From Natrinema caseinilyticum (lineage in GTDB: Archaea; Halobacteriota; Halobacteria; Halobacteriales; Natrialbaceae), in assembly GCF_024227435.1 (NCBI RefSeq), contig NZ_CP100445.1, forward strand, positions 3,779,369 to 3,843,368: a DNA stretch of 64,000 nucleotides. Reading direction: 5' to 3'. Shown here piece by piece: positions 1 to 64,000 of the stretch (its first letter is position 1; the number at the start of each line of letters is the position of its first letter). The notes below the pieces were generated by a model. That model did not search any database, had not been told where the DNA came from, and saw nothing but the letters and a program-made list of their open reading frames with translations. The position numbers were made by a program, and so were the translations under genes.

Positions 1-64
1 TCGGCCGTCAGTATTTGCTACTCTTCGGGACCGTTAAGTGCGACCGGTCCGACCACTCGGGCAT

Positions 65-1522
65 ATGAGCACGGGGGTTACGATCTCGTCGATCTCTGAC
101 TACGCTATTTTGGGCTGTGGGAGCGTGGGATACGCTGTCGCGGAAGAGCTCGTCGAGCAGGGGAAAGACGTCCTGATCATCGACCGCGACGAGAACCGCG
201 TCGAATCGCTCCGAGATCAGGATTTGGACGCCCGGACGGCCGACATCCGCGAATCCGGCGTCGCCGAACTGGTCGCCGACCGCGACGTCGTCCTCATCCT
301 CGCCTCGGACGTCGAGTCCAACAAACAGGCCGTCGAACACATCCGCGAGAGTACGAACGATCAGTTCGTCGTCGCACGCGCCAGCGATCCCGTCTCCGGC
401 GACGAACTCTCCGAACTCGGGGCCGATATCGTCATCAACCCCTCCTCGGTCATCGCCGAATCGGCCCTCAGGGCGCTCGAGTCGGGCGAACTCGAGTACA
501 ACGCGGGCAAACTCGCCGCGCTCGTCGAGGAGACGTCGTCGCACCTCGCCATCGTCACGCAGGACAGCCCGGATCCGGACTCGATCGCCAGTGCGGCCGC
601 CCTCCAGGCGGTCGCCGACCACCTCGGGATCGAATCCGACATCATCTATCTCGGTGACGTGGGCCACCAGGAGAACCGGGCGTTCGTCAATTTGCTCGGG
701 ATCGATCTGGTCCAGTGGGACGAAATCGAGGATCACTCGATCTACGACACCGTCGCGCTCGTCGATCACGCGACCTCGAGCGAGATGGAACTCCCGGTCG
801 ACATCGTCATCGACCACCTCGAAACGGAGTCGGAGACGGGATTCGAACCCGAGTTCGTCGATATTCGGCCGAACATGTCCTCGACGTCGACGATCATGAC
901 GAAGTACATCCAGGAGTTCGATATGAACGTCTCCGAGGAGGTCGCAACGGCCCTGCTCTACGGCATCCGAGCGGAGACGCTCGATTTCAAACGCGACACG
1001 ACCCCCGCCGACCTCACCGCCGCCGCCTACCTCTATCCGTTCGCGAATCACGACACGCTCGAGCAAGTCGAGTCGCCGTCGATGTCGCCCGAGACGCTGG
1101 ACGTCCTCGCGGAAGCGATCACGAATCGCGACGTTCAGGGCAGCCATCTCGTCTCCAACGCCGGGTTCGTCCGCGACCGCGAGGCGCTCACGCAGGCCGC
1201 AAGTCACCTGCTGAATCTCGAGGGCGTGACGACGACCGCCGTCTTCGGAATCGCCGACGAGACGATCTTTCTCGCCGGTCGCTCGAAGGATATCCGCATC
1301 AACATCGGGAAAGTGCTCGACGACGCCTACGGCGAGATCGGCGAGACGGCCGGCCACTCGACGCAGGCGAGCGCGGAGATTCCGCTCGGCATCTTCACGG
1401 GGATCGAAATCTCTGAGGACACGCGGGATACGCTGCTCGAGTTGACCGAAGAAGCCGTCAAGCGAACGCTGTTCGACGCGATGGGTGTCGAAGGCGGGAG
1501 CGAAGGGTCGAACGGGAGCTGA
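65..1522 (+). CDS. DHH-family phosphoesterase with N-terminal TrkA/RCK-type nucleotide-binding domain
   Basis: The 485-residue protein opens with a Rossmann NAD-binding (TrkA-N/RCK) domain, seen in GCGSVGYAVAEEL and IDRDE in the first 45 residues. A DHH phosphoesterase domain follows with the motif TQDSPDPDSIASAAAL near residue 170. The C-terminal DHHA1 domain shows AGRS and AGHSTQASAEIP. DHH proteins cleave phosphodiesters such as oligoribonucleotides or cyclic dinucleotides with metal ions. This RCK-DHH architecture is common in haloarchaea and its substrate is not known. An upstream in-frame codon at 38 exists, but the ATG at 65 is preferred because a TTAAG box lies 27-31 bases before it. 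The gene faces the PRC-barrel gene tail to tail. Confidence 0.88.
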   Translation: MSTGVTISSISDYAILGCGSVGYAVAEELVEQGKDVLIIDRDENRVESLRDQDLDARTADIRESGVAELVADRDVVLILASDVESNKQAVEHIRESTNDQFVVARASDPVSGDELSELGADIVINPSSVIAESALRALESGELEYNAGKLAALVEETSSHLAIVTQDSPDPDSIASAAALQAVADHLGIESDIIYLGDVGHQENRAFVNLLGIDLVQWDEIEDHSIYDTVALVDHATSSEMELPVDIVIDHLETESETGFEPEFVDIRPNMSSTSTIMTKYIQEFDMNVSEEVATALLYGIRAETLDFKRDTTPADLTAAAYLYPFANHDTLEQVESPSMSPETLDVLAEAITNRDVQGSHLVSNAGFVRDREALTQAASHLLNLEGVTTTAVFGIADETIFLAGRSKDIRINIGKVLDDAYGEIGETAGHSTQASAEIPLGIFTGIEISEDTRDTLLELTEEAVKRTLFDAMGVEGGSEGSNGS

Positions 1523-1539
1523 AAGGCTCGGAGAGTCTC

Positions 1540-1833
1540 CTAGACCAGCAGTTCGTCTTCTTCGTCGTCGGGTTCGCGAACGCGCTCGACGACGTCGTTG
1601 ATGAGGACGATATCGCCGACGGATCGGACCCAGCGGTAGGGAACGATGATACCCTGACCCCTGCGGGCTTCCTCCGCGAACAGTTCGCTGTTTAGATTCG
1701 CCAGGGCGAGGCCGGTGACGGCTTCGCCGTCGATGTTGAGACGGAGGTCCTCGACTTCGCCCACGAAGACGCCGTTGTTCGAGTACACCTCGCGGCCGAC
1801 GAGCGACGTGATCTCTTGGGAAGTGTCGTCCAT
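1540..1833 (-). CDS. PRC-barrel domain protein
   Basis: This is a 97-residue soluble acidic protein. The core EITSLVGREVYSNNG followed by VGEVEDLRLN and LINDVVERV is typical of the PRC-barrel fold. That fold is found in the ribosome maturation factor RimM and in many small archaeal proteins thought to act in RNA metabolism or as adaptors. The ATG at 1833 is chosen over the one at 1845 because the box AAGAATTAAG (1858-1867) sits about 25-34 bases upstream of it, the usual distance for a leaderless transcript. The family is clear; the role is not. The gene converges on the DHH gene. Confidence 0.8.
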   Translation of the reverse strand: MDDTSQEITSLVGREVYSNNGVFVGEVEDLRLNIDGEAVTGLALANLNSELFAEEARRGQGIIVPYRWVRSVGDIVLINDVVERVREPDDEEDELLV

Positions 1834-1962
1834 GACTGGCTTCATGCGTGGCGGACTCTTAATTCTTAGTCAGACGTGACAGTCACCGAGACGGACGCGA
1901 CAGTCCCACCGCCGGTGACGACGCGTCTGCGAGTCGGCCGGCGATCCGGGGACGCGGTCGCG

Positions 1963-2733
1963 TCACTCGTAGACCGGATCGCGCCCCTCACGGAACGCGG
2001 CGACTGATTCGGCGAAATCCGGATGGCGCACGCACTGCTCGTCTAAGGCGCGACGATACGTCGACGCTCGAGCGATCGCGTCGGCCCGATGCCTGACCAT
2101 GGCTCGCTTCGTCTGTGCGACCGCGTTCGGACTCCGAGCGGCGATTCGACCCGCGACGTCCCGGATTGCTGCATCGAGTCGGTCGGGAGCGACGACGCGA
2201 CTGAAGAGATCCGTCTCCGCGACCGCATCGGCCTCGAGGACGCCACCGGTAAAGCACAGTTCCCGCGCGATTCCGTCGCCGAGTTCCAAGACGAGGCGCT
2301 CGAACGGTGGGACGAGACCCATCCGGATCTCGGCGGGACAGAGCGTCGCATCGGTCGAGGCGATCCGAACGTCACAGGCCATCGCGAGTTCGTAGCCGCC
2401 CCCGTAAGCGGGGCCGTTCACGCGTCCGATGACCGGAATCGGGACGGATTCGATGACGGCGTACAGTTCCGAGAAGGACTCCAGATACTCGATCACGGCA
2501 TCGGGTTCGTCGGCGCGGGCCGCGAACGCGTCGACGTCCGCACCTGCCGAAAAGGTCCGGCCGGAACCCGTGACGACGATCGACCGAACGGAGTCGTCCG
2601 CTCCAACCGCTTCGATCTGCGCTCCTAGTTCGTCGATAACTGCGGGCGACATCGCGTTCCCCGCGTCCGGTCGGTCGATCGTCACGGTCGCGTACCGGTC
2701 CGCAGAGTCGTGTGAGACGGTAACGTTAGCCAT
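1963..2733 (-). CDS. enoyl-CoA hydratase/isomerase family protein
   Basis: This 256-residue crotonase-fold enzyme likely hydrates or isomerises enoyl-CoA substrates in acyl-CoA degradation. The sequence shows the CoA-binding and oxyanion-hole motifs SAGADVDAFA near residue 65 and NGPAYGGGYELAMACDVRIAS near residue 110. The helical C-terminus ends in PDFAESVAAFREGRDPVY, usual for this family. The start MANVTVSHD at 2733 matches family length, and the upstream in-frame extension looks like non-coding sequence. Crotonase members catalyse many reactions, so the exact substrate is open. A 3-hydroxyacyl-CoA dehydrogenase (18.7 kb) and an acyl-CoA dehydrogenase (40.5 kb) in the window supply neighbouring steps but are not in its operon. 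Confidence 0.85.
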   Translation of the reverse strand: MANVTVSHDSADRYATVTIDRPDAGNAMSPAVIDELGAQIEAVGADDSVRSIVVTGSGRTFSAGADVDAFAARADEPDAVIEYLESFSELYAVIESVPIPVIGRVNGPAYGGGYELAMACDVRIASTDATLCPAEIRMGLVPPFERLVLELGDGIARELCFTGGVLEADAVAETDLFSRVVAPDRLDAAIRDVAGRIAARSPNAVAQTKRAMVRHRADAIARASTYRRALDEQCVRHPDFAESVAAFREGRDPVYE

Positions 2734-2904
2734 CTGCTCGGATCCCACTGCGGCCAGCGACAAAACAGTATTCGTCCGGCCGGTCACGATCTACAGCCGA
2801 CGAGTCGCAGTGGGACCGTCGTTTCGACCGCCGTCCTCCCGTGAATCGTCGTCGCTTTCCCGGTCGTCGTATTCGACGGCCGGACTGCGCCGACCGTCGC
2901 GGGT

Positions 2905-4143
2905 CTAGCCCAGAATCGAGTCGACGGCGGCGTGGTCGGACAACAGCCGTTGCATCCGGTCGACCGTGTCGACGTCGCGAACGCGGCCGCTGCGGACGAT
3001 TTCCTCCGCGCGGTCGACGGTCGCGAGCGTGTCCGTCCGAACCGCGATGATCGGAACGCCCTTCTCGCTTGCCTGCCCCAGGATCGTTCCCGAGGGCCGA
3101 TGCCCGCCGGTCAGGATGAGACAGCGAACGCCGGGGGCCTCGAGCGCAGCGGTGTGGATTTCGGCGCGGTCGCCGCCCGTGATAACGGCCGCGTCTTTCG
3201 TCCGCCGGAATCGACGCAGGGCGCTGTCCGCACCCATCGCGCCGACGGAGAACCGTTCGACGTAGGCGTCCTGTCCGGCCTCGACGAGCATCGTCCCCCC
3301 GAGTTCGTCCGCGAGTTCGGCGACCGTCACGCCCGACAGTTCGCGCTCGCTCGGAATGATGCCGGTGACCGAAATCCCGCGATCCTCGAGGAACGGGATC
3401 ACGTCCGTCTCGAGTCCGTCGTACGCGACGTCGGGCACCTGGTTGAACACGACCCCGCCGAGGCGGTCGCCGAACGACGCCGCGGCCGCGAGGACGTCGT
3501 CGACGTCCCCCGGCCGTTCGTAGGGCGCGATCAGCAGAACGCGTGCGTCGAGGAGGTCCGCGATGTCCGGGTCGGTGAGATGGACGATGCCTCCCACGTC
3601 GTAGCGGCCACCCCCTTCGACGAACATCCGGTCGTGGCCGTCGGCGAGCGTCTCGAACGCCTCGCGGACGCGCTCGCCGAGTTCCGCGGGCGATTCGCGC
3701 CCGCGGACGGCCTGCTCGACGAAAGTCGGCGAGTAGACCACCGGCTCGAGGTCCTGGACGTCCGCATCGAGTTCGAGCAGTTCGCGAGCGAGAAGCGGAT
3801 CTTCGTCCAGGGTCTTCCCGACGTTGCTCTGGAGGCGGGTTCCTTTCGGTTTCATGTAGCCGACGCTGTCTCCATCGGCTCTGGCCAGCCGAGCCAATGC
3901 CAACGCGACGGCCGTTTTGCCGGTGCTTTCCGCGAGCGAGCTCACGAGTAGCGTGTCGACATCGCGACCGGGATCAGATATACTTGCGTCGTCGTCAGTA
4001 TCTGTGGTCCCGGTTTCGCCGTCGGTGTCCGTGGTCTCGGCGAGAGCGTCGTTCTCTTCCGGGCCGGTTCGGTTGTCGATGTTCGCGTTTGGAGTTTCGC
4101 TGTCGGCGGTCGTGGATTCGGGTTCTGGATCGGTCTCGGTCAT
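2905..4143 (-). CDS. BioD-like P-loop / DRTGG-domain protein (phosphotransacetylase N-domain family)
   Basis: The 412-residue protein starts with about 60 acidic, low-complexity residues. A P-loop domain follows (LLVSSLAESTGKTAVALAL, then GYMKPKGTRL) like that of dethiobiotin synthetase and the N-terminal part of bacterial phosphotransacetylase. The C-terminal half contains a DRTGG-type regulatory domain (VITGGDRAEIH, LILTGGHRPSG). There is no phosphotransacetylase catalytic domain, so it probably does not make acetyl phosphate. Its start codon overlaps the stop of the ADP-forming acetyl-CoA synthetase gene by four bases (ATGA), so the two are translationally coupled. This suggests it senses or tunes acetyl-CoA/acetate exchange. 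The assigned fold is firm; the role is inferred. Confidence 0.82.
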   Translation of the reverse strand: MTETDPEPESTTADSETPNANIDNRTGPEENDALAETTDTDGETGTTDTDDDASISDPGRDVDTLLVSSLAESTGKTAVALALARLARADGDSVGYMKPKGTRLQSNVGKTLDEDPLLARELLELDADVQDLEPVVYSPTFVEQAVRGRESPAELGERVREAFETLADGHDRMFVEGGGRYDVGGIVHLTDPDIADLLDARVLLIAPYERPGDVDDVLAAAASFGDRLGGVVFNQVPDVAYDGLETDVIPFLEDRGISVTGIIPSERELSGVTVAELADELGGTMLVEAGQDAYVERFSVGAMGADSALRRFRRTKDAAVITGGDRAEIHTAALEAPGVRCLILTGGHRPSGTILGQASEKGVPIIAVRTDTLATVDRAEEIVRSGRVRDVDTVDRMQRLLSDHAAVDSILG

Positions 4144-6236
4144 AGTTCCTCCGTGTCGACGGTGAGTCGCAGATCGATTGCCTGTACGCCGTCGGGACCC
4201 GCGACGAGCGGGTTGACGTCGAGTTCGAGGATCGCCGGAAAATCCGTCACCAGCTGTGAGAGCCGCTGAATCGTCTCGACGACACCGTCGATATCAGCCG
4301 GTTCGCGGCCTCGAGCGCCTCGCAACAACGGTGCGGCCTTGATCTCGTCGACCATCTCGCGGGCCTCACCGTCACCGATCGGCGCGACGCGGACCGACGT
4401 ATCCTCGAGAATCTCGACGAAGATGCCGCCGAGTCCGAACAGCAACAGCGGGCCGAACTGCGGGTCGCGGTTCATCCCGACGATGGTCTCGGTCGCGGAC
4501 TCGAGGTCGAGCATCTCCTGGACCTGGACGCCGATGATCCTCGCGTCGGGCTGGTAGGTGCGCGCCCGGGAGACGACGTCCTCGTACGCATCGTACACGT
4601 CGTCGGTGTCGACGCCGACTTTGACGCCGCCGATGTCGGACTTGTGAGAGATGTCCGGGCTGACGATCTTCAGCACGACATCGCCGTCGATCGAGCCGGC
4701 GACGTCCCGCGCGCGGACGGGATCGTCGACGATTTCGCCGGCCGGCGTGGGGATCCCGTAGGCCTCGAGCAGGTCCATCGACTCGACGCCGAGTCGGTTG
4801 TCGTCCCGGCGGTATGCACGCTCCAGGATCACTCGGGCGCGCTCGCGATCCACGTCGAACGTCGCGGGCACGTCTGCCGTCCGCTCGCGTCGCTCTCCGA
4901 AGCGAGCCAGCGCGTCGAGTCCCGATACGGCCCGCGACGGATCGAAGTAGTTCGGAATGCCCGATTTGCGCAGCGTCTCCTCGGCTTCCCTGGCCCGTTT
5001 TCCGCCCATCAGGCACGTGACGACCGGCGTCTCGTATGCCTCGCGTTTCCCGATCACGGTCTCGGCAAGGTCGTCGTAGGACAGCACCGCGGTCGGCGCG
5101 GCGACCACGACCGCGCTCCCGACGTTGGGGTCCGCGAGCGCGATCTCGAGGGCCTCCCCGAAGCGGTCGACGTCGGCGTCACCGATCGCGTCGATCGGGT
5201 TGTAGACGTTGGCCTCCGCCGGCATCGCCTCGGCGAGCGCGTCGATCGTCTCGTCGGCGAAGTCGGCCATCTCGAGCCTCGAGTCGCCGACGGCGTCCGT
5301 CGTGAGGACGCCGGGGCCGCCCGCGTTCGTTACGACTGCGACGCCGTCCGTCTCGGGTTCGGGCAGCCCCGCAAGCGCCCGCGCGGAATCGAACAGTTCC
5401 TGGACCGAGTGGGCCCGGATGATTCCGGCCTGATCGAGTCCGGCCTCGTAGGCTCGTTCGCTTCCCGCGATCGCTCCGGTGTGAGACGAGGCGGCTTGCG
5501 CGCCGGCGTCCGTTCGGCCGGACTTGACGACGACGATCGGCGTCTCGTCGGTCACCTCGCGGGCGGCGTCGACGAAGTCCCGACCGTCGGCGACGTCCTC
5601 GAGGTAGCCGATGATGACGTCCGTCTGTGGGTCGTCGCCCCACTCGCGGACGAAATCCGTCTCGTCTAACACCGCCTTGTTGCCGAGCGACACGACGTCC
5701 CGAAAGCCGATGCCCTGGTCGTTGGCCCAGTCGAGGACGGCCGTGATGAACGCGCCGGACTGGCTCATGAACGAAATCGATCCCTCGAGTGCGCTTTCCG
5801 GCCCGAAGGTGGCGTTCATGCCGTTCGCCGTGGCCATGATCCCCAGGCTGTTCGGCCCGACGACGTTGAGGTCGTTCTCGCCGGCGATCTCGCGGAGCCG
5901 GCGCTCGCGTTCGGCTCCCTCGCTGCCGGTTTCGGCGAAGCCGGCCGTGATGACGACGACGTTCTCGGTGCCCGCCGCTGCGAGATCGCAGATCGACTCG
6001 ATGACGACCTCGGGCGGGACCACGACCACCGCCAGATCGATCGGCGGCGCACTCGACGCGTCCGGATAACACTCGAGCCCGAGTACCTCCTCGTGTGACG
6101 GATTGATCGGAACGACCCGCCCCGCGAACTGGTCTCGCAGGTTCTCGAGGATCGCCCGCCCGACCGCGCCGTCGCGGTCGGTCGCGCCGACCACGGCGAC
6201 GGTCTCGGGATCGAAGAGTTCGGATAACCGTCCCAT
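4140..6236 (-). CDS. acetate--CoA ligase (ADP-forming), fused alpha and beta subunits
   Basis: The 698-residue enzyme interconverts acetyl-CoA + ADP + Pi with acetate + ATP + CoA in the cytoplasm. It is the archaeal route to acetate and substrate-level ATP. Domains in order: CoA-binding Rossmann domain (VAVVGATDRDGAVGRAILENL, residues 10-130); succinyl-CoA-ligase-like domain with NSLGIMAT; a segment with SSHTGAIAGSERAYEAG carrying the likely phospho-histidine; and the ATP-grasp beta domain from about residue 470 (KSDIGGVKVGV, then PLLLFGLGGIFVEI). Fusion of alpha and beta in one chain is the usual haloarchaeal form. It is first in a two-gene unit with the DRTGG protein. Specificity for other acyl groups cannot be excluded. 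Confidence 0.92.
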   Translation of the reverse strand: MGRLSELFDPETVAVVGATDRDGAVGRAILENLRDQFAGRVVPINPSHEEVLGLECYPDASSAPPIDLAVVVVPPEVVIESICDLAAAGTENVVVITAGFAETGSEGAERERRLREIAGENDLNVVGPNSLGIMATANGMNATFGPESALEGSISFMSQSGAFITAVLDWANDQGIGFRDVVSLGNKAVLDETDFVREWGDDPQTDVIIGYLEDVADGRDFVDAAREVTDETPIVVVKSGRTDAGAQAASSHTGAIAGSERAYEAGLDQAGIIRAHSVQELFDSARALAGLPEPETDGVAVVTNAGGPGVLTTDAVGDSRLEMADFADETIDALAEAMPAEANVYNPIDAIGDADVDRFGEALEIALADPNVGSAVVVAAPTAVLSYDDLAETVIGKREAYETPVVTCLMGGKRAREAEETLRKSGIPNYFDPSRAVSGLDALARFGERRERTADVPATFDVDRERARVILERAYRRDDNRLGVESMDLLEAYGIPTPAGEIVDDPVRARDVAGSIDGDVVLKIVSPDISHKSDIGGVKVGVDTDDVYDAYEDVVSRARTYQPDARIIGVQVQEMLDLESATETIVGMNRDPQFGPLLLFGLGGIFVEILEDTSVRVAPIGDGEAREMVDEIKAAPLLRGARGREPADIDGVVETIQRLSQLVTDFPAILELDVNPLVAGPDGVQAIDLRLTVDTEEL

Positions 6237-6331
6237 CGCTCGAGGGTTGGCCGACGAGCGTGTTAAGCGTATGCCGTGATGGGGTGACCCGACGATCGGG
6301 TACCGCAGCCTGTCACAGACACGCGGTCGCG

Positions 6332-6730
6332 TTATTCGGGCGACTCCCGATCCGCGTCGACCGTCCGATGCGACCGCCGTCGGCGATATCTATCGCCGAT
6401 CGCCGCACCGAGTCCGAAACAGACGAGCAGGCCACCGTACAGCAGGAGGTGGACCGGACTGTCCGGTGTGAACACGCGTCCGATGAGCGCCATCCCGACG
6501 ACGTACGCGATCGCTCCGCCCGCGAGGAGATTCGTGACCGAAAACCCGAAGACGGCGGCTGCTCAACCACCGACGAGCACCGCCGATATCCCGACGATAG
6601 CGAGGGCGGCCAGTTCTCCGATCGCCTGCGAAACCTGCACCCAGTAGACGTGTCTCGGCGGCCAGAGAACGTATCCGGCGGCGAACGCGAGGAGGCCGCT
6701 CGCGAGAATCTCCGTCGACCGTCGGCCCAT
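6332..6730 (-). pseudogene. small integral membrane protein gene interrupted by an in-frame TGA
   Basis: Reading the minus strand from the ATG at 6730 gives a hydrophobic protein (LLAFAAGYVLWPP, ALAIVGISAVLVGG) that hits TGA at 6563-6565, codon 56. The same frame then continues without a further stop for 76 codons to TAA at 6332. That stretch is just as membrane-like (AAVFGFSVTNLLAGGAIAYV, LLLYGGLLVCFGLGAAIGD) and ends in a basic/acidic cytoplasmic tail, so the intact protein would be about 132 residues with four hydrophobic segments. A single base change, such as GGA or CGA to TGA, explains the break. Haloarchaea are not known to use selenocysteine. A sequencing error is possible. Family not recognised. 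Confidence 0.7.
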
Positions 6731-6934
6731 ACTCGAGTGTTGGATCTCGAACAGGTAATCGCACCGATCGCCGTCGGTTCGATCGACGTGACCGAATACC
6801 ACTCGGCTCGGCGCACAGCCCCACGGTCGGATCGGTCGGCACGACCGCCGTCCGGACGGGCCGAGCGGAGACGCTCGAGAATCGTCCGTCGACTCGTCGG
6901 CAGGGAGCGCAGACTTGCGCGCCCGTCGAACAGT

Positions 6935-7951
6935 TCAGTGCGTCGAGAGAGCCGCCGTCGACCGACTCGATGCGAACACGGCGAGCAGATAGCTCGCGAT
7001 GGCGACGACGACGATCGACCCGCCGGTCGGCAGCCCTTGGGAAATCGAGAGGACGAATCCGCCGATCACCGCGACCTGACCGAACAGGATCGAACAGTAC
7101 AGCGTCTCGCGGAAGCTCCGTGCGATCTGGGTCGCCGCGGCGACGGGGACGACGAGCATCGCGGCGACGAGGATCACGCCGAGGATCTGCATGGCACCGA
7201 CGACCACGACCGCGGTCATCACGATCAGCAGCGTGTTGTACCACGTCACGTTGAGGCGCGCGACGCGAGCGGCCTGTTCGTCGAACGTGATGAACAGCAG
7301 CTGTTTATAGGTCGCGACGATGGCGGCGACGACGAGGACACTGATGACGGCCATCAGCTGTGCGCCCGAGGGCGTGACGACGGAGATATTACCGAAAATG
7401 TAGCCTCGGATGTTGATTCCGGACGTCTGGTCCAGACTGATAACCAGGGTCCCCACGGCGAAGCTGCCGGTCAGCATGATCGCGATGGGAACGTCGCCGT
7501 AGGTGTCGGTCCGCTCGGCCAGCCACTGGACGCCGAGCGCGCCGAGGATGCCCACGACCAGCGCGACGAGCATCAACGACCCGTTCCAGCCGGTCGTCGC
7601 GCTCACCAGCAGGCCGACCGCGACCCCGGCGAAGGCCGTATGCGCGAGCGTCTCGCCGATCAGGGCCATCTCCCGGTGGACGAGGTAGGTCCCGACCAGT
7701 GGCGCGACGACGCCGATCAGGATTCCCGTCGCGATCGAGCGCCACATGAACGGGTGATAGAACACGTTCGTCCCGAGGTAGTGATCCGCCCACCAGCCCG
7801 CGATACGAGCCTGATCGTACACCTCGCCCACCAGCGGCGCCGCTCGCAGCGCGTCGATAGCGAGCAGACCGATCATCGCGACCGCGAGGACCGCGGTCAG
7901 GGCGATACCGACGTGCTCGAGTTGCCGACGGTGCGGGAGCGTTCGGCTCAT
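6935..7951 (-). CDS. znuB: zinc/manganese-type ABC transporter permease
   Basis: The 338-residue polytopic protein belongs to the ABC-3 (ZnuB/MntB/TroC) permease family that forms the membrane channel for divalent-metal import. Many hydrophobic segments are visible. The conserved stretch YLVHREMALIGETLAHTAFAGVAVG lies near residue 90, with GAMQILGVILVAAMLVVPVAAA near residue 250. The start ATG overlaps the stop codon of the upstream ATPase gene by one base (TGATG), so it is the last gene of the znuA-znuC-znuB unit read from 9725 leftward. Zinc is the likeliest cargo because of the histidine-rich partner protein. Manganese cannot be excluded. Confidence 0.9.
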   Translation of the reverse strand: MSRTLPHRRQLEHVGIALTAVLAVAMIGLLAIDALRAAPLVGEVYDQARIAGWWADHYLGTNVFYHPFMWRSIATGILIGVVAPLVGTYLVHREMALIGETLAHTAFAGVAVGLLVSATTGWNGSLMLVALVVGILGALGVQWLAERTDTYGDVPIAIMLTGSFAVGTLVISLDQTSGINIRGYIFGNISVVTPSGAQLMAVISVLVVAAIVATYKQLLFITFDEQAARVARLNVTWYNTLLIVMTAVVVVGAMQILGVILVAAMLVVPVAAATQIARSFRETLYCSILFGQVAVIGGFVLSISQGLPTGGSIVVVAIASYLLAVFASSRSTAALSTH

Positions 7952-8688
7952 CAGTGGTGGTGGTGGACGACCTGCCCCGTCGCCCCGTAGGCCTCCGTCA
8001 GCGCCTCGCTTTCGACGAACGATTCGGTATCGCCGTGGTGGTACAGCTCGGTATTGATACAGGCGATACGGGTCGCGCGATCGGTGACGACACCGATGTC
8101 GTGTTCGATCAGGATGATCGTGATCCCGTCGTCGTTGAGCGACTCGAGGAGCTGGTAGAACTCGTCTCGGGACTCGGCGTCGACGCCGACGGTCGGCTCG
8201 TCGAGCGCCAGCAGGTCGGCTTCGGAGGCCAACGCGCGTGCGATGTACGCCCGCTGGCGCTGGCCACCCGAGAGCTGATCGAGCTGACGGTCGCCGAGAT
8301 CGGCGATGTCGACGGTCTGGAGTGCGTCGTCGACCGCCGCCCGGTCGTCGTCGGTCAGCCGTCCGTGGCCCGCGTGGGCGAATCGACCCATCGTGACCGC
8401 TTCGCGGACCGTGACCGGCATCGAGCCGCCGCGGTTGGTCGCCTGTTGGGAGACGTACCCGATTCGTTCGCCGCCGTCGAACTCGGAGACGGGTTCGCCG
8501 AACAGTTCGATCGAGCCGCTATCGGGACTGCGCAGGCCAAGCATGAGGTGCAAGAGCGTGGTCTTTCCCGACCCGTTTGGACCGATCAGTCCCAGAAAGT
8601 CGCCTTCTCGAACCGTAAGCGAGACGTCTTTGACGGCCGGCTGCTCGCCGTAGGCGAACGTCACGCCGTCGAGATCGATCACGGTCAC
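7951..8688 (-). CDS. znuC: zinc/manganese-type ABC transporter ATP-binding protein
   Basis: This 245-residue ABC ATPase energises metal import. Walker A is GPNGSGKTT near residue 38, the signature LSGGQRQRAYIARAL lies near residue 137, and Walker B is LLALDEP just after. The protein ends in VVHHHH, a short histidine tail that may bind metal. The start is the GTG at 8688, which forms a four-base GTGA overlap with the stop of the substrate-binding-protein gene. Longer in-frame readings upstream run through that gene and are not credible. It is the middle gene of a tightly overlapping operon with znuA upstream and znuB downstream. Confidence 0.92.
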   Translation of the reverse strand: MTVIDLDGVTFAYGEQPAVKDVSLTVREGDFLGLIGPNGSGKTTLLHLMLGLRSPDSGSIELFGEPVSEFDGGERIGYVSQQATNRGGSMPVTVREAVTMGRFAHAGHGRLTDDDRAAVDDALQTVDIADLGDRQLDQLSGGQRQRAYIARALASEADLLALDEPTVGVDAESRDEFYQLLESLNDDGITIILIEHDIGVVTDRATRIACINTELYHHGDTESFVESEALTEAYGATGQVVHHHH

Positions 8689-9725
8689 TGTGCGTCTAGT
8701 GCCTCCCTGAACGCGGGAACGTTTATCTCTTGCATCTGTTCGAGGTAGCCCCAGTCCTTGCGCTGCCACTTCGCGAGGGTTCCCGAGAGGTGCGTGATCG
8801 GCATCGCGTCGCCGTCGGTCTCGCGAAGAATCGCGTTGACGAGCGGCGGGTACTGCCCATCGCGATCTTCGAAGGGACTGTAGAGGATCGTTTCGATTCC
8901 CTCCTCTTCGACCAGGCTGATCGTCTCCGAGATGTCCCCCTGGTTCGGCTCGGCTTGCGGGGAGACGCCGACGGGCGTGTGGAGTTCGAACCCGTATCGC
9001 TCCTGGAGATAGGTAAACGAGTCGTGACCGGCGAAGACGGCGACCCGTCGGTCGGCCGCGGCGAACAGCTCTTCGAACTGCTGATCGAGAGCGTCGAGGG
9101 CCTCCACGTACGCGGACGCGTTTTCTTCGTACGTCTCTGCGTTGTCCGGGTCCGCATCGGCGAGTCCCGACGAGATCGTTTCGACGACGTCCTGTGCGAG
9201 CACGGGATCGAGCCAGACGTGCGGGTCGACGGACGATTCACTGTGATCGTGCGAGTCGTCGTGGCTGTCCGCCGAATCGTGGTCGTGTGATCCGTTTTCG
9301 TCACCGTGATCGTGGCTCCCGCCGTCGACCTCGTGATCCCAGTCGAGTAACTGGTCGTCCAGCCCAGCCAGGCCGTCGATCACCGACACGGTCTCGTAAT
9401 CGGATTCGAGCGTCGTCGCGATGTCCTGCGCCCACCTGAACTCGGGAGTGTCGAAGTAGACGAAAACCCCGGCGTCGGCTATCTCTCGCGTGAGGTCGCC
9501 GCTCGGCGACCACCCGTGGCCCGACTGGCCGGTTCCGACGGGGTTCTCGAATTCGATCGCATCCCTGGCGACCAGGTGCGACCAGTCCCACAGCGTGAAA
9601 AAGGCGGCGTATCCCCCGTCGAGTGACCCGTTCGGAGTCCCTACCTCGTCGAGACAACCGGCGAGGGTTCCGGCAGCAATCGCACCGGCACCACCGTTGA
9701 CCAGCGCGCGTCGAGTCAGTTCCAT
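8685..9725 (-). CDS. znuA: zinc ABC transporter substrate-binding lipoprotein
   Basis: The 346-residue protein captures metal outside the membrane for the ZnuB/ZnuC transporter. The N-terminus MELTRRALVNGGAGA is a Tat-type signal, with the lipobox LAGC giving a lipidated cysteine at residue 24. Likely metal ligands include His50 (WDWSH) and His169 (VDPHVWLDP). A histidine/aspartate-rich loop at about 131-161 (repeated SHDH and DSHD elements) is typical of zinc rather than manganese binding proteins. It is first in the operon. A TTATA box about 25-30 bases before the ATG suggests a leaderless transcript. The AT-rich stretch just above may carry a metal-responsive operator, but no regulator site was identified with certainty. 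Confidence 0.92.
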   Translation of the reverse strand: MELTRRALVNGGAGAIAAGTLAGCLDEVGTPNGSLDGGYAAFFTLWDWSHLVARDAIEFENPVGTGQSGHGWSPSGDLTREIADAGVFVYFDTPEFRWAQDIATTLESDYETVSVIDGLAGLDDQLLDWDHEVDGGSHDHGDENGSHDHDSADSHDDSHDHSESSVDPHVWLDPVLAQDVVETISSGLADADPDNAETYEENASAYVEALDALDQQFEELFAAADRRVAVFAGHDSFTYLQERYGFELHTPVGVSPQAEPNQGDISETISLVEEEGIETILYSPFEDRDGQYPPLVNAILRETDGDAMPITHLSGTLAKWQRKDWGYLEQMQEINVPAFREALDAQ

Positions 9726-9748
9726 ATACGGGAATGACGATCCTGGAG

Positions 9749-9784
9749 TATAAGTATTATTATCTCACCGCATCATTTTATTAA
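9749..9784 (-). promoter_or_regulatory. znuA promoter region
   Basis: On the minus strand this stretch reads TTAATAAAA followed by ATAATAATACTTATAC. The latter box centres about 27 bases upstream of the znuA ATG (9725), the standard position for a leaderless haloarchaeal promoter. The extra AT-rich block above it could hold a second TATA box or a repressor site. Confidence 0.5.
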
Positions 9785-9821
9785 CAGCTGGGTTCGGAAG
9801 CCGTTTCTGTTAACAACAACT

Positions 9822-9860
9822 GGCGCTATAGCGCCTCGAGTTGCTAGCGCTATCGAGGCG
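9822..9860. repeat. nested palindromes upstream of znuA
   Basis: GGCGCTATAGCGCC (9822-9835) is a perfect 14-bp palindrome. It overlaps an inverted repeat formed by CGCCTCG (9832-9838) and CGAGGCG (9854-9860). The block lies between the stop of the upstream same-strand gene (9902) and the znuA promoter. It could be a terminator-like structure for the former or a distal regulatory site for the latter. Confidence 0.5.
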
Positions 9861-9901
9861 ACCAGTCTCGAGTCAGTCGTGACGCAAGAATCGATCGACG
9901 C

Positions 9902-10345
9902 TCACTCGAGCACTACCGTCAGTCGGACGTCGTCGCGTCGCCGGTAGGCCGGCCGTCGGTCGGGATCGGAACCGCGAACGACGTCGAACGCATCGAACCG
10001 AACGACGAGTCGGCCGGGATCGATCGTCGCCCGAAGAATAGGTCCGCGGCTCGTGACGACGACGTACGGGGGGGCAGGGACGGGGCACGCCCGCAGTTCG
10101 GAGCCCGTCGCCGAAACCACGTCCGTCAGAACGTCGGGGAGCGATCCGAGTATCCCGGTTTCCTCGAGTGATCGGTGGAGGCCGCCGACGACTGCCTCGC
10201 GGTTGGTCGTTCGGGCGGTATCCCAGGGTTCGGCGATCGCGTCCGCACAAGCGCCGATCCCGTCGATGACCGACGCATGCTCCGCTCGAATCCGCTGGCG
10301 AGCGGCTCGGATTGGATGGGACACGATTCTCGGTCGAACGGGCAC
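9902..10345 (-). CDS. uncharacterised haloarchaeal protein
   Basis: This 147-residue soluble protein has an arginine-rich N-terminal third and a C-terminal domain of alternating beta-like segments (PYVVVTSRGPILRATIDPGRLVVRF) ending in VRLTVVLE. I do not recognise a named family with certainty. Its length, even composition and strong G/C bias at third codon positions support a real gene, and the overall look is that of small haloarchaea-only proteins. It lies on the same strand as the znu operon, 176 bases upstream of it. That gap carries palindromes, so co-transcription is doubtful. Confidence 0.6.
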   Translation of the reverse strand: MPVRPRIVSHPIRAARQRIRAEHASVIDGIGACADAIAEPWDTARTTNREAVVGGLHRSLEETGILGSLPDVLTDVVSATGSELRACPVPAPPYVVVTSRGPILRATIDPGRLVVRFDAFDVVRGSDPDRRPAYRRRDDVRLTVVLE

Positions 10346-10510
10346 TCACAAAGATGTCCCGACTCGAAGTGAGACCGACTATTCACGCACGCAGACCGAC
10401 GGATCGCCGGCGAGACCGGCGGATCGACCGGTCGCGGTTGGCCAACGGCCGAGCGACAGGACGGGCGTCGCGTTCGATCCGAACTCGAGCCGTCCGCACC
10501 GAACCGGGCG

Positions 10511-11683
10511 TCACTCCGAACGGCTCTCGACCACACCGACGTTGAGCGTCCGAACCCGCTTCAGCGTTCGTCGTATTCCACGTCGCCAGGACGAGTCCCG
10601 ACACGCCTCGAGGTCGCGCCGGAGCCGTTCGTTTGCCGCCTCGAGAGATTCGTTCTCCACCTCGAGTCGCTCGATCCGCGCTTCGAGCCCGTCGACGCTG
10701 TCTTCGAGGCGGTATCGGCGCGTCCGCTGGGCGTCGCGATCGTGTCGGAGCTGATCTCGTTCCCGACCGAGTGCTTCCAGTCGGCGCTCGAGACGAGCCA
10801 GTTCTCGCGCGCTCGAGTCGGCGAACGGCCCGCGGCTCGGGTTGTCGTGACTCCCCTCGATCGCCCCGTCTCTCTCGCCGATCTCGTCGTGTTCGGCCTC
10901 GATGTGGCCCGAGCGCGTCGCATTGACGACGGCGCCGACGAGGAGGATCAGCCCGCCGAAGTACAGCCAGGTCAGCAAGAGGAGGACGGCCCCGATCGGC
11001 CCCGCCGAGTCCGAGCTACTCGAGACGGCGACGTAGATCTGAAACAGCGACTGGAGAGCCGCCCAGCCGACGGCGGCGACGAGCACGCCCGGCAGCACCT
11101 GCCGGACCGTGACGTCGACGTCGGGGAAGAAGTAATACATCGGGAGGAACGCGACCGACAGTCCGGCGACGAGCAACAGCGGGTTCAGGAGCCCGATGAC
11201 GAGGCTGTTCGGGAAGAACGCGAAGACGAGGGTGGTCGCACCGGCGGCGATCAGCGCGACGCCGATCGTCCCGAAGACGACGGCACCGTCGCGCAGTTGG
11301 TCAACGAGCGAGTTCTCGGCTGTCGACGTGTAAATCTCCGAGAACGCGGTATCGAGTCCGCGAAAGATTTTCAGCGACCCCCAGACGAGCGCCGCGAATC
11401 CGATGAGCGACGTTCCGACGCTGCCCGTCGAGCCCTCGATCCCGTCCTCGAGCAGGGTTTGCCCGCTCTCCGGGAGAAATCCCTCGGTCATCGACGATAC
11501 CTGTGTCGCCAGCGCGTCGTCGCCGACGATCGAGACCAGAAAGAAGAGGAGCACGAGCAAGGGGATCAACGAAACGAAGGCCTGATAGGCGATGCTGGCC
11601 GCCATGAACGTCACGTTTTTCTCCTGGATTTCCGTCACTACCGCCTTCGCGAAGGGGATCGTACCGCGTTCGCTCGAGCGCAT
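10511..11683 (-). CDS. YihY/BrkB-family membrane protein with C-terminal coiled coil
   Basis: The 390-residue protein has the YihY/virulence-factor-BrkB fold: TFMAASIAYQAFVSLIPLLVLL near the N-terminus, then about six hydrophobic segments including YYFFPDVDVTVRQVLPG and LLLLTWLYFGGLILLVGAVVNA. Function in the family is unsettled (transport or envelope roles are proposed). The last 95 or so residues are unusual: a charged heptad-rich coiled coil (LARLERRLEALGRERDQLRH through ENESLEAANERLRRDLE) followed by a basic tail. This suggests oligomerisation or contact with a soluble partner. The ATG at 11683 is chosen because the family N-terminus begins there; the longer open frame upstream runs antisense through the sugar kinase. 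Confidence 0.87.
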   Translation of the reverse strand: MRSSERGTIPFAKAVVTEIQEKNVTFMAASIAYQAFVSLIPLLVLLFFLVSIVGDDALATQVSSMTEGFLPESGQTLLEDGIEGSTGSVGTSLIGFAALVWGSLKIFRGLDTAFSEIYTSTAENSLVDQLRDGAVVFGTIGVALIAAGATTLVFAFFPNSLVIGLLNPLLLVAGLSVAFLPMYYFFPDVDVTVRQVLPGVLVAAVGWAALQSLFQIYVAVSSSSDSAGPIGAVLLLLTWLYFGGLILLVGAVVNATRSGHIEAEHDEIGERDGAIEGSHDNPSRGPFADSSARELARLERRLEALGRERDQLRHDRDAQRTRRYRLEDSVDGLEARIERLEVENESLEAANERLRRDLEACRDSSWRRGIRRTLKRVRTLNVGVVESRSE

Positions 11684-11802
11684 GCGCCATCGTCCGACGT
11701 AGACCCGGATAGCGATCCGGCTTGCAGCCACCTGTCTCCCTGAAGCGTTCCACTTCCGTCGACCGATCGACGCCGTTTCCGATGCCGGTGTCGCCGCTTC
11801 GG

Positions 11803-12762
11803 CTACTCCTCCTCGAGCACCGTCGCCACCGCCTCGCGCGTGGGCAGGGCCGTCATCGCTCCCGATTCCGTGGTCGCCGTCGCTCCGACCGCGTTCGCAA
11901 ACGCGACGCTCGCACCGAGCTCGCGGCCGCTTCGCAGCGCGTCGATCGCACCGGCGACGAAGGCGTCGCCCGCGCCCGTCGTATCGATCACGTCGATCTC
12001 GAACCCGGAATGGTCGACCGCCGCCGCGGGCCAGGGCGCGTCCGCGCTCGAAACGGCGACGGCGCCATCGCTTCCCCTGGTCACGAAGACGGTGTGGAGC
12101 GGCCAGCGGTCGATCGCCGCTCGAGCGATCGCGGTCGGCGTCGCACCCGCGACCCCGAGTGCTTCGAGCTCCTCGACGGTCGCGAGACAGACGTCGACGT
12201 TCTCGAGCGCGTCGGCCGCTACCCCGGCGAACGCGCCCTCGTCCGGCCACAGTTCGGGCCGCAGATTCGGATCGAACGAGACGGTACACCCCGCACTCGC
12301 GGCGCGCGCGAGCAAATCCAGCGTCGCCGCGCGCGACGATCCGCTCGAAAGCGTGACACCGCCGGCGTGGACCCAGTTGCAGTCGGCGAGCGTGTCGTCG
12401 TCGATCCGTCCGGATTCGAGGCGCGTGTCGGCGGTTCCGTCACGGTAGAAGCTAAACGCCCGGTCGCCGGTCTCGTCGTGGGTGACGAACGCGAGCGTGG
12501 TTTTCGCGCCTTCGTCCCGTTCGATCCATCGGTCCGTGAGACCGTACTCGACGAGCCGGCGCTCGAGATAGCGACCGAACGGGTCGTCGCCGACGCGCGT
12601 CCAGAACAGCGGCGGCCGCTCGAGCCGTGCGAGCGCGACGGCGACGTTGGCCGGCGCACCGCCCGGACGGCGTTCGAAGCTGGCGATATCGTCGAGCGGG
12701 CCTGGTCGGTCGGGAATAAAATCGATGAGGGTCTCTCCGGCAACGAGTACGTCGCGATCCAT
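11803..12762 (-). CDS. PfkB-family carbohydrate kinase (fructokinase-like)
   Basis: This 319-residue ribokinase-family enzyme phosphorylates a sugar with ATP. The sugar-binding N-terminus reads VAGETLIDFIPD and RPGGAPANVAVALARL, with GDDPFGRYLERRL following. The ATP site and catalytic base are in DTTGAGDAFVAGAI near residue 255. These N-terminal signatures match fructokinase-type members, and haloarchaea degrade fructose through phosphorylating sugar kinases, but 2-keto-3-deoxygluconate or another sugar remains possible. The start is the ATG at 12762 (MDRDVLVAG). The gene stands between YihY and an aldehyde dehydrogenase on the same strand, with 119 and 130 bases of spacing, so operon membership is uncertain. 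Confidence 0.87.
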   Translation of the reverse strand: MDRDVLVAGETLIDFIPDRPGPLDDIASFERRPGGAPANVAVALARLERPPLFWTRVGDDPFGRYLERRLVEYGLTDRWIERDEGAKTTLAFVTHDETGDRAFSFYRDGTADTRLESGRIDDDTLADCNWVHAGGVTLSSGSSRAATLDLLARAASAGCTVSFDPNLRPELWPDEGAFAGVAADALENVDVCLATVEELEALGVAGATPTAIARAAIDRWPLHTVFVTRGSDGAVAVSSADAPWPAAAVDHSGFEIDVIDTTGAGDAFVAGAIDALRSGRELGASVAFANAVGATATTESGAMTALPTREAVATVLEEE

Positions 12763-12892
12763 ATGGGTTCTTTCCGTTCGTGTGTGAGTTAGTCTTCCCT
12801 CCCGTTCCGGCCCGATCGGCCCCGTTCCGCCGCTCCGTGAGCGGCCCCGGGAACGGGAGACGGGCACCGAGTCCGTGTCCGGTCGGCGTCGA

Positions 12893-14362
12893 TCAGAGGA
12901 TGATGCTCTTCTCGCGCATCATGGCGTGGATCGACGCGTCGAGGCCCTCGCGACCGATCCCCGAATCCTTGTTCCCGCCGAAGGGAACGTCGCCGAGTCC
13001 GTGGCTCGGCGCGCCGTTGATCCGGACGGCGCCGGCGTCGATGCGCTCTGCCATCCGCATCGCGCGCTCGTGATCGTTCGTAAAGACCGCGGCGTCGAGT
13101 GCGAGGTCGGAGCCGTTCGCGATCTCGAGGGCCTCGGATTCGTCTTCGAACGTGGTGATCGCCGCGATGGGGCCGAACTGTTCCTCGTCGACGATGCGAG
13201 CATCGTGCGGGACGTTCGCGAGCAGCGTCGGTTCGAAGAACTGCGCGCCGAGTTCCTCGGGAACGTCCTCCGGGGCGCGGCGTTCGCCGCCGCGGACGAG
13301 GTCCGCGCCCGTCGCGACGGCGTCCTCGACCAGTTCTTCGACCCAGTCGGCCTGATCCTCGCTGATGAGCGGTCCGAGCGTCGTCTCTTCGTCGAAGAGG
13401 TCGCCCGCCTGCCAGGCGTCCATCTGGCCGTCGATCAGGTCGACCAGTTCGTCGTGGACCGATTCGTGAGCGAGCACGCGCGAGACGGCCGAACATCGCT
13501 GTCCGGCGTACTTGAACGAACCAGCGGTGCAGTTGCCGGCGACCGCGGACAGATCGGCGTCGTCGAAGACGACCGCCGGCGCGTTCCCGCCCAGTTCCAT
13601 GTGCAGGTTGACCATGCCGCTCTCGCGGGCGACGTGCTTTCCGGCGCCAGAGGAACCGGTCATGGCGATGGCGTTGACGCGGTCGTCGCCGGCCAGTACG
13701 TCGCCGATCTCGCTCGCTTCGCCGGGCACGAAGTTGAAAGCGCCCTCCGGAATCCCGTCGACAGCGGCGATGACGTCCGCGAGGATCGCCGCGGAAATCG
13801 GCGTCTTGGTCGCGGGTTTCAGCAGGACGCTGTTGCCGGCAGCGAGTGCGGGCGCGACCTGCAGGGCGGTCGTCGCCAGCGGGTAGTTGTACGGCGTTAT
13901 ACAGAGGACGGCGCCGACGGGTTCGTGTTTGACGATCGCCTGCCAGCCCTCGTGACCCCCGGTCGACCCTTCGCGGTACTCGCCCTTGCTGACGATGTTG
14001 CGGGCCTCCTCGGCCGCCCGATCGAACCGCTCGGCCGCCTGGCCCACCTCGCCACGAGCCGACGAGATCGGTTTCCCCGCCTCGCGAACGATTACCTCCG
14101 CGAGTTCTTCCTCGCGTTCCCGGAGGGCCTCGGCGATCTCCTCACACCACGCCGCGCGTTCGACGACCGTCGTCTCCCGCATCGTCGGTTTGCTCTCGTG
14201 GGCTGCCTCGAGTGCGGTGCGTGCATCGGCCGGCCCCGCGGCGGCTACCTGCGCGAACGTCCCGCCCTCCGCGAGGTCCGAGACCGGAATCACGTTCTCG
14301 GCCTCGAGCCACTCTCCATCGACGTACATGCGTTCTCTCCGCTGCGCGATCCTCGTTGCCAT
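12893..14362 (-). CDS. aldehyde dehydrogenase, GAPN/lactaldehyde-dehydrogenase-like
   Basis: This 489-residue NAD(P)-dependent aldehyde dehydrogenase oxidises an aldehyde to the acid. Key residues are visible: Asn159 in TPYNYP, general base Glu256 in MELGGNAP, and catalytic Cys290 in GQRCSAVSR. The form around the cysteine and GNAPAVV resembles non-phosphorylating glyceraldehyde-3-phosphate dehydrogenase and archaeal lactaldehyde dehydrogenases more than betaine aldehyde enzymes. Placement after a sugar kinase fits a sugar-derived aldehyde, but this is inference. The gene is divergent from dpsA across a 204-base gap. The ATG at 14362 begins MATRIAQRRERMYVDG, which reaches the usual family start at MYVDGEW. 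Confidence 0.85.
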   Translation of the reverse strand: MATRIAQRRERMYVDGEWLEAENVIPVSDLAEGGTFAQVAAAGPADARTALEAAHESKPTMRETTVVERAAWCEEIAEALREREEELAEVIVREAGKPISSARGEVGQAAERFDRAAEEARNIVSKGEYREGSTGGHEGWQAIVKHEPVGAVLCITPYNYPLATTALQVAPALAAGNSVLLKPATKTPISAAILADVIAAVDGIPEGAFNFVPGEASEIGDVLAGDDRVNAIAMTGSSGAGKHVARESGMVNLHMELGGNAPAVVFDDADLSAVAGNCTAGSFKYAGQRCSAVSRVLAHESVHDELVDLIDGQMDAWQAGDLFDEETTLGPLISEDQADWVEELVEDAVATGADLVRGGERRAPEDVPEELGAQFFEPTLLANVPHDARIVDEEQFGPIAAITTFEDESEALEIANGSDLALDAAVFTNDHERAMRMAERIDAGAVRINGAPSHGLGDVPFGGNKDSGIGREGLDASIHAMMREKSIIL

Positions 14363-14490
14363 ACGTCCCCCTATGGGCCCGCCCCTTGAAAATGTTTACT
14401 CGAGGTTGAAAAAACAACGTCGCATTAGAGAGTGTCGTTCCGTCGGACGAACATACCCGTATCAACAAAATGAAGGCGCAACGAAACAAC

Positions 14491-14540
14491 CAAAATTTGC
14501 GAAAACAGAACAAATGTTTTGTCCTGGGGGAGCTTTAAGG
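14491..14540 (+). promoter_or_regulatory. dpsA promoter with imperfect inverted repeat
   Basis: CAAAATTTG (14491-14499) and CAAATGTTTTG (14511-14521) form an imperfect inverted repeat just upstream of the TATA-like element CTTTAAGG at 14532-14539. The latter lies about 28-35 bases before the dpsA ATG. Position suggests a regulator site for dpsA or for the divergent aldehyde dehydrogenase gene. Confidence 0.45.
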
Positions 14541-14566
14541 GGAATGCGGGTATACTCGAATCCGGG

Positions 14567-15112
14567 ATGAGTACGCAAAAGACCGTCCGTCAACAGGCAG
14601 GCACCGTCGAGGAGAACGCGCTTCGTCTCGATCAAGACAAAGCCGAGCAAATCGTCGAGGCGCTGAATACGGAACTGGCCAACGCCTACGTCCTCTACCA
14701 CCAGCTGAAAAAGCACCACTGGGTCGTCGAAGGCGCAGAGTTCCTCCCCCTCCACGAGTTCCTCGAGGAGGCATACGAACACGTCGAAGAAGGCGCGGAC
14801 ATCATCGCCGAACGCGCCCAGGCGCTCGGCGGCGTCCCCGTCTCGGGCCCGGCGAACCAGGAGCAGCGCGCGACCGTCGAATTCGAAGGCGAAGACGTCT
14901 ACGACGTCCGCACGATGTTCGAAAACGACCTCGAGATGTACGGGGACATCATCGAGTCGATGCGCGACAGCATCGAACTCGCCGAAAATCTCGGCGACCA
15001 CGCATCGGCCGAGATCCTGCGCGAAATCCTCGTCACGATCGAAGAAGACGGTCACCACTTCGAACACTACCTCGAAGACGACACGCTGGTGCTCGAGGAA
15101 GCGACGCACTGA
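14567..15112 (+). CDS. dpsA: DpsA, DNA-protecting ferritin-like iron storage protein
   Basis: The 181-residue protein belongs to the Dps/ferritin-like superfamily. It closely resembles halobacterial DpsA, which forms 12-mer shells that oxidise and store iron and protect the cell in oxidative stress. Inter-subunit ferroxidase residues are visible: His51 in KKHHWVVEG, His63 in LPLHEFLEE and Glu74 in EHVEEGAD. The C-terminal helix carries a second histidine cluster (EEDGHHFEHYLED). The ATG at 14567 (MSTQKTVRQQAG) is chosen over an earlier TTG because a TATA-like element is correctly placed for it. An iron-box-like operator lies 0.5 kb downstream in front of another gene, so iron control of this area is plausible. 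Confidence 0.93.
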   Translation: MSTQKTVRQQAGTVEENALRLDQDKAEQIVEALNTELANAYVLYHQLKKHHWVVEGAEFLPLHEFLEEAYEHVEEGADIIAERAQALGGVPVSGPANQEQRATVEFEGEDVYDVRTMFENDLEMYGDIIESMRDSIELAENLGDHASAEILREILVTIEEDGHHFEHYLEDDTLVLEEATH

Positions 15113-15234
15113 CCCCGCTGACCGAACGGATTCGAGGGAACCACGGCGAAAACCCGAGCGAACCGACGCGAGAGCGCATCGACGGCGGCCACTACCGGAG
15201 GTCAATTTTTCGCGATACCGATTCCACGCGATAG

Positions 15235-15266
15235 CTACCGTACTACGCGTTAACTACCGTACTACG
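15235..15266. repeat. short tandem repeat (CTACCGTACTACG x2)
   Basis: Two identical 13-base units, at 15235-15247 and 15254-15266, are spaced 19 bases apart in the gap between the convergent dpsA and 55-residue-protein genes. This could mark a transcription-end region or simple slippage. No other feature was seen in this 286-base gap. Confidence 0.6.
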
Positions 15267-15398
15267 AGATAGCGTCAGTTGCCGCGGGCGCACTGGTTCA
15301 GGCAGGAATCGCGGTTCTTCGGAGAGTCGTCACCGGGACGCACTGGTCGAACACAGTCTGTACTGTCTGGCGTTCGGTCGGCCCGAATATCGGCCGAC

Positions 15399-15566
15399 TC
15401 AGGGCTCGAGATCGACGGCCAGATCCGTGGCGATCCAGCCGTCGCTGTTGTTCCGTTCGGTAAAGACGACCTTCCCGGGTCGAGTTTCGTGGCTCGTCAC
15501 GACCTTTGCCGGCTCCTCGAGTTCTTCGTCGTGTTCTGAATCCTCCCTGCGGACGGGTTCGACCAT
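15399..15566 (-). CDS. 55-residue haloarchaeal protein behind an iron-box-like operator
   Basis: This open frame is translated from an ATG at 15566. The N-terminal half is strongly acidic (EDSEHDEELEEP) and is followed by VVTSHETRPGKVVFTERNN and the end SDGWIATDLAVDLEP. The shape, an acidic head followed by a short beta-rich body with a WIATD-type motif, resembles small haloarchaeal proteins of unknown function. Ten bases upstream lies a perfect-arm palindrome TTAGGC-GA-GCCTAA, and an AT-rich TTTTTAGATTT box sits at about -27. Transcription is therefore probably controlled by a DtxR-family metal regulator. No metal-ligand cysteines are present. The gene is real on regulatory and coding grounds, but its function is unknown. 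Confidence 0.65.
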   Translation of the reverse strand: MVEPVRREDSEHDEELEEPAKVVTSHETRPGKVVFTERNNSDGWIATDLAVDLEP

Positions 15567-15575
15567 CAGCGTGAG

Positions 15576-15589
15576 TTAGGCGAGCCTAA
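15576..15589. promoter_or_regulatory. putative DtxR/IdeR-type iron box
   Basis: TTAGGC-GA-GCCTAA is an inverted repeat with perfect 6-base arms. It lies between the AT-rich promoter element and the start codon of the 55-residue gene. It resembles the iron boxes bound by DtxR-family repressors, which haloarchaea possess. A further half-site, GGCCTAA, occurs at 15609-15615. Binding here would block transcription initiation. Confidence 0.6.
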
Positions 15590-15800
15590 ATCTAAAAAGG
15601 TTTTGGTTGGCCTAAGACGTCGGGAACGGGTCGTCGGGACGGCGGATATCGGTCGGCCGGTTTCTCGAGGTCGTCTCTCGGACGCCGCCTGTGGGTTTCG
15701 AACCCGCCCGGACGATCCCTACTCCGCTCGGCTGAGCCCTGCGTGTGATGGCCACGCGAAGATAGCATCACTTTTCCCGTCTCGCCGAAACGATCGTCAT

Positions 15801-16127
15801 ATGAGTTCACACGAGAACGGGTCACAGGGTGCGACCGGCCGCCGCCGGGGCCGGAAACTGATCGCTCAGTTGTTCGACGTCGGGACGAAGCACGTCGAAT
15901 CGCTGAGTTGGCCGCTCGGAAACCGTGTGACCGTCGAAGCGGATGCGAAGCGGCTCTTCGAATTCGCCCATTGTCGCTCTACACGAACGGTGACAGCATT
16001 CGAAGTGACCGACTACACCCGCGTCGTGCGACTTCGAACCCCTATCGGCCGCGAGAAATTTTACGGCGTCGCGAACGCCGACGTCACACCCCTGTCCGCG
16101 GGCGACGAGTGGGTCCGAACCGACTGA
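15801..16127 (+). CDS. uncharacterised 108-residue protein
   Basis: The open frame starts at the ATG at 15801 (MSSHENGSQGATG). It has a short Gly/Arg-rich head (GRRRGRKL) and then a compact body (LFDVGTKHVESLSWPLGNRVTVEADAKRL split by predicted strands, and TAFEVTDYTRVVRLRTPIG). No family is recognised. The longer frame upstream to 15603 reads through the iron-box region and looks non-coding. Composition is less acidic than neighbours, so the call is only moderately secure. It is followed 81 bases later by the macro-domain gene on the same strand. Confidence 0.5.
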   Translation: MSSHENGSQGATGRRRGRKLIAQLFDVGTKHVESLSWPLGNRVTVEADAKRLFEFAHCRSTRTVTAFEVTDYTRVVRLRTPIGREKFYGVANADVTPLSAGDEWVRTD

Positions 16128-16208
16128 GACGCCTCCAGACGCACCCGCTCCCAGACCGGACGCATCGACACGAGCACTTTCAATTGGCTCGATCTGTATC
16201 ACTCGTGT

Positions 16209-16721
16209 ATGGACTACGACGTCATCCAGGGAGACATCGCCGACCAGTCCGCTGACGCACTCGTCAACGCGGCCGGGACGAGCCTTCGAATGGGCTCCGG
16301 CGTCGCCGGTGCGCTCCGGCGCGGCGCCGGCGACGCGATCAACGAAGCGGCGATGGAAGCCGGCCCGGTCGATCTCGGGGCGGTCGCGGTCACGGACGCC
16401 TACGCCCTCGAGGCCGAGTACGTCATTCACGCCGCCACGATGCCCCATTACGGCGACGGGAACGCGACGTCCGAGAGCATCCGAAACGCGACGCGAAACG
16501 CCCTCGAGCGAGCGGACGAACTCGGCTGTCGGTCGCTCGTCGTGCCGGCGCTCGGGTGTGGCGTCGCCGGTTTCGACCTCGTAGACGGCGCCGAGATCAT
16601 CGGCGAGGTGATCGACGCATACGAGCCGACGACTCTCGAGGACGTCCGCTTGATCGCCTACAGCGACGCGGAGTACGAGGCGATGGCGGCCGCGACTGGA
16701 AACGGAACGGAGCGGCGCTAA
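16209..16721 (+). CDS. macro-domain (ADP-ribose-binding) protein
   Basis: The single-domain 170-residue macro protein has the hallmark ligand motifs VIQGDIADQSADALVNAAG at the N-terminus, GSGVAGALRRGAG around residue 32, and the phosphate-binding loop VPALGCGVAGFD near residue 115. Macro domains bind or hydrolyse ADP-ribose derivatives, removing ADP-ribose from proteins or processing ADP-ribose-1-phosphate or O-acetyl-ADP-ribose. No fused domain or ADP-ribosyltransferase partner is seen next to it, so a general clean-up role is likelier than a toxin-antitoxin pair. Confidence 0.87.
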   Translation: MDYDVIQGDIADQSADALVNAAGTSLRMGSGVAGALRRGAGDAINEAAMEAGPVDLGAVAVTDAYALEAEYVIHAATMPHYGDGNATSESIRNATRNALERADELGCRSLVVPALGCGVAGFDLVDGAEIIGEVIDAYEPTTLEDVRLIAYSDAEYEAMAAATGNGTERR

Positions 16722-16830
16722 TCGAGGAGCGGCGAGCGGAACTGACCGCGACACGCGGAACTGATCGGCGACGCTCGAACTCGGAGGACGCACTGCCTTC
16801 CTTCGCGGAACCCGGGAGCGACTGGTCGTC

Positions 16831-16837
16831 TATATAG
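16831..16837 (+). promoter_or_regulatory. TATA-like element upstream of the 51-residue zinc-ribbon gene
   Basis: TATATAG lies 60 bases before the ATG at 16897. Initiation about 25-30 bases downstream would leave a leader of roughly 35 bases. Confidence 0.4.
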
Positions 16838-16896
16838 CTCCATAGTGCCCTCTTAGCAGCGCTCAAGTAGTCTCCCCGTCCCTCACTCACCTGTCT

Positions 16897-17052
16897 ATGA
16901 CTGCGTTGCAGGATCGACCGACGACCGTCGCGATCTGTGAGCAGTGCGGGTCGCCCGGCGCCGCACGCGAACTCGAGGACGGCACGCTCTTGCTCATCGG
17001 CGCCGGCAAACGATGCCCGTGTGGCTGCGACCGACTTCGCCGGTTCCGGTAA
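16897..17052 (+). CDS. 51-residue zinc-ribbon protein
   Basis: This very short protein starts MTALQDRPTTVAICEQCG and ends RCPCGCDRLRRFR. Cysteines occur as CEQC near residues 14-17 and CPCGC at 40-44, the pattern of a small rubredoxin-like or zinc-ribbon fold with four metal ligands. The middle, ELEDGTLLLIGAGK, would form the beta hairpin between knuckles. Archaea carry many such microproteins, some binding nucleic acid or partner proteins. A TATATAG element lies upstream and a stop codon ends the frame cleanly. No operon partner: the next gene is on the opposite strand. Confidence 0.65.
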   Translation: MTALQDRPTTVAICEQCGSPGAARELEDGTLLLIGAGKRCPCGCDRLRRFR

Positions 17053-17189
17053 GATGGTCGGCCGTCGGGTGCTTGGCTGTACGGTCCGGTTCGGGAGGCC
17101 GAGTCCGGTGCGAAGCAGGTCCTCGTCCCGACCGTCGGTCTCGAGTGAGATCACGTCCTGCCCCAGGGCCGGCCGATACCGGTAACGGC

Positions 17190-18542
17190 TCAATCCCGGG
17201 CGGTAGCCAGTCGTCTCCCCAGCAGCGCCAGCGGGGCCCCGAAGAGGGCGACGACGGCGACCCACGGGAGAAACAGCAGGGTGCCGAACGCGATGGTCCA
17301 GAAGTCCAGGGCGGACATCGGATAGACGAGAACGATGGCGCCGGTCGGCACGAGTGCGACGACCGCCAGGAGACCGATCGGCGTCCGGTCACGTTCGAAC
17401 GCGAAGCCGATCGGGAGAAAGAGCGCGGTGGCGAACCCGAACAGGAGCGGGAGCGGGTACGCGAGCGCCCCGGTGAGCAACAGCGTGTATCCGGCGGCGG
17501 TCAGTGTCGCGAGGGCTGCGAGTCCGACCAGTCCGCGAGTGTGGAGGCGGTCGCCGATGCGAGCGGCTGTCGCGCCGAGGAGCGCGTATCCGACGCCGAG
17601 CGACGAGAGCACGACGGCGCCGTGAGTGAGAGCGCGACTGGTCGTCAGCGCGTCCACGACGAGGATTCCGACCGCGCCGAGGACGCCGACTCCGACGAGC
17701 AGTCGCTCGAGCGTCGGCACACCCGTGGAGACGTCCCGAAATCCGAGACGGCTGGCGACGGCGTCGACCGCGGGACGGCCGCCACCAGCGCGGCCGATGG
17801 CGACCCCGGCGAGACCGATCAGAGCGCCGGGGATGAGTCCGTTGGCCAGGCCGCGAACGAGCACCGCTGGGCCGTCCGCGAGTCCGATCGTCGCGTAGCC
17901 GCTTGCGGTCCCGACCACGCCGTCGCTTCCGTAAGTGACGTACGTCTGATCGTCGAAATCCTCGCCCCAGTCGCGTTCGGTCTCGTTCGTCCACGTCGCG
18001 GTGTTGCCGTCGACGTCCGCGAGCGGAATTCGGTTCGTGACGACCGTTCCGTCGGGGGAGTGTATCGTCACTCGGTCGGCCACCACTTCGTAGCGAGTGG
18101 GTGACGTGCCGGTCGCGAAGTAGTCGACGATCCAGGCGTCGCCGACGCCCCGCCGAGCGACGTCGGTAACGGTGTAGTTCACGACGACGGTATCGTCCCG
18201 GAGCGACGGGTCGACGGACCCGACATCACCATCGGCCGCGTGATAGCGCGCCCACGCGTCGTCGACCGCGGCCGCGAGCGCACTCGCGTTCGTTCGGTAC
18301 CGCTCGACCGCGGAGGCGTTGATCGGGACCCGGGCACTCCAACGTGAGTCGCCGGTCTCGTCGATGTAGATGTCGAGCGTTCCGTGACCCGTGGCACCGG
18401 CGATTTCGGCGTCGTTTGCGATTCCGGGGCCGCAGACTCCACAGATCTGCGACGGTGGCGGGGCGCCCGCGACGCCGGCGACACCGGTCAGTCCGACGGC
18501 GACACAACAACAGAGGGCGAGGGCGAATCGAGCGGTTCGCAT
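17190..18542 (-). CDS. uncharacterised membrane-anchored surface protein
   Basis: The 450-residue protein begins with a signal peptide (MRTARFALALCCCVAVGLTG) followed by a CGVCG motif. The extracellular domain runs to about residue 210 and is rich in Asn and Thr (RYRTNASALAAAVDD, VNYTVTDVARR, TWTNETERDW; several N-glycosylation sequons). The rest is a block of about seven hydrophobic helices (VGVGVLGAVGILVVDAL, LGVGYALLGATAARIGD, YTLLLTGALAYPLPLLF and others) ending with LGRRLATARD. The plan suggests a receptor- or sensor-like envelope protein with an external ligand domain. No enzyme motif or named family is recognised. Confidence 0.75.
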   Translation of the reverse strand: MRTARFALALCCCVAVGLTGVAGVAGAPPPSQICGVCGPGIANDAEIAGATGHGTLDIYIDETGDSRWSARVPINASAVERYRTNASALAAAVDDAWARYHAADGDVGSVDPSLRDDTVVVNYTVTDVARRGVGDAWIVDYFATGTSPTRYEVVADRVTIHSPDGTVVTNRIPLADVDGNTATWTNETERDWGEDFDDQTYVTYGSDGVVGTASGYATIGLADGPAVLVRGLANGLIPGALIGLAGVAIGRAGGGRPAVDAVASRLGFRDVSTGVPTLERLLVGVGVLGAVGILVVDALTTSRALTHGAVVLSSLGVGYALLGATAARIGDRLHTRGLVGLAALATLTAAGYTLLLTGALAYPLPLLFGFATALFLPIGFAFERDRTPIGLLAVVALVPTGAIVLVYPMSALDFWTIAFGTLLFLPWVAVVALFGAPLALLGRRLATARD

Positions 18543-18728
18543 CTGGTGGCAACTCGAGTGTCAACTGTCAAGTAATTACTCCCGCGTCGAATCAGCCATC
18601 CGGAGGAGCGATTCGGGAATCCCTCTCCGAACGGGGAGGGTGATGGGAGTTATCGACGTGCGAGGAGCGTGCTCCGCCCGACTGCGCGGGGAATCTTCGA
18701 TCCCTCGCCGTTTACGGCCCGGCGGACG

Positions 18729-19583
18729 TCACTCGTATTCGTAGAATCCGACGCCGGTCTTCTTCCCGAGGTCGCCGGCTTCGACCTTTCGCTTCAGGAG
18801 GTACGCGGGCTTGTAGCGGTCGCCCAGTTCCTCGTGGAGGGTCTCGGACGCGTGGAGACAGACGTCCAGTCCGATGTGATCGGCCAGGGTCAGCGGCCCC
18901 ATCGGGACGTTCGTTCCGAGTTCCATGCCGGCGTCGATGTCCTCCCTCGTGGCGACGCCCTCGTCGTAGGCCCGAATACCCTCGTTGATCCAGGGCATCA
19001 GGATCCGGTTGGTGACGAAGCCTGGCTTGTCGTCGGACTCCCAGGTCGTTTTCTCGAGGTCCGCGGCGATGTCGTGGGCCAGTGCGGTCGCCTCGTCGGT
19101 TGTTTTCTCGCCGACGACGATCTCGACGCCCTCCATGATCGGCACCGGATTCATGAAGTGCAGGCCGATCACGCGCTCGGGACGGTCGAGGTCGCCCGCA
19201 ATCGACGTAATCGAGATCGTACTCGTGTTCGTCGCCAACAGGACGTCCTCGTCGCACACGCGTTCTAAGTCCGCGAACACCTCTCGTTTGACGCTCAGTT
19301 CCTCGAGAGCCGCTTCGACGACGAGATCGCAATCCGCGAGATCCTCGAGTACCGTCGTGCCCTCGATCCGCTCGCGGATCGCCGCGGGCTCTTCCGCGAG
19401 CGAGTCGCGGTTGTCGAGTCGCTGGAGGCTGTCGTCGATGGTCTGAAAGCCGTTTTCGACGAACTCCGTCTCGATGTCGCGCATGACGACGTCGTAGCCG
19501 TGGGTTGCGGCGACCTGTGCGATGCCGCTTCCCATCGTTCCTGCACCGACGACCCCGATCCGGTCGACTTGATCGCGAACCAT
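18729..19583 (-). CDS. 3-hydroxyacyl-CoA dehydrogenase
   Basis: The 284-residue enzyme oxidises 3-hydroxyacyl-CoA to 3-ketoacyl-CoA with NAD. It shows the Rossmann motif IGVVGAGTMGSGIAQVAATHG at the N-terminus, the catalytic histidine region GLHFMNPVPIMEGVEIV near residue 140, and the C-terminal dimer domain with GFVTNRILMPWINEG. Length matches single-function HBDH/HAD enzymes rather than fused FadB. The ATG at 19583 is selected because the Rossmann strand begins within ten residues; the longer upstream frame overlaps the divergent gene. It probably works with enoyl-CoA hydratase (1963-2733) in beta-oxidation or 3-hydroxybutyryl-CoA metabolism. Confidence 0.9.
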   Translation of the reverse strand: MVRDQVDRIGVVGAGTMGSGIAQVAATHGYDVVMRDIETEFVENGFQTIDDSLQRLDNRDSLAEEPAAIRERIEGTTVLEDLADCDLVVEAALEELSVKREVFADLERVCDEDVLLATNTSTISITSIAGDLDRPERVIGLHFMNPVPIMEGVEIVVGEKTTDEATALAHDIAADLEKTTWESDDKPGFVTNRILMPWINEGIRAYDEGVATREDIDAGMELGTNVPMGPLTLADHIGLDVCLHASETLHEELGDRYKPAYLLKRKVEAGDLGKKTGVGFYEYE

Positions 19584-19731
19584 ACGGTCGATTCTTTCGA
19601 GGTGGTCGTAAACGTGCTGGTACGATCGAGGCGATCCATCGACGACGCGGGACCTTGATCGGCGTCCGGTCGACGCCCGAGGACAACTTTCAAGACTAGA
19701 GAGTGTGAGATATGGACGACCGGTGAACCGT

Positions 19732-20484
19732 GTGAGTGAGAAAGACGCCGTCCGCGACACGAAGACGGACCCAGATCACGATAGCGACCCCCGAGACGAC
19801 GGTGCGGTCGTCGATATCGGTATCGCCGTCGATGTAAGCACCGCCGACGGTCCCGACCCTGCCCCCTCGGCGGACGTGGGATTCGAATTCGAGGAGGACG
19901 ACCTACTCGAGGCAGCCGATGCCGACCGCAGGTTCGACGCAATACCCGACGACGGGATCGGCGCCTCGATCGAACCGGACGAACGGGACGCGCTCGAGGC
20001 GGCCGAAATCGACCCCGAAGCGGTCGTCGAGAAGGAGCACTCCTACCGATCGCTGTTGGGAGACGGCGTCGACGAACAGATCGCAGACACCCTCCGTCGA
20101 CGATACTCGCTCCCGTGGTCGTTCGAATCGGACGGCGATCTCGACCGACGCTCGAGCGTGGTTCGCGGCCTCGGGGCCGCCGAGCGCGAGTGGATCGCCG
20201 TCAGCGAAGACGATGACTGGCAGTCGTTCGAGTACGACCACACCGGCCCTATTTCGACCGAGCGTGAGCGTCCATCGGAGCGGCCCTACCCGAGACCGAC
20301 GCCGACTGGGGCCGTAACGGGCGTCGGCCCCGACGACGCGGACGCGCTGGCCGAGGCGGGCATCCGCTCGGCGGAACGACTGGCGACGATCGACGCGATG
20401 ACGGTCGCGACCCACCTCGAGCTCGACGTCTTACACGTTCGAATGTGGCGTCACAACGCTCGCGAACTGCTGAATCGATCCTGA
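19732..20484 (+). CDS. acidic protein with C-terminal helix-hairpin-helix domain
   Basis: The roughly 250-residue protein has a long, very acidic and probably disordered N-terminal half. The C-terminal module contains TGAVTGVGPDDADALAEAG followed by RSAERLATIDAMTVATHLELD, a helix-hairpin-helix (Rad51/DNA-ligase-like) fold used for DNA contacts or protein oligomers. Similar haloarchaeal proteins are known only as uncharacterised. The start is uncertain: GTG codons at 19705, 19723 and 19732 are in frame, and 19732 (VSEKDAV) is preferred. The gene is divergent from 3-hydroxyacyl-CoA dehydrogenase. Confidence 0.68.
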   Translation: MSEKDAVRDTKTDPDHDSDPRDDGAVVDIGIAVDVSTADGPDPAPSADVGFEFEEDDLLEAADADRRFDAIPDDGIGASIEPDERDALEAAEIDPEAVVEKEHSYRSLLGDGVDEQIADTLRRRYSLPWSFESDGDLDRRSSVVRGLGAAEREWIAVSEDDDWQSFEYDHTGPISTERERPSERPYPRPTPTGAVTGVGPDDADALAEAGIRSAERLATIDAMTVATHLELDVLHVRMWRHNARELLNRS

Positions 20485-20843
20485 TCCGGTACCGTCGCCG
20501 CCGCGTGTGCCGGACCGACGTCCGTCCATCACCCTCGAAGCGCCGCTTCCACTCGAGTTGGGCAACGGGGTCGTCGCGCCACGTCGCAATCTGCGGTCCG
20601 TTGTCCGCGGTCTGTTGTCCGTTGTCTGGTGTCCGTTGTCTGTTGCCCGCTGTCCGCGGTCTGCTGTCTGCTGCCCACCGTCCGTTGTCCGCTCTCCGAG
20701 GTCCGCTGCCCGCCGTTCGCAGTTCGCCGCGCTGATTGCTTACTCGGTTTCGAGTTACGACCGATCGACTACGACGATTATCGGTCTCGAGCGATTGAAT
20801 TACTACTCCTGTACGTAATTTCGATAATCCGGACCATCAAAGA
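20485..20843. other. gene-free stretch upstream of fba
   Basis: This gap holds no convincing gene. All three forward frames stay open through part of it only because the heptamer repeat has no stop-forming words. It contains the 133-base degenerate heptamer array and, at its right end, AT-rich promoter DNA for fba. Confidence 0.6.
20596..20728. repeat. degenerate 7-bp tandem repeat, 19 units
   Basis: Nineteen consecutive heptamers keep strict 7-base register. Typical units are GTCCGTT, GTCCGCG, GTCTGTT, GTCTGCT, GCCCGCT and GTTCGCC, consensus roughly GYCYGYY. The array begins at 20596 (GTCCGTT) and fades after 20728. Variation is mostly pyrimidine for pyrimidine, so one strand is purine-rich and the other pyrimidine-rich. 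It ends about 115 bases upstream of the fba TATA box. Confidence 0.85.
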
Positions 20844-20850
20844 TTTATAG
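20844..20850 (+). promoter_or_regulatory. fba TATA box
   Basis: TTTATAG lies 24-30 bases upstream of the fba ATG (20874), the standard distance for a leaderless haloarchaeal promoter. Confidence 0.65.
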
Positions 20851-20873
20851 CGGCCTGTCGGACCGTCAAACAG

Positions 20874-21668
20874 ATGATTCCGATCGACGACTCTCCGATC
20901 GTTCGCGACGGCAAGTCACTGATTTTAGCGATGGACCACGGGCTCGAGCACGGCCCCGTCGACTTCGAAGACGTCCCGGAGAAACTCGATCCGTCGACTG
21001 TCTTCGAGACGGCGACCCACGACGCCGTGACTGCGATGGCAGTTCAAAAGGGGATCGCCGAGGGGTACTACCCGAGCTACGAGGACGACGTCAATCTGCT
21101 GATGAAGCTGAACGGGACGTCGAACCTCTGGATGGGCGAACCCGACTCGGCGGTCAACTGTTCGATCGATTACGCCGTCGACGTCGGTGCCGACGCCGTC
21201 GGCTTCACCGTTTACGGGGGATCGAACCACGAAATCGAGATGGTCGAAGAGTTCCGCGACGCACACGAACAGGCCCGCGAACACGGCCTCCCCGTCGTCA
21301 TGTGGTCGTACCCGCGCGGGCAGGGACTGAAAAACGACACCAAGCCGAGCACCATCTCCTACGCCTCGCGACTGGCGCTCGAACTCGGTGCCGACATCGC
21401 GAAGGTCAAGTATCCCGGCAGCAAGGACGCCATGGCCCACGCGGTCCAGTGTGCGGGCGACATGAAAGTCGTCATGAGCGGCGGCTCCAAGACGTCCGAC
21501 TACGAGTTCCTCTCCCAGGTGGAAGCCGTCATCGACGCCGGCGCGAACGGGCTCGCGGTCGGCCGCAACGTGTGGCAACGCGAAGATCCCACGCGAATCC
21601 TCGACGCGCTCGAACTCGTCATCTACGAGGAAGAAACCGCCGACGCGGCGCTCGAGGCGACCGAATAG
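20874..21668 (+). CDS. fba: archaeal class I fructose-bisphosphate aldolase (DhnA/FbaB type)
   Basis: This 264-residue TIM-barrel aldolase interconverts fructose-1,6-bisphosphate with dihydroxyacetone phosphate and glyceraldehyde-3-phosphate. The motifs [12 protein letters not shown] near the N-terminus, [11 protein letters not shown] near residue 145, and [12 protein letters not shown] near residue 185 with a candidate Schiff-base lysine are typical of the DeoC/LacD-like archaeal family. So is the phosphate-binding stretch [10 protein letters not shown] and [12 protein letters not shown] homologous family makes ADH for aromatic amino acid synthesis, but the immediate neighbour fbp (gap of two bases) points to sugar phosphate metabolism. 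Confidence 0.9.
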
Positions 21669-21670
21669 GA

Positions 21671-22531
21671 ATGCCGGTCACCGATCCCGATCCGGTCGAC
21701 GACGTCGTCGCCACGATCGCCCGCTCGGCGGCCGAGATCCGCCAGGGACTGGTCGGTCGCCGGGGGAAAGCCGACGCGGAGAACCCCAGCGGCGAGACAC
21801 AGGCCGAGGCCGATGTCTGGGCCGACGAACTGCTCGCCGACCGGCTGTCGTCGATCGACGGCGTCGGCGAGTACGCGAGCGAGGAACGGTCCGAGATCAT
21901 CGACACCGGCGACGAACAGGTCTCCGTCGCGGTCGATCCCCTCGACGGCTCGTCGAACCTCAAATCGAACAACACGATGGGGACGGTGTTTGGCATCTAC
22001 GACGAACCCCTCCCCGCGCCGGGTTCCGCGCTCGTCGCGTCCGGCTGGGTCCTCTACGGCCCGATTACGACGATGGCGTCCGCCCGGGACGGCTCGGTCA
22101 CGAAGTACGAACTCACCGGCGGCGAGCGAACGGTCGTCGAGGAGGACGTCACCCTGCCCGACGATCCGCTCGTCTACGGCTTCGGCGGCCGGGTTCCCCA
22201 CTGGCACGACGACTTCCGGGAGTACGTCCGCGAGATCGAGTCGAACCCCGATCACAAGCTCCGGTACGGCGGCGCGATGATCGGCGATGTCAACCAGGTG
22301 CTGACCTACGGCGGCATCTTCGCCTACCCCGCCCTCGAGGACGACCCCCGCGGAAAACTCCGCCTGCAGTTCGAGGGGAACCCGATCGCGTATCTCATCG
22401 AAGCGGCCGGCGGTCGCTCGTCCGACGGGAGTCAGTCGATACTCGAGGTCGAACCGACCGACCTCCACGACAGGGTGCCGCTACACGTCGGCAACGCCGA
22501 GTTTATCGATCGGCTCGAGGACGCGCTCTAG
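21671..22531 (+). CDS. fbp: class 1 fructose-1,6-bisphosphatase
   Basis: The 286-residue enzyme hydrolyses fructose-1,6-bisphosphate to fructose-6-phosphate in gluconeogenesis. The metal-binding signature [22 protein letters not shown] lies around residue 80 and the substrate-binding [14 protein letters not shown] near residue 195. The C-terminus has [17 protein letters not shown]. The ATG at 21671 lies two bases after the fba stop, so fba and fbp form an operon for the two consecutive gluconeogenic steps. It is convergent with the PEP synthase gene 17 bases downstream. Confidence 0.93.
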
Positions 22532-22548
22532 CGAGCGACGGCCGCGAA

Positions 22549-24822
22549 TCAGTTCTCGTGTTCCGCGACCGTGAGGATCGTCTCCACCGCGACGTCCGGC
22601 GAGACCGAGATCGAATCGATATCGGCCTCGAGCAGGAACTCGGTGTACTCCGGAATCGTCGAGGGTGCGTCGCCACAGAATCCGACCGGACGGTCGTGCC
22701 GGTGGGCCTCCTCGATCAACGACGTTATCGAGCGCGTCACTGACTCGTCGGTCTCGTCGAACAGCGGCGCGAGTTTCTCCGAGTTGCGATCCACGCCGAG
22801 GGTGAGCTGTGTGAGGTCGTTCGATCCGATGGAGAAACCGTCGAACAGCTCCGAGAACTGATCCGCGCGCACGATGTTCGCGGGCAGTTCCGCCATCACG
22901 TAGACGTCCACCTCGTCGTGCGAGAGACCGTAGTCGTCCATCAGGTCGAGGACGCGCTCGCCCTCCGCGGGCGTCCGACAGAACGGGACCATCACGATCA
23001 CGTTGTCCAGTCCCACCTCCTCGCGAACCTGGCGAAGCGCCTCGCACTCGAGACGGAACGCGTCCCGGAACGCCTCGTCGTAGTACCGGGAGGCCCCACG
23101 CCAGCCGAGCATCGGGTTCGCCTCGTCGGGTTCGTACTTCCAGCCGCCCTCGAGATTGCGATACTCGTCGGTCTTGAAGTCGCTGAGCCGGAAGACGACC
23201 TCGTTCGGGTAGAACGCGGCGCCGATCTTCGCGATTCCCGTCCGGAGGGCGTCGACGAACCGCTCTTCCTCGCCGCGCTCGAGCAACTCGAGCGGGTGGG
23301 AGCCGACGTGAGAGGTGACGATGAACTCCTCGCGGGCCAGGCCGACGCCGTCGACGGGGGTGGTCGCGAGCGCGAACGCCCGACCGGGATCGCCGAGGAT
23401 CAGGTTGACGTCGGTGTCGGTCTCGGGAAGGTCGTCCACGGTCTCCTCGTCGATCTCGTACTCGAGTTCGCCCTCGTAGACGCGGCCGGTGTCGGCAGAG
23501 CAGTCGACCGTCACGTGATCGCCGTCGGCCAGCGTTTCGGTCGCCTCCCTCGTGCGAACGATCGCGGGGAGCCCCAGTTCCCGCGAGACGATCGCCGCGT
23601 GTGACGTTTTGCCGCCTTTGTCGGTGACGATAGCGCTCGCCCGCTTCATGACCGGTACCCAGTCGGGATCGGTCATCTCGGTGACGAGCACGTCGCCCGC
23701 CTCGACCTGATCCATCTCCCGGAGGTCGGAGAGGACGCGAACGGTCCCGCTCGCGATCGCGTTCCCGATCGCGACGCCCTCGAGAAGTGGCTCGTCGGTT
23801 TCCTCGAGACTGTACGTGCGGAGGACGTTCCCCTCGGACGCCCCGTGGACCGTCTCGGGTCTGGCCTGGACGACGAACAGCTCGTCGAGGTCGCCGTCGA
23901 CGAGCCACTCGACGTCCTGTGGCGTCTCGAAGTGGTCCTCGATCCGCATCGCGTACGTCGCCAGTTCCGTGATCCGGTCGTCCGAGAGCGCGAACTGCTC
24001 GCGGTCCTCGTCCGGCACCGACTCGAGTTTGGTTCCGCCGTTTCGACGGACCATCCGCTGGGACTTCCCGCCGAGTTCCTTCTCGACGATCCCGGTGGTG
24101 GGTTTGAAAACGACGTACCGGTCGGGGTCGACGACACCCTGGACGATCGGTTCGCCGAACCCGTAGGCGGCTTCGATCGTGACGACCTCCTCGAACCCGG
24201 TGTCCGGATCGAGCGTGAACAGGACGCCCGAGGATGCCAGGTCCGCCCGCCCCATCTTCTGGACCGCACAGGCCAGTTTGACGTCGAAGTGGTCGAAGTC
24301 GTTATTCTCGCGGTAGGCGATCGCACGATCGGTAAACAGCGACGCGAAGCAGTGTTTGATCGACTCGATCAACTCCGTCTCGCCAGCGACGTTCAGAAAC
24401 GTCTCTTGCTGGCCGGCGAACGACGCCTCGGGGAGGTCCTCGGCCGTCGCGGAGCTCCTGACGGCAACTTTCGGGTCGTCGATTCCGAGTTCGTCCCCCA
24501 GTTCGGCGTACCGCTCGAGGATCCTCGACTCGAGTTGCGGCGGCATGGACGCCTCCGAGATCATGCGCCTGATTCGCTCCCCGCGGCGCTGGAGGTCCGC
24601 GACGTCGTCGACCGCCAGTCCGTCCAGTTGCGATTCGATTGCCGCGTGGATGCCGGTCTCCTCGACGTAGTAGTCGTAGGCCGACGCGGTCGTCGTGAAC
24701 CCGGGCAGGACCGGGACGTCGAGGTCCGCGAGTTCGCCGAGGTTCGCGCTCTTTCCGCCGACGGCGTCCGTATCGTCGCCGCTCAATGCCTCTAACCACC
24801 TGACGAACGCCTCTCGTGACAT
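22549..24822 (-). CDS. ppsA: phosphoenolpyruvate synthase (pyruvate, water dikinase)
   Basis: The 757-residue enzyme converts pyruvate + ATP + water to phosphoenolpyruvate + AMP + Pi. The N-terminal nucleotide-binding domain begins GDDTDAVGGKSANLGELADLD and contains VRSSATAEDLPEASFAGQQET. The central swivelling domain has the phosphorylated histidine in GGKTSHAAIVSRELGLPA. The C-terminal TIM barrel carries GWRGASRYYDEAFR and SIGSNDLTQLTLGVDRN. Length fits the family. The ATG at 24822 begins MSREAFVRWLEAL; a longer upstream frame runs antisense through the divergent kinase gene. With fba and fbp alongside, it makes a compact gluconeogenic cluster. Confidence 0.94.
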   Translation of the reverse strand: MSREAFVRWLEALSGDDTDAVGGKSANLGELADLDVPVLPGFTTTASAYDYYVEETGIHAAIESQLDGLAVDDVADLQRRGERIRRMISEASMPPQLESRILERYAELGDELGIDDPKVAVRSSATAEDLPEASFAGQQETFLNVAGETELIESIKHCFASLFTDRAIAYRENNDFDHFDVKLACAVQKMGRADLASSGVLFTLDPDTGFEEVVTIEAAYGFGEPIVQGVVDPDRYVVFKPTTGIVEKELGGKSQRMVRRNGGTKLESVPDEDREQFALSDDRITELATYAMRIEDHFETPQDVEWLVDGDLDELFVVQARPETVHGASEGNVLRTYSLEETDEPLLEGVAIGNAIASGTVRVLSDLREMDQVEAGDVLVTEMTDPDWVPVMKRASAIVTDKGGKTSHAAIVSRELGLPAIVRTREATETLADGDHVTVDCSADTGRVYEGELEYEIDEETVDDLPETDTDVNLILGDPGRAFALATTPVDGVGLAREEFIVTSHVGSHPLELLERGEEERFVDALRTGIAKIGAAFYPNEVVFRLSDFKTDEYRNLEGGWKYEPDEANPMLGWRGASRYYDEAFRDAFRLECEALRQVREEVGLDNVIVMVPFCRTPAEGERVLDLMDDYGLSHDEVDVYVMAELPANIVRADQFSELFDGFSIGSNDLTQLTLGVDRNSEKLAPLFDETDESVTRSITSLIEEAHRHDRPVGFCGDAPSTIPEYTEFLLEADIDSISVSPDVAVETILTVAEHEN

Positions 24823-24925
24823 CGGTCCGTCACTCGGACGACGCGCACGGCAATAAGTTCGCAGGGGGACGACGGACGGCACGGGCCCCAAGATTATCCC
24901 GCTGCGTCTGGGAGGGAGCCGTGCC

Positions 24926-26299
24926 ATGCAGGACGTCCACGCCCAACTGGAGGCGGACATCGCCACGCTCGAGGCGCTGCCGGTGTTCGTCGCGTACAAC
25001 GCGAACGTCGACGCGATCGTTCGGGTCGACGAGGAACTGGAATCCGTCCTCGATCGACCGGACGATCCCGGGGCGGACGTCCCTCCGAGTCCGCTGGCGT
25101 CGAAACGAGAGCTCGCGGCGGCGATTGCACACACGATGGCGGCCGGTCGGGGCGACGAGATCGCAATGACCGACTCGTTCGCGACGGCCATCGAGTCCGA
25201 ACTCCCCCCGGACAGTCAGCAGATGGGCGGCCAGGCGGGGATCATGACGAACCTGCTCACGGCGCTGGAGACGGCGCCGATCACGTACACGTACCTGATT
25301 TCCGAGCGGCAGTTGTCGATGTTCGAACGCCCCGAGAGAGTTCGGTATCCGACCGTCGCGGACGGCCAGGTGAGCTACGTCCCACTGCCCGAGGCCGTCA
25401 ACACGGACCGAACGAAGATCAACTGGGTGTTCGAATTCAGGGAGGGCGACGAACTCTTCGGTGTGACCGCGACGGAAGACACCCGCTTCATCGCCGCCTC
25501 GAGACCACCGGAGTTCGACCTGACTGCCGGCGAACTCGACGAGGCGATCTCCCAGGTCGGCGAGGCCGTCGACGGAGCCCTCCTCGCGGGGTATCACAAC
25601 CTCACGCCCGACCACGTGAAAGACGGGTACGAGGAAACGCACCGCCACGCACGCGAGGTCATTCGCCGACTTCGGTCGGGGAGCGACGTCGACGTCCACA
25701 TCGAGTACGCCGTCACCCACGACGACGACCTCAGGGAGAGCATGTACGAGTGGATCTTGCCGGAGGCGAACGTCGTGGGTGCCGATACGCACGAGCTGAC
25801 GATGCTCCACGACGACGCGAGCCTGGCGGCCGTGGCGGACCCGCCGTCGGAGGCGACGCCGTTCGAACCGGCCGAGATACTCGATCACTACCGGATGCTC
25901 GAGGCGGTTCGCGAGGAACTCGGCGTCGACTGCGTTCAGTTACACGCCATGGAGTATCACCTCGCCGTGATGGAGCCGTCCCGCTCGTCGGAGGCCGTTC
26001 GACGGGGGCTCGAGTTCGCCGCCGTCAACGCTGCGGCCAAAGCGGCCCGCGGGGAGATCTCGTCGCCCGACGACCTCGAGACCGGGCTGGAGTACGAGCC
26101 CTCGGCGATGGGCCGCGAGGCGATCGAACTGTTGGCGGATCACGTAGGCGAGACGGCCGAGGGAGGGGTCCTCGAGGCCCCCACGGTCGCCGCCTGCCCC
26201 AATCGCGTCGTCGACGAACCGGCGGGCACGGTCGGCATCGGCGACATCGTCTCGTCGTCGAGTTTCGTCCTCGGACTCGCCGTGGCCACCGACCGGTAG
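24926..26299 (+). CDS. ADP-dependent glucokinase/phosphofructokinase family protein
   Basis: The 457-residue protein belongs to the ADP_PFK_GK family, whose members use ADP instead of ATP to phosphorylate glucose or fructose-6-phosphate. Evidence includes VAYNANVDAIVRVDEEL at the N-terminus, the GG-containing sugar site QQMGGQAGIMTNLL near residue 105, AGYHNLTPDH near residue 220, VVGADTHEL in the nucleotide domain, and the catalytic GIGD at residues 437-440 within TVGIGDIVSSSSF. ADP-kinases are best known in thermophilic and methanogenic Euryarchaea. Haloarchaea mainly use the Entner-Doudoroff route, so the substrate here is uncertain. It is divergent from ppsA across 103 bases, which hints at linked regulation. 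Confidence 0.82.
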   Translation: MQDVHAQLEADIATLEALPVFVAYNANVDAIVRVDEELESVLDRPDDPGADVPPSPLASKRELAAAIAHTMAAGRGDEIAMTDSFATAIESELPPDSQQMGGQAGIMTNLLTALETAPITYTYLISERQLSMFERPERVRYPTVADGQVSYVPLPEAVNTDRTKINWVFEFREGDELFGVTATEDTRFIAASRPPEFDLTAGELDEAISQVGEAVDGALLAGYHNLTPDHVKDGYEETHRHAREVIRRLRSGSDVDVHIEYAVTHDDDLRESMYEWILPEANVVGADTHELTMLHDDASLAAVADPPSEATPFEPAEILDHYRMLEAVREELGVDCVQLHAMEYHLAVMEPSRSSEAVRRGLEFAAVNAAAKAARGEISSPDDLETGLEYEPSAMGREAIELLADHVGETAEGGVLEAPTVAACPNRVVDEPAGTVGIGDIVSSSSFVLGLAVATDR

Positions 26300-26311
26300 T
26301 CCGCGACGGCA

Positions 26312-27205
26312 TCACGGCGACTCGGCGCTCACGGGCACGCAAAACACCGGCACCTCCGCCTGACGGACGACGTTTTCGGTGACGCTCCCGAGGAACCACT
26401 GTCCGATCCCCGTCAGGCCGTGGGTTCCCATGACGATCAGGTCGACGTCGTGGTCGGTCGCGTACGAGGTGATCTCGACCACCGGGGAGTCGGTCACGAT
26501 CGATCCGGAGACGCTCACGTCAGCCTCCTCGCCGCGCTCTCGTACTGCGTCGATCGCTTCTTCGCCCCTTTGCTCGAGGGCCGCGAGGAGTTCGTCGCGC
26601 TCTCGTGTGTCCACCAACGGACTCGTGTCGATCGAGTAGAGCGTGTGGACCGACGACCCGAGTCGGGCCGCCAGTGCGATCCCCCACTCGGTCGCGATCG
26701 CCGCTCCGTCGCTGCCGTCCGTGGGCAAGAGCAGTCGGGCGAAGGGGGCGTCGTCGATCTCGGTTTCGACGGCGTTCGGGGGGACGGCGAGGACGGGTGT
26801 CCGTGCCGTTCGGAGGACGTTCTCGGTCACGCTGCCGAGGAGGGCCCTGTCGAGCCCCGTGCGGCCTTTCGTCCCCATCGCGATGACGTCGATCTCACGC
26901 CGGTTGGCGTACTCCCTGATCGACTGGAACGGGGTGCCCTCCCTGACACTCGTCGTGACGACGAGGTCGTCGTCGTGCTTCGCGGCCAGCTCTGCGATTT
27001 CCTCGACCGCTTCCGTGGCCTTCTCCTCGAGCGGTGGCCGTTCTAACTCGTCGAGATCCGCCGCCGAGATTCGGGATTCGACGACCGACAGGACGTGGAG
27101 GGTCGCATCCGTCCACGACGCGAGGGCGATCCCGCGTTTCGCACCCGCGAGCGCCCCGTCGCTGCCGTCGGTCGGTATCAGTATCGATTCGATGAACCGG
27201 CTCAT
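26312..27205 (-). CDS. universal stress protein with two tandem Usp domains
   Basis: The 297-residue protein has two UspA domains of about 145 residues each. Each starts with a strand and GS-rich loop (ILIPTDGSDGALAGAKRG and LLLPTDGSDGAAIATEWG) and ends with the ATP-binding-type signature: GTKGRTGLDRALLGSVTENV in the first and GTHGLTGIGQWFLGSVTENV in the second. Both look intact, so ATP binding is likely. Usp proteins help survival in stress or starvation; the partner is unknown. The ATG at 27205 is used; an alternative at 27220 would add five residues. It ends 13 bases from the convergent ADP-kinase gene. Confidence 0.88.
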   Translation of the reverse strand: MSRFIESILIPTDGSDGALAGAKRGIALASWTDATLHVLSVVESRISAADLDELERPPLEEKATEAVEEIAELAAKHDDDLVVTTSVREGTPFQSIREYANRREIDVIAMGTKGRTGLDRALLGSVTENVLRTARTPVLAVPPNAVETEIDDAPFARLLLPTDGSDGAAIATEWGIALAARLGSSVHTLYSIDTSPLVDTRERDELLAALEQRGEEAIDAVRERGEEADVSVSGSIVTDSPVVEITSYATDHDVDLIVMGTHGLTGIGQWFLGSVTENVVRQAEVPVFCVPVSAESP

Positions 27206-27272
27206 TGGGGAGTCCTGCATTGCTTCACCGGCTCGGCGGTTAATTGTGTGGGGGGTCGGCCGTGAGGCGTCG

Positions 27273-28520
27273 CTATCGGCCGTCACGGTTCAGCGTCTCG
27301 ACGAAAATCTCGAGGAGATCCACGAGCTGACGTGGGAGCAAGAAACGTTTTCGGACGTGTTCCCGGGCGTTCACGCCGAACTCGGTTCTCCGCTCGTCGT
27401 CCTCGAGGAGCGCGACGATTCGATCGGCGGCGGCCGCCGCGTCGTCCGGCTCGACGAGGTAGCCGTTCCGGCCGTCCTCGACCTGCAGCGGAATCCCGCC
27501 GACCGTCGATCCGACGACCGGCGTGCGCTTCCAGAGTGCCTCCGATACGACGAGTCCGAACCCCTCGCGTATGGATTTCTGGACGACGACGTCCGACAGT
27601 CGCTGGAGTGCATTCACCGTCGTGTCCGGGAGATTCGCCAGGACGTGGACGTCCGGATCGTCGACCGCCTCCTCGGCGATTCGCTCGTACAGCATCAGCC
27701 CCTCCGGATCGTCGCCGGCCATCCCGCCAGCAAGCGCCAACTGGAGTTCCGGGACGTCCTCCCGAGCGCTGCGATACGCCTCGAGCGTTCCGAACTGATC
27801 CTTCCAGGGATCGAAGCGCGACACCTGCGTGACGACCGGCGCGTCGAACGAGAGCGGATCGAGTCGGTCCCGTTCGGTCGCTCGCTCCGCCTCGTCGAGC
27901 GATCGGTTCTTCTCCGTCACCGGATCGATCGACGGGTAGACGACGCTCGTCTTCGGAACGTCGATCGCCTTCGCGTACGCGGAGCGGCTGAAAATTCCGT
28001 GATCGATCCGATCCGCGTACGCCGACACGAACGCGCCGTACTCGTCGACCGGGTCGGTGAGATCGACGTGACACCGCCAGACGATCGGCGCGTCCGGCAG
28101 CCGCTCCTCGAGTCGCTCGAGCATGCCGAGCGGCTGTGGATCGTGGGCGACGACGATATCGTATTCGTCCTCGATCTCGGCCGCGTTCCGTGCTGTCACC
28201 TCGCGATAGGTTGCTTTCATCTCGTCGGTCAACGGCTCGGCGCTGCCCTGGAGGCCGTTGTGGACCGCCTTCGTGACTTCGAAGAAGTCGTCGTCGGCGT
28301 CCATGACGAGCCAGTCGGTGTGGATACCGAGGTCGTTGCAGACCGGCACGATCGAACGGAGCAGTTCCGCGACCCCGCCGCCGGTCGCCGTCGAACTGAC
28401 GTGGAGGATCCGGGCGTCCGAAAGCCCCTCGGCGAGCGAACGAAGTCGCTCGAGGCGGTCGCGGTCCGTCACGGAGGCGTACGCGTCGATCGATCGGTCC
28501 GGTAACGAGGGTGCGTGCAT
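27273..28520 (-). CDS. treT: trehalose glycosyltransferring synthase (TreT-like GT4 glycosyltransferase)
   Basis: The 415-residue GT-B, family-4 glycosyltransferase has an N-terminal domain (HVSSTATGGGVAELLRSIVP, then HTDWLVMDADDDFFEVTKAV and HNGLQG) that is distinctive of archaeal TreT. TreT makes trehalose from NDP-glucose and glucose. The donor domain shows QVSRFDPWKDQ and, near the C-terminus, EGFGLVVSEALWKRTPVVG and GGIPLQVEDGRNGYLVEP. Trehalose is a compatible solute in several haloarchaea. A sugar nucleotidylyltransferase gene sits divergently about 430 bases away and could supply the donor. The ATG at 28520 fits TreT N-termini. Direction of the reaction in vivo is not shown by sequence. 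Confidence 0.82.
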   Translation of the reverse strand: MHAPSLPDRSIDAYASVTDRDRLERLRSLAEGLSDARILHVSSTATGGGVAELLRSIVPVCNDLGIHTDWLVMDADDDFFEVTKAVHNGLQGSAEPLTDEMKATYREVTARNAAEIEDEYDIVVAHDPQPLGMLERLEERLPDAPIVWRCHVDLTDPVDEYGAFVSAYADRIDHGIFSRSAYAKAIDVPKTSVVYPSIDPVTEKNRSLDEAERATERDRLDPLSFDAPVVTQVSRFDPWKDQFGTLEAYRSAREDVPELQLALAGGMAGDDPEGLMLYERIAEEAVDDPDVHVLANLPDTTVNALQRLSDVVVQKSIREGFGLVVSEALWKRTPVVGSTVGGIPLQVEDGRNGYLVEPDDAAAAADRIVALLEDDERRTEFGVNAREHVRKRFLLPRQLVDLLEIFVETLNRDGR

Positions 28521-28662
28521 CGTCCGCACTCGTTCGAACGACGACGACGCTCGTATCAGTTGGGGATGCTTGCAGACCAGGACAGTAGTTAGAAGCCCTG
28601 TCACTCTCGATTTCTGATGTTCGGGGGAGAACAAATTTACCCGGACATGGTGACTTCCGACC

Positions 28663-28947
28663 GTGAGATTAGATACCAACAGTGGCGGTTCGGGAGGCGA
28701 CGAACCGCTTCGAATCGGGCTCGACTGGGTTTCCCGTCGCGGCGAACGAGACGGCGAACGTGCCGGCGTGGGACGACGAGTACGACGTCTCGAATCGGAC
28801 GATCGAACTCGCGAAGGACGTCGCGAGGGACGGTCCGACTTCGCCGAGGACGACTTCTCGTACTTACGATCGCCGGCGGGGCGATACGTTCGCGCGCTCA
28901 CCGGCGATCCGCTCGTCGGTGTCGACGTACTCGAAGTCGCTCACTGA
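28663..28947 (+). pseudogene. doubtful open frame, possibly a decayed gene
   Basis: A GTG-initiated 94-codon frame ends one base before the ATG of the nucleotidylyltransferase gene. Its product is arginine-rich and unlike its acidic neighbours, although the ends (DEPLRIGLDWVSRR and PLVGVDVLEVAH) look protein-like. The overlapping frame from 28682 reads VPAWDDEYDVSNR, which resembles a segment I associate with haloarchaeal glycosyl-hydrolase-like proteins. Two half-convincing frames in one place suggest a frameshifted remnant. It could equally be untranslated leader DNA. The rest of the 428-base gap between treT and the nucleotidylyltransferase holds only promoter-like AT-rich DNA near 28560-28660. 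Confidence 0.3.
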
Positions 28948-28948
28948 G

Positions 28949-29929
28949 ATGACTGGACCCACCACAGCCGTCGTCCTGGCCGGCGGCTACGCGACCCGAC
29001 TGTGGCCGATCACGAGGCGTCGACCCAAGATGTTCCTCCCGCTCGGAGAGACGACCGTTATCGATCGGATCTACGCCGAACTCGAAGGCCTCGATCGGAT
29101 CGACGAGGTCTACGTGAGCACGAACGAACGGTTCGCCGCCGACTTCGAGACCCATCTCGAGAACACCCCGTACGACAAGCCCCGCCTGTCCGTCGAGGAA
29201 ACGACACACGAAAACGAGAAATTCGGCGTCGTCGGGGCGCTCGAGCAGTTGATCGACCGGGAGGGACTCGACGAGGATCTGCTGGTGATCGCGGGGGACA
29301 ACCTCTTCGACTTCGCCATCGAGGACTTCCTTCACTATTTCGACCGTCGGGACGGGCCGGCGATCGCCGCCTACGACGTCGGCTCCCGGGAGCGGGCAAC
29401 GTCCTACGGCGTGATCGAACTGGACGACGAGCGCGTCGTCGACTTCCAGGAAAAGCCCGCCGCGCCGGAGAGTTCCCTCGTCTCGATCGGGTGCTACGCG
29501 TTCCCCGCGGAGACGCTGTCGCTGTTCACCCCGTACCTCGAAGCGGGGAACGATCCGGACGAACCCGGCTGGTTCGTCCAGTGGCTCCAGGACCGGGAAC
29601 CGACCTCCGCCTACACCTTCGAAACCGCGTGGTTCGACATCGGCACCAGGCGGAGTTACCTCGATGCCGTGTCCTGGTCCCTCGACGGCGAGTCCCGCGT
29701 CGCCGATTCGGCGACCGTTCGGGAGAGCGCCGTCGGCGACGACGTCCACGTGATGCCGGGCGCGACCCTCGTCGACGCCGACGTCGAACGGTCGGTGATC
29801 TTCCCGGACGCGGAACTCGAGTCCACGACCGTTCGCGATTCGCTCGTCGACGAGGGGGCCAGAATCAGCGGGTTCGACCTCGAGCGCGCCCTGATCGGTG
29901 CCTACACTCGGATTCCCGACGACCGGTGA
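28949..29929 (+). CDS. sugar-1-phosphate nucleotidylyltransferase
   Basis: The 326-residue enzyme activates a sugar phosphate to an NDP-sugar. The nucleotide-binding signature TAVVLAGGYATRLWPITRRRPK and KMFLPLGE is at the N-terminus, with the metal/product site VIAGDNLFDFAIED near residue 115. EKPAAPESSLVSIGCYAF follows. From about residue 245 a short left-handed beta-helix-like tail is visible (VRESAVGDDVHVMPGATLVD, SVIFPDAELESTTVRDS). It is probably glucose-1-phosphate uridylyl- or thymidylyltransferase-like. Proximity to the TreT-like gene suggests it makes NDP-glucose for trehalose, but a role in glycan synthesis is equally compatible. Confidence 0.87.
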   Translation: MTGPTTAVVLAGGYATRLWPITRRRPKMFLPLGETTVIDRIYAELEGLDRIDEVYVSTNERFAADFETHLENTPYDKPRLSVEETTHENEKFGVVGALEQLIDREGLDEDLLVIAGDNLFDFAIEDFLHYFDRRDGPAIAAYDVGSRERATSYGVIELDDERVVDFQEKPAAPESSLVSIGCYAFPAETLSLFTPYLEAGNDPDEPGWFVQWLQDREPTSAYTFETAWFDIGTRRSYLDAVSWSLDGESRVADSATVRESAVGDDVHVMPGATLVDADVERSVIFPDAELESTTVRDSLVDEGARISGFDLERALIGAYTRIPDDR

Positions 29930-29996
29930 GAGCCGAGCCCCCAGTCCGTCTTCTGTGGAACGCTTCTTTCGCTCCACCGTCGGGGGTCCTCGCCGC

Positions 29997-30227
29997 TCAC
30001 CAGCCGCTCGTGATCGACACGTAGACGCCGACGCCGAGCAGGAGCGCCCCGTAAAACGCCCACTGCGGCCAGGCGGTCTCGAGAAAGAGCAGCGTCAGGA
30101 ACAGGACCCACAGCGAGACGACGAGCAGGTCGCCGAGGAGCCGGAGGCTGCCGTTCGTGAGCGCGGCGAAGACGCTCCGGTCGGACTCGGCGTCGGATCG
30201 GGAGGGGCGGGCGGGATCGTCACTCAT
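29997..30227 (-). CDS. small membrane protein, uncharacterised
   Basis: The 76-residue protein has an acidic soluble head (MSDDPARPSRSDAESDRS) followed by two hydrophobic segments, LLGDLLVVSLWVLFLTLLFL and ALLLGVGVYVSI, separated by WPQWAF. The topology suggests a two-pass membrane protein with a cytoplasmic N-terminus. No family is recognised. It lies just downstream of the convergent nucleotidylyltransferase gene and 67 bases before the protease-like gene on its own strand. Confidence 0.7.
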   Translation of the reverse strand: MSDDPARPSRSDAESDRSVFAALTNGSLRLLGDLLVVSLWVLFLTLLFLETAWPQWAFYGALLLGVGVYVSITSGW

Positions 30228-30293
30228 GCGGGATCGGCGGCCGTTTTTCCGGTCTGCTGGTGAGCGCGGTTCGTGCGGTCGGTCGGACGGCGG

Positions 30294-31532
30294 TCAGAAG
30301 TGGTAGCCATGTTCCTCGGTCAGTCTATACGCGCCGACACCCCAGACGTAGCTCTGACCGGGCCACCAGGTGCGGGCGTTGTTGAATCCCGCGACGAGGA
30401 CGTCGCGGTCGCCGCCCTCGGGGTCGCGGTGGTAGCTCACGGAGCCGCTGTCGCCGTCGGTCAGGTCCATCTCGCCGCCCCAGCGGAGCTGACCGCGGCG
30501 ACAGAAGTTCTCGGTAAAGCACGTAACCGCGTCGACGCCCTGTATCTTTCCGGTCGTATGCCCGCTCAGCGCGCCGACCTTCTCGAGTTTTTCGTCGCGG
30601 GCGGCGAGGTCGGCGAGCCCGAATTTGGTGAATTGACCGCGAACGCGGGGACGAGACGGCGCGTCGATCGTGCTGGCGGGCTCGATCGGGCCCTCCGGTT
30701 CGACCACGGCGACGTCCTCGACCGGGTGATAGCGGGCGACGGTCCCGAGTTCGATCGCGTCGTCGTTCTTCCGAGGAAGGACCAGCGATCCGCCCCGCGG
30801 GTCGTGATTCTCCCCGAACGCGTGTTCTGCGGTGACGAAGAACGCGTGCTCTCCGTCGGGGTCGTAAAGCGCCGGCCCGAGCGTCGACAGGCTCGTCTCG
30901 GTTTCACAGGCGACACCGCTGGGGACGCGTCCGTCCTCGACGGTGGTTGCGAACCGTGGCTCCCAGGATTCGCTGCCGTCTTGAATCGTGTCGATTTCGA
31001 TGATCGTCTTGACGTCGAAGTCGATACCCTCCGTGATTTCCGCAATCATTTCGCCGACCGAGTGGCCCTCGCTCGAGACGCCGACGGAGACCGTCGCGGA
31101 CCCGCTCTCGTAACTGCCCGGAACGACCGCGCTGCCGAGATAGCCCGTAAAGGCGACCCGTGCCAGTCGTCTGTTCACTTCGAAGGCCTTCTCGACGGTC
31201 GCGTACCATTCGGCGGGGACGGACGTCGTCTGTTTCCGAATCGACCAGGGATCGTCGGGATCCTCCCGCGAGAGGGCCGTCACGATTGGAACCTCGCCGT
31301 CGTCCGCCGCGAGGAAATCGTCGACGCCCAGCCAGTTTGCCATGCCGATCGCGTAGCCGCCGCCGGCGAGGGCTCGCAGGAACTCTCGCCGGTCCATCCC
31401 CGTCTCCACACGGTCACGAAGCGTTGCGAGTCGCTGTACGAGTCCCTCCGCGTGTGACGTTTCTGCCGGCCCTCGAGACAGGTACTCAGTCGCTGCTGTC
31501 CCCGCTCTGCCACCGTAGTTGTTCACGGACAC
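30294..31532 (-). CDS. trypsin-like (S1 family) serine protease-like protein with Tat-type motif
   Basis: The protein of about 412 residues carries a twin-arginine motif, DRREFLRALAGGGYAIGMA, preceded by LRDRVETG. A domain of alternating strands follows, with candidate triad residues: His in FVTAEHAFGEN, Asp in VEDVAVVEPEG, and Ser in the classic GDSGSVSY near the C-terminus. Two cysteines (CFTENFCRRG) precede the serine. Similar proteins occur across haloarchaea and may be secreted proteases or binding proteins. The start is uncertain: GTG at 31532 is used because homologues keep residues before the RR motif; ATG at 31397 would begin right at the motif. The substrate is unknown. Confidence 0.7.
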   Translation of the reverse strand: MSVNNYGGRAGTAATEYLSRGPAETSHAEGLVQRLATLRDRVETGMDRREFLRALAGGGYAIGMANWLGVDDFLAADDGEVPIVTALSREDPDDPWSIRKQTTSVPAEWYATVEKAFEVNRRLARVAFTGYLGSAVVPGSYESGSATVSVGVSSEGHSVGEMIAEITEGIDFDVKTIIEIDTIQDGSESWEPRFATTVEDGRVPSGVACETETSLSTLGPALYDPDGEHAFFVTAEHAFGENHDPRGGSLVLPRKNDDAIELGTVARYHPVEDVAVVEPEGPIEPASTIDAPSRPRVRGQFTKFGLADLAARDEKLEKVGALSGHTTGKIQGVDAVTCFTENFCRRGQLRWGGEMDLTDGDSGSVSYHRDPEGGDRDVLVAGFNNARTWWPGQSYVWGVGAYRLTEEHGYHF

Positions 31533-31979
31533 AGGATCGGTAACCGTCGAAATGAACGGCGAAATCGACGAAAGGGATTCTGCCTGCAACTGCCGTTTTT
31601 CTCTCGCCCATTATTGTCGGTAAAACTGATATCTCCGGTGCTCGAGAGTGGGTTCCGTGGCGGCGATTCCCCGCCCCGATATAATGACTGCACGACTGAA
31701 CGCAAGCGTTCGTGTCACGCGGCCATTCAGTACAGTTCGTCTCCGTGTTGGTGACCACGGAGGCAGTATGCACTCTCGATCGGTGCGCGCCGCGACCGCG
31801 AGAACGCTCCCTCCTCATCCCTCGCGGTGATCTCCGATGATCAGTGGCGATCGATGCGGCGCGATCCGGTCTCTCCTCTCTTCGGACTTCCGGGTCATCG
31901 CCGACGGTTCCGAACCGAACTGCTCGAGCGATCGAACATCGGGGAAAACGGTATTTGATCGCCCCACACAGACTGTAGC
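31533..31979. other. intergenic region, no gene recognised
   Basis: This 447-base stretch separates the divergent protease-like and carboxyltransferase genes. Open frames in it are short, arginine- or serine-rich and lack family motifs. AT-rich patches occur at 31590-31640 and around 31950. I see no RNA gene, repeat or clear operator. Confidence 0.5.
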
Positions 31980-33785
31980 ATGCGCGTTCGTATTGCGGCT
32001 GGTGCTGCCGACGAGGAAGCTGCGGCGATTGCGGCCGCTCTCGCCGATCACGTCGGTGAGACGGTCGAGGTGTTCGTAGGCGAGGAGACGAAGCCCACGG
32101 CGGTTCACGACACGTCGTCCGGGCGGGACAGGCGGATCGACGACGGTTCGAACGCGGGTGCCGAACCCGTCGACGGCGGTGCCGACACCGAACTCGGGCC
32201 GACGGACAGGGAGCGGCGACTCGAAGAGGAGATCGACGACATTCACGCGGGCGGACCCGAGAAATACAAGGATCAACTCTCCGACGAAGGCAAGCTCTTC
32301 GTCCGCGATCGGCTCGAACTGTGGTTTTCCGGTTCGGATAACGCACTGCGCTTCGAAGACGGAACGTTCGCCGCGTTCGACGACTGGCATCCCCGCGGTG
32401 CGGGCACGGACTCGGCGGCGGACGACGGCGATCGGCTCCCGGCGGACGGCCTCATTACGGCCGCGGCCACGTTCGAGGGGCGCGACGTCCACGTGATGGC
32501 CAACGACTACACCGTCAAGCGGGGGAGTATGGCCGCCAAGGGCGTCGAAAAGTTCCTCCGAATGCAACAGCGCGCCCTGAAAACGGGAAAGCCGGTGTTC
32601 TATCTGATGGACTCGTCCGGCGGCCGGATCGACCAGCAGACGGGCTTTTTCGCGAACCGAGAGGGAATCGGGAAGTACTACTACAACCATTCGATGCTCT
32701 CCGGGCGGGTTCCCCAGATCTGTGTCCTCTACGGGCCGTGTATCGCCGGCGCAGCGTACACGCCCGTCTTCGCCGATTTCACCGTCATGGTCGAGGGGAT
32801 GTCCGCGATGGCGATCGCCTCCCCGCGAATGGTACAGATGGTCACCGGCGAGGAGATCGACCTCCGGGAACTCGGCGGACCACAGGTCCACGCGCGGGAA
32901 TCCGGATCGGCCGATCTGGTCGCGTCCGACGAGGAACACGCACGCGAACTCGTGGCTCAGTTGATCACCTACCTGCCCGACAACGCCGACGAGACGCCGC
33001 CGAGGAGCGACTCCAAACCGCCCGCAAACCCCCCCGCCGAGATCGACGGCATCGTTCCGGCGGAACCGAACCGCGGATACGACATGCTCGACGTCGTCTC
33101 CCGTCTCGTCGACGAGGGGTCCCTCCTCGAGTTACGCCCCGATTATGGGACGGAGATCGTCACCGCCTACGCACGGATCGACGGTCGTCCGATCGGTATC
33201 GTCGCCAACCAGCCGACCCAACGCGCCGGTGCGATTTTCCCCGACGCGGCCGAGAAAGCGGCGGAGTTCATCTGGAAATCGGACGCGTTCAACGTTCCGT
33301 TACTCTATCTCTGCGACACGCCGGGATTCATGGCCGGTTCGCAGGTCGAGAAAGACGGAATACTGGAGCAAGGCAAGAAAATGATCTACGCGACCTCCTC
33401 CGCGACCGTTCCGAAACAGACGGTCGTCGTCCGCAAAGCCTACGGAGCAGGGATCTACGCGATGGGGGGTCCCGCCTACGACCCCGAGAGCGTCATCGGC
33501 CTTCCAGCAGGTGAAATCGCGATTATGGGGCCGGAAGCGGCGATCAACGCCGTCTACGCCCGAAAGCTCGGCGCGATCGACGACCCCGAAGAACGCGAGC
33601 GAATGGAACGGGAACTCCGGGAGGAGTACCGCGAGGATATCGACGTCCATCGAATGGCGAGCGAAGTCGTCATCGACGAACTCGTTCCGCCGAGTTCGCT
33701 ACGCGACGAACTGGCCGCTCGGTTCGAGTTTTACGCAGACATCGAGAAATCGCTCCCGGCGAAGAAACACGGCACCATACTCTGA
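31980..33785 (+). CDS. acyl-CoA carboxylase carboxyltransferase (beta) subunit with fused small N-terminal domain
   Basis: The C-terminal 520 or so residues are a biotin-dependent carboxyltransferase of the propionyl/methylcrotonyl-CoA type. Visible motifs are FYLMDSSGGRIDQQTGFF, VLYGPCIAGAAYTPVFADF, LCDTPGFMAGSQVEKDGI and KAYGAGIYAMGGPAYDPESV. It carboxylates acyl-CoA using carboxybiotin. The first 36 residues (MRVRIAAGAADEEAAAIAAA, then LADHVGETVEVFVGE) look like the tiny epsilon/PccX-type subunit that is a separate protein in other carboxylases. A disordered acidic linker to about residue 75 joins them. No biotin carboxylase/BCCP gene lies in the window, so the alpha subunit must be elsewhere. 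Substrate is not determined. Confidence 0.85.
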   Translation: MRVRIAAGAADEEAAAIAAALADHVGETVEVFVGEETKPTAVHDTSSGRDRRIDDGSNAGAEPVDGGADTELGPTDRERRLEEEIDDIHAGGPEKYKDQLSDEGKLFVRDRLELWFSGSDNALRFEDGTFAAFDDWHPRGAGTDSAADDGDRLPADGLITAAATFEGRDVHVMANDYTVKRGSMAAKGVEKFLRMQQRALKTGKPVFYLMDSSGGRIDQQTGFFANREGIGKYYYNHSMLSGRVPQICVLYGPCIAGAAYTPVFADFTVMVEGMSAMAIASPRMVQMVTGEEIDLRELGGPQVHARESGSADLVASDEEHARELVAQLITYLPDNADETPPRSDSKPPANPPAEIDGIVPAEPNRGYDMLDVVSRLVDEGSLLELRPDYGTEIVTAYARIDGRPIGIVANQPTQRAGAIFPDAAEKAAEFIWKSDAFNVPLLYLCDTPGFMAGSQVEKDGILEQGKKMIYATSSATVPKQTVVVRKAYGAGIYAMGGPAYDPESVIGLPAGEIAIMGPEAAINAVYARKLGAIDDPEERERMERELREEYREDIDVHRMASEVVIDELVPPSSLRDELAARFEFYADIEKSLPAKKHGTIL

Positions 33786-33811
33786 GGAAGGGTGCTTAGC
33801 GCCTCGGTTCA

Positions 33812-33864
33812 GCTAACAGACTGTTAACTGCCGGCGGACCGCTAATCGACTGCTAACTGCCGGC
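33812..33864. repeat. imperfect direct repeat after the carboxyltransferase gene
   Basis: Two 24-base units starting GCTAA and ending TAACTGCCGGC, at 33812-33835 and 33841-33864, match at 21 of 24 positions and are spaced 29 bases apart. They lie 27 bases after the stop codon, where a transcription end is expected. The rest of the gap shows nothing notable. Confidence 0.6.
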
Positions 33865-34004
33865 AAAATCCTCCCGGACGACCGACGACCGCCCTCGAAC
33901 CGGCCGACACCGTCGGACCCGATCCGACTCGAAATCGGGGTGTCCCCGCGTTCGCCGTCGCCGTCGAGTAGTTACCACCATTTAACGATGTCGTATCATC
34001 TCCT

Positions 34005-34442
34005 ATGCCTGTCATAACAATACCCCGCGTTCCTGAACCGTCGGTTGCTCCCGGTGGCCCGATGCTCCGGTTCGACCCCGGCGGGGAGCCTATGAGTTCC
34101 GAGGGCGCGTGGCTGCGCCTCCGACCGATCGGTGAGGTCACATCCGTCGATCTGGAGCGGCTGCTCTGGGGAGTCGTGGGATTCGCGCTGATCGCCGACA
34201 TCGCGACGACGTTCGTCGGTCTCCACCTGGGCTTGTCCGAATCGAACCCGGCCGCCCGGGGAGCGATCGAGGGCTACGGAATCGCCGGGATGTTGGCCCT
34301 GAAGGGGTTCGCGATCGGGATCGGGCTAGGCTGTCGGCTCCTCCTCGACCGGCAGTATCGTCCCATCGTCCCGGCCGGCCTCGCGGTTCCGTGGTTGCTC
34401 GCTGCGATCCTGAACGTCTACACGATCTCGGCGGTACTCTGA
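34005..34442 (+). CDS. small multi-pass membrane protein (DUF5658-like)
   Basis: The 145-residue protein has a soluble head of about 45 residues, then hydrophobic segments LLWGVVGFALIADIATTFVG, IAGMLALKGFAIGIGLGC and VPAGLAVPWLLAAILNVYTI. The pattern DIATTFVGLHLGLSESNPAAR resembles the haloarchaeal/bacterial DUF5658 family, whose function is unknown. The ATG at 34005 has a TTTAAC box about 24 bases upstream, supporting a leaderless start. In-frame ATGs at 34062 and 34092 are alternatives that would remove the soluble head. Confidence 0.68.
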   Translation: MPVITIPRVPEPSVAPGGPMLRFDPGGEPMSSEGAWLRLRPIGEVTSVDLERLLWGVVGFALIADIATTFVGLHLGLSESNPAARGAIEGYGIAGMLALKGFAIGIGLGCRLLLDRQYRPIVPAGLAVPWLLAAILNVYTISAVL

Positions 34443-34484
34443 GGCTGACCGTGGGAAACCGAACTGACCCGGGGACGGGGACCA

Positions 34485-35114
34485 TCACGGGGTTCGCTCC
34501 AGATCGCGTCGCCACTCCCGAACCTCGGCGAGGACCGCCTCCCACTGTTCGCGCGAACCCGGAACCTCGGTTCCGGTCAGGCGCTCGCGTTCGGCCTCGA
34601 GTCGTTCCCGAACGCGGGCCGGTTCCTCGACGTTCCAGAACGAGAGTTCGGTGCCGCTCGCCGTTTCGAGGGTGACGGTCCCGTATCCGACGAGTCGACC
34701 GAGCGGTTGCTGTTCGACGGTCGTGTTCTGAACGCGCTCTAGCGACACGGTCCGGACGGTCAGGCCGAAGACGCCGTGGCGGGTCGCGGCGACCGCGTTC
34801 GTGACGACGAACGCCGTCCGCGAGACGCGAGCGTACTGCCACAGCGCGGGCGCGACGACGAGCGGAACCCCGAGGGCTGCGAGCACCGGCAGGAGTTCGA
34901 GGACGATCCCGGCCAGGATCCCCAGCGTTCCGACGACGGCGAGTGCTACCCAGGGAAGCACGGTCTGGATTCGCGGCCCGCCTCGCCAGCGGACCCGGTC
35001 GTCTTCCCCGCGCGGGAGCCACGTCAGCTCCGTCGCAGTCGAGTCGCCAGCGGTGGACGGGCCGTCGCCGCTTGCCGGTTTCGAGTCGGGGTTAGATCGA
35101 CTGGTCTTGGTCAT
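34485..35114 (-). CDS. bacterial-type PH domain membrane protein (second of a pair)
   Basis: The 209-residue protein has an acidic head, paired hydrophobic segments (TVLPWVALAVVGTLGILAGI and LLPVLAALGVPLVVAPALW), and then a bacterial PH (DUF304/YdbT-type) domain: RTAFVVTNAVAATRHGVFGL followed by SLERVQNTTVEQQPLGRLVG and YGTVTLETASG. Such proteins come in pairs that probably form one membrane complex; the role is unclear. The ATG at 35114 overlaps the end of the upstream PH gene by 23 bases, showing tight coupling. The longer frame to 35288 runs through the neighbour and is rejected. Confidence 0.8.
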   Translation of the reverse strand: MTKTSRSNPDSKPASGDGPSTAGDSTATELTWLPRGEDDRVRWRGGPRIQTVLPWVALAVVGTLGILAGIVLELLPVLAALGVPLVVAPALWQYARVSRTAFVVTNAVAATRHGVFGLTVRTVSLERVQNTTVEQQPLGRLVGYGTVTLETASGTELSFWNVEEPARVRERLEAERERLTGTEVPGSREQWEAVLAEVREWRRDLERTP

Positions 35115-35814
35115 GCTCGGTGGGTGTCCGATCGTCGGTTTCGGGATCGAATCCGCTCGGCGACCGGTGGCCAGTCGATCCGTTGCCCGTCGACCCTGTC
35201 TCGGTCGCTCCGGTGCCGGTCGTTCGCGTCTCCTCGGTGTTCGGGCGGCCATCGGTGCTGTCGTGGCGGCTCTCTCGAGCGCTCGCACCGCCTTCGACGG
35301 CGGCTCGGATCGCGCGTAGCTCCTCCAGGATCGCCGCGAGAACGTCGTCGCTCGTCCGATCGGTCGCCGCTTCGTCGCGAGTCCGGTCGATTCGCTCGCT
35401 TATCAACCGCTGAACGGCTTTCGGATCGGTGACCGCGGCGAAGGACATTTCGACGCCCGAACCGCCCGCCGTGCTGACCTCCACGGTGCCGTAGCCGAAG
35501 TAGTTCCCGAGCGCGCTCTGGCTGTAGGAGATGTCCTGGACCTTCTCGTGTTCGATACGCTTGACGTCCCGCGAGAGGACGCCCGTCTTCTTGTACAGCG
35601 CCCGGTTCGTCACCACGTAGTGGGTGTTCGTCACCCGGAGGTACTCCCCCGCGATGATGACCAGTCCGATCAGGACGAGCGAGAGCGGAATCCCGATCGC
35701 GAACGCCGGGACGAGCGTTCTTCGGTCCGGGCCGGCGGCCCAGAGGAGTTCCTCGTCGGCTTCCAGCGACAGCCACTCGAGATCCACGTCGTCGTCGATC
35801 GCGCCGTCGGTCAT
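35092..35814 (-). CDS. bacterial-type PH domain membrane protein (first of a pair)
   Basis: The 240-residue protein begins with an acidic head, has two hydrophobic stretches (TLVPAFAIGIPLSLVLIGLV), and a PH domain with the usual signatures YVVTNRALYKKTGVLSRDVK, RIEHEKVQDISYSQS and GNYFGYGTVEVSTAGG. The last 100 residues are a low-complexity acidic and threonine/serine-rich tail that includes repeated TGTGATETGSTGNGSTG-like units. It overlaps the second PH gene by 23 bases and starts eight bases after the MaoC stop on the same strand. This may make a three-gene unit. Confidence 0.8.
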   Translation of the reverse strand: MTDGAIDDDVDLEWLSLEADEELLWAAGPDRRTLVPAFAIGIPLSLVLIGLVIIAGEYLRVTNTHYVVTNRALYKKTGVLSRDVKRIEHEKVQDISYSQSALGNYFGYGTVEVSTAGGSGVEMSFAAVTDPKAVQRLISERIDRTRDEAATDRTSDDVLAAILEELRAIRAAVEGGASARESRHDSTDGRPNTEETRTTGTGATETGSTGNGSTGHRSPSGFDPETDDRTPTEHDQDQSI

Positions 35815-35821
35815 CGGTGGA

Positions 35822-36289
35822 TCACTCCTCGCGCTCCGCGGCGTGGTCGCGTTTCAGCGAGAGGACGGTCCGGTCGAACTCGCAGACGAGGTCGTCGTCC
35901 TGGTTGAAGGCTTCGACGTGCATGGTGACCAGTCCGCGTTCTCCGTCGCTCGTCTCGCGCTTTTCCGTGACCGTCGACCGGGCGCGAATCGTATCGCCGT
36001 GGAAGACGGGGGCCGGATGTTCGACGTCGTCGTAAGAGAGGTTCGCGACGATCGTCCCGTCGGTCATCTCCGGGATCGAGACGCCGACCGCCAGCGACAT
36101 GGTATAGAGGCCGTTGACCAGCCGTTCGCCGAACTGGGTGTCGCCCGCGAACTCCCGATCGAGGTGGAGCGGTTGCTGGTTCATCGTCATATCGCAGAAT
36201 CGCTGGTTGTCGCTCTCGGAGATCGTCCGCCGGCGCTCGTGATCGACGGTTTCTCCGACCGTGAACTCCTCGTAGTACAGTCCTGTCAT
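35822..36289 (-). CDS. MaoC-family dehydratase
   Basis: This 155-residue hot-dog-fold hydratase has the MaoC pattern: YYEEFTVGETVDHERRRTIS at the N-terminus and the hydratase motif region DNQRFCDMTMNQQPLHLD, in which the Asp and His active-site positions can be placed. LVNGLYTMSLAVGVSI and HPAPVFHGDTIRARS follow. Members hydrate enoyl-CoA thioesters or make mesaconyl-type compounds; the substrate here is not evident. It is the first gene of a leftward cluster with the two PH-domain proteins, eight bases from the next gene, though functional linkage is unclear. Confidence 0.85.
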   Translation of the reverse strand: MTGLYYEEFTVGETVDHERRRTISESDNQRFCDMTMNQQPLHLDREFAGDTQFGERLVNGLYTMSLAVGVSIPEMTDGTIVANLSYDDVEHPAPVFHGDTIRARSTVTEKRETSDGERGLVTMHVEAFNQDDDLVCEFDRTVLSLKRDHAAEREE

Positions 36290-36493
36290 ACGTTCAGGGT
36301 CGCACAGCGACCACTAAAACGCGTCGCCCGCCGGAGAAGCGCGGGTCGAATCTCCGACGCCCGACGCCCGACGACACCGACGGGTCCGTCTCGACTGATC
36401 TTTCAGTGAGGGACGCTGGACCCCTCCCTCGCGGACGCGACCGACGCTCGCAAGGACCAGTTCGAAATCGATTCGCGGGGAACCACGGCGTGG

Positions 36494-37851
36494 GTGAATC
36501 ACGTGACCGCACGCCGATTCGAAACGGCCGACGCTGATCCGTCACGGGTGGCCGACGCGGTCGCCGAACGCGCCACGTCGATCGAGGACGGGTTCGACGA
36601 ACTCGTCGAGAGTATCGCCGACGCCGACGCGGTCCTCCTGGGGGAAGCGTCTCACGGCACGTCCGAGTACTACCGCCTGCGGGCGCGGTTGACGGCCCGT
36701 CTGCTCGAGGAGCACGATTTCTCGTTCGTCGCCGTCGAAGGGGACTGGACGGACTGCTACGACGTCACGGAGTACGTCACCGGTCGTGCGGACGCGGCTG
36801 CGGCGAGCGAGATCCTCGCCGGCTTCGAGCGTTGGCCGACGTGGATGTGGGCCAACTGGGAGGCCGCCGAGTTCCTGGACTGGCTCGCCGGATACAATGC
36901 GGGCCGGGCGATCGGCGACAGGGTTGGATTCTACGGGCTCGACGTCTACGGCCTCTACGAATCGATGGCCGCCGTGATCGACGCCCTCGAGGATCTCGAT
37001 CCCGAGCTGGCCGATCGCGCCCGCGACGCGTACCACTGCTTCGAACCGTACGGGGCCGACGCACGCGAATACGCGCGATCGATCCGCCTGATTCCGGACG
37101 ATTGCGAGGACGAGGTGATCTCCGTCCTCACTGAGCTCCGGGAGACCATCGCCGAGCGCCACGCGGACCACGACGGCGACGATCCGCTCGCGTTCTTCGC
37201 GGCCGAGCAGAACGCCCTCGTGACGAAGAACGCCGAATCGTTCTACCGCACGATGGCCCGCGGCGGGGCCGACTCGTGGAACGTGCGAGACCGGCACATG
37301 AGCCGAACGCTGGAGCGGTTGCTCGCGTTCCACGACGGACCGGGGATCGTCTGGGCGCACAACACGCACGTCGGCGACGCCCGCGCGACGTCGATGCGCG
37401 ACCGCGGGCAACTCAACCTCGGACAACTCGCCCGAGAAGAGGTCTGCGACGACGATTCGGACGTCGCCATCGTCGGCTTCGGGTCACACCGTGGCACAGT
37501 CATCGCCGGCACCGAATGGGGGCGGAGATGGAGCGGATGCGAGTGCCCGAAGCCAGGGCGGACAGTTACGAGGACGTCTTCCATCGGACCGGCACGGACG
37601 ACGTCCTCCTCGAGTTCCCCCGCGGGTACGCCACGGCGGACGAGTCGGAGTGCGACCGTCTCGCCGAGCCTCGCGGCCACCGCGCGATCGGAGTGGTTTA
37701 CGATCCGGAGTACGAGGGCGGCAACTACGTGCGGACGGTACTGCCCGACCGGTACGATGCGTTCGTCCACGTCGACGAGACGACCGCGCTCCACCCGCTC
37801 CATATCGAGGGCGGCGAACGGCCGCCGGAAACGTATCCCTGGGGCGTGTGA
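36494..37851 (+). pseudogene. erythromycin-esterase-family gene with a one-base frameshift
   Basis: From a GTG at 36494 the frame encodes a clear erythromycin-esterase-fold protein: VLLGEASHGTSEYYRLRARL near residue 50, FVAVEGDWTDCYDVT, WPTWMWANWEA, RDRHMSRTLERLL and VWAHNTHVGDARATSM. The match continues to GTVIAGTEWG near residue 343. After a G5 run at 37518-37522 the frame turns to serine/arginine nonsense. The next frame resumes the family (EDVFHRTGTDDVLLEFPRG, AIGVVYDPEYEGGNYV, DAFVHVDETTALHPL) and ends at 37851. One missing G restores a protein of about 452 residues. It is either a true inactivating indel or a homopolymer sequencing error. If intact it would be a hydrolase of unknown substrate. 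Confidence 0.82.
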
Positions 37852-38222
37852 CCCGTTCGTGTGCGGCGGTCCCGTTTCGTGCACCAGCGGTACGAGCGAT
37901 GCCGGTGCGCAAGCGACGTCGACACGATCTGTCGCCCTCCTCAGCCGCCTGACCTGTGACGTCCGATTCGTCCGCGTCGATTCTGACCCGGGTGGTACGG
38001 GTCGACTCGAGTCGTTCTCCGATCGTCCCGTATATGTCGGTCCGCGAGTCTCTGTCGGTGAGCCGACAGCTAATCCGCCGGGGTTCCATCGGGGGGCAGT
38101 AAAACTGCTCTGTGAACGTCGATCGATCGAACGATCGAGTCAGCGTCGATACCAGTACAGTATACAATCATATTGAGATACCTTATATTGTAACTAATGG
38201 ACTATGAGGACCATTCGTCACG
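37852..38222. other. intergenic region before glutamate dehydrogenase
   Basis: No gene is evident in this stretch. The open frame crossing its left part is only the out-of-frame run-on of the frameshifted esterase. From about 38155 to 38215 it is AT-rich. TACAAT (38163-38168) and ATTGTA (38187-38192) form a spaced inverted repeat about 60-90 bases upstream of the gdh start, a possible regulator site. Confidence 0.45.
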
Positions 38223-38230
38223 TTTATTTT
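38223..38230 (+). promoter_or_regulatory. glutamate dehydrogenase TATA box
   Basis: TTTATTTT lies 24-31 bases before the ATG at 38254, the expected spacing for a leaderless transcript. This decides the start against an upstream in-frame ATG at 38197. Confidence 0.65.
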
Positions 38231-38253
38231 GGTTTCCTCGGAAGCTACGTGCA

Positions 38254-39510
38254 ATGTCTGACGACGCAAACCCGTTCGAAAGCCTACAGTCGCAAATCGA
38301 CGAAGCGGCGACGTACCTCGACGTCGGCGACGACGTGATCGAGCGACTCAAACACCCCGAGCGAGTCCTCGAGACGAACCTCACGATCGAACGCGACGAC
38401 GGCGACCTGGAACGATTCAAAGCGTTCCGGTCGCAATTCAACGGCGACCGCGGGCCGTACAAGGGCGGAATCCGCTACCACCCGCAGGTGTCGCGCGACG
38501 AGGTCAAGGCGCTGTCCGGCTGGATGACCTACAAAACCGCGATCGTGGACATCCCGCTCGGCGGCGGAAAGGGCGGTATCATCATCGACCCCGACGACTA
38601 CTCCGAAGCGGAACTCGAACGACTCACCCGTGCGTTCGCGCGCGAACTCCGACCGATGATCGGCGAGGATCGCGACGTTCCCGCGCCCGACGTGAACACG
38701 GGCCAGCGGGAGATGAACTGGATCAAAGACACGTACGAAACGCTCGAGAACACGACGGAGCCGGGCGTCATCACGGGCAAGGCGCTCGACTCGGGCGGCA
38801 GCGAGGGTCGCGTCGAAGCGACCGGTCGCTCGACCGTCCTCGCCGCGCGCGAAGCCTTCGACTACCTCGACAAGGATCTCGAGGGCGCGACGGTCGCAGT
38901 CCAGGGCTACGGTAACGCCGGCTGGATCGCAGCGAAGTTGATCGACGAGATGGGCGCGACCGTCGTCGCGGCCAGCGACTCGAGCGGCGGCATCTACAAC
39001 CCCGACGGGTTCGATCCGGTCGCGGCGAAAGATCACAAGAACGAGACCGGCAGCGTCGTCGGGTACTCGGAGAGCGAGGAGGAGATTACCAACGAGGACG
39101 TCCTCACGCTCGACGTCGACCTGCTGATCCCCGCCGCACTCGAGAACGCGGTCGACGCAGACCTCGCAGAAGACGTCGAGGCGGACGTCATTTCCGAAGC
39201 CGCGAACGGGCCGCTGACGCCGAAGGCCGACGAGGTACTCGAGGGGAAGGACGTCTTCGTCATCCCCGACATCCTCGCGAACGCCGGCGGCGTTACCGTC
39301 TCGTACTTCGAGTGGGTCCAGAACCGCCAGCGCTTCTACTGGTCCGAGGAGCGCGTCAACGAAGAACTCGAGACGGTCATCGTCGATGCCTTCGACGCGC
39401 TCGTCGAGACCTACGAGGAACACGACCTCGAGAACCCACGAACCGCGGCCTACGTCGTCGCGATTCAGCGGGTCGCCGACGCCTTCGCGGAAGCCGGTAG
39501 CTGGCCCTAA
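38254..39510 (+). CDS. Glu/Leu/Phe/Val dehydrogenase family, probable glutamate dehydrogenase
   Basis: The 418-residue cytoplasmic enzyme interconverts glutamate with 2-oxoglutarate and ammonia using NAD(P). The substrate site [20 protein letters not shown] with the catalytic lysine region [16 protein letters not shown] lies at residues 65-110. [19 protein letters not shown] and the Rossmann motif [19 protein letters not shown] near residue 215 follow. Length and motifs are those of hexameric archaeal GDH. Cofactor preference cannot be read with confidence. It is transcribed alone from its own promoter. Confidence 0.93.
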
Positions 39511-39605
39511 ACCGGGGATCCAGTCCGTTTGCGAAGCGAGTTCGGAGCCCACCGGTGTGGAACGATACGTTTCGGCTGACGGACCTTCTCGGTCCCAATA
39601 AACAC

Positions 39606-39614
39606 TTATAATTT
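39606..39614 (+). promoter_or_regulatory. TATA box of the DUF6517-like lipoprotein gene
   Basis: CTTATAATT lies 21-29 bases upstream of the ATG at 39635, consistent with a leaderless transcript. Confidence 0.6.
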
Positions 39615-39634
39615 GAACCGCGATATGCAGGGAG

Positions 39635-40300
39635 ATGAATCGACGAAACGCCCTGGCGGGTCTGGGGGCCGCCGGTCTCGCCGGCCTCTCGGGCTGTCTG
39701 GGACTGATCGGAATGGCCCAACACGAGTCCACGCCGGCGGGCGTCGAGGAAACCACTCGTGACGAGACGGGGTACGAACAGACCGACGTGAAAGAAATCA
39801 GCGTGGAGAAGGACGTTCCGGGCGGTGGTCTCACCGGGACGGTGTCGGTCGCGAACTACATGACCAAACACGAGAAGGCCGTCGAGATACCCCTCGTCGG
39901 TCGACAACGCGGCGCCGTCTTCAACGTTCTGACGTCGCCGAAGGTCTCGCTCCTCGGCAAACAGTTGAATCCGGTCGAGGACATGTCGACGAAGGAACTC
40001 ATCGGGCTGGTCGAGAACAACTACAGCGGGATCGGAAACATCCAGCACGAATCGGACACCGATGTCACGGTCCGCGACCAATCGACGACGCAGTCGCGAT
40101 TCACGGCGGACGCGAAATTCGACGGCCAAAGCGTCACCGTCGATTTCCTGATTACCAAAGCCGTCGACGCCGACGACGACCTGCTCGTAACGATCGGCGT
40201 CTATCCCAAGCAACTCCGAAGCCAGGAGGAACCGAACGTGACCGCGCTCGCGGAAGCGGCGACGACGCAGGTCGACAGGAACGCCTCGAGCGACGGGTGA
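39635..40300 (+). CDS. haloarchaeal lipoprotein (DUF6517-like)
   Basis: The 221-residue secreted protein begins MNRRNALAGLGAAGLAGLSG with a twin-arginine motif and a lipobox ending at Cys22, so it is likely exported folded and lipid-anchored. The mature part is acidic with beta-type segments (GTVSVANYMTKHEKAVEIPL and VTVDFLITKAVDADDDLLV). It resembles the haloarchaea-specific DUF6517 family, which has no known function. It is transcribed alone. Confidence 0.75.
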   Translation: MNRRNALAGLGAAGLAGLSGCLGLIGMAQHESTPAGVEETTRDETGYEQTDVKEISVEKDVPGGGLTGTVSVANYMTKHEKAVEIPLVGRQRGAVFNVLTSPKVSLLGKQLNPVEDMSTKELIGLVENNYSGIGNIQHESDTDVTVRDQSTTQSRFTADAKFDGQSVTVDFLITKAVDADDDLLVTIGVYPKQLRSQEEPNVTALAEAATTQVDRNASSDG

Positions 40301-40461
40301 GAATCGGGCGACGGTGGCGAGTCCGGCGGTTCGGACGGCAAGATCCGGAATCGGGACGACGCGCGTCTGCTGAGTCGACGCTCTCGCGTTCGAAATCGTC
40401 CTTCTCGAGGCGAACGTCTCCCCTCGAATCCATACTCCGGCCCCACGAGTTTCGAGACCGA

Positions 40462-41604
40462 TCAGAGACCGAGTTCGCGACCGATGACCAGGTGCTGAAT
40501 CTCGCTCGTTCCCTCGCCGATTTCCATGAGTTTCGCGTCCCGATAGAACCGCTGTGGAGCGAAATCGGTCGTGTAGCCGTACCCGCCGAGCACCTGAACG
40601 GCGTCCTCGGCGACCTCGCGGGCGGCTTCGCTGGCGTCGAGTTTCGCCAGCGCGGAGTCTCTGGTCACGGGGTCGCCCGCGTCGTATTTTCTGGCGGCCT
40701 GCCGAGTGAGCAGTCGCGCCCGTTCCGTCTTGCGATACATATCGACGATCGTGTCCCGAACGGCGTCGAACTCACAGATGGGCTGGCCGAACTGCTCGCG
40801 TTCCTGACTGTAGGTCTTCGCGTGTTCGTAGGCCCCCTGTGCGAGCCCCGTCGAAAGCGCGGCGATCGAGATGCGTCCGCCGTCGAGCGTCTTTTTGGTC
40901 TGGTCCCAGCCGTCGCCTTCCGCGCCGAGCAGACGGTCCTCGGACAGACGCACGTCCTCGAGTGAAATTTCACACGTCGGTGATGCGTTGAGACCCATCT
41001 TTTCCCAGACGGTGGTAACCTCGAAGCCGTCGTCCACCCGCGGATCGACGATAAACGTCGAGATGCCGTCGTACCCCGCATCGGGGTCGGTGACGGCCTT
41101 GACGAGGATCGAGCCCGCCTCGGAGGCGTTCGTGATGAACTGCTTGGTTCCGTCGAGAACCCACTCGTCACCCTCCTTTCTCGCGCGGGTATCCATATCG
41201 GAGGCGTCAGAGCCGCTCGCGGGCTCTGTCAGTGCCCACCCGCCGACGTAGTCACCGTCTGCGAGCGGCCGCAGCCACCGCTCTTTCTGGGCCTCCGTGC
41301 CGAACAGTTCGATCGGTTTCGACGCGAGCGAGGTGTGTGCGACGTAGGAAAGGCCGATCGCCCCCGAGACCCGACCGAGCTCTTCGGCGACGACCGCGTA
41401 CATGAGCGTATCACCGCCGAGGCCGCCGTATTCCTCCGCGATGGGGACGCCCATCACGTCGAGATCGGCGAGTTGGTCGAAGATCTCAGCGGGGAACCGA
41501 TGTTCGTCCTCTATCTCCTGGGCGATCGGCTCGATCTCGGTCTCACAGAAGTCCCTGACGGTCTCCCGTATCATCCGATGTTCGTCGGGTAGGTCGACGG
41601 CCAT
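40462..41604 (-). CDS. acyl-CoA dehydrogenase
   Basis: The 380-residue FAD enzyme introduces a double bond into acyl-CoA. Motifs in order: N-terminal helical domain (RMIRETVRDFCETEIEPIAQ); the FAD/substrate site VGGWALTEPASGSDASDM near residue 120; the beta-domain LDGTKQFITNASEAG; and the C-terminal helical domain with GGRISIAALSTGLAQGAYE and the end QVLGGYGYTTDFAPQRFYRD. The catalytic glutamate is expected near the last motif (EGTSEIQHLVIGREL region). Chain-length preference is unknown. It belongs to acyl-CoA degradation with the hydratase and dehydrogenase elsewhere in the window. Confidence 0.93.
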   Translation of the reverse strand: MAVDLPDEHRMIRETVRDFCETEIEPIAQEIEDEHRFPAEIFDQLADLDVMGVPIAEEYGGLGGDTLMYAVVAEELGRVSGAIGLSYVAHTSLASKPIELFGTEAQKERWLRPLADGDYVGGWALTEPASGSDASDMDTRARKEGDEWVLDGTKQFITNASEAGSILVKAVTDPDAGYDGISTFIVDPRVDDGFEVTTVWEKMGLNASPTCEISLEDVRLSEDRLLGAEGDGWDQTKKTLDGGRISIAALSTGLAQGAYEHAKTYSQEREQFGQPICEFDAVRDTIVDMYRKTERARLLTRQAARKYDAGDPVTRDSALAKLDASEAAREVAEDAVQVLGGYGYTTDFAPQRFYRDAKLMEIGEGTSEIQHLVIGRELGL

Positions 41605-41667
41605 ACACGATACTCGATGGCGTCCGAAATAAGCCCACTGCCGAGACGCGGCCGTCGCCGCGTGCAG

Positions 41668-42816
41668 TTATCGCCAGCTTCCCTCCTCGTCGGAACCGTC
41701 AGTGTCGCTCGCATCGTCGGCGCCGTCAGTCCCGTCCGAATCGTCTATCCACCCGCTCGAGTCGTCCGAGTCGCCGACCGAGTCACGGTCGGACGGACCC
41801 GTCTCGTCCGTCCGGGTGCGCCAGTTCGCTGACTCCGCCCGGGCCGCCGCGCGCTGATCTGGAATCAGATCGAGGTCGGCGTCCGTATCGCCGAGGAGCA
41901 ACAGGGCGTAATACTGGAAATAGGACGCGATCGGTGCCCAGACCGCTCCGATCAGGAGCAATCCGAGTGCGACCCCGAGGAACCCGACGGGAATCGAGAG
42001 GACGGCACCGATCGGACCCAGCACGAACACCAGCAATCCGATCACGACGACGAACGGGATCGCGAGGATCAGTCCGGCGATACCGACGACGAACCAGGCG
42101 GCGGCCCCGGCCACGAGTTGCAGGATCCAGACCAGGAGCACGAAGACGCCGTACTCGGCCACGTTCGCTCGCAACGTCGGCAAGAACCGACGCCAGGCGG
42201 CGAGAACGTCCAGATTCTCGATCAGCATGACGGGTGCGACGAACACGGACGTAAACTGCATCAGAATTCCGTAGAGGAGCCCGACCACGAACGCGTACGG
42301 GAGGAACACCAGAATCGATCCGAACGTGAGCGCCCCCAGTCCCCCCATCGCCAGGAAGACGAGGACCAGAATGGGAGCGCCGACGAGGATCACAGTCAGG
42401 AGCGTGAGCCCGATCCGAAACAGGAACAGCCGGAATCCCCGACCGACGTGTGCGCTGAAGTACCGTCTCATACGGACGTCGGACGTCCGAAGCGACTCGA
42501 GGAAGACGAACGTCATGACTGCAGCAATAAATCCGTACGCGAGCCAGATCACGAGTCCGACCGCGAGAAAGACGAGTCCCCAGAACAAGAGTTCCGACGT
42601 TGGGATATCCTCCTCGACCACCGGTGGTATCCCACCCTGTTCCGTCGGATCGGTAACGGTTCCGGCGTTCCCCCCCGAAAACGCCGGCCCGCCGACCCCG
42701 AACGATGCGACGAACAGAACGATGACGGCGAGCCTGAGCCATTGTCCGACACTGATCGGCGTCAGAAAATCTCGCGTCACGTCGATAGCATCGCTCAGGT
42801 TATCGATCGCTTTCAT
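41668..42816 (-). CDS. polytopic membrane protein, uncharacterised haloarchaeal family
   Basis: The 382-residue protein has an N-terminal membrane anchor, a short external loop, and about eight hydrophobic helices (LLFWGLVFLAVGLVIWLAYG, LTLLTVILVGAPILVLVFLA, FVVGLLYGILMQFTSVFVAP, WFVVGIAGLILAIPFVVVIG). A soluble, strongly acidic Asp/Ser-rich tail of about 70 residues follows. DLDLIPDQRAAAR marks the membrane-to-tail border. The N-terminal segment AIDVTRDFLTPISVGQWLRL resembles DUF4013-type haloarchaeal proteins. No transport motif is recognised. Confidence 0.75.
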   Translation of the reverse strand: MKAIDNLSDAIDVTRDFLTPISVGQWLRLAVIVLFVASFGVGGPAFSGGNAGTVTDPTEQGGIPPVVEEDIPTSELLFWGLVFLAVGLVIWLAYGFIAAVMTFVFLESLRTSDVRMRRYFSAHVGRGFRLFLFRIGLTLLTVILVGAPILVLVFLAMGGLGALTFGSILVFLPYAFVVGLLYGILMQFTSVFVAPVMLIENLDVLAAWRRFLPTLRANVAEYGVFVLLVWILQLVAGAAAWFVVGIAGLILAIPFVVVIGLLVFVLGPIGAVLSIPVGFLGVALGLLLIGAVWAPIASYFQYYALLLLGDTDADLDLIPDQRAAARAESANWRTRTDETGPSDRDSVGDSDDSSGWIDDSDGTDGADDASDTDGSDEEGSWR

Positions 42817-42934
42817 ATTCGTTCAATAGCATGTTTCGGGTGATAGTAGTACTGTTTCGTCGAACGCTGACGAAAAACGGACACGCTGGCTCACTCGAAC
42901 GACCGGTAATCGACGAACACGTATTCATTCAATA
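42816..42934. repeat. two near-identical 13-base elements in a divergent promoter
   Basis: TATTCGTTCAATA (42816-42828) and TATTCATTCAATA (42922-42934) match at 12 of 13 bases and flank the promoter region between the membrane-protein and RIO-kinase genes. They may be paired regulator sites. The first touches the start codon of the leftward gene. Confidence 0.4.
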
Positions 42935-42967
42935 ATGATATGTTCTGGTTGTAACGCTTCGGGACGC

Positions 42968-42974
42968 ATTTAAC
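42968..42974 (+). promoter_or_regulatory. TATA box of the RIO-kinase gene
   Basis: ATTTAAC lies 24-30 bases upstream of the ATG at 42998, fitting leaderless transcription. Confidence 0.55.
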
Positions 42975-42997
42975 GCCGCCGGCCCTGACTGGAACGT

Positions 42998-43804
42998 ATG
43001 GACATCCGCCGGCTCGCACGTGGAACCGTCGAGTGGAGCCGCATCGAGCGTGTGGTCCGCACGCTGGCGGATCGCTACGACCGCGAGGCGGTCCGCGTGG
43101 AGTTCCTGGATGCGGACAACTGGCTCTCGACGCCCTGCGTCATCGACGAGCGGTGGTTCGTCAAGATCGTCTCCCGGCAAAATGCGCTGGTCCACGCCGT
43201 CTTGACGACCGGTCGAAACGTCGGCGCGTTCTCATCGGGTACCGAGGGCTTTTTCGACCGGTTCGATACCCCCCTCGAGATGGTCGAACACGAGTACGAC
43301 GCCACCGAACGAATGCGAGAGATCGGCGTCAACGCCCCCCAGCCGATCGACGCGTTCGAGGTCAACGGACTCGGCGTCCTCGTCCTCGAGTATCTCCCGG
43401 CGTTCGAGTCGCTCGACGAGGTCGCCGACGAAATCGTCTCCGATCGGGCACCGGAGCTATTCGAGATGCTCGCGACCCTGCACGAACACGGACTCGCCCA
43501 CGGCGACCTGCGAGCGGAGAACGTTCTCCTGTATGACAACGAGTTCTACTTCATCGACGCCACGAGCGTTCACGCCGACCGAGTCGACGAGACGACCGCC
43601 TACGATCTCGCGTGCGCGTTGGCCATTCTCGAACCCCGAATCGGTCCCCGAGACGCCGTCGATGCAGCCGCGACGGCCTACGATTCAGCGACCCTCCTTT
43701 CCGCACGCGAGTTCCTCGACTTCGTCCGTCTCCGGCCCGACCACGAGTTCGACTCGACGACGCTTCGCAGCGAACTCGAGAAGGCCGCTGACCTGAGCGA
43801 GTAG
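42998..43804 (+). CDS. RIO-type serine/threonine kinase
   Basis: The 268-residue protein has a kinase fold of the RIO/Bud32-like archaeal group. The ATP-lysine strand reads RWFVKIVSRQNALVH, the hinge region GLGVLVLEYLPAFESLDEVA, the catalytic loop HGLAHGDLRAENVLLYDN near residue 165, and the metal-binding Asp FYFIDATSVHADRV just after. All key residues are present, so it is probably active. It resembles haloarchaeal RIO1-type regulators, not the ribosome-assembly Rio1/Rio2 themselves, since the N-terminal winged helix of Rio2 is absent. The substrate is unknown. Confidence 0.83.
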   Translation: MDIRRLARGTVEWSRIERVVRTLADRYDREAVRVEFLDADNWLSTPCVIDERWFVKIVSRQNALVHAVLTTGRNVGAFSSGTEGFFDRFDTPLEMVEHEYDATERMREIGVNAPQPIDAFEVNGLGVLVLEYLPAFESLDEVADEIVSDRAPELFEMLATLHEHGLAHGDLRAENVLLYDNEFYFIDATSVHADRVDETTAYDLACALAILEPRIGPRDAVDAAATAYDSATLLSAREFLDFVRLRPDHEFDSTTLRSELEKAADLSE

Positions 43805-44076
43805 TGACCGTCCAGCCGTGTTCGGGCCGGTCTCGGTGGGTACGTGCTCCGTCTCGGTGTGACGTCGACCGGCGGGTCTCCGTCGTCTTTCGTCTCCCCG
43901 CCCTTCGGCCACCTGACTGGGCTCACAGTGACGAAATACTAGAGGTGTGCACATGTTTGTCCATGGACGCAAATGACTGTTCAACCGACACCGTCTCCGG
44001 CTATAAATCCTGCAACCGTTTCGTGAGGTGTGAACTACCATCAGGATTTTTCACCGTCCCACCCGTGTAGTCGAGT

Positions 44077-45609
44077 ATGAGCCAGCAACTCACCGAGCAG
44101 GTACACGGCCACTACATCGGCGGCGAGTGGATCGACGGCAGTGGGGACACCTTCGAGAGCGAGAACCCCGCGACGGGGGAGGCGCTGGCGACCTTCCAGC
44201 GGGGGACCGAAGCCGACGTCGACGCCGCCCTCGAGGCGGCGGAATCGGCCTTCGAACAGTGGCGCGACCTCTCGTACATCCATCGCGCGGAATATCTCTG
44301 GGACATCTACCACGAGCTTCGAGATCGCCACGAGGAACTCGGCGAGATCGTCTCGGAGGAGTGTGGAAAGGAAATTTCGGAAGGGAAAGCCGACGTGACC
44401 GAAGCCTGGCACATGGTGGAGTGGGCGGCCGGAAACGCGCGCCATCCCCACGGGGATATCGTTCCGTCGGAGGTCGCGGGCAAGGATTCCTTCATGCGAC
44501 GCAAACCGCGAGGTGTCGTCGGCTGTATCACCCCGTGGAACTTCCCGGTCGCGATCCCGTTCTGGCACATGGCGATCGCACTCGTCGAGGGCAACACCGT
44601 CGTCTGGAAACCCGCCGAACAGACCCCGTTGTGCGGACAGATAATCGCCGAGATGATGGACGACGCCGGCGTTCCGGCCGGCGTCTTCAACCTGGTGCAG
44701 GGCTTCGGCGATACGGGTGCGGCCATCACCGACGACGAGCGCGTGGACACCGTCCTCTTTACCGGCTCCGCGGCGGTCGGCCACGAAATCGCTGGCAAGG
44801 TCGGAGGCGAACCCGGTAAACTCGCGGCCTGCGAGATGGGCGGCAAAAACGGAATCGTCGTCACGGAACACGCCGACCTGGATATCGCCGTCCACTCGGC
44901 GATCATGTCCTCGTTCAAAACGACCGGCCAGCGCTGCGTCTCGAGCGAGCGCCTCATCGTTCACGAGGACGTCTACGACGAGTTCAAAACACGGTTCGTC
45001 GACGTCGCCGGCGACGTCGCCGTCGGCGATCCGCTGGACGACGGCACGTTCATGGGCCCGGCCATCGAGGCCGACCACGTCGAAAAGATTCGCCACTACA
45101 ACGATCTCGCCCGTGAGGAGGGTGCGACCGTGCTGGTCGACCGGTTCGAACTCCCATCGGCGGAGATTCCGGACGGATTCGACGGTGGCCACTGGGTCGG
45201 CCCGTTCGTCTACGAAATCGACTACGAACCGGATCTGCGCTGCCTGAACGAGGAGTGTTTCGGTCCGCACGTCGCGTTGCTCGAGTACGCGGGCGATATC
45301 GAAGATGCGGTCGAAATCCACAACGACACCCCCTACGGGCTGGCGGGCGCGATCATCTCGGAGGACTATCGACAGATCAACTACTTCCGGGACCACGCCG
45401 AGGTGGGCCTCGCGTACGCGAACCTGCCGTGTATCGGCGCGGAGGTCCAACTTCCGTTCGGCGGCGTCAAGAAATCCGGAAACGGCTACCCCAGCGCTCG
45501 AGAGGCCATCGAAGCCGTCACGGAGCGGACCGCCTGGACGATGAACAACTCGGAGGACATCGAGATGGCACAGGGGCTGTCGGCCGACATCAAGACCTCG
45601 GAGGACTGA
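44077..45609 (+). CDS. aldehyde dehydrogenase (ALDH7/semialdehyde-dehydrogenase-like)
   Basis: The 510-residue NAD(P)-dependent aldehyde dehydrogenase has Asn155 in TPWNFPV, general base Glu253 in ACEMGGKNG, and catalytic Cys287 in KTTGQRCVSSERL. The C-terminal part LPFGGVKKSGNGYPSAREA is intact. The combination of GGKNG and TTGQRC is seen in semialdehyde dehydrogenases and antiquitin-like enzymes, so an amino-acid- or dicarboxylate-derived semialdehyde is a reasonable substrate guess. It is unlike the GAPN-like enzyme at 12.9 kb. A weak T-rich box at 44045-44051 lies at leaderless spacing, and TATAAA further up at 44002 could be a second promoter. Confidence 0.87.
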   Translation: MSQQLTEQVHGHYIGGEWIDGSGDTFESENPATGEALATFQRGTEADVDAALEAAESAFEQWRDLSYIHRAEYLWDIYHELRDRHEELGEIVSEECGKEISEGKADVTEAWHMVEWAAGNARHPHGDIVPSEVAGKDSFMRRKPRGVVGCITPWNFPVAIPFWHMAIALVEGNTVVWKPAEQTPLCGQIIAEMMDDAGVPAGVFNLVQGFGDTGAAITDDERVDTVLFTGSAAVGHEIAGKVGGEPGKLAACEMGGKNGIVVTEHADLDIAVHSAIMSSFKTTGQRCVSSERLIVHEDVYDEFKTRFVDVAGDVAVGDPLDDGTFMGPAIEADHVEKIRHYNDLAREEGATVLVDRFELPSAEIPDGFDGGHWVGPFVYEIDYEPDLRCLNEECFGPHVALLEYAGDIEDAVEIHNDTPYGLAGAIISEDYRQINYFRDHAEVGLAYANLPCIGAEVQLPFGGVKKSGNGYPSAREAIEAVTERTAWTMNNSEDIEMAQGLSADIKTSED

Positions 45610-45885
45610 CCGGTTCCGGACGAGTCGCTCCACCGCGTCCGCCACCGACCTCGTCCGTCGGAACGGAGCGCTGAACGGCCACCCCCGACGTCGTCTGGCG
45701 GGGCCGAACCGGTGCCGTCAGCCGCATCGTCCGCCGTCGGACTCGGCAGTTGCCGAAGCGACCGTGGGTCGCCGGCCGCGTGCGAGACCTGCGACCGACC
45801 GGGTTTCGAGACGGTCCCAGAGGAGACGAATTTACGCCGACCGAACGAATCGCTTATCCGACGATTCGCCGAAGGAATACTCAGC

Positions 45886-47076
45886 ATGAAGGCAGTCGTT
45901 CTCGCAGCGGGACAGGGGACACGGATGCGACCGTTGTCGGAATCGGTTCCGAAACCGATGCTTCCGGTCGCCGATCGACCGCTCGCGGCCCACACCGTCG
46001 ATGCGGCAGTCGACGCGGGCGCCGACGAGATCGTTCTGGTGGTCGGGTACGAAGCCGAGACCGTCCGGGACCACTTCGGCGACGCGTACCGTGGCACTCC
46101 GGTCTCGTATGCGGTCCAGGAGGAACAAGCAGGGACGGCCGACGCCGTCAACGCCGCACGCGACTTTCTCGAGGGACCGTTCGCCGTCCTGAACGGCGAC
46201 AACCTCTACGATCCAGCCGCGATCGATCGGCTGTTCGACGCGTGCCCGGCAATCTGTGCGATCGAGGTCGACGAACCGAGCAACTACGGCGTTCTCAGTA
46301 CCGATGTGGGGACGGACGGTCGGGTGACCGGAATCGTCGAGAAGCCCGACGATCCGCCGACGAACCTCGCCAACGCCGGGGCGTATGCGTTCCCCGCCGA
46401 AGCGCGCGAGTGGCTCGAGGTGCCCGAGAGCGAACGGGGCGAGCGCGAGATCACCGACGTCGTCGCGCAGGTGATCGACGAGTACGACGTCACCCCCGTC
46501 ACCCTCGAGCGGTGGCTCGACGTCGGCCGGCCCTGGGAGTTACTCGAAGCCAACGAGTGGAAACTCGGCGCGCTCGACCGCCGAATCGACGGGGAAGTCA
46601 GCGACGCAGCCCACCTCGAGGGCGCCGTCGTCGTCGAACCGGGCGCGACGGTACGCTCCGGCGTCGTCATCGAGGGGCCGGCGCTCGTCCGTGAGGGGGC
46701 GACCGTGGGGCCGAACGCCTACGTTCGCGGGGCGACGGTGATCGGCCCGGACGCGGAGGTCGGCCACGCCGTCGAAATCAAAAACAGCGTCGTCTCGCGG
46801 GGGACGTCGGTCAGTCACCTCTCGTACGTCGGCGATAGCGTCCTCGGCCGGAACGTCAACGTCGGTTCGGGGACGACCGTGGCGAACCTCCGTCACGACG
46901 ACGGCGACATCAAATTCACCGTCAAGGGCGACCGGATCTCGACCGGTCGGCGAAAGTTCGGCGTCGTCGCGGGCGACGAGGTCAAAACGGGGATCAACTC
47001 GAGTCTGACACCGGGGTTGAAACTCGGTCCCGGTTCGACGACCCGGCCCGGTGAAACGGTCGAGCGGGATCGATGA
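45886..47076 (+). CDS. bifunctional sugar-1-phosphate nucleotidylyltransferase / acyltransferase (GlmU-like)
   Basis: The 396-residue protein has two halves. The first 225 residues are a nucleotidylyltransferase: KAVVLAAGQGTRMRPLSESV, PKPMLPVADRPLAAH and VLNGDNLYDPAAI, with IVEKPDDPPTNLANAGAYAF following. From about residue 230 there is a left-handed beta helix of hexapeptide repeats (EGAVVVEPGATVRSGVVIEG, VIGPDAEVGHAVEIKNSVV, SYVGDSVLGRNVNVGSG). It ends in the acetyl-CoA-binding region KFGVVAGDEVKTGINSSLTP. This is the archaeal plan of glucosamine-1-phosphate acetyltransferase/UDP-GlcNAc pyrophosphorylase or glucose-1-phosphate thymidylyltransferase. It probably feeds glycan or S-layer sugar synthesis. 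Confidence 0.88.
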   Translation: MKAVVLAAGQGTRMRPLSESVPKPMLPVADRPLAAHTVDAAVDAGADEIVLVVGYEAETVRDHFGDAYRGTPVSYAVQEEQAGTADAVNAARDFLEGPFAVLNGDNLYDPAAIDRLFDACPAICAIEVDEPSNYGVLSTDVGTDGRVTGIVEKPDDPPTNLANAGAYAFPAEAREWLEVPESERGEREITDVVAQVIDEYDVTPVTLERWLDVGRPWELLEANEWKLGALDRRIDGEVSDAAHLEGAVVVEPGATVRSGVVIEGPALVREGATVGPNAYVRGATVIGPDAEVGHAVEIKNSVVSRGTSVSHLSYVGDSVLGRNVNVGSGTTVANLRHDDGDIKFTVKGDRISTGRRKFGVVAGDEVKTGINSSLTPGLKLGPGSTTRPGETVERDR

Positions 47077-47185
47077 CCGACCGGTAGACGGTCCCTTCGC
47101 GTCGGTTTCGACCCGGTCGCCGACCGTCCGGCCGGTCGAACGGCGGCGATCGGTCGCGCCGCCCTCGTCTCCAACTGGTACGCAG

Positions 47186-47246
47186 TTTCGTTCCGCCTCC
47201 GGAGGCCCCGACTGAGATTGGGTTTTCGTTCCGCCTCCGGAGGCCC
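47186..47246. repeat. 23-bp direct repeat containing a 12-bp palindrome
   Basis: Two identical 23-base units, at 47186-47208 and 47224-47246, start TTTCGTTCCGCC and end GGAGGCCC. Each contains the perfect palindrome GCCTCCGGAGGC. The units are spaced 38 bases apart. They lie between the GlmU-like gene and a membrane-protein gene, 74 bases before its ATG. They could be two operator copies or consecutive terminator hairpins. Confidence 0.75.
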
Positions 47247-47319
47247 TGAAACGCCCGTTCTTCCGGAATCAGTTGCTCGTGCACCATCTGTTATGAAGTC
47301 GTAGTGAAAGGTAGCGCGT

Positions 47320-48075
47320 ATGTCGACAGTGTCAGTTCGCGGTACGATCAGAGGGATGGGGGAACGGGCGAATCCGGCGTTCGCGGCGGCCGTCTGGGTG
47401 CTTCCGCTTGCTGCACTCGTCTATGCAGTGACGGCCGGATCGGTTCCGGTCCACACCTACGTCCACGTGATGGCGGGGGTGCTCTGGACCGGGATCGACA
47501 TTTTCATGGGCACCGTCCTCGGCCCGGTGATCGGGGGACTCGACGAGGAGAGTTCGTCGGTGTTCCAGCGGCTCACGCCGAAAACGGCCTTTCTCCTCCC
47601 GTCGCTCGCACTCGTTACGATCGTCGGTGGCATCACGCTGGCCCAACGTGTCGGCCTGTTTCCCCACGCCGAGTCGTGGCTTCCGTTGTTCACCGCGGTG
47701 AACCTCGTTCCGATTCTGTTACTTCTGGGCTGGCGGCTGAACGCGTGGACGGACAGGCGCTGGCAGGTACCGTTCGTCGTCGCGACGGTCGGTTCGCTGG
47801 CGTGGGTCGCCCTGACGATCGGCGAGTTCGCGATGACCGAACCCGCGATCGCCATCGCGCTCGGTATCGTCACGCTGCTCTCGGTCCAGGGGTTCGGCTT
47901 TCTGCTGCCCGGCGAACTTCGAATGTACAAGGAAATGCGTTCGCCCGCTCCGGATCCGTCCGTCATCGCGGCGATCGGCAAACAGAACGCGATGCTCGGC
48001 GGCGTCCAGGGGGTGTTCCAGTTATTCTTGATTCTCGATATGGTCTATCTTCGCTACGGTGGATTCCCGTTCTGA
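47320..48075 (+). CDS. uncharacterised integral membrane protein
   Basis: The 251-residue protein has about seven hydrophobic helices. Its first two read FAAAVWVLPLAALVYAVTAG and HVMAGVLWTGIDIFMGTVLG. Others are LVTIVGGITLAQRVGLF, WLPLFTAVNLVPILLLLGW, IAIALGIVTLLSVQGFGFLL and VFQLFLILDMVYLRYGG. Conserved-looking histidines at HTYVHVMAG could bind a cofactor such as heme, as in some small membrane oxidoreductases (DUF2269-like), but no family is firm. It is preceded by the 23-bp repeats and is convergent with the nitrilase gene. Confidence 0.78.
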   Translation: MSTVSVRGTIRGMGERANPAFAAAVWVLPLAALVYAVTAGSVPVHTYVHVMAGVLWTGIDIFMGTVLGPVIGGLDEESSSVFQRLTPKTAFLLPSLALVTIVGGITLAQRVGLFPHAESWLPLFTAVNLVPILLLLGWRLNAWTDRRWQVPFVVATVGSLAWVALTIGEFAMTEPAIAIALGIVTLLSVQGFGFLLPGELRMYKEMRSPAPDPSVIAAIGKQNAMLGGVQGVFQLFLILDMVYLRYGGFPF

Positions 48076-48403
48076 TTCCGTCACACTGACCGGCCACGGT
48101 TTCGTGGCGAAAATCGACGAACGACGTGCGGACATCCCGTGTTGGCCGTGCGGTCTCGAGTGTGATTCGTGTCATAGCGAAAGGTGAGATGAGGCGAGGA
48201 GGCGAGTGCGGGCGTGTTCGCTCGGTCCCGGGAACCGAGCGTGCGACGGGCCGGAGCGACGCGCAGTGCCGGTTCTGACGTGAAAAGCGTCTATCCCGGC
48301 ATGCGGTGTAATGAGGTGGTGAAACAAAAAGTCAGCGGTCTCCGCGGGGAGTGGAATCGACGGGGGCGGGCTCGAATCCGACGCTATCGAGGGCCGGAAT
48401 CGT
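48076..48403. other. convergent intergenic region with an 8-bp-stem hairpin
   Basis: No convincing gene is present; the one long forward frame is arginine-rich and overlaps the convergent nitrilase gene. CGCTCGGT (48219-48226) and ACCGAGCG (48234-48241) form a perfect 8-bp stem with a 7-base loop. The site lies between two convergent genes, where transcription from both sides should end. Confidence 0.45.
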
Positions 48404-49252
48404 CTAGCGCCGACGGTCCCGAAGGGCTGGAAATTCGTCGCGAACGTCGACGACCGTTCGCGGATCGATCTCGGTCGTGATCAGCGTCGCTTCGTCGCCG
48501 CTCGAGGCCAGCGGGACGCCCCACGGGTCGTAGACGCTCGAGCGACCGAGGAGCGTGGCCTCCTCGAACTCACCGGATCCGTTGATCGTCGCGACGTACG
48601 CCTGATTTTCGATGGCTCTGGCCCGCGAGAGCGTCTGCCAGTGTTCGATGCGAGGATAGGGCCACGCGCTCGGAACGAGAATCAACTCGGCGCCGGCATC
48701 GACGAGCCGCCGGTAGAGTTCCGGGAACCGAAGGTCGTAACAGGTGGTCACGCCGACGGTCATGCCGCCGATCGTCGCCGTCTCGAGCGTCTCGCCGGGA
48801 ACGAGGAGCTCGGATTCCGCCGATTCGTAGCCGAACAGGTGATGCTTCCGGTAAACGAGTCTGCGTTCTCCGTCCGCGTCGAAGAGCGCCGCGGTGTTCG
48901 AAAAGCCGTCCGCTGCCGGCGTTTCGACGGACTCCGTGGCCGCCAGATCCTCGACGATACTGCCTGCGAGGACCGCGATCCCGTGATCGGCCGCGGCCTC
49001 TCGGAGCCGCGTAAACGTCTCTCCACCGAACGGTTCCGCGTTGCGCGCGTAGAGGTCGAACGCGAAGTACCCCACGTTGAACAGTTCCGGGAGCGCGACC
49101 AGGTCGGCGCCGCGGTCGGCGGCCCGCGACACCGCCGCGAGCGCCCGCTCGACGTTGGCCTCGACCTCGCCGGCGTCGACGTGAAGTTGTGCGAGCGCGA
49201 GCGTCAGGGAGTCGCCGGTATCGCCGCCGTCGACGTCCGTTTCGGTACTCAT
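48404..49252 (-). CDS. carbon-nitrogen hydrolase (nitrilase superfamily)
   Basis: The 282-residue enzyme cleaves carbon-nitrogen bonds of amides or nitriles. The Glu-Lys-Cys triad is visible: Glu in DLVALPELFNVGYFAFD, Lys in RLVYRKHHLFGYESAES and Cys in VGVTTCYDLRFPELYR. The signature NQAYVATINGSGE and the C-terminal PWGVPLASSGDEATLITTEI complete the fold. The DLRFPE pattern and length are like omega-amidase or N-carbamoyl-type members (Nit family). The exact substrate is unknown. The ATG at 49252 begins MSTETDVDGG, with the catalytic domain starting about 15 residues later. Confidence 0.87.
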   Translation of the reverse strand: MSTETDVDGGDTGDSLTLALAQLHVDAGEVEANVERALAAVSRAADRGADLVALPELFNVGYFAFDLYARNAEPFGGETFTRLREAAADHGIAVLAGSIVEDLAATESVETPAADGFSNTAALFDADGERRLVYRKHHLFGYESAESELLVPGETLETATIGGMTVGVTTCYDLRFPELYRRLVDAGAELILVPSAWPYPRIEHWQTLSRARAIENQAYVATINGSGEFEEATLLGRSSVYDPWGVPLASSGDEATLITTEIDPRTVVDVRDEFPALRDRRR

Positions 49253-49320
49253 ACTCCGACCGTGGCCGCCCCTCCTCATCATGGTTACTGTGTCCGCGCC
49301 GGAATCATCGGTACCATGCC

Positions 49321-49369
49321 CGGGACAGAATCGTCACTGTGTTCGGGACAGAATCATCGTCACTGTGTT
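49321..49369. repeat. tandem duplication at the 3' end of the SRPBCC gene
   Basis: A 23-base unit (49321-49343), starting CGGGACAGAATC and ending GTCACTGTGTT, is followed directly by a 26-base copy (49344-49369) with an extra ATC. The second copy holds the stop codon and last codons of the minus-strand SRPBCC gene; the first is a duplicate just past the stop. Confidence 0.75.
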
Positions 49370-49794
49370 CGCTGCAGGTCGCGCTCGAGCGCGCGGCGGA
49401 GGTTCTCGAGTTCCGAGTCCAGATTACGTTTGAAGAACTTCTCGACGCCCGGCAGTTTGCCGTCGACGACGAATCGGTTCTCGAGTCGGGTCCCGCCGTC
49501 CGTGTCGGTGATCTCGTGTTCGCCGGTGACCCGCATCACTTTCGACTTGCCGACGAATTTGACGTACTCTGGGGGCGTGCGCGTGACGTCCTCAGTGTCT
49601 ACGCGAATCGTTTTCCGGACGAGCGGGATGGGCAGTTCGACGTCCCAGGTGACGCGCCGTCCGTTCCGATCGGTGACGGAATACTTCTCGACGACGCTTA
49701 TCGCCTGGGCTCTGTTCGCCGGATCGGCGATGAACTCCCAGACTCGATCCGGCGACGCCGAAACTTCGAACGACCGGTCGACGCGGACAGTCAT
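49360..49794 (-). CDS. SRPBCC (START-like) family protein
   Basis: The 144-residue protein has the SRPBCC/START-like helix-grip fold: VRVDRSFEVSASPDRVWEFI at the N-terminus, ENRFVVDGKLPGVEKFF further on, and the long C-terminal helix NLDSELENLRRALERDL. Such proteins bind hydrophobic ligands such as lipids or polyketides, or act as carrier/cyclase-like enzymes. No catalytic residues can be assigned. The last codons and stop lie in a tandem duplication. It is on the same strand as the nitrilase, 107 bases upstream of it. Confidence 0.8.
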   Translation of the reverse strand: MTVRVDRSFEVSASPDRVWEFIADPANRAQAISVVEKYSVTDRNGRRVTWDVELPIPLVRKTIRVDTEDVTRTPPEYVKFVGKSKVMRVTGEHEITDTDGGTRLENRFVVDGKLPGVEKFFKRNLDSELENLRRALERDLQRTQ

Positions 49795-49903
49795 GCCAGT
49801 ACCTGAGCGATTCGTGGATAAAAAGTCCGTGGACCGGCGGTCGTCATCGATGCGAGGGGCTGCGACCGGACCTCTCAGTTCGGCCGGACCGGACTGGCCG
49901 GCG

Positions 49904-50128
49904 TTAGCTGATCGTGACTCGCCAGGTCGTCGATCTGGCGCGTCCCCATTTCTCGATGTCGACTTCGTCCGTCTTCTCCGCGAGGTGTGGCAGCCGTGCG
50001 CCTACCTGTTTCGACGAGAGGCCGATCGCGTCCGCGATGTTCTTCGCGCGGAAGTATTCCTCGCCGCGGGCGGCGCTCTCACGGAGATACGAGAGGATTC
50101 GCCGTTCTTCGTCGGAGTAGTCGTTCAT
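49904..50128 (-). CDS. winged-helix DNA-binding-like protein (DUF7123-like)
   Basis: The 74-residue protein reads MNDYSDEERRILSYLRESAA then RAKNIADAIGLSSKQVGARL and ends KWGRARSTTWRVTIS. This is a compact winged helix-turn-helix with the recognition helix in GLSSKQVGARLPHLAE and a basic wing. It is probably a small DNA-binding regulator typical of haloarchaea. No ligand or partner domain is fused. It stands between an SRPBCC gene and a small membrane-protein gene on the same strand. Confidence 0.75.
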   Translation of the reverse strand: MNDYSDEERRILSYLRESAARGEEYFRAKNIADAIGLSSKQVGARLPHLAEKTDEVDIEKWGRARSTTWRVTIS

Positions 50129-50264
50129 CGTCCGTGCCTTCCCTAGGTGGTCAGCGGTCTTAACTTTTAACGGCCGTTACGTCCCTGCCCCGCCGGAATC
50201 GCAAGTTTCTGTTCTCTTAGCGCTCGGGTACGCGACGTTACCCAGCTAGTACGTTCGCGAATGA

Positions 50265-50450
50265 TTACTGCCAGTAGAGGTGAATGCTGACGACCGCCAG
50301 CGAGCTAAAGAGCACCGCAGCCGCGAATCCCCAGGCCGCCGTCGTCTCAGGTGCCCCGGCCGCCATCGCGAGTGCCCCGATCACCGCCAGCGCGCTCAGC
50401 GCGAGCGCGAGTCCAACGCCCTTGTCCGTCGTTTCCGATTGCGTAGCCAT
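50265..50450 (-). CDS. 61-residue two-pass membrane protein
   Basis: The ATG at 50450 starts MATQSETTDKGVGLALALSA. Two hydrophobic segments follow, ALALSALAVIGALAMAAG and AAWGFAAAVLFSSLAVVSIHL, with the end YWQ. Length and shape match small haloarchaeal membrane proteins without known function. An upstream in-frame start at 50531 would add a hydrophilic head that looks non-coding. Confidence 0.7.
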   Translation of the reverse strand: MATQSETTDKGVGLALALSALAVIGALAMAAGAPETTAAWGFAAAVLFSSLAVVSIHLYWQ

Positions 50451-50567
50451 GCTCGGGCGTTGTGTGTGGGGTCTCTTAACTTCACTCATTCCGAGGGGCC
50501 CGGAGCGCGTCGGGGGTCCAAAGCAGGTCACGTCGCGGGAACGAAAACGCCGTTTACGGCGACGCGG

Positions 50568-51599
50568 TCACTTGATCGTCGTGTGCTCCGATTCCTCGTT
50601 GAGCGCGAGATTGGCCGCGATTTCCGCGTTTCGCATCGCGTACTGAGCGGTTTGTTGGAGGCTGACGAGGACCTCGCGGACCCGAAGCAGATCCTCGTTT
50701 TCCATCTCCGGCAGTTCGGCGAGTATCTCCTGCTCGCGGTTTGCGACGTCGTGGAACAGTTTCCGGACTTCGTTAGACTTGTCGTAATCGCGTTCGACGG
50801 CCGCTTCGACGGCCCGCGATGTGATGTCGTCTACGAGTTCGTTCAGTTCCCGAATATCACGCATCACCGAACTGTCGACGTTCAGGGTGTGACCTTCGGT
50901 CTCGATGACGATCTCGGCGATGTCCTCCGCGTTGTCGGCCGTCAACTCGAGGTTCTTCGCGATCGATCGGTAGCCGATCAGCGGAAAGCCGCTGTTCAGT
51001 CCGACGGCTCGCGCGAGGTTGGGGTTCTGGTACGCCGTGAAGATCAGCCGCAACAGGAGGACGAATATTTTGTTGGCTTGCCGCTCCCGATTCAGCGCGC
51101 GTTGTGCCAGGTCGGGATTGCCGTGAGCCAGCGCTTTGATGCCCTCGCCGCGCATCGTCTGTCCGGTTCGCTCGAGGCGCTCGAGAAGATTGTCGAGCGT
51201 GAAGTCCTCGGGATCCACCGAGCAGCGAATCGAGATGCTCTCGGGCGTCTCCTCGATGACGCCCAGGCCCATGAGCTGCGTTTCCGCCTGGTAGACTGCG
51301 TTGATGTGGGCCGATTCGAGGGCCCCGTCTTCGCGCTCGATGCGGATGATGCGTCGGCCGAGGACGTACTGGGCGACGATCGCCCGTTCGACGGCGTCCG
51401 CGTCGAGGTCGTCGGTGTGGATGATCGCTTCCGTCTCTTCGGTACTCGCGGACTCGGGCATCACAGTGAGGGTGCCTTTCCCGCTGGTCCGAAGCGACAC
51501 TTCGTCGCCTTTTTCGACGCCGTGTTCGGACGCCCACTCTGCCGGGAGCGTCATCGCAAGCGTCGACGGCCCGAGTCGTTGCACTTTCCGCGTTTCCAT
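50568..51599 (-). CDS. AbrB-type DNA-binding / PhoU-domain phosphate-uptake regulator
   Basis: The 343-residue regulator starts with a swapped-hairpin AbrB/MraZ-type DNA-binding domain (METRKVQRLGPSTLAMTLPA, then VEKGDEVSLRTSGKGTLTVM). It continues into two PhoU-type helical domains (LLERLERTGQTMRGEGIKAL, RLIFTAYQNPNLARAVGLNS, IAKNLELTADNAEDIAEIVI and REQEILAELPEMENEDLLRV). Haloarchaeal relatives regulate phosphate transport, usually beside pst genes, but none are adjacent here, so it may act in trans or on another process. Its promoter region holds a 14-bp palindrome and several TATATGGT-like elements, consistent with autoregulation. Confidence 0.85.
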   Translation of the reverse strand: METRKVQRLGPSTLAMTLPAEWASEHGVEKGDEVSLRTSGKGTLTVMPESASTEETEAIIHTDDLDADAVERAIVAQYVLGRRIIRIEREDGALESAHINAVYQAETQLMGLGVIEETPESISIRCSVDPEDFTLDNLLERLERTGQTMRGEGIKALAHGNPDLAQRALNRERQANKIFVLLLRLIFTAYQNPNLARAVGLNSGFPLIGYRSIAKNLELTADNAEDIAEIVIETEGHTLNVDSSVMRDIRELNELVDDITSRAVEAAVERDYDKSNEVRKLFHDVANREQEILAELPEMENEDLLRVREVLVSLQQTAQYAMRNAEIAANLALNEESEHTTIK

Positions 51600-51631
51600 A
51601 CCCCTCCGTACGAGCGACCCGACCTTAGTCT

Positions 51632-51645
51632 TGACTATATGGTCA
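51632..51645. promoter_or_regulatory. palindromic operator-like site before the PhoU/AbrB gene
   Basis: TGACTATATGGTCA is a near-perfect palindrome (TGAC and GTCA arms, one mismatch in the centre). It lies 33-46 bases upstream of the ATG at 51599 and just inside the TATA-like ATTATATA at 51645-51652. A second TTATATGGTT occurs at 51665-51674. Position fits autoregulation of the regulator gene. Confidence 0.5.
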
Positions 51646-51729
51646 TTATATATCGACGCAACGTTATATGGTTGTGTCGTTCGTTCGGCTGACTCATGAC
51701 CTTATATAATTTGATCGTCTCGGTGGCGG

Positions 51730-53064
51730 TCACACCACGTTCATGAGCCGCGTCGTGAATCGACCCGTCCGGACCCGCAGCCAGCCCCGTAACTGATCGT
51801 CGATCTCGGCATCGTCGGTGTCGACGCGCAACGAATCGATCTCGTCGAGTTTCTCTCCGGCGGCGACGACCGTGATCTCGTCGGCCCGCCGGATCACTGC
51901 CGGCGAAATCTGATGGTTTCCCCGTCCGAAGACGAACCCCTGGCCGCCGATCGGTGAGACGACGATCGTGACCGGCTCTTCGAGAACCGCGAGGATCTCC
52001 GATTCCGACGCGTCACGGGCCAGAATCTCCCCCTTCCGTCCGTCTCGATCTGCTTCGGTTGCACCGCCCCGCCGCGCTTTCCCGTCGCGGTCCCTCGTTT
52101 CATCACCGCCGTCGTCTTCCTGATCTTCGCCGTCTGTTTCGCCCTCGAACCCGGTTCCGTCCACGGCCGGGCCGCTCGATTCGCCCGACCTGTCGGCGCC
52201 GTCGCTCGCACGCCAGACGTCGACGCCCAACGGCGAGGGATCGATTCCGAGTTCCGTCTCGATCGCACCGACGGTGCTCCCGGGGCCGAAGACGTAGGTC
52301 CGGTCCGGTTCGATCTCGCGGGCGAACCCCGCCGCCAGGGAATCGACGCTGCCGCTCGAGACCTGCTTGCCCGACTGAACCTCCGGTGCGACGGGGACCG
52401 GGACGACGGCCCGCAGTTCGGACCGTACCTCTCCCTCGCGATAGGCGTCCTCGTCGATATCGTTTACCTCGCGGGCCTCGACGCGGTCGAATTCGGCGGC
52501 GATCCGGCCGGCGTCGGCCGGCGTCACGCCGAAGACCGACGAGTAGATCTTGACGCCCGCCGGAACGCCGAGCATCGGCGTCTCGGCGTCCCGAGAAGGG
52601 GTCGGTGCGTCTCGGGGATCGGCTCCAGATTCTTCGGCCGAGGCGTGTTCCTCGAGGACGCCTGCAACGTCGACGGCGGTCCCGTCGCCGCCGACGAACA
52701 ACACGAGATCGACGCCGTGTTCGAGCAGCGCGCGGACGGCGCCACGGGTATCGGCGGCCGTCGTCCCCGCGGACGCTGGATCGGTGGCGTCCGAGTCCGC
52801 GCCTCCGTCCACCGGATCGTAGACGATCGTCGGGTCGAAGCCGGCGGCTCGCGCGGCGCGTTCCCCCATCACACCCGCGGCCGTGTAGACGGTGACGTCG
52901 GGCGCACGTCGATGCAGCGATCGCAGGGCTTCGCGCGCTCGCTTCGGGGCTCGCGGCTCGGCACCGCGGCGGCGCGCCTCCTCCAGTTTCCCGTCGGTCC
53001 CCTTCAGCCCGACCCGGCCGCCCATCCCCGCGATCGGGTTGACGACGACACCGATGGTTTCCAT
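51730..53064 (-). CDS. NAD-kinase-like (ATP-NAD/AcoX family) protein with acidic insertion
   Basis: The 444-residue protein has the NAD-kinase/diacylglycerol-kinase fold: IGVVVNPIAGMGGRVGLKGT with LKGTDG at the N-terminus, the signature LVLFVGGDGTAVDVAGVLEE near residue 110, and GVPAGVKIYSSVFGVTPADA. Next come GPGSTVGAIETELGIDPSPL and the C-terminal SPIGGQGFVFGRGNHQISPA. It probably phosphorylates NAD or a related substrate. An acidic, low-complexity stretch of about 60 residues, rich in Asp, Gly and Glu (around residues 285-345), interrupts the catalytic half. The ATG at 53064 begins METIGVVVNPIAG, as in the family. Confidence 0.8.
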   Translation of the reverse strand: METIGVVVNPIAGMGGRVGLKGTDGKLEEARRRGAEPRAPKRAREALRSLHRRAPDVTVYTAAGVMGERAARAAGFDPTIVYDPVDGGADSDATDPASAGTTAADTRGAVRALLEHGVDLVLFVGGDGTAVDVAGVLEEHASAEESGADPRDAPTPSRDAETPMLGVPAGVKIYSSVFGVTPADAGRIAAEFDRVEAREVNDIDEDAYREGEVRSELRAVVPVPVAPEVQSGKQVSSGSVDSLAAGFAREIEPDRTYVFGPGSTVGAIETELGIDPSPLGVDVWRASDGADRSGESSGPAVDGTGFEGETDGEDQEDDGGDETRDRDGKARRGGATEADRDGRKGEILARDASESEILAVLEEPVTIVVSPIGGQGFVFGRGNHQISPAVIRRADEITVVAAGEKLDEIDSLRVDTDDAEIDDQLRGWLRVRTGRFTTRLMNVV

Positions 53065-53226
53065 AGCGAATCGTGGGAGCGCCAATCGGAAAGCCATATC
53101 GCGTCCCGGAGCGGGGGTCGTGACTCGAGCGGAGGCGCGACCACCGGGAGGCGATCCGCCCGCCGACCGAGACCTGACGGACGGCGTTTCTGAACAATTA
53201 AGGGGGATGGCCCCCGACCTCAGACC

Positions 53227-53352
53227 ATGAATACACTCACCGACGCCGTTCTCGCGACGGAAACACAGTTGCCGATGGCCGTAGTTGGCTGGGGTGTACT
53301 CGTCCTGGGGCTGCTGGTGACCATCGCTTGGCTGCTCTACTTGTACAGATAA
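53227..53352 (+). CDS. 41-residue single-pass membrane protein
   Basis: The ATG at 53227 opens MNTLTDAVLATETQLPMAVV, followed by GWGVLVLGLLVTIAWLLYLY and a final Arg. One clear membrane helix with a short acidic head and a charged tail is typical of small membrane proteins that partner larger complexes. A stop codon closes it at 53350-53352. Nothing identifies a partner; the flanking genes face away or converge. It is short, so evidence rests on the hydrophobic profile and high G/C at third positions. Confidence 0.55.
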   Translation: MNTLTDAVLATETQLPMAVVGWGVLVLGLLVTIAWLLYLYR

Positions 53353-53385
53353 CCCGAACTGGGACGCGTGACAGCGGTCGTCTTC

Positions 53386-54069
53386 TCAGACCAGGTCGAC
53401 CCGTTTTCGCAGCCACGAAGCCGCTTCTTCGACGGTCTCTTCGTCCGTGCTCTCGAGTTCGATCCGGACCGATTCGCCCGGATAGCTCCCGACGGTGACG
53501 TCGAACCCGTCGCGGAGGTCGGCGATCCGCTCTACGAGCGCGCTCTCGGGTTCGTCGGCGACGACGGTCGCCCTGTACTTCGGCGGTCCCTCGAATTCGT
53601 CCGCGATCGTCTCGAACATCGCTTTCATTTCGGACGGGACGCCGGGGAGGACGTAGACGTCTTCCAGCGCCGCGCCGGGGGCGACACCCACCTCGTTGTG
53701 GAGTGCTCTCGCGCCAGCGGGTAAGTCGGTCGTTCCCGACGCCAGATCCTGGCGGTCGTACCCGTTTTCTTCGAGCCAGGCGAGTGCAACGTCGTGTGTC
53801 TCGAGCGACCGACCGAGCGCGGCTGCGACGCCGTCCATGGTGAGATCGTCGTGCGTCGGGCCGAGTCCACCGGTAACGATAACGGCGTCGTACTCGGCTC
53901 GATATTCGTTGACCACGCGGGCGATGTCGCCGACGCGGTCCGGAACCGTCGTGACGCGTTCGACGGTGACGCCGCGATCGTCGAGGCGCTCACAGAGCCA
54001 CGTTGCGTTCGTATCCGTCGTTCGTCCGGCGAGTAGTTCGTTGCCGACCGTGACGACCGCGACTTCCAT
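53386..54069 (-). CDS. cinA: CinA-type competence/damage-inducible protein, MoCF-binding domain only
   Basis: The 227-residue protein matches the N-terminal domain of CinA, which has a molybdopterin-binding (MoeA/MogA-like) fold: VAVVTVGNELLAGRTTDTNA at the start, VIVTGGLGPTHDDLTMDGVA near residue 70, and DVYVLPGVPSEMKAMFETI near residue 150. In other organisms this domain has ADP-ribose pyrophosphatase activity and is fused to a nicotinamide-nucleotide deamidase, which is absent here. The ATG at 54069 is chosen because the first beta strand begins right there. The downstream microprotein gene is convergent. Confidence 0.85.
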   Translation of the reverse strand: MEVAVVTVGNELLAGRTTDTNATWLCERLDDRGVTVERVTTVPDRVGDIARVVNEYRAEYDAVIVTGGLGPTHDDLTMDGVAAALGRSLETHDVALAWLEENGYDRQDLASGTTDLPAGARALHNEVGVAPGAALEDVYVLPGVPSEMKAMFETIADEFEGPPKYRATVVADEPESALVERIADLRDGFDVTVGSYPGESVRIELESTDEETVEEAASWLRKRVDLV

Positions 54070-54238
54070 ACCGACCCGTTCGAGGCCAGCCCCCAAATGT
54101 ATCTCGCCCTCGACCGCGGGCTGGATCACGATCGGTCACCGTTCCGTCCCGAACACGGTTCTTACAGCTAAAACACATATAAAGTGGTGCCTCAGCTAAC
54201 CATAAGATTCAATTCAGATAATTGGTAATGAAGAGTGT

Positions 54239-54595
54239 ATGTCTCGGAGTCGAACAGAACATAACGAAGCGGATTCAGCAGTGGTTCTCTCCGCGCTCGG
54301 GAGCAAATACAGCGCGGAAATCCTGTGCGCGGCGGGGACGCCGAAATCCGCGCAGGCGTTGAGCGAGGCCATCGAGATTCCGATCGCGACCTGCTATCGC
54401 CGGATCGAAGAACTCGTCGACGCCGGGCTATTGACCTGCGAAGGGCGGCAACTCTCCGACGAGGGCCGGCGGACGAACATCTACCGACGAACGCTCGACG
54501 AGATCGAGATCGATTTTTCGGACGACGCACCGGAGTTTTCGCGACAACGGCGGACCGAAGCCAAAAACAGGCTGCAAGATCAACTCGAAGACTAG
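54239..54595 (+). CDS. winged helix-turn-helix transcriptional regulator
   Basis: The 118-residue protein has the ArsR/MarR-like winged-helix pattern: VVLSALGSKYSAEILCAAGT, PKSAQALSEAIEIPIATCYR and RIEELVDAGLLTCEGRQLSD, with helix-turn-helix followed by a wing. The tail EIEIDFSDDAPEFSRQRRTE ends in a charged helix, probably for dimerisation. No metal-binding cysteines of ArsR sensors are present beyond Cys31, Cys53 and Cys67-type single residues. The ATG at 54239 follows an AT-rich stretch with TATAAAG near 54178. The target is unknown. Confidence 0.78.
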   Translation: MSRSRTEHNEADSAVVLSALGSKYSAEILCAAGTPKSAQALSEAIEIPIATCYRRIEELVDAGLLTCEGRQLSDEGRRTNIYRRTLDEIEIDFSDDAPEFSRQRRTEAKNRLQDQLED

Positions 54596-54989
54596 GCGAA
54601 TTCGGCCGTTGGATCGGACGACGCGGTCTCGGGCACGGATTCGGTCCGCGGCCGTCTATCGAGGAACGCCGTGTTCGGAACGGTTTCCCCTCGTCGTTTC
54701 TCGAGCGGAGTCGATCGCCGTTTCGTTGCCCGTCACGTGATCGATGCATCGGTATTCGTCTCGAAGTTCCACACACCGTCCGTTCGATCTCGCCGCGCAA
54801 GAACACCGGTCGTGGGGGAGGTTCTCCAGGTGTCCGTCGAACGAACCGCCGATTAGGAAGACGGGTGGATCCTCCTCGCGTCGCTCACATCGACGGTCCA
54901 CGCCGTTCTGACGACGGTATCGCTCGTCGTACGGCCCATCGATCCGTTCTCGAAGGACGGTTCGACGCAGACTCGAAACCGATCCGCTG
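54596..54989. other. intergenic region upstream of queD
   Basis: No gene is recognised in this stretch between the winged-helix regulator and the queuosine-type operon. Open frames on both strands are short, arginine- or serine-rich, and lack motifs. The right end becomes AT-rich and carries the queD promoter. Confidence 0.5.
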
Positions 54990-55013
54990 TTTTAAGTATT
55001 CTCGGGAGAATAC
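54990..55013 (+). promoter_or_regulatory. queD promoter with a perfect 18-bp inverted repeat
   Basis: TTTTAAG at 54990-54996 is a TATA box 24-30 bases before the queD ATG (55020). It runs into GTATTCTC-GG-GAGAATAC (54996-55013), a perfect inverted repeat with 8-base arms and a 2-base centre. The repeat covers the expected transcription start, so it looks like a repressor operator for the queDEC genes. No leader is long enough for a riboswitch. Confidence 0.7.
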
Positions 55014-55019
55014 CGGAAT

Positions 55020-55508
55020 ATGACCGAGAGGATAGGCGACCGGCCACCGGCGGAGTCTATCGACAGCACCGCGATCGACGGATCGGTTTCCGGAAACCGA
55101 CGTCTCCTTCACGTCGGCCGAGACCGTCCGATACGAATCAGTGCGGGGCACCGCATTCAGCACCACGAGGGCAAGTGTTCGCGCCCGCACGGCCACAACT
55201 ACGAAATCTCCGTCTCGGTCGCGGGTCGCCTGACTGACGAGGGGTGGGTCGCAGACAAAGGCGATATTACAGACGTGCTATTCGAGTGGGACCACATGTT
55301 TCTGCTCGAGGCCGGTGATCCGCTCGTCGAGGCTTTCGAGGCGACCGGCGACGACGACGGCGTCGTGGTCCTCGAGCAGCCGCCGACGGCGGAGGTGATG
55401 AGCGTCGTCCTCGAACGAAAGCTCGAGGCGGCTCTCCCCGATACGGTCACCGAGGTCGCCGTCCGGGTCAGTGAGACGCGGGAACTCTGCGGGGGGAGCG
55501 AGATCTGA
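55020..55508 (+). CDS. queD: QueD-type 6-carboxytetrahydropterin synthase
   Basis: The 162-residue enzyme makes 6-carboxy-tetrahydropterin from dihydroneopterin triphosphate, an early step to preQ0. After a 30-residue acidic head, the T-fold begins at RPIRISAGHRIQHHEGKC. Zinc-binding histidines are seen in SAGHRI and HGHNYEISVSVAG, and the catalytic Cys in EGKCSRPHGH. Further signatures are DITDVLFEWDHMFLLE and PPTAEVMSVVLERKLE, with VRVSETRELCGG at the end. In archaea preQ0 is inserted in tRNA and becomes archaeosine. It is the first gene of the que operon. Confidence 0.92.
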   Translation: MTERIGDRPPAESIDSTAIDGSVSGNRRLLHVGRDRPIRISAGHRIQHHEGKCSRPHGHNYEISVSVAGRLTDEGWVADKGDITDVLFEWDHMFLLEAGDPLVEAFEATGDDDGVVVLEQPPTAEVMSVVLERKLEAALPDTVTEVAVRVSETRELCGGSEI

Positions 55509-55509
55509 G

Positions 55510-56304
55510 ATGCCGGTTTCCGACTCCGTCGACCTCGGTTCCGGGGCCGATACCGAAGGCGAGACAGCGGCCGATCTGGACGCCGTGGGGCTTCCGATCA
55601 ACGAACTGTTCTACTCGCTCCAAGGTGAGGGGATCCTCGCGGGCGTCCCCTCGGTGTTCGTCCGCACCAGCGGGTGCAACCTCCGCTGTTGGTTCTGTGA
55701 CTCGTATCACACCTCGTGGGAGCCGACTCACGCCCGATTGAGTCTGGCGGAGATCCTCGCCGAGATCGACTCGCACGACGCCGACCACGTCGTTCTCACG
55801 GGCGGTGAACCCCTGCTCCACGAGGCAAGCGCCACCTTACTCGAGGCGCTCGCCGACCGGAACTACCACACCACGGTGGAGACGAACGGGACGATCTACC
55901 GGGACGCACCGATCGACCTGGCCTCCATCAGCCCGAAACTCTCGAGCAGCACGCCGACGCCCGAACGCGACCCGACGGGAACGGGTGAATGGGAACGACG
56001 CCACGAAACCGATCGGATCGACCTCGACGCGCTCGCCCGGTTAGTCGAGACCTACGAATTTCAACTGAAGTTCGTCGTCACCGACGCCGACGACGTTTCT
56101 GAGGTCCGCGACCTGCTCGAGGACGTACGGGCGGCCGCCGACGCGCGCATTCGGGACACGGACGTCCTCCTGATGCCCGAAGGGGCGACCCGCGATCGAC
56201 TCGCGGAAACCGGACGGCGAGTCGCCGACCTCGCGATGGAAAACGGCTTCCGATATACGCCGCGACTGCACGTCGACCTCTGGAACGACGCCCCCGAGAC
56301 GTGA
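55510..56304 (+). CDS. queE: QueE-type 7-carboxy-7-deazaguanine synthase (radical SAM)
   Basis: The 264-residue radical SAM enzyme contracts 6-carboxytetrahydropterin to 7-carboxy-7-deazaguanine. The iron-sulfur motif is SGCNLRCWFCDS (CxxxCxxC) near residue 57, after the family pattern NELFYSLQGEGILAGVPSVF. It continues with HVVLTGGEPLLHEASATLL, TTVETNGTIYRDAPI and SISPKLSSSTPTP. The ATG at 55510 lies one base after the queD stop, so the genes are closely coupled. Together with queD and queC it completes the preQ0 pathway except for GTP cyclohydrolase, not in the window. Confidence 0.92.
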   Translation: MPVSDSVDLGSGADTEGETAADLDAVGLPINELFYSLQGEGILAGVPSVFVRTSGCNLRCWFCDSYHTSWEPTHARLSLAEILAEIDSHDADHVVLTGGEPLLHEASATLLEALADRNYHTTVETNGTIYRDAPIDLASISPKLSSSTPTPERDPTGTGEWERRHETDRIDLDALARLVETYEFQLKFVVTDADDVSEVRDLLEDVRAAADARIRDTDVLLMPEGATRDRLAETGRRVADLAMENGFRYTPRLHVDLWNDAPET

Positions 56305-56334
56305 TCGGCCGAGCACCGAGACGACGCCACAGAG

Positions 56335-57075
56335 ATGACTGATACCACCCACACGACGAATTCCGAGACCGACGAATCGACCGCCAAACGAGCCGTCGTC
56401 CTCCTCTCGGGCGGTATGGACAGCGCCACCGCCGCCTTCGAGGCCAGCGATCGCGGCTACGAGATTTACGCGTTGCACACGTCCTACGGCCAGCGTACCG
56501 AAGACCGCGAGCTCGAGTGCGCCCGCCGGATCGCCGACGAACTCGGCGCCGCGGACTTCCTGCGGATCGAAACCGGTCACCTCGCGGCGATCGGCGCCTC
56601 GAGTCTGACGGACCACGAGATGGCCGTCGCCGATGCGGACGTAGAGAGCGACGAGATACCGTCCTCCTACGTCCCCTTCCGGAACGCGAATCTGCTCGCG
56701 ATGGCCGTCTCCTACGCCGAAGCGGCCGATTGCGAGGCGGTTTTCATCGGCGCCCACAGCGAGGATTTCTCGGGCTATCCGGACTGTCGACCAGCGTTCT
56801 TCGAGGCCTTCGAGCGCGTCGTCGACGTCGGCACGAAGCCCGAGACGGAGATCGCGATCGAAGCGCCGTTCGTCGACGGGTCCAAAACCGACATCGCCCA
56901 GCGGGGCGTGGAACTCGAGGTTCCGTACGAACACACCTGGAGTTGCTATCGAGAGAACGAACCCGCGTGTGGCACCTGCGACGCCTGTGCCTTCCGCCTG
57001 CAGGCGTTTCAGAACGTCGGCGTTCGGGACCCGATCGAGTACGCCGAGCGGCCGTCGGACGACGATCACCGGTAA
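56335..57075 (+). CDS. queC: QueC-type 7-cyano-7-deazaguanine (preQ0) synthase
   Basis: The 246-residue ATP-dependent enzyme converts 7-carboxy-7-deazaguanine and ammonia to preQ0. The PP-loop motif VVLLSGGMDSATAAFEASDR is near the N-terminus, with ALHTSYGQRTEDRELECARR following. The zinc-binding cysteines are in WSCYRENEPACGTCDACAF near the C-terminus. The signature VPFRNANLLAMAVSYAEA is intact. A short acidic/Thr-rich head of about 20 residues precedes the domain. It follows queE by 30 bases in the queD-queE-queC unit. Confidence 0.93.
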   Translation: MTDTTHTTNSETDESTAKRAVVLLSGGMDSATAAFEASDRGYEIYALHTSYGQRTEDRELECARRIADELGAADFLRIETGHLAAIGASSLTDHEMAVADADVESDEIPSSYVPFRNANLLAMAVSYAEAADCEAVFIGAHSEDFSGYPDCRPAFFEAFERVVDVGTKPETEIAIEAPFVDGSKTDIAQRGVELEVPYEHTWSCYRENEPACGTCDACAFRLQAFQNVGVRDPIEYAERPSDDDHR

Positions 57076-57160
57076 CGACTCGACGACGGCCGTTTTCGCA
57101 TCCCGACCGATCGGTCCGTTCGAACGGTGGCCCGATACGACTGTGGCGAGATATCGTCGG

Positions 57161-58531
57161 TTAGTCGGTCCGTTCGTCGGACTTCCGTCGGCGGCGAAGC
57201 CACTCGAGGGCGAGTGCACCGCTCGCGATGCTGATACCGGGAGTGAACCCGGGGTTACTCTCTGCGTTCGACTCGTTCGATTCTTTCTCAGTCTCGTCGG
57301 CGTTTTCGCCCCGAATCGCCAGTAGGGTTCCGTCGACGTTCGCGTAGAGGGCCCCGTCGGCGACTGCGATCCGCTTCGGGTGGGCGTCGGTGGTGACGCT
57401 CCACTTGGTGCTTCCGTCCGCGTCGTCGAAGGCGATCAGACCGGTTTTCCCGGACGGTTTTTCGACAGGTGCGTACACGGATCCGTCGTCGGCGATCGGT
57501 CTCCCGACCGACGCGAACTGCTCCGAGGACTGCCAGACGCTCTCACCGGTCTCTCGGTCGTAGCCGGTGATGACCGCCTGTCCGCCGCTATCGGAACCCG
57601 CGTTTCCAACCGCGTAGACGCGCGCTGTGGTCATCGCATCTGCCGAACGGGTCGACAGTTCCCCTCGTTTCTCGCCCGTCTTCGTATCGAAGAGCACCAC
57701 GGTATCGGCTTTGGTGGCCGCGACGACGCCGCCGTCGGCGATCGGCAGTCCGGAGAATCCGTTGGTTGCCCAGTTTTCGGCGAACGAATCCGTCCACCGC
57801 TCGTCGCCGGTCTCGGCGTTCCGTGCGAACAGTCGTTTGTTGCTCACGGCGAAGACGGTCTCGTCCACGACGGCGACCGGCCGTCTACCCAACACACCGC
57901 TGTACTCATCTCCATCGACGGTAACCGGATTTGGCTTGAAGTCCCATTGCTTCTCCCCCGTGTCCGCATCGAGAGCGCGCAGGACCTTGTCGACGACGAG
58001 AAATACAGACCCGTTTGCGACGATCGGTGCTTGATTCGTCTCGTAGCCCAGATCGGACTTCTGCCAGCGGACGTCCCCGCTCGCGGCGTCGAGGGCCGTT
58101 AGCGTCGGACTGGCTCGGTCTCCACAGACGTACACGGTGTCGGCAGTCACCGCCGGCGACCCCACCGCTCTCTCGGAATCTCCCGACGAGATCTTCTGTT
58201 TCCATTCGGGTGACCCGTCGGTCGCGTCGATCGCGTGAACCCGGCCGTCGGCCGCGACGAGATAGACCGTCTCGTCGACCACAGCGAACGAACCCTCGCT
58301 CTCGTACGTCCAGGCGATGGTAACAGACTGTTCCGGTCCGGCCGCCTTCGGGACGGAGCCGGTGTTCCCCGCGTTTCCGTGCCTCATCGACCACCCGTCG
58401 GCCCCTCCAGCCATCGTCGACCCGACTGACACCGCGCCTTCGGAGACGTCAGTTGCGGTTGCGATACCCCCTCCCCAAGCAACCGTCAGCCCGGCATACG
58501 TCAGAAACCGCCGTCTACCGTAATCGGTCAT
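57161..58531 (-). CDS. PQQ-like beta-propeller surface protein with Tat signal and PGF-CTERM-like tail
   Basis: The 456-residue protein begins MTDYGRRRFLTYAGLTVAWG, a twin-arginine export signal. The body is a beta-propeller of PQQ-like repeats, each with the pattern (A/V)LDAxTGExxW (for example ALDADTGEKQWDF and ARNAETGDERWTD). The tail has an acidic Ser/Asn/Glu stretch and then NPGFTPGISIASGALAL followed by WLRRRRKSDERTD, resembling a PGF-CTERM sorting signal (archaeosortase anchored). No catalytic residues are seen, so it may be a binding or structural surface protein. It is convergent with queC. Confidence 0.8.
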   Translation of the reverse strand: MTDYGRRRFLTYAGLTVAWGGGIATATDVSEGAVSVGSTMAGGADGWSMRHGNAGNTGSVPKAAGPEQSVTIAWTYESEGSFAVVDETVYLVAADGRVHAIDATDGSPEWKQKISSGDSERAVGSPAVTADTVYVCGDRASPTLTALDAASGDVRWQKSDLGYETNQAPIVANGSVFLVVDKVLRALDADTGEKQWDFKPNPVTVDGDEYSGVLGRRPVAVVDETVFAVSNKRLFARNAETGDERWTDSFAENWATNGFSGLPIADGGVVAATKADTVVLFDTKTGEKRGELSTRSADAMTTARVYAVGNAGSDSGGQAVITGYDRETGESVWQSSEQFASVGRPIADDGSVYAPVEKPSGKTGLIAFDDADGSTKWSVTTDAHPKRIAVADGALYANVDGTLLAIRGENADETEKESNESNAESNPGFTPGISIASGALALEWLRRRRKSDERTD

Positions 58532-58562
58532 TCTACCAGAGACAACGATCGATACCTGTTAC

Positions 58563-58978
58563 TTATCGGTTCGATAGGACCGTTTCGGACGCGAAACCGG
58601 GGTGAAATACGTTACAACCCGTGCAACAATAGCTCGGAGCGTCGCGATCACACTCGGCGTCCCTCCGACGTGGGCTCGACTCGAAGAGGGAATCGAGCGC
58701 CGCTTCGATGCCACCGACGCCGCCTCCTGGGACTGTCCCTCCCACGGTGACTCGAGGCCCCTCGATTTCTTCGACGAGGGTCCAGCCCTCGCGGCGCGTT
58801 CACCGCGAAGGGATCGGCCAGGATCGTCTCGGTCTGACCGGACGAATCGACGCCGAGCGTCACGGTGGCGAAGCCCCACAACTGGTGTTCGGCAGGGACT
58901 GGCCCGTCCGTCCAGGGGCTGCCGGTCGAACGGTGTCGACTGTACCGATGGCCCGCCTCGAGTGGGGCGACCCAACTG
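58563..58978 (-). pseudogene. probable gene remnant with a frameshift
   Basis: On the minus strand two segments in different frames join into a plausible protein. The first reads HQLWGFATVTLGVDSSGQTE then TILADPFAVNAP (about 58870-58790). The second reads REGWTLVEEIEGPRVTVGG, then VGGIEAALDSLFES, and ends at TAA at 58563 after YCCTGCNVFHPG. Both show high G/C at third positions. A frame change near 58785-58803 is required, and no start codon was found upstream before the divergent yqeC gene. It is unrecognised; probably a truncated, decayed gene. The remaining DNA of the 58532-59006 gap holds nothing else visible. Confidence 0.42.
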
Positions 58979-59006
58979 ATTAGGGTACCACGGTGGTAGC
59001 GTCGGT

Positions 59007-59756
59007 ATGGACGTCCTCGAAGCGCTTCGGGCCGAGACTGGTGTCGTTGCCGTCGTCGGTGCCGGGGGCAAAAAGACGACGCTCTACGCGCTGGCCAGGC
59101 GCGCCGCCCGCGAGACGAACGGACGGGTGGTCGTGACGGCGACGGTTCGAATCCCACCGTTCGATCGGCGCGTGGCGCAGGTTCTCCTGACCGACGATCC
59201 GGCCGCGGCTCTCGAGGAGACGACTTCCTGGCCCGTTGGAGTCGTTCCCGAGCGGGACGGAGCGGATCGGTACGGTGGATACGACCCCACCGTCGTCGAT
59301 CGACTCGCGGAGACGGGGAGTGCCGACCTCGTGCTCGTCAAGGCAGACGGTGCCCGAACGAGGGAGTTCAAGGCGCCCGGCGATCGCGAACCGCGACTTC
59401 CCCGCCGCGTCGACACCGTGATCCCTATCGCGAGCGTTCGAGCCGTCGGGAGTCCGCTTTCGGCCGACCACGTCCACCGACCCGAGCGAGTGGCGGCGAT
59501 CACGGGCCGCGACCGTGGCGACCCGATTCGACCAGGTGACGTGGCTCGCGTCCTCGCGAGCGAGCGCGGCGGACTGAAAGGCGTCCCCGACGGGGCGACG
59601 GTCGTCCCGCTGCTCAACAAGGTCGACGACGACGACCTGCGAGCGGTCGCCACGGAGATAGCGACGGAGCTACTCGAGCGAGCACCGTCCGTCGAACGAG
59701 TGGTACTGGCGCGGATGATCGCCGACGACCCGGTGGTCGAGGTCGTCGAAGCGTAG
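59007..59756 (+). CDS. yqeC: YqeC-family (selenium-dependent molybdenum-hydroxylase-type) P-loop protein
   Basis: The 249-residue protein carries the YqeC signatures: VVAVVGAGGKKTTLYALARR at the N-terminus with a P-loop-like GAGGKKTT, VVVTATVRIPPFDRRVAQVL, then SADLVLVKADGARTREFKAP and the C-terminal VVPLLNKVDDDDLRAVATEI. In bacteria YqeC accompanies the selenium-containing molybdenum hydroxylase maturation set. No seleno-genes are seen here, so the haloarchaeal protein may do something related to molybdenum enzymes only. It is convergent with mobA, eight bases away, and a molybdenum-dependent formate-dehydrogenase-type gene follows, which supports this link. Confidence 0.8.
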   Translation: MDVLEALRAETGVVAVVGAGGKKTTLYALARRAARETNGRVVVTATVRIPPFDRRVAQVLLTDDPAAALEETTSWPVGVVPERDGADRYGGYDPTVVDRLAETGSADLVLVKADGARTREFKAPGDREPRLPRRVDTVIPIASVRAVGSPLSADHVHRPERVAAITGRDRGDPIRPGDVARVLASERGGLKGVPDGATVVPLLNKVDDDDLRAVATEIATELLERAPSVERVVLARMIADDPVVEVVEA

Positions 59757-59763
59757 GCGCGTC

Positions 59764-60402
59764 TCACTCCGCCTCGAGACGGGCCGCAGCCGCCTCGAAT
59801 TCCTCGCGGGTGTTGACGTTCTCGAAGGTCTCGAGGGCGGCGTGTTCGCGAACCTCGTGCTCGTCGACGACGACGTAATCCAGTTCGGACAGCGGGTCCG
59901 TGATTCGACGATCGTCGCGTTCCAGCGCGCGCTCGCAGGCGTCCGCCATGGGATCGACGCGGTAGACGGCCTGCGTGGTCTGGAACCACCGGTCGTCGAG
60001 GCGCGGGACTGCCGCATCGTGGCCGCCGACTCGCGCGAAGAGGTGATCGACGAGGGCCGACTCGACGAAGGGCATATCGCAGGCGACGACGAGGGCCGAC
60101 GTCGTCTCGGACGCGCGCAATCCGGTCATGATGCCAGCCATCGGCCCGCGGTCGGGAATCGGGTCGACCGCGAACGACGCGTCCGAGACGCCCTCGAGTG
60201 CGGCCCGGATCGCCGGTCTCTGCTCCGCGCGGCAGTTGATTACGAGGTCGTCGACGACCGGTTCGATCCGGTCGACGACCCGGCGGATCATCGGCGTCCC
60301 GGCGAGGTCGCTGACGGCCTTGTCCGCGTCGCCAAAACGGCTCGAGTAGCCGCCTGCGAGGACGAGCCCCGTTCGTTCCGCTCGGCCGGTCTCGAGGGCC
60401 AT
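59764..60402 (-). CDS. mobA: MobA molybdenum cofactor guanylyltransferase
   Basis: The 212-residue enzyme attaches GMP to molybdopterin to make the bis-MGD cofactor. The nucleotide-binding pattern TGLVLAGGYSSRFGDADKAV is at the N-terminus, DPIPDRGPMAGIMTGLRAS near residue 80, and the metal-binding ACDMPFVESALVDHLFARVG near residue 105. Length and order fit MobA. The ATG at 60402 begins MALETGRAERTGL. The cofactor it makes is used by DMSO-reductase-family enzymes such as the formate dehydrogenase 0.8 kb away. Confidence 0.9.
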   Translation of the reverse strand: MALETGRAERTGLVLAGGYSSRFGDADKAVSDLAGTPMIRRVVDRIEPVVDDLVINCRAEQRPAIRAALEGVSDASFAVDPIPDRGPMAGIMTGLRASETTSALVVACDMPFVESALVDHLFARVGGHDAAVPRLDDRWFQTTQAVYRVDPMADACERALERDDRRITDPLSELDYVVVDEHEVREHAALETFENVNTREEFEAAAARLEAE

Positions 60403-60489
60403 GCTCGACACTTCGTCGACCGCGAGTAAAAGCATCCGGTCGTCTCCCGGGTCCGCGTCCGCCGATCGTCGGTCCGAGGCATCGTGCGG

Positions 60490-61044
60490 TCACTCCGATA
60501 GCCGCCAGAGCGCTCGGTAGAGCGTCCAGAGGTCGCACTCGAAGCGACTCGCCAGTGACCGACACCGCTCGAGATACGCCTCGTAGTCCGAAATCGTCGG
60601 CGGATCCGGATAGGGACGGGAGAGTTCGCCGGCAGTCCGAAGCGCCGACCACTCGCGGGGACCGACGACGACGTATCTCTCCGGATCGATGAACATGAGA
60701 AACGCCGAGGCGACGGGGACGTCGACGGCCTCGAGATCGGTCAGGCGGTCCAAGCGGGCGGTGACCCCGGTCGCGTCGACGGCGTCGGCGATGGCGTGAC
60801 GGACGGCGTCGAAGTCCGTCTCCCGGAACGCCTCCTCCGCGCCACGTCGCTCGTCGTGGGGGTAGTCCCCGAGGAATCGCCGGTAGTACCACCTGACGAC
60901 CCATGCCGCGTCGCGACGGCCGTATTCGCCCGACTCGAAGGCGGCCGGAAGCGTCTCGATGGTCTCCTGTTCGACGGTGTACAGGGGTTCGTGCTCTCGG
61001 TACTCTCGAGCGTTGGCTTCGGCGACCGATCGCGTGAACTCCAT
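60490..61044 (-). CDS. uncharacterised haloarchaeal protein
   Basis: The 184-residue soluble protein is mostly alpha-helical (MEFTRSVAEANAREYREHEP, RRDAAWVVRWYYRRFLGDYP, RHAIADAVDATGVTARLDRL). Its last helices contain aromatic and cysteine residues (YEAYLERCRSLASRF, CDLWTLYRALWRLSE). The WxVRWYYRRFLG and FLMFIDPERYVVVGPREW segments look well structured. It resembles uncharacterised haloarchaeal proteins, with no enzyme motif. It is the second leftward gene next to mobA (gap 87 bases), so a link with molybdenum enzymes is possible but unproven. Confidence 0.7.
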   Translation of the reverse strand: MEFTRSVAEANAREYREHEPLYTVEQETIETLPAAFESGEYGRRDAAWVVRWYYRRFLGDYPHDERRGAEEAFRETDFDAVRHAIADAVDATGVTARLDRLTDLEAVDVPVASAFLMFIDPERYVVVGPREWSALRTAGELSRPYPDPPTISDYEAYLERCRSLASRFECDLWTLYRALWRLSE

Positions 61045-61239
61045 CGTCTCGCGTTTTCTCGCGAGTACCTGTCATCGTTTCCCTCTCGCAGCCCTCGTCG
61101 GCGCACTGGTCCGGCGAGACCCCGTCGGTCGGATTTCGTTCCCGATCCGTCCGTCGAACGGACATATCTTTCTCGTGGTAGAAAATAACATGCACGCTCG
61201 GGTGGAGGCATGCACGTAACGGTGAAAAGAGGGACAACG

Positions 61240-63369
61240 ATGGCCAGTGAGAAACGCGATCCGGTCGAAACGATCTGTCCGTACTGCGGCGTCGGATGTG
61301 GTATCAAGGTCCAGCAGGGTGCGGAGCCGGGCGACGTCGGGTTCGTCCCCTGGGGCGACGCGCCGGTCAACGAGGGACGCATCTGCATCAAAGGCGGAGC
61401 GGCCACGGAGGTCGTCGACCACGAGGACCGTCTCACGGATCCGCTGATCGAGGACGGCGGCGAATTCCGCGAGGCCACCTGGGAGGAGGCGATCGAGTAC
61501 ATCGTCCGCGAACTCGAGCGGATTCGAGACGAGTACGGTCCGGACGCGATGGGCTTTCTGGGGTCTTCGAAGGTGATGAACGAAGAGAACTACCTCCTTC
61601 AAAAGCTGGCTCGCCGGTACGGCACCAACAACGTCGACAACTGTACGCGGATGTGTCACGCCTCGACGGTCTGGGCGCTGCGGACGAGCCTGGGTGCGGG
61701 GGCGATGACCAACAGCATGCAGGACCTCCGCGATGCTGCCGACCTCTTCTGGATTCAGGGGGCGAATCCGGGCGAGCAACATCCGATCGCAAACAGTCAG
61801 TACTTCCGGCAGGCCGTCCTCGAGGGAGCCACGGTAATCCAGGTCGATCCGCACGCGAACAAGACGACGCGAACGTTCGGAATCGACGAGACGGATCGTC
61901 ACCAGCACCTGCAGTTACAACCGGGAACGGACATCCCCCTGCTGAACGTCGTTCTCAAGACGATCCTCGAGAGACACGACGCGAACCCCGATGAGGGGTG
62001 GATCGACGAGACGTTCGTCGCGGAGCGCACCGAAGGGTTCGAACACCTGCGACGGACGCTCGAGGACTTCGACAAAGCCGCGGCGGCCCAGGAGTGTGGC
62101 GTCCCTCTCGAGGATATCGAGCGAGCGGCAGAGAAGTACGCGACGGCGGACAACGCGGCTATCTTCACCGGGATGGGGATGAGCCAGCACGCCTGTGGCG
62201 TCGACAACGTCCAAAACGAGATCAATCTGGCGCTGATCACGGGCAACCTCGGACGGCCGGGGACGGGCGTCAACCCGCTGCGCGGACAGAACAACGTTCA
62301 GGGTACCTGTGACGTCGGTGCGATGCCGAACGTGTTGCCCGGCTATCAGCTCGTCGACGACGACGCAGCGCGCGAATCCGTCGAGGACGTCTGGGGGTTC
62401 GACGTTCCGGACGAGCCCGGACTCACGAACGTCGAGATCACGTCGGAAGCCGGCGAATCCGTCGCGGGGCTGTACGTCATGGGCGAAAATCCGGTGATGA
62501 GCGAGCCCGACGCCAACCGCGTCGCCGAACGGCTCGAGGACCTCGAGTTCATGGTCGTTCAGGACATCTTCATGACCGAGACGGCCGCGTACGCCGACGT
62601 GATCCTTCCCGCTACCACCTGGGCCGAACGCGGCGGAACGGTCACTAACACGGACCGCCGCGTTCAGCGTATGCGCGGCGTCGAGAAGGTTCACGAGAAC
62701 ACGAAACACGATCTCGAAATCCTCCGCGATATCGGGTCCCGGCTCTTCGGTGGCGACGGATTCGACTTCGACGACCCCGAAGCCGTCTTCGAGGAACTCA
62801 GGCAGGTCTGTCCGAGTTACCACGGGATGACCTACGACCGACTCGGGACGGAGGGGAGACACTGGCCCTGCTACGAGCCGGGTGACGAGGGCGATCCCTA
62901 CCTCTACGAGGAGGCGTTCGACACGGAGAGCGGCCGCGGTCACATCGAGGGGGTCGCCCACCAACCGCCGGCCGAAACGCCCGACGACGACTACCCGCTG
63001 ATCCTCACGACCGCGCGACTCGAGGAACACTACAATACCGGCACGATGAGCACCCGGTCGCCGACGCTCAACCGGCAGACGCCGGAGAATTTCGTCGACG
63101 TCAATCCCGCCGACGCCGAACGCTACGGTATCGCGGACGGTGAGACCGTTCGGCTCCGCTCGCGACGCGGCGAGATCACGCTCGAGGCTCACGTCACCGA
63201 GGACACCAAGGAGGGCGTCGTCTGGACGACGCCGCACTTCGCCGCCGCGTCGGCCAACGTGCTCACGAATCACGTCCTCGACGACCGAGCAAAGATTCCG
63301 GAGTACAAGGCCGCCGCCGCGGAGATCGACGTCGGGATCGAACCCGTCGACGCGAGCACTGACGACTGA
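61240..63369 (+). CDS. fdhF: formate-dehydrogenase-type molybdopterin oxidoreductase alpha subunit
   Basis: The 709-residue bis-MGD enzyme has a [4Fe-4S] site with Cys13, Cys16, Cys20 (ICPYCGVGCGI) and Cys49 (GRICIKG). The likely active-site ligand is Cys139 in DNCTRMCHAS rather than selenocysteine. Molybdopterin motifs include ANPGEQHPIANSQYF, GMGMSQHACGVDNVQNEI and GRPGTGVNPLRGQNNVQGTC. The C-terminal dinucleotide-binding domain starts near LILTTARLEEHYNTGTMS. It probably oxidises formate to CO2 as a soluble enzyme. FdhD and other subunits are not found nearby. The ATG at 61240 begins MASEKRDPVETICPYC. Confidence 0.9.
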   Translation: MASEKRDPVETICPYCGVGCGIKVQQGAEPGDVGFVPWGDAPVNEGRICIKGGAATEVVDHEDRLTDPLIEDGGEFREATWEEAIEYIVRELERIRDEYGPDAMGFLGSSKVMNEENYLLQKLARRYGTNNVDNCTRMCHASTVWALRTSLGAGAMTNSMQDLRDAADLFWIQGANPGEQHPIANSQYFRQAVLEGATVIQVDPHANKTTRTFGIDETDRHQHLQLQPGTDIPLLNVVLKTILERHDANPDEGWIDETFVAERTEGFEHLRRTLEDFDKAAAAQECGVPLEDIERAAEKYATADNAAIFTGMGMSQHACGVDNVQNEINLALITGNLGRPGTGVNPLRGQNNVQGTCDVGAMPNVLPGYQLVDDDAARESVEDVWGFDVPDEPGLTNVEITSEAGESVAGLYVMGENPVMSEPDANRVAERLEDLEFMVVQDIFMTETAAYADVILPATTWAERGGTVTNTDRRVQRMRGVEKVHENTKHDLEILRDIGSRLFGGDGFDFDDPEAVFEELRQVCPSYHGMTYDRLGTEGRHWPCYEPGDEGDPYLYEEAFDTESGRGHIEGVAHQPPAETPDDDYPLILTTARLEEHYNTGTMSTRSPTLNRQTPENFVDVNPADAERYGIADGETVRLRSRRGEITLEAHVTEDTKEGVVWTTPHFAAASANVLTNHVLDDRAKIPEYKAAAAEIDVGIEPVDASTDD

Positions 63370-63591
63370 GCCGCGGCCCGTTCTCAGTCGTCGGCCGCCG
63401 TGTCCGCGTTCACGCCGTCGGCAGTCCGCACTCCCGCCAGTTCGAGCCACGGCGTCACCGACTCCAGGGCGACGTCGAGGCCGGCCAACTCGACGCCATC
63501 GGCGAGAGAGACGTCCAGTGACCTGATCGGCCGATCGTTTCGCCCGTGTGGCTCGTCTTCCGAGGGATCTCGCGCTCCGAGCGGACACGTG

Positions 63592-64000
63592 CTATCGAGC
63601 TCGATCGAGCGTTACGAGGGCAATTCCCGCGATCACGACGACTGCACCGAGGGCCGTGACAGCGCTCGGATATTCGCCGAGCAGGACGGCCGCAAGCAGG
63701 GTCGCACCCAGCGGCTCTCCGAGCCAGGCGACGCTGACAACGACCGACTCGAGGTGCTCGAGGACCCAGTTGCTCACCGTGTGGCCGATGATGCCGGGGC
63801 CGACGGCCAGCCCGACGAAGAGAAGCCACTCGCGGGTCGGATATCCGAGATACGTGTGGCCCTGCACGCCGACCAGGAGAAACAGCGCGACCGTACAGAC
63901 GCCGTAGACGACGGTCACGTACGGGAACAGCGGAACGCGCTGGCGGATCGAGCGGCCGGCTAGCACGTAGCCGGCGACGGTCACCGCACCGAGCACTGCG
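63592..64000 (-). CDS. EamA-family (DMT) transporter, partial
   Basis: The frame ends at 63592 and its 5' part lies beyond the window edge, so only the C-terminal part of about 135 residues is seen. Hydrophobic segments FPYVTVVYGVCTVALFLLVG, WLLFVGLAVGPGIIGHTVSN and the signature VLEHLESVVVSVAWLGEPLG followed by AALLGEYPSAVTALGAVVVI are typical of the second EamA repeat of drug/metabolite transporters. Substrate unknown. An ATG inside at 63996 is unlikely to be the true start. Just past its stop, the 222-base gap to fdhF holds a short start-less frame and no clear gene. Confidence 0.8.
   Translation of the reverse strand, partial: AVLGAVTVAGYVLAGRSIRQRVPLFPYVTVVYGVCTVALFLLVGVQGHTYLGYPTREWLLFVGLAVGPGIIGHTVSNWVLEHLESVVVSVAWLGEPLGATLLAAVLLGEYPSAVTALGAVVVIAGIALVTLDRAR

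Follow-up and report, generated by a model that had tools for sequence, protein, structure and literature searches.

The microprotein gene and its promoter

The window, a 64,000-nucleotide stretch of the Natrinema caseinilyticum genome (contig NZ_CP100445.1), contains a DUF7331-like gene for a microprotein of 55 residues that converges on the gene for the ferritin-like iron storage protein DpsA. The features of the locus are as follows.

14567–15112, plus strand: dpsA, for the ferritin-like iron storage protein; converges on the microprotein gene
15399–15566, minus strand: microprotein gene (DUF7331-like), 55 amino acids, ATG at 15566, TGA at 15399
15576–15589, minus strand: box 2, exact DtxR-type palindrome TTAGGCtcGCCTAA / TTAGGCTCGCCTAA, of the form TTAGG-N4-CCTAA
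about 15591–15601, minus strand: TATA-like AT-rich element CTTTTTAGA / ACCTTTTTAGA, placed from the sequence and conserved columns
15602–15615, minus strand: box 1, degenerate DtxR-type box TTAGGCcaACCAAA / TTAGGCCAACCAAA, two mismatches

On the minus strand, the microprotein promoter reads 5' to 3' TTAGGCCAACCAAAACCTTTTTAGATTTAGGCTCGCCTAACTCACGCTGATG. An earlier sequence-only reading had placed a palindrome between the AT-rich promoter and the start of the 55-codon gene, and this palindrome is exact (15589–15576, with the ATG at 15566). The half-site it had marked further upstream is a degenerate second box (15615–15602, two mismatches), which overlaps the BRE and lies 26 bp upstream of box 2, a spacing of ~26 bp being typical of orthologous loci. 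Box 1 and box 2 flank the BRE/TATA region. From the promoter spacing, the transcript probably starts at about 15569, giving a nearly leaderless mRNA, and box 2 would fall between the TATA element and this expected start site. Our promoter and linkage counts are based on 160 loci with a recognisable microprotein. An exact box 2 is found in the same place upstream of the ATG in 148 of these, from many families; the remaining 12 do not have it, but 10 of them retain box 1.

The microprotein comprises a variable acidic N-terminus and a conserved core, HETxPGKxVFTExxNxDGWIATDLTVDLE. In an alignment of 51 relatives, P30, N40, W44 and D48 are invariant, and V34, E37, D42, I45 and V51 are nearly so. 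The median dN/dS is 0.27 for the ORF and 0.16 for residues 21–55, indicating that it evolves as a protein under purifying selection. The gene had been described as too short for routine annotation. This needs correcting in that its relatives are not invisible to annotation, since the window microprotein scores 25.7 bits against Pfam DUF7331, just under the gathering cut-off of 27 bits. Of the 51 relatives, 40 match the family at E <= 0.01, albeit weakly (best E 5e-7). The description of the protein as lacking metal ligands is accurate insofar as no cysteine or histidine is invariant among the 51 relatives; the window copy has no cysteine at all. A search for relatives of solved structure found none (best E 0.41). 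The AlphaFold model (pLDDT 59.5) contains only a hairpin at residues 23–37, and a model of this quality neither allows an interface to be argued nor permits a choice among modes of action. Two other DUF7331-like genes in the same genome, one of them the canonical copy (C1:3935619), have no box just upstream.

The iron box across the genome and the order

The 14-bp box matches the left part of the 19-bp DtxR consensus TTAGGTTAG(G/C)CTAACCTAA, a corynebacterial sequence (PMC1382209); a resemblance to DtxR-family boxes had been noticed from the window. TTAGGN4CCTAA occurs at 11 sites in the 4.77-Mb Natrinema genome, against a single site for the reversed control and ~1.5 expected from composition, and thus is not explained by chance. 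In a set of 59 genomes from the order, the box stands just before an ATG at up to ~16 sites on each strand of a genome, whereas the control does so at 0–2. In the Natrinema genome, which has two clear DtxR-family regulators, the box precedes genes for a FecCD permease, an ABC ATPase, a solute-binding protein and a ZIP transporter. It also stands before less obvious genes, namely those for an RGP-like glycosyltransferase, a methyltransferase and a gluconate-dehydrogenase-like protein, where the gluconate-dehydrogenase assignment, like that of the solute-binding protein, is our reading of the sequence and does not come from a database match. Two of these genes, the gluconate-dehydrogenase-like gene (L314; G000 C1:1628169) and the reversibly-glycosylated-polypeptide-like gene (L001; C1:1614495), have no obvious iron role.

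The microprotein was detected in all of 125 Natrialbaceae genomes, and searches with an alignment as query detected it in 288 of 323 Halobacteriales genomes. The nearest named relative is N. gelatinilyticum, at 98% identity. A scan for orthologues carrying the same box had been proposed from the window alone, and it revealed that both the protein and the box are conserved across the order. Together with the presence of the same box before ABC-type and ZIP metal-transporter genes, this makes a role in iron homeostasis well supported. By the same comparison, DtxR-type iron regulation of the microprotein gene is a well-supported prediction.

Linkage and co-occurrence with DpsA

The sequence-only reading had named dpsA as the adjacent gene. 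Its product (14567–15112, plus strand) is an NF041388 equivalog at 294.6 bits and contains all four ferroxidase residues, H51, H63, D78 and E82, by which it is predicted to be a canonical iron-mineralising DpsA. The closest solved structure is 1moj, a Dps-like ferritin described as an iron-rich dpsA homologue. DpsA of Halobacterium salinarum behaves as a ferritin and its level falls in low iron (PMC3600143), the opposite of the behaviour expected for the microprotein.

Of the 160 loci, 130 have a dpsA gene within the sequence fetched around them. It is convergent with the microprotein gene in 123 (median gap 159 bp), divergent in 4 and in tandem in 3, showing that the linkage survives rearrangement. 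Among 80 fetched regions, 14 have no dpsA less than 4 kb away. We rejected dpsA as a direct target of the box, as a box lies less than 200 bp from its start only in two loci, where the divergent promoters of the two genes are shared. In most Natrialbaceae a macro-domain gene lies beyond the microprotein gene (16209–16721, plus strand, in the window); it was not seen beside it in most other families.

The two genes also co-occur. Both are present in 286 of the 323 genomes and neither in 20, whilst 2 contain only the microprotein and 15 only DpsA (Fisher p 2e-20, relatedness of the 323 genomes ignored). The link between microprotein and DpsA is a statistical one. The two microprotein-only genomes are G199, which has a weak DpsA match, and G204, which is 70% complete. 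The 35 genomes without the microprotein divide into 20 with no DpsA above the cut-off and 15 with only a divergent DpsA, and none of the 35 sampled was found to encode a canonical DpsA. The 20 double absences are spread over eight families, making several separate losses likely, although the genes are adjacent and a single deletion can remove both, so that linkage by itself would account for some of the co-loss. All 15 DpsA-only genomes belong to one family, that containing Halomicrococcus, and therefore represent few independent events.

Around the dpsA gene of 14 DpsA-only genomes, we found no microprotein, no box and no hidden divergent copy. DpsA from the DpsA-only genomes shares 56% identity with the window DpsA, where the other DpsA sequences share 82%, and branches as a clade of its own marked by R133S and other changes; E58 and E170 are further residues that differ there. 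A first set of 15 copies came from 14 genomes, one of which contributed two. Of these copies, 11 have lost one or more of H51, H63 and E82, and 4 retain an intact ferroxidase site; the fifteenth genome, G275, has lost these residues too. By comparison, H51, H63, D78 and E82 are kept in all 157 DpsA sequences from microprotein-bearing loci, the sequences inspected outside the Halomicrococcus family being those in fetched loci. Members of this family that have the microprotein mostly encode a canonical DpsA, some with a divergent DpsA as a second copy. One exception was seen, G191, which has the microprotein and only a divergent DpsA, with its ferroxidase site intact. From their sequences, the Dps proteins of the divergent clade appear to have lost the ability to oxidise iron. 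Its loci are L251–L265, L292, L296 and L297, with H51, H63 and E82 degraded.

A proposed action on DpsA

Taken together, the linkage, the co-loss and the lost ferroxidase site of DpsA suggest that DpsA itself is the target of the microprotein. The earlier suggestion of a regulatory microprotein of iron homeostasis therefore stands with regard to iron, whilst "regulatory microprotein" is too broad. We propose, with middling confidence, that the microprotein is repressed by a DtxR-type regulator, is made in iron starvation and acts on DpsA, either freeing its iron or stopping storage. An iron-loaded DtxR-family regulator, which we infer as the repressor, would occupy the two boxes flanking the BRE/TATA as dimers and block TBP/TFB and polymerase. 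As iron falls, repression would lift and the microprotein would be made. It may then act on the DpsA cage, making iron available or halting further storage. It would probably bind on or close to the surface of the cage through which iron enters and at which it is oxidised; alternatively, the microprotein may promote cage opening or turnover. Candidate actions are to block ferroxidation or nucleation, to open a pore, or to mark the cage for turnover. Expression in response to iron, binding to DpsA and the release of its iron are each putative steps.

Other explanations account for parts of these data. The microprotein might regulate the low-iron response in general or spare iron, for instance by serving an iron enzyme or the DtxR-family repressors as a co-factor or by antagonising them, with dpsA as no more than its neighbour. 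The box indeed places it in the iron regulon, a DtxR-family gene immediately precedes it in the same orientation in five Haloferacales-type loci (L127, L150, L152, L153 and L163), and some genomes lose the dpsA linkage but keep the microprotein gene and its box. However, the presence of the microprotein tracks canonical DpsA, and boxes of the TTAGG-N4-CCTAA type are also present in genomes without the microprotein, among them G134, G162 and G177; we consider this explanation rather unlikely. Hitchhiking of an unrelated gene is quite improbable. A chance neighbour would also go with dpsA in one deletion, and macro-domain and aldehyde dehydrogenase neighbours are likewise kept in Natrialbaceae, but in the other families sampled these two neighbours were mostly not found and dpsA was, and the co-loss extends to genomes that miss only the canonical, ferroxidase-competent DpsA.

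In animals, NCOA4 acts as an adaptor that directs ferritin to degradation. A comparable adaptor, which in iron starvation would deliver DpsA for degradation by the proteasome or a different protease rather than release iron or block storage, would share the linkage and co-loss evidence, and a variable acidic N-terminus, a short conserved core and a low-confidence model would suit such a protein. We regard it as unlikely, since the loss of its ferroxidase site should not keep DpsA from being degraded, yet genomes with such a DpsA have no microprotein, and we found no degron or protease link. It is very improbable that the convergent arrangement itself is what matters, with low-iron read-through generating an antisense RNA that lowers dpsA and the peptide being secondary. 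Convergence in 123 of 130 linked loci, the short median gap of 159 bp and the fall of H. salinarum DpsA in low iron (PMC3600143) would fit this explanation, but the peptide is under purifying selection and its gene persists unlinked. As the main cause of the linkage, convergent transcription is disfavoured because divergent and tandem loci stay linked.

To our knowledge, it is an open question how iron is retrieved from Dps mini-ferritins, and likewise how archaea draw on the iron they have stored. In bacteria, bfd lies beside bfr and is induced by low iron. When Bfd is missing, or can no longer contact bacterioferritin, iron stays trapped in the BfrB cage (PMC7762939). Like Bfd, the microprotein is small and linked to a cage that stores iron, but it has no conserved cysteines and so carries no [2Fe-2S] cluster and cannot be a ferredoxin. 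Its putative partner is a haem-free Dps 12-mer, and its repressor is predicted to be of the DtxR type, not Fur. The two proteins are not homologous, and any correspondence would be in the proposed function. It is possible, and we advance it more tentatively, that this constitutes a previously undescribed, order-wide archaeal mechanism in which a cofactor-free microprotein under DtxR repression binds to the Dps mini-ferritin cage and, in starvation, mobilises the iron inside. Such a protein would be the equivalent of Bfd for Dps, acting without redox chemistry. Questions of stored-iron retrieval become directly testable with this one small gene, which has an iron-type promoter and accompanies DpsA throughout an order that includes the genetically tractable Haloferax volcanii and Halobacterium salinarum.

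Literature searches on DUF7331 and on locus tags of the dpsA neighbour, whose coverage lay outside the key papers on the haloarchaeal DtxR regulon, returned nothing on the microprotein gene. The haloarchaeal family DUF7331 (PF24018), of unknown function, shares its length class, core motif and conserved tryptophan with the microprotein. They differ in that the window protein is under the family cut-off and that the canonical copy has no box just upstream. The promoter resembles those of the haloarchaeal DtxR-family iron regulon (Idr, SirR, TroR) in having a 14-bp box over core promoter elements, whereas the target here is a microprotein beside a storage gene, not a transporter. In one genome (G127), a two-box intergenic region (L312, 2542–2630) is common to the microprotein gene and a divergent ABC transporter ATPase gene.
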